DNA from: Nitrospinae bacterium RIFCSPLOWO2_12_FULL_45_22
Lineage (GTDB): Bacteria; 2-12-FULL-45-22
Assembly (NCBI GenBank): GCA_001803565.1
Contig: MHDQ01000102.1
Location: 1 to 6,921, forward strand
DNA length: 6,921 bases
Direction: 5' to 3'
Shown: piece by piece, positions 1-6,921 of the stretch
Position numbering within the stretch: the stretch's first letter is position 1
Layout: the number at the start of each line of letters is the position of its first letter
Notes under the pieces: generated by a model
The model's input: only the letters and a program-made list of their open reading frames with translations
The model's database searches: none
What the model was told of the DNA's origin: nothing
Made by a program: the position numbers and the translations under genes

Positions 1-42
1 TGAACCGAGGCTATACTGCCTTGCGAGGGGTTGTTTGTACCC

Positions 43-71
43 TAGACAATAAAGTTAGCAAGTGGTATATT
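43..71 (+). promoter_or_regulatory. Candidate sigma-70 promoter of the toxin-antitoxin operon
   Basis: A -35-like TAGACA (43-48, five of six consensus bases) and a -10-like TATATT (66-71, five of six) are separated by exactly 17 bases. Transcription would start near 78, only a few bases before the ATG at 81, so the toxin message would be nearly leaderless. No convincing Shine-Dalgarno precedes either ATG 72 or ATG 81, which fits. This is inferred from consensus match and spacing only. Confidence 0.5.
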
Positions 72-80
72 ATGCCATTA

Positions 81-371
81 ATGAAGAGAGCTAAACTGGT
101 ACGGTATATTAAGGTTAAAGAAGACAATGGCAGTATCATGGAGGCTAAGATGTGGCAGGTAGAGCCTTCTCCCGATAAACCTCATGGCTATAAATATTCT
201 CTGGTCTATATTGTAAAAGGCAAACGGGTTATCGGCTATGACAATAGTGAGGGTAAAGGAGACCATAGACATTACGGGGATAAGATAGAGGCATATCAGT
301 TTAAGGATTTGAGGGGCCTTACAGAAGACTTTTACCAGGACATAGAAAGATACAAGGAGGGTAAGCTATGA
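81..371 (+). CDS. tumE: TumE-family (DUF6516) toxin of a toxin-antitoxin pair
   Basis: This gene encodes a 96-residue cytoplasmic protein recognised as a TumE/DUF6516-type toxin, the toxic half of a type II toxin-antitoxin pair. The family signature is visible: HGYKYSLVYI at residues 35-44, then GYDNSEGKGDHRHYG at 52-66, where the YDN, GKGD and HRH residues are the conserved core and probably the active or binding site. The acidic/aromatic C-terminal helix (about 76-92) is also typical. The reading frame is open back to a TTG at 21 and an ATG at 72. ATG 81 was chosen because family members begin with a short basic segment like MKRAKL and because a promoter -10 box covers 66-71. The stop overlaps the next gene's start (ATGA), so the two are translationally coupled. 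The cellular target is not evident from the sequence. Symbol by family resemblance only. Confidence 0.85.
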   Translation: MKRAKLVRYIKVKEDNGSIMEAKMWQVEPSPDKPHGYKYSLVYIVKGKRVIGYDNSEGKGDHRHYGDKIEAYQFKDLRGLTEDFYQDIERYKEGKL

Positions 372-742
372 GGGTAAAAAGGGTCAAGATAGGGATAAAA
401 AGCGTAAAGGATGTTTTAGAGGATTTTGTAACGACAGGTGAGGCGATAGAGCGGGGGGAACGGGTAAAGAAAGAAAAGGGAGTTTACTTTGATAGTATAG
501 AGGGGTTTAGAAAAGCCCTTACTCCAAAGAGGCTAGCGCTACTGACCCTGATTAAAGAGAAACATCCTATGAGTCTTCAAGAACTAGCAAGACTGGCTGG
601 CAGGGATATGAAAAGCATAGTAACGGATATTGAGATACTGGAAGGTCTTGACCTGGTTGTTATGAATCGAAAGAAGAAAGGGCGGAGAGAATCTATCCCA
701 ACGGTTGAATATGATAGGATAGAGATGGAAATAGCGGTTTAG
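368..742 (+). CDS. tumA: HVO_A0114-family winged-helix DNA-binding antitoxin (TumA-like)
   Basis: This gene encodes a 124-residue protein of the HVO_A0114/MarR-like HTH family that pairs with TumE toxins. It should neutralise the toxin by binding it and repress the shared promoter. Residues 1-45 form a charged N-terminal segment. Residues 50-113 look like a winged helix-turn-helix: helices at 52-64, 69-77 (SLQELARLAGRD) and a recognition helix at 80-93 (MKSIVTDIEILEGL), followed by a basic wing around 99-108 (NRKKKGRRES). A strong AAGGAGG at 354-360, seven bases from the ATG, sits inside the end of the toxin gene, and the start overlaps the toxin stop by four bases. The RBS is stronger than anything before the toxin, which should give excess antitoxin. 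Toxin-first gene order is seen in this family. Symbol by family and context only. Confidence 0.82.
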   Translation: MRVKRVKIGIKSVKDVLEDFVTTGEAIERGERVKKEKGVYFDSIEGFRKALTPKRLALLTLIKEKHPMSLQELARLAGRDMKSIVTDIEILEGLDLVVMNRKKKGRRESIPTVEYDRIEMEIAV

Positions 743-749
743 GCAAGAG

Positions 750-814
750 TGGGAGGCCCCTAGGGTCGCCACCGAAGAGCGGGCAATCTCCACCCGCGTG
801 GGGCCTCAATCCCA
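750..814 (+). other. Candidate structured RNA in the leader of the sigma-like gene
   Basis: The intergenic DNA between the antitoxin stop and the next gene can fold into a branched structure. An 8-bp GC stem pairs GAGGCCCC (753-760) with GGGGCCTC (800-807). An alternative outer extension pairs TGGGA (750-754) with TCCCA (810-814), bulging 806-809. Inside, GCGGG (779-783) pairs with CCCGC (793-797) around a 9-nt loop, and GGT (764-766) may pair with ACC (771-773). There is no T-run after the main stem, so it is not a standard intrinsic terminator. I do not recognise it as a known riboswitch, ribozyme or tRNA. It could be a leader element of the 838 gene, a processed small RNA, a 3' protective structure of the toxin-antitoxin mRNA, or a DNA site. 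Confidence 0.45.
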
Positions 815-837
815 GGATGGTAGTATGAGGAGACAGT

Positions 838-2313
838 ATGATAGACTTTATCGAAATAAAACGCTACTTCCCTGTAGAAAGGGAGTATGAAGCTTTTGAA
901 GAAGTAAAAGGGTTTTTCATAGAGGAGTGGAAAAATGCTGTGGATTTATTTAACATCTGGTCATTAATTAATAATTTGATAGTACAGGATTTAAAAGACC
1001 AGGAGATCAAATTAACTCCGTTAAATGTGGAATCGAGGGATAAAGAACTTGTCGAATTAATCAGTAAAAGTTTCTCTGAGTTAATCTATTTGGAGCCGGT
1101 GCTATTCCGAGTTTACCTTCATAACTCTACCCCTCCCAAAGACTCTCTTCTTAGAAAGTGGTTGTGGGATAATTATCTACCAGAAAAGGTTTTGACCAGG
1201 TATTGCGAAGTCCTTCCTGGTATCTTTGACTTACTAAAAGGTAGTGAGTTAGCAAAAAACATCATCCTGGTCGATGGTGAACCCGCCGAGAGTATACCCC
1301 TCAGATTTTTTGTGGTAGGTCAAATACTTGGTAATCTCCTTTTGGAGTTTAAGCATTACAACCTAATAGACCTGGTTAAAGGAGCGGGGGCAAAAGAAGA
1401 AATCGCAGAATTAAGGAAAAACAGGATTTACAAATCCGATGAGGGGAAGGTCTATGATTATTCCCCCTTATTCAAAAAGATACATGGTAAAGATAAGCTA
1501 ATATTGGAAGTATTCACGGAAGAAGATTTTTTGAATCTAGCTGAAGGCGGGCAATCCCAAGCGCAAGCGGCTGATGATATCCTCTGCCAGTTCATTCAAA
1601 ACACCCGGGGTGATGCTAGGGCGGACGAATTATTTGGGCAAGATGATACCTTGAGATATAAACATATTGTCCGTTACGGGTCGCAAGAAAGAGAGATCCC
1701 GATGCAACTATTGCCCAAATACAAAAACCGCATAAAAAAGAAAGTGAGAAGACTAGCATTTACCGATTTGAAAACGAAAGACGGTGATAATGGGCCTTAT
1801 ATACGGTATAAGGAAGAGGAAATTTCCGCAGGAATAGAAGGGCTTTATCTTGGTGCTTTAAGCTGGGACAAAGATAAAGGGCCAGCTACCCCCCATCTTG
1901 TTAAGGCCATTGAATACCATTTGGGGCATACCTTTGAAGAGTTCTCAACCAAAAGCCTGGCCAAAGAAAGATGTGAAAAAGAAAGTTATGAATATGGAAC
2001 AGATAAATTCTTTCAGGAGAGGATACTTAAGGAGAAGTTTGAATCATCCGGCGGCAATCTTGATGAACCGATAAATAACGATACCGAGGATAGTGAAACC
2101 TTTAAAGACACCATTCCAGAGAAAGACATCCGTAGCCCGGAAGAAGTGTTATTACAAAAGGAAAAAGATACTGAATTAGACAAATTTTTTACACAATATC
2201 CGGAGATGATAAGCATTATCGAGAAGGAACAAAAGGGAGAGCCCCTATCGCCAAGAGAGCGAAAAATTAAAGAAAGAAGTTTGAAGAAATACCGCAAGAA
2301 AGATAAAGATTAA
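838..2313 (+). CDS. 491-residue protein of unknown function with a divergent sigma-70-like C-terminal half
   Basis: I do not recognise a named family over the full length. Residues 1-230 are acidic and helical, with many Leu/Phe/Trp and no motif I can assign. Residues 295-370 resemble sigma-70 region 2: a basic helix (YKNRIKKKVRRLAF, 295-308), then EISAGIEGLYLGALSWDKDKG (328-348), where sigma factors have a pattern like xEGxxGLxxAxxxFDxxxG, then an aromatic/hydrophobic helix. Residues 433-445 (SPEEVLLQKEKDT) match the usual linker before sigma region 4. The remaining tail (GEPLSPRERKIKERSLKKYRKK) keeps the rhythm of region 4, but its helix-turn-helix looks shortened. Residues 370-430 are a charged linker. 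The start at 838 follows GAGGAGA at 827-833. A specialised transcription factor of the element, a decayed sigma factor, or a DNA-binding protein of another type are all possible; the sigma assignment is inference from pattern only. Confidence 0.75.
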   Translation: MIDFIEIKRYFPVEREYEAFEEVKGFFIEEWKNAVDLFNIWSLINNLIVQDLKDQEIKLTPLNVESRDKELVELISKSFSELIYLEPVLFRVYLHNSTPPKDSLLRKWLWDNYLPEKVLTRYCEVLPGIFDLLKGSELAKNIILVDGEPAESIPLRFFVVGQILGNLLLEFKHYNLIDLVKGAGAKEEIAELRKNRIYKSDEGKVYDYSPLFKKIHGKDKLILEVFTEEDFLNLAEGGQSQAQAADDILCQFIQNTRGDARADELFGQDDTLRYKHIVRYGSQEREIPMQLLPKYKNRIKKKVRRLAFTDLKTKDGDNGPYIRYKEEEISAGIEGLYLGALSWDKDKGPATPHLVKAIEYHLGHTFEEFSTKSLAKERCEKESYEYGTDKFFQERILKEKFESSGGNLDEPINNDTEDSETFKDTIPEKDIRSPEEVLLQKEKDTELDKFFTQYPEMISIIEKEQKGEPLSPRERKIKERSLKKYRKKDKD

Positions 2314-2367
2314 TCATCCCCTAATTTTTCGCCCCCCTGTCACAAATTACCTCTCATTTCGTACTTC

Positions 2368-2399
2368 TATACCTAGGAGACTTTAACACCTAGTATAAA
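2368..2399 (+). promoter_or_regulatory. Dyad overlapping a -10-like box upstream of the replication genes
   Basis: TATACCTAGG (2368-2377) and CCTAGTATA (2389-2397) form a near-perfect inverted repeat, one base short in the right arm, with an 11-base centre. The right arm runs into TATAAA (2394-2399), a plausible -10 box about 20 bases before the ribosome binding site of the next gene. I see no good -35 hexamer at 16-18 bases upstream. The arrangement fits an operator whose ligand would block or recruit RNA polymerase at the replication operon; a factor-dependent promoter could explain the missing -35. The rest of the 108-base gap is AT-rich with a C-run near 2332-2337 and holds nothing else I can assign. 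Confidence 0.4.
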
Positions 2400-2421
2400 A
2401 CAGTATGAAAAGGGAGGCACC

Positions 2422-2688
2422 ATGATATCCCACTCCAAAAAGGACAACACCTATCAAACCGCTGATCTCGGGATTGCCGTCTACCTTTTTACACATGACC
2501 ACCAGTTGGTCGAGACCACACTCCTAAGCCCAAAGCGGCTTATCTTCCATTTCAAAAAGCAAAAAAATACTGAGACCCTTGTTGGGTTATATCTGAACGG
2601 GACAGGACAAGCCCCTGCGAAACGGCTTTTTGACAATTACCGAGCCCTGCGGGCTTTAGCTTTCCAAGGGACAGGCAATCTGAGATAA
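2422..2688 (+). CDS. DUF5659-family small protein
   Basis: This gene encodes 88 residues resembling DUF5659 proteins: a start with a YxTADLxxAxYLFTHDHxLV pattern (residues 11-30), a short beta strand KRLIFHF (38-44), and a C-terminal helix with AKRLFDNYRALRALAF (66-81). Members are small proteins of unknown function found beside primase/helicase genes on plasmids and integrative elements of Firmicutes and related bacteria. No membrane segment or signal peptide is visible. A strong AAGGGAGG (2410-2417) lies four bases before the ATG. The gene is 14 bases upstream of the primase/helicase gene and must share its transcript, suggesting an accessory role in replication or copy control (inference). 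The family call rests on pattern memory, not an alignment. Confidence 0.75.
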   Translation: MISHSKKDNTYQTADLGIAVYLFTHDHQLVETTLLSPKRLIFHFKKQKNTETLVGLYLNGTGQAPAKRLFDNYRALRALAFQGTGNLR

Positions 2689-2702
2689 AGGGGGATGCAA
2701 GT

Positions 2703-4397
2703 ATGAAAGAGATTAAACCGACATTGAGCCCAGAGCATTTGGCCGATCTGCACAAGAGCGGATTGCTTGATGAAACGATTGAGCAGGCGGGCCTTTACAG
2801 CGTTTGCCCCAGCGAGATTCAGCGGGTACTCGGCTTTGATTCCCCTGAGCTTGAATCCCTTCTTGCCTTTCCCTATCCCGGCTGTAATGGCTTTACACGA
2901 TTTAAGTTGTTCCCATCTTTGGAAACGAAAGGTGGGGGCACGATGCGATATTTTCAGGAAAAAGGGTCTGGGCTTCATATTTATTTTCCCCCTGGGTTTG
3001 ACCATAGCGCTGAGGTTATCAGGATCTCGGAAGGAGAGAAGAAGTCGTTGGAAGGGACCCAGGAGGGTCTTAATGTCTGTGGCTTGGGTGGAATCTGGAA
3101 CTTTGCCCTAAGAGATAATAATGGGAATCCCCAATTAATAGAGGATTTCCAGCGCTTAGATTTTAGGAGCGTGAGGAGTATTGAAATTATTCCAGACGGA
3201 GACTTTAAGCAGAAAGAGGGGGTTCGGCATGCAGTCTATAGGCTGGCTTATCTGTTAGGAGGGGAGTTCTACAATAAGAAAGGATATGAGTCTCTCTCGG
3301 AAGCTGTTGATTGCATACGGGTGGTAGAACTGCCTCTCTATTTTAAGCTGGATGATTTTCTTTGTGAATACGGGGTTCGGGCATTTGAAGGGCTACCCAG
3401 GATTACCGTTGCAGACCGGATTTTTGACGACATCAGGGAAAAAGAGCGGAAGGAGGTAACTCGCATTGACTTACAGGATTCCCTCATTGGCTTGAAAACC
3501 TTACTGACCATGGATATTCCTGGACGACCCCGGTTATTCCTTTGGCTGCCCCAAGGTGGTCTTGCGATGGTTTATGGCCCAAGGGGTATAGGGAAGACAT
3601 ACTTCTCCCTTTCTCTGGCCGTGTCTCTTGCTACTGGCAAGTCCTTTTTGCGGTGGGCTGCTCCACCAGAGACGGGGGTTCTTTTAGTTGATGGAGAGAT
3701 GCTGATATCGGACTTGAGAGAGCGGCTCGTAAACCTACTACCGCATGAACCCGCAAAGCCAATTAGCCTCTTATCCGGGGAACAGGTATTTATGAAGATT
3801 GACCGGGACTTAAACTTAGCGGATCTGGAATTTCAGGCAGCCGTTATAGGATTATTGGAGGCTAATCCAGAGCTTCGAGTTGTGGTCGTTGACAATATTT
3901 CATGTCTCTTCATGGGGTTAAAGGAATCTGATAAGAACGATTGGGAGAAGGTTATACCCTGGCTCCTAACACTTCGGCGACGGGGAATTAGCGTTGTATT
4001 GATACACCATTCCGGAAAGAGCGGCGACCAACGTGGCACCAGTGGCCGGGAAGATATGCTTGATAGCGTCATCCGGCTTGAATCAGTCCCGGGCAATCAA
4101 AATGAGGGCGCACGGTTTATTGTCAGATTTACAAAATGTAGGGGAGCCTATGGCAAGGACATTGAGCCTTTTGAAACAGTGTTAGACCTTAACAATCCCG
4201 AAGCTTGGACCTGGAAACCGCTTGAGGAGTCGAATTTTGAGCGGATGATTGAGTTGGCAAAAGATGGGGTTGACACTGTGAATGATATGGCTAACGAATT
4301 GGGGATTTCAAAAGGAATGGTAAGTAGATTAAAAAAGCAAGGAGTTAAGAAAGGAATGTTGAAAGATGGCCGGAAAATCATCCCAATTGAAGGCTAA
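2703..4397 (+). CDS. Fused primase-helicase: DUF3854 Toprim-like domain plus AAA_25/RepA-like ATPase
   Basis: This 564-residue protein looks like the replication protein of the element. Residues 1-235 form a DUF3854 (Toprim-like) domain: RISEGEKKSLEG at 107-118 supplies the conserved glutamate, and IIPDGDF at 162-168 supplies the DxD metal-binding motif, as in primases and topoisomerases. Residues 262-480 form a RecA-fold ATPase of the AAA_25/RepA hexameric helicase type: Walker A GPRGIGKT at 292-299, VLLVDGEM at 326-333, Walker B VVVVDN at 393-398, and the sensor segment LIHHSGKSGDQRGTSGRED at 433-451. Residues 515-550 look like a helix-turn-helix (DTVNDMANELGISKGMVSRLKK). The start at 2703 has GGGGG at 2690-2694 eight bases upstream. 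The stop codon touches the first 9-mer of the array at 4397-4618, so initiator and candidate origin are adjacent. Known families suggest unwinding and primer synthesis; iteron binding by the C-terminal HTH is inference. Confidence 0.88.
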   Translation: MKEIKPTLSPEHLADLHKSGLLDETIEQAGLYSVCPSEIQRVLGFDSPELESLLAFPYPGCNGFTRFKLFPSLETKGGGTMRYFQEKGSGLHIYFPPGFDHSAEVIRISEGEKKSLEGTQEGLNVCGLGGIWNFALRDNNGNPQLIEDFQRLDFRSVRSIEIIPDGDFKQKEGVRHAVYRLAYLLGGEFYNKKGYESLSEAVDCIRVVELPLYFKLDDFLCEYGVRAFEGLPRITVADRIFDDIREKERKEVTRIDLQDSLIGLKTLLTMDIPGRPRLFLWLPQGGLAMVYGPRGIGKTYFSLSLAVSLATGKSFLRWAAPPETGVLLVDGEMLISDLRERLVNLLPHEPAKPISLLSGEQVFMKIDRDLNLADLEFQAAVIGLLEANPELRVVVVDNISCLFMGLKESDKNDWEKVIPWLLTLRRRGISVVLIHHSGKSGDQRGTSGREDMLDSVIRLESVPGNQNEGARFIVRFTKCRGAYGKDIEPFETVLDLNNPEAWTWKPLEESNFERMIELAKDGVDTVNDMANELGISKGMVSRLKKQGVKKGMLKDGRKIIPIEG

Positions 4398-4618
4398 AAG
4401 TTTATCAAAGTTTACCGAAAGTTTACTGGTAAACTCGAAAAGTTTACCAAATTGGATAGGTAAACTTTACCCTTTTATTTTAGTAAACTTTTTGCTGAGA
4501 TGCTTTGCTGATGCCAATAAAAAAGTTTACCAGAGGGGTAAACAAACAAAAAGTTTACAAGGGTAGTAAACTTTTTGTTTACCGAAAGTTTACTGGTAAC
4601 GATTAGCTAGTAAACTTT
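4397..4618. repeat. Iteron array, candidate origin of replication
   Basis: The gap between the primase-helicase and the next gene is filled with the 9-mer AAAGTTTAC. Exact forward copies are at 4407-4415, 4418-4426, 4439-4447, 4522-4530, 4550-4558 and 4585-4593. Exact reverse copies (GTAAACTTT) are at 4460-4468, 4483-4491, 4566-4574 and 4610-4618. Variants are at 4397-4405 (last base T), 4429-4437, 4538-4546, 4574-4582 and a degenerate one at 4596. Most copies form convergent pairs: 4420-4426/4429-4435, 4439-4448/4459-4468, 4483-4493/4520-4530, 4544-4558/4566-4580 and 4585-4593/4610-4618. A 23-base segment at 4410-4432 recurs exactly at 4577-4599. The loop of the third pair contains TTTGCTGA twice (4491-4498, 4504-4511). 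AT-richness and position behind the initiator gene fit an origin; a multi-site operator or partition site is the alternative. No real protein is encoded here. Confidence 0.8.
4544..4580. repeat. Perfect 15-bp inverted repeat with 7-base centre inside the array
   Basis: AAACAAAAAGTTTAC (4544-4558) and GTAAACTTTTTGTTT (4566-4580) are exact reverse complements separated by AAGGGTA. It is the longest stem of the array. On ssDNA it could form a hairpin serving as a primer-initiation site; on RNA it would be a weak, AT-rich, bidirectional terminator-like stem with a T-tract. Both roles are inference. Confidence 0.6.
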
Positions 4619-4633
4619 ATCAGGATAAAGAAA

Positions 4634-5173
4634 ATGGCTAAATGTGGCAATTGTAATGCAGTCATCAATCCAAGATGGGAAAGTTGCCTAGTATGTGATT
4701 CCCCAGTAAATGCCACTATTACGGTAGAGCCTGAAAAGGAGCAGAAGGCAGAGAAATTAGACAGGGAGCTAGAACAAGATGCTATCCCTATCAAGGATAA
4801 AGGAGAACAGATAATATCCCTCCATACTAAGATAGACCAGATGTTACCCCTATCTCCTGAAGCTGATTGCTTTGACCCGGATGGCGCTTTAGTCAGTTTG
4901 CTAGCCTGGGCTAGAAAGAATGGCAAGAGCGATGCTGAAGTAGCTAAAGCCATAGATACGGTTATTTCCTCTGGGACCTTAAAAGCACCCTGGGGTGTCC
5001 AGATCAAAAATAGCCCCGTCCTGGGCGATTACTGGGTTGTAAACAATGATGAAGCCAAGAAGCTTATACCGGGGGATGAAGTTGTCTTTACCCAGCAAGA
5101 TATTCGGCTCCTGGCTGATATTAGGGAGATATTTGGGGCCAGGGTAGTGGAGGTTAAAAAGCATGAACAATAG
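4634..5173 (+). CDS. N-terminal zinc-ribbon protein of unknown function
   Basis: This gene encodes 179 residues. Residues 4-21 hold CGNC, a ten-residue gap, and CLVC, four cysteines spaced as in a rubredoxin-type zinc ribbon. A charged linker rich in Glu/Lys (30-62) follows. The C-terminal part (65-179) is a compact region with a helix at 82-97 (PDGALVSLLAWARKNG), another at 99-113, a beta-like stretch WGVQIKNSP...DYWVVNN (120-138), and an ending DIRLLADIREIFGARVVEVKK (156-176). I do not recognise a family for the second part. AGGA at 4622-4625 lies eight bases before the ATG, right after the last iteron, so any promoter must lie within the repeat array. It is the first gene of the downstream operon. 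A nucleic-acid- or protein-binding accessory role is plausible but unproven. Confidence 0.78.
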   Translation: MAKCGNCNAVINPRWESCLVCDSPVNATITVEPEKEQKAEKLDRELEQDAIPIKDKGEQIISLHTKIDQMLPLSPEADCFDPDGALVSLLAWARKNGKSDAEVAKAIDTVISSGTLKAPWGVQIKNSPVLGDYWVVNNDEAKKLIPGDEVVFTQQDIRLLADIREIFGARVVEVKKHEQ

Positions 5174-5318
5174 CCCAGGCATGATCCATATCCTGATCCC
5201 TAAGGCCCTGCTTATCTTGACACGGGATGAATATATCAGGGCCATAAAGCGAGGCAAGGCATACAAGCGCAGAGAGGCCCTAGAACAGCGGATAGCAAAT
5301 AATGGCACAGGAAAATAA
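5163..5318 (+). CDS. Small basic 51-residue protein overlapping both neighbours
   Basis: An ATG at 5163 opens a 51-codon frame ending TAA at 5316-5318. It overlaps the end of the zinc-ribbon gene by 11 bases and the start of the PC4-like gene by 17 bases, and fills the otherwise unused 128 bases between them. GGAGG at 5149-5153, nine bases upstream, is a good ribosome binding site that serves no other start. The product has a short hydrophobic stretch (residues 8-19, IHILIPKALLIL) followed by a basic helix (LTRDEYIRAIKRGKAYKRRE, 19-38). The LTRDEY...RGKAYKRR pattern recalls small uncharacterised proteins of phages and plasmids, but I cannot name a family. An internal ATG at 5181 would give a 45-residue version. 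Confidence 0.7.
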   Translation: MNNSPGMIHILIPKALLILTRDEYIRAIKRGKAYKRREALEQRIANNGTGK

Positions 5319-5526
5319 GCTGGTAGCTGAATTCCAGAAAAGCGATATTGAGATAGTCAGGGTATCCCTAACGCAGTATCGGAACAAGGACTATTTTGAT
5401 ATTCGGCTCTACTACCAGGAAGAGGGGGAATGGAGGCCCACTAAGAAAGGGCTATGCCTATCCCAGGGCTTATTCCTTGAATTTAAGAAAGCTGTCAGGG
5501 CGCTAGAAAAGGCCCTGGCTAAGTAG
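5302..5526 (+). CDS. PC4/p15-family ssDNA-binding protein
   Basis: This gene encodes 74 residues matching the C-terminal domain of transcriptional coactivator PC4 (p15/Sub1, bacterial YdbC-type). Three beta strands are visible: DIEIVRVSLTQYR (15-27), KDYFDIRLYYQ (29-39) and WRPTKKGLCLS (44-54). A C-terminal amphipathic helix follows, LFLEFKKAVRALEKAL (57-72). The KDYFDIR and PTKKGLCLS segments carry the family's typical pattern of aromatics and basics used to bind ssDNA as a dimer. The start lies inside the 51-residue gene upstream with only a weak AGCGGA (5287-5292), suggesting translational coupling. Its operon sits directly after the candidate origin, so a role at melted or lagging-strand DNA during replication, or in transcription of the element, is the natural inference. 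Confidence 0.82.
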   Translation: MAQENKLVAEFQKSDIEIVRVSLTQYRNKDYFDIRLYYQEEGEWRPTKKGLCLSQGLFLEFKKAVRALEKALAK

Positions 5527-5544
5527 CAAGGAGGCAAATAATAG

Positions 5545-6315
5545 ATGGATCAAGAAAAAATTTTGACCCTGTTTAGGCAAGGCAAAGGCATAAAGGCTAT
5601 CGCTAGAGAATTAAACACTTATCCCAACGCTATAAAGCGGGCCCTGGTTAAAATGGGGGTCTATAATGTCCCCCTTGAGGATAGGGTGACAACAACTAGC
5701 AATCAGGTGACAAACGATAACCAGTTTAGTAAACCATCTGATAATCAAACTGCTCTGAAACAATACAAGAAAGCCTTATGCAAAAATTCCGATACTTGCT
5801 CTGTATGCGCCCTTGAACCAGATAAACTCAAGCTGCTTGAGGAGTTATATGTTGCAGGTACTCCTGGCCCAGTGCTGCATAATTACTTTAACATACCCTC
5901 TAAAGACCTTGGCGGTCATGCTTTCCAAAAAAACTGGCATAAGCAAAGGGCCGGGATTGAAAACCCCGAACGTAAACGGATTATAAGGCAAATGATAGAG
6001 GACGAAACCTGGAAAGTTGTTATGAAATCTAAGTCCGAGGGACAGGCAAAGGATAAATTAGGTGGTTTGAAGTTATTGGGTGAGATGGAAGGGTTAGGGA
6101 TGGGGACTAAAGAGAAAGACCAGCAGCCGGTTAACATTGGAAGGATCATTAATCTAAGATTCAGCTTGAACGATTTATCAGAGCAGCAGAGGGGGCGGGC
6201 GCAGGCGATGATGGATCAGATCAGGAAAAACTTGGGTTTGCCTGAGGTCGAGGCCGAGCCTGAGACTGGCTTTTTGGAGTTGATCCCAGATCAGCATTCA
6301 GAAGAGCAAGAGTAA
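5545..6315 (+). CDS. HTH and CxxC protein of unknown function, possibly phage/terminase-small-subunit-like
   Basis: This gene encodes 256 residues. Residues 5-40 form a helix-turn-helix of the resolvase/transposase type (ILTLFRQGKGIKAIARELN, then recognition helix NAIKRALVKMGVY). A Thr/Asn/Gln-rich linker (45-70) follows. Residues 79-135 contain C79, C85, C88 and H126, H132 around a second helical segment (KLKLLEELYVAGTPGPVLHN), suggestive of a zinc-bound HTH. Residues 140-190 are helical and basic, and the tail (235-256) is acidic. This CxxC-HTH-His arrangement followed by a helical LGGLKLLGE stretch reminds me of small terminase subunits and related phage DNA-binding proteins, but the match is weak and no large terminase gene is seen. 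AAGGAGG (5528-5534) lies ten bases before the ATG. The stop TAA shares its last A with the ATG of the next, broken gene, whose product is a paralogue of this protein's N-terminal HTH. Confidence 0.75.
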   Translation: MDQEKILTLFRQGKGIKAIARELNTYPNAIKRALVKMGVYNVPLEDRVTTTSNQVTNDNQFSKPSDNQTALKQYKKALCKNSDTCSVCALEPDKLKLLEELYVAGTPGPVLHNYFNIPSKDLGGHAFQKNWHKQRAGIENPERKRIIRQMIEDETWKVVMKSKSEGQAKDKLGGLKLLGEMEGLGMGTKEKDQQPVNIGRIINLRFSLNDLSEQQRGRAQAMMDQIRKNLGLPEVEAEPETGFLELIPDQHSEEQE

Positions 6316-6519
6316 TGGTGGACGCCATTTTTAAGGCTTTACCAGGAAGGGCTGGGGTTAAAGCGCATAAGTAAATCGGTGGGCCTGACCCCTACGGCTG
6401 TAAAGAAACGGTTAATCAAAGCAGGGGTATACCGGGTTACTTCAAAAGGTACACCTGATAGCCTAGGAGAGATAATCAGGTTAATAGATAGAGCAATAGC
6501 CCGGATTGATGACATTTAA
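6315..6519 (+). pseudogene. Frameshifted HTH gene, paralogue of the upstream N-terminal HTH
   Basis: ATG 6315-6317 overlaps the previous stop (TAATG), but its frame ends at 6370-6372 after 19 residues. Removing one T from the five-T run at 6328-6332 restores a 67-residue product: MVDAILRLYQEGLGLKRISK, then SVGLTPTAVKKRLIKAGVYR, ending at TAA 6517-6519. The repaired N-terminus aligns with residues 1-42 of the 256-residue protein, sharing L-x-L, G-x-G-x-K-x-I, A-x-K-x-x-L-x-K-x-GVY. The rest is a short helical tail (EIIRLIDRAIARIDDI). As given, the downstream frame has no ATG or good start, although it is in frame with the stop of the previous gene. Explanations are a homopolymer sequencing error, a true loss-of-function indel, programmed +1 frameshifting, or stop readthrough giving a longer protein with HTH domains at both ends. 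Start and stop coupling on both sides shows it belongs to the operon. Confidence 0.6.
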
Positions 6520-6531
6520 GGTAGGGCAATT

Positions 6532-6819
6532 ATGTGTGACACTAAAACGATAGACCCTAACTATCCTATAACCTTTGAGGAACTGAGGGAGTATCTGAGA
6601 GTGAGCAAGTACACCTTACAGGATTATCTAGCAGAGGGATTAGGCAGGCAAGCGGGCTTTAAGGTAGGTAAAGAATGGCGGTTTATGCCCCTGGACGTGA
6701 TCGAGTGGCTAAAGGATCGGCATAAGAGAAACTTTAAGACCTCCAAAAATATCCTCACTAAAAATGAACTCCAATTGATAGCCTCAAGGGCCATAAAAGC
6801 CGAAATATCAAGGCATTAG
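6532..6819 (+). CDS. Excisionase-family helix-turn-helix protein
   Basis: This gene encodes 95 residues with a MerR/excisionase-type (HTH_17-like) DNA-binding domain at residues 13-62. Its order is ITFEELREYLRVSKYTLQDYL (first and recognition helices), a glycine-containing turn, then KVGKEWRFMPLDVIEWLK, the wing and final helix in the typical xGxxWRFxxxDVxxWLK pattern. Residues 63-95 are a basic tail that could be an extra helix. Known family members are Xis/AlpA-type proteins that bend DNA to direct integrase towards excision, or small regulators of element genes. AAGGTAGGG (6518-6526) precedes the ATG. It is the last gene of the operon, and repeat-rich DNA follows it directly, which fits an Xis next to its binding sites and an integrase gene outside the window. 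No integrase is visible here, so the Xis role is inference. Confidence 0.8.
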   Translation: MCDTKTIDPNYPITFEELREYLRVSKYTLQDYLAEGLGRQAGFKVGKEWRFMPLDVIEWLKDRHKRNFKTSKNILTKNELQLIASRAIKAEISRH

Positions 6820-6830
6820 CCCTAAAATTT

Positions 6831-6893
6831 TATGGCGTCCCTATGGCGTGAACATGTCCGAAATGACCCCAAAATGACCCCAAAATAAGGCCA
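6831..6893. repeat. 11-nt-period direct repeats after the excisionase-like gene
   Basis: TATGGCGT occurs at 6831-6838 and 6842-6849, an 11-base period. AAATGACCCCA occurs at 6861-6871 and 6872-6882, followed by a degraded third unit (AAATAAGGCCA, 6883-6893), again an 11-base period. One helical turn spacing means proteins bound at successive units would line up on one face of the DNA. Such sites are typical of excisionase or integrase arm binding, though an operator for the next gene is equally possible. GCCATAAAA (6790-6798) and TTTTATGGC (6828-6836) also form a 9-bp inverted repeat across the gene end without a following T-run. The remainder to 6921 shows no gene. Confidence 0.5.
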
Positions 6894-6921
6894 ATGATAC
6901 TTTTCACTGTCCTGAAAACCC

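Follow-up and report, generated by a model that had tools for sequence, protein, structure and literature searches.

In classical iteron plasmids, the replication origin consists of direct repeats at helical spacing together with a DnaA box and an AT-rich melting region. The ori and crr iterons of P4 are repeats bound by the alpha protein, and the hallmarks of PICIs are a gene order with int and terS and induction by a helper phage. P4 alpha unites a TOPRIM-type primase, a helicase and C-terminal winged-helix origin binding in one protein (summarised in PMC4234260). SaPI Rep and Cch2 use their C-terminal domain to bind short repeats situated just downstream of their own genes, which in the case of the SCCmec-encoded Cch2 are AAGTG repeats (PMC7581432), and the origins of PICIs are likewise found immediately 3' of rep (PMC6092414). 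All of these known self-locating initiator helicases (P4 alpha, SaPI/PICI Rep and Cch2) belong to helicase families other than the RepA-fold family considered here. A description of an initiator of the fused RepA-fold type was not found in the open literature, which does not prove its absence.

The stretch of DNA analyzed here, referred to as the window, is an entire contig of 6921 bases (C102) from the draft genome of a member of a poorly sampled phylum. It carries an array of short repeats directly behind a gene for a RepA-like helicase.

The iteron array

The array spans 222 bp (4397-4618) and comprises 14 core sites in both orientations, ten of which are exact copies of AAAGTTTAC and four of which are variants. 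Its start coincides with the last base of the stop codon of the helicase gene (2703-4397). The exact copies are all located within 4407-4618, with six on the plus strand and four on the minus strand. One-mismatch matches to AAAGTTTAC number 12 in the window compared to 2.4 expected by shuffling, and none of 200 shuffles reached at least 12. Furthermore, the core hexamer GTTTAC is found 13 times within 4396-4620 versus six times across the remaining 6.7 kb. A first-pass annotation made from the sequence had reported ten exact 9-mers and about five variants within about 220 bases; the exact copies are confirmed, while the variants that could be placed number four, at 4397 (AAAGTTTAT), 4429 (minus strand), 4538 (minus strand) and 4574 (plus strand).

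The sites are arranged in a left block (4397-4491) and a right block (4522-4618) with seven sites each, separated by a site-free gap of 30 bases (4492-4521) in which no clear AT-rich melting element is seen; the AT content over the array peaks at just 0.70, and the gap is not distinctive in this respect. The left block opens with direct repeats, the sites at 4397, 4407, 4418 and 4439 being spaced 10, 11 and 21 bp apart. A block of 23 bp, GTTTACCGAAAGTTTACTGGTAA, which contains two sites 11 bp apart, occurs on the plus strand at 4410-4432 and again as an exact repeat at 4577-4599. The ten exact sites show a best helical period of 10.5 (p = 0.02), which is no more than a hint of phasing within the window itself. 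Near the array, neither a DnaA box nor an excess of promoters was detected, and an RNA-element search gave no Rfam match at the array. The GC skew does not change sign there, in a window that at 6.9 kb is too short for this measure to be informative.

The putative primase-helicase-initiator protein

The open reading frame upstream of the array (2703-4397, plus strand) encodes a protein of 564 amino acids with a DUF3854/TOPRIM-like region, a RepA-like AAA_25 helicase and a C-terminal helix-turn-helix. The helicase core, a RecA-like domain with Walker motifs, is matched over residues 281-442 (3543-4028, plus strand; Pfam AAA_25, 1.2e-24). RSF1010 RepA is the best solved relative spanning the core of the helicase family profile (E 2e-13), in agreement with Foldseek (TM-score 0.74 by target length). 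The N-terminal part may be a TOPRIM primase, as suggested by a weak Pfam match to DUF3854 at residues 106-185 (3018-3257, plus strand; 1.7e-5) and by the motifs EGEKK and DGD. In an AlphaFold2 model built on 33 sequences, this region is of low confidence, whereas the pLDDT is mostly above 90 from residue 261 onward.

The C-terminal helix-turn-helix is located at residues 507-549 (4221-4349, plus strand) and is supported by both the model and a family profile, with an E-value of 4e-22 for a profile that has the window protein itself among its seed sequences. The model places its three helices at residues 507-520, 526-533 and 537-549 with a pLDDT above 90, and the recognition helix (ISKGMVSRLKK) starts at residue 537.

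Arrays beside related helicases

When the window helicase was used by itself, peptide-pattern searches yielded no relatives in genomes or viral contigs. Relatives were retrieved through alignments of distant relatives, by profile-guided searches of IMG/VR and other genomes. A close relative for comparison was absent because the phylum of the window is represented by only two genomes in the searched set. The survey sample consisted of 89 helicases that are less than 80% identical and have at least 400 bases of downstream sequence available, and an array was scored as a significant repeated word by shuffling in three equal windows per locus.

A short-repeat array was found within 450 bases downstream of the helicase gene in 50 of these 89 non-redundant relatives, compared to 2 of 78 upstream windows and 2 of 87 windows at +900 to +1350 (p = 1e-15 for downstream versus upstream, pooled). 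The first set contributed 28 arrays directly 3' of 53 helicases, against 1/47 upstream and 2/51 further downstream. This result is repeated by a second IMG/VR query set, which overlaps the first in lineage, with 22/36 directly 3', 1/31 upstream and 0/36 further downstream. Looking beside other helicase genes of this kind had been proposed in the first-pass annotation, and the link it drew between origin-like iterons and the primase/RepA-like helicase stands. Its view that the layout is unusual does not, as both orientations are present in every array of a first check of 25 arrays. The array is not peculiar to the window, and dozens of viral relatives share its layout.

The presence of an array depends on the C-terminal extension of the helicase. 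Mixed-orientation arrays follow 47 of the 77 helicases that have such an extension and none of the 12 without (p = 5e-5), by a both-orientations criterion that was adopted only after the data were seen. With this criterion dropped, a one-direction repeat appears in two of the 12 short proteins, which end at the core; these are possibly coding repeats. Under the shuffling test, no significant mixed-orientation array was detected behind the remaining 30 of the 77 extension-bearing helicases. Across the 47 arrays, the median distance from the stop codon to the first repeat is 21 nt, and the commonest site spacing is a tandem 11 bp. Arrays follow the helicase gene regardless of which genes lie downstream.

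Two loci deviate from the common pattern: L051 has a CTAGTCT array upstream rather than downstream of the helicase gene, and L040 has two alternating repeats, GGATCAAAC and CTGAAACCC, in a single array downstream of the helicase.

Co-variation of site and recognition helix

The repeated words are lineage specific and include GTTGCG, TGATTCA, TGATTACC, GGTTAA, TGGGACA and AGTACCC, among others. For the 39 arrays whose helix-turn-helix can be aligned, the similarity of the sites tracks that of the recognition helices (r = 0.41, p = 0.0003), and the relation persists once helicase similarity is controlled for (partial r = 0.30, p = 0.0003). Site and helix also remain correlated in the 572 pairs whose cores are dissimilar (r = 0.17-0.18, p = 0.0007-0.001), whereas core similarity shows no link to site similarity there, and the relation in these far pairs also holds in 35 strictly significant arrays. 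The far-pair effect is modest, since it was nil in an earlier set of 22 loci (138 pairs) and emerged only with 39 loci.

Four recognition helices start with KG: those of the window (ISKGMVSR), L095 (ITKGRVSQ), L173 (LSKGQVSK) and L032 (VAKGTISK). Their sites are GTTTAC, GTTTA, GTTTCC and GTTTCC, respectively, and no other site among the 39 is of the GTTT[A/C]C type, a match that was spotted after the fact and that includes one array, that of L032, with p = 0.01. L095 has the same AAAGTTTA site as the window, yet the two helicases are only 31% identical and L095 has an NrS-1-like N-terminal module, unlike the primase module of the window protein. The comparison of helices and repeats suggests a putative code leading from recognition helix to iteron, which is testable.

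A scan of IMG/VR for the site of the window at the DNA level alone returned 18 viral stretches with three dense arrays, all of which are in replication modules, namely at the L095 locus, in the neighborhood of a Prim-Pol/DUF3987 gene and in a DnaD/DnaB_2-type initiator gene. L136 and L139, which are the two ends of one viral contig of 25.6 kb, both have dense AGTTTAC arrays beside the Prim-Pol/DUF3987 gene; these may belong to a single array that spans the junction of a circular genome. In L137, an AGTTTAC cluster (9277-9511) lies within the DnaD/DnaB_2-type replisome-organiser gene. Genes of this type are known to contain the origins of some phages.

The carrying element

The right end of the contig (6847-6921, plus strand) consists of 75 bases identical to another contig, C20 (L149). 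Past this overlap, C20 continues with a sequence resembling the 3' end of a tRNA (GGTTCGAGTCC...GGAGCCA), followed by apparently ordinary chromosomal genes. The tRNA-like sequence is a probable attachment site; ARAGORN detected no whole tRNA gene on this stretch of C20 or on the stretch of C222 described below, which fits the presence of just the 3' part, so that the assignment is made from the sequence. The window also encodes an excisionase-type protein and has a match to the Rfam int-alpA RNA (RF02996; 753-820, plus strand; 37.6 bits with a cut-off of 35.8), positioned between the gene of a TumA-like antitoxin and an orphan ORF of 491 amino acids rather than between int and alpA. Together, the attachment-site-like end, the excisionase and the int-alpA RNA point to an integrated mobile element to which the window would belong, and which may be a prophage, a satellite or an island of another kind. 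The ends of the contig do not overlap, and no integrase was seen on the contig, which holds an incomplete element.

Several neighbors deserve mention in their own right. At the left edge (3-742, plus strand), a TumE-type toxin and an HVO_A0114-type winged-helix partner form a TumE/TumA-like toxin-antitoxin pair. The 491-residue ORF (838-2313, plus strand) has no Pfam or PHROG match and only a weak sigma-70-like stretch at residues 408-464. Behind the array, a small protein resembling PC4, the transcriptional coactivator p15 (5302-5526, plus strand; E 2e-14), is likely a single-strand DNA-binding protein. A sister element on contig C222 (L150, minus strand) has similar helix-turn-helix and excisionase genes and likewise terminates at a tRNA-3'-end-like sequence. 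It encodes a DUF3854 paralogue that is 45% identical over the N-terminal part; its downstream domain is different and no array follows the gene.

Proposed mechanism and alternative readings

We consider it very likely that the array is the replication origin of an integrated element, or the initiator-binding part of that origin, read by the helix-turn-helix of the helicase encoded upstream, which would load itself. The C-terminal domain would recognize the sites as duplex DNA, with many helicase monomers binding to the clustered and largely 11-bp-phased sites. A host loader would not be needed for the bound monomers to assemble into a hexameric ring on the site, and synthesis would be primed by the fused TOPRIM domain. 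The initiator may also repress its own gene, which would be compatible with an origin function.

In the first-pass annotation, the sites were viewed as consecutive convergent inverted pairs whose single-strand hairpins may be the recognized form. On this reading the pairs would extrude as hairpins, as has been proposed for the pRN1 stem-loop origin or for single-strand origins. pRN1 requires a stem-loop of 100 bases downstream of its replication gene (PMC4234260). The array strand of the window has strong predicted DNA folding (z = -7.2), which arises because the same word is present in both orientations, and its best inverted pair (4544-4580), with perfect 15-bp arms at 4544-4558 and 4566-4580 and a 7-base spacer, is the longest perfect one and is hairpin-capable, but probably incidental. 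The order of the exact sites (+++--++-+-) contains three convergent neighbors compared to 2.4 at random (p = 0.45), and the opening sites are direct repeats. Across the 47 related arrays, inverted neighbors are rarer than they would be under random orientation (133 versus 165 +/- 8), inverted spacings scatter without a fixed loop or arm length, no pairing order is conserved and the tandem 11-bp spacing dominates. A design of convergent pairs was rejected on these grounds. A helix-turn-helix, such as the presumed reader, normally binds duplex DNA. In Cch2, binding is unaffected by deletion of the inverted repeats and is abolished by deletion of the direct repeats (PMC7581432). Recognition of hairpins is therefore improbable.

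Equally improbable is an operator array through which an element repressor (TumA-like, HTH_17 or another helix-turn-helix protein) controls downstream genes or handcuffs copies. The array does sit between two genes and the window encodes several helix-turn-helix proteins, but promoters are not in excess nearby, and arrays in the family track the helicase gene whatever is downstream, depend on the helix-turn-helix of the helicase itself and vary together with it. Least plausible of all is a parS-like partition centromere or a pac/cos packaging site for a ParB- or terminase-like protein: the sites are clustered, the helix-turn-helix family profile weakly resembles plasmid ParB and a gene at 5545-6315 has weak phage-type helix-turn-helix matches, but the scanned window proteins gave no ParA/ParB family match and in relatives the array keeps its place at the 3' end of the helicase gene.

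On the preferred reading of a self-loading origin, RepA-fold helicases with a C-terminal helix-turn-helix would make up a widespread and hitherto undescribed class of phage and element initiators with private 3' iterons and a decodable helix (KG start to GTTT[A/C]C), a generalization that we hold to be somewhat more probable than its opposite. The combination of a RepA fold, a fused reader and sites after the gene would then serve as a simple guide to where the origins of many uncultured phages and elements lie. Such a family would also offer a large number of natural helix-site pairs from which the evolution of helix-turn-helix specificity could be learned, as well as compact replicons for bacteria that have received little study.

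Comparison with known replication systems

The window differs from a classical iteron origin in the mixed orientation of its sites and the lack of a DnaA box near the array, and the direct spacing of 10, 11 and 21 bp agrees with the classical pattern only partly. In pRN1, ORF904 also combines a primase, a helicase and a winged helix, and the origin follows shortly after the 3' end of the gene (PMC4234260), the position at which the origin of the window is presumed to lie; unlike the window protein, it has an SF3 helicase and an AEP primase and acts with a single large stem-loop without iterons. The cyanobacterial CyRepA is likewise a DUF3854-containing plasmid replication protein, but it has a DEXDc rather than a RepA helicase, and the region reported to be needed is an upstream one rather than a downstream array (PMC10079941).

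SaPI/PICI Rep proteins resemble the window in being initiator helicases whose C-terminal domain recognizes iterons directly 3' of the gene, as is presumed for the window, and they sometimes have a fused primase and have two repeat sets, comparable to the putative fused primase and the two seven-site blocks here (PMC7581432; PMC6092414). Their helicases are D5/SF3-like or of the DUF927 type, whereas that of the window has a RecA-like RepA fold (AAA_25) along with a TOPRIM/DUF3854 primase. In addition, their iteron sets flank an AT-rich region, while the blocks of the window are separated by 30 bases without a clear AT-rich core. Cch2 belongs to the Primase_Cterm/D5-like helicase family and has just three iterons.

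The window protein shares with P4 alpha the combination of a TOPRIM primase, a helicase and a C-terminal winged-helix DNA reader on one chain, as predicted from its sequence and model. The helicase fold of P4 alpha differs from the RepA fold of the window protein, and P4 alpha is absent from the homologues found, the best structural relative of the helicase being RepA. With RSF1010 the likeness is in the RepA-like helicase core itself. In that plasmid the iterons are read by a separate protein, RepC, to which no family match was found in the window, whereas here the presumed reader is fused to the helicase.
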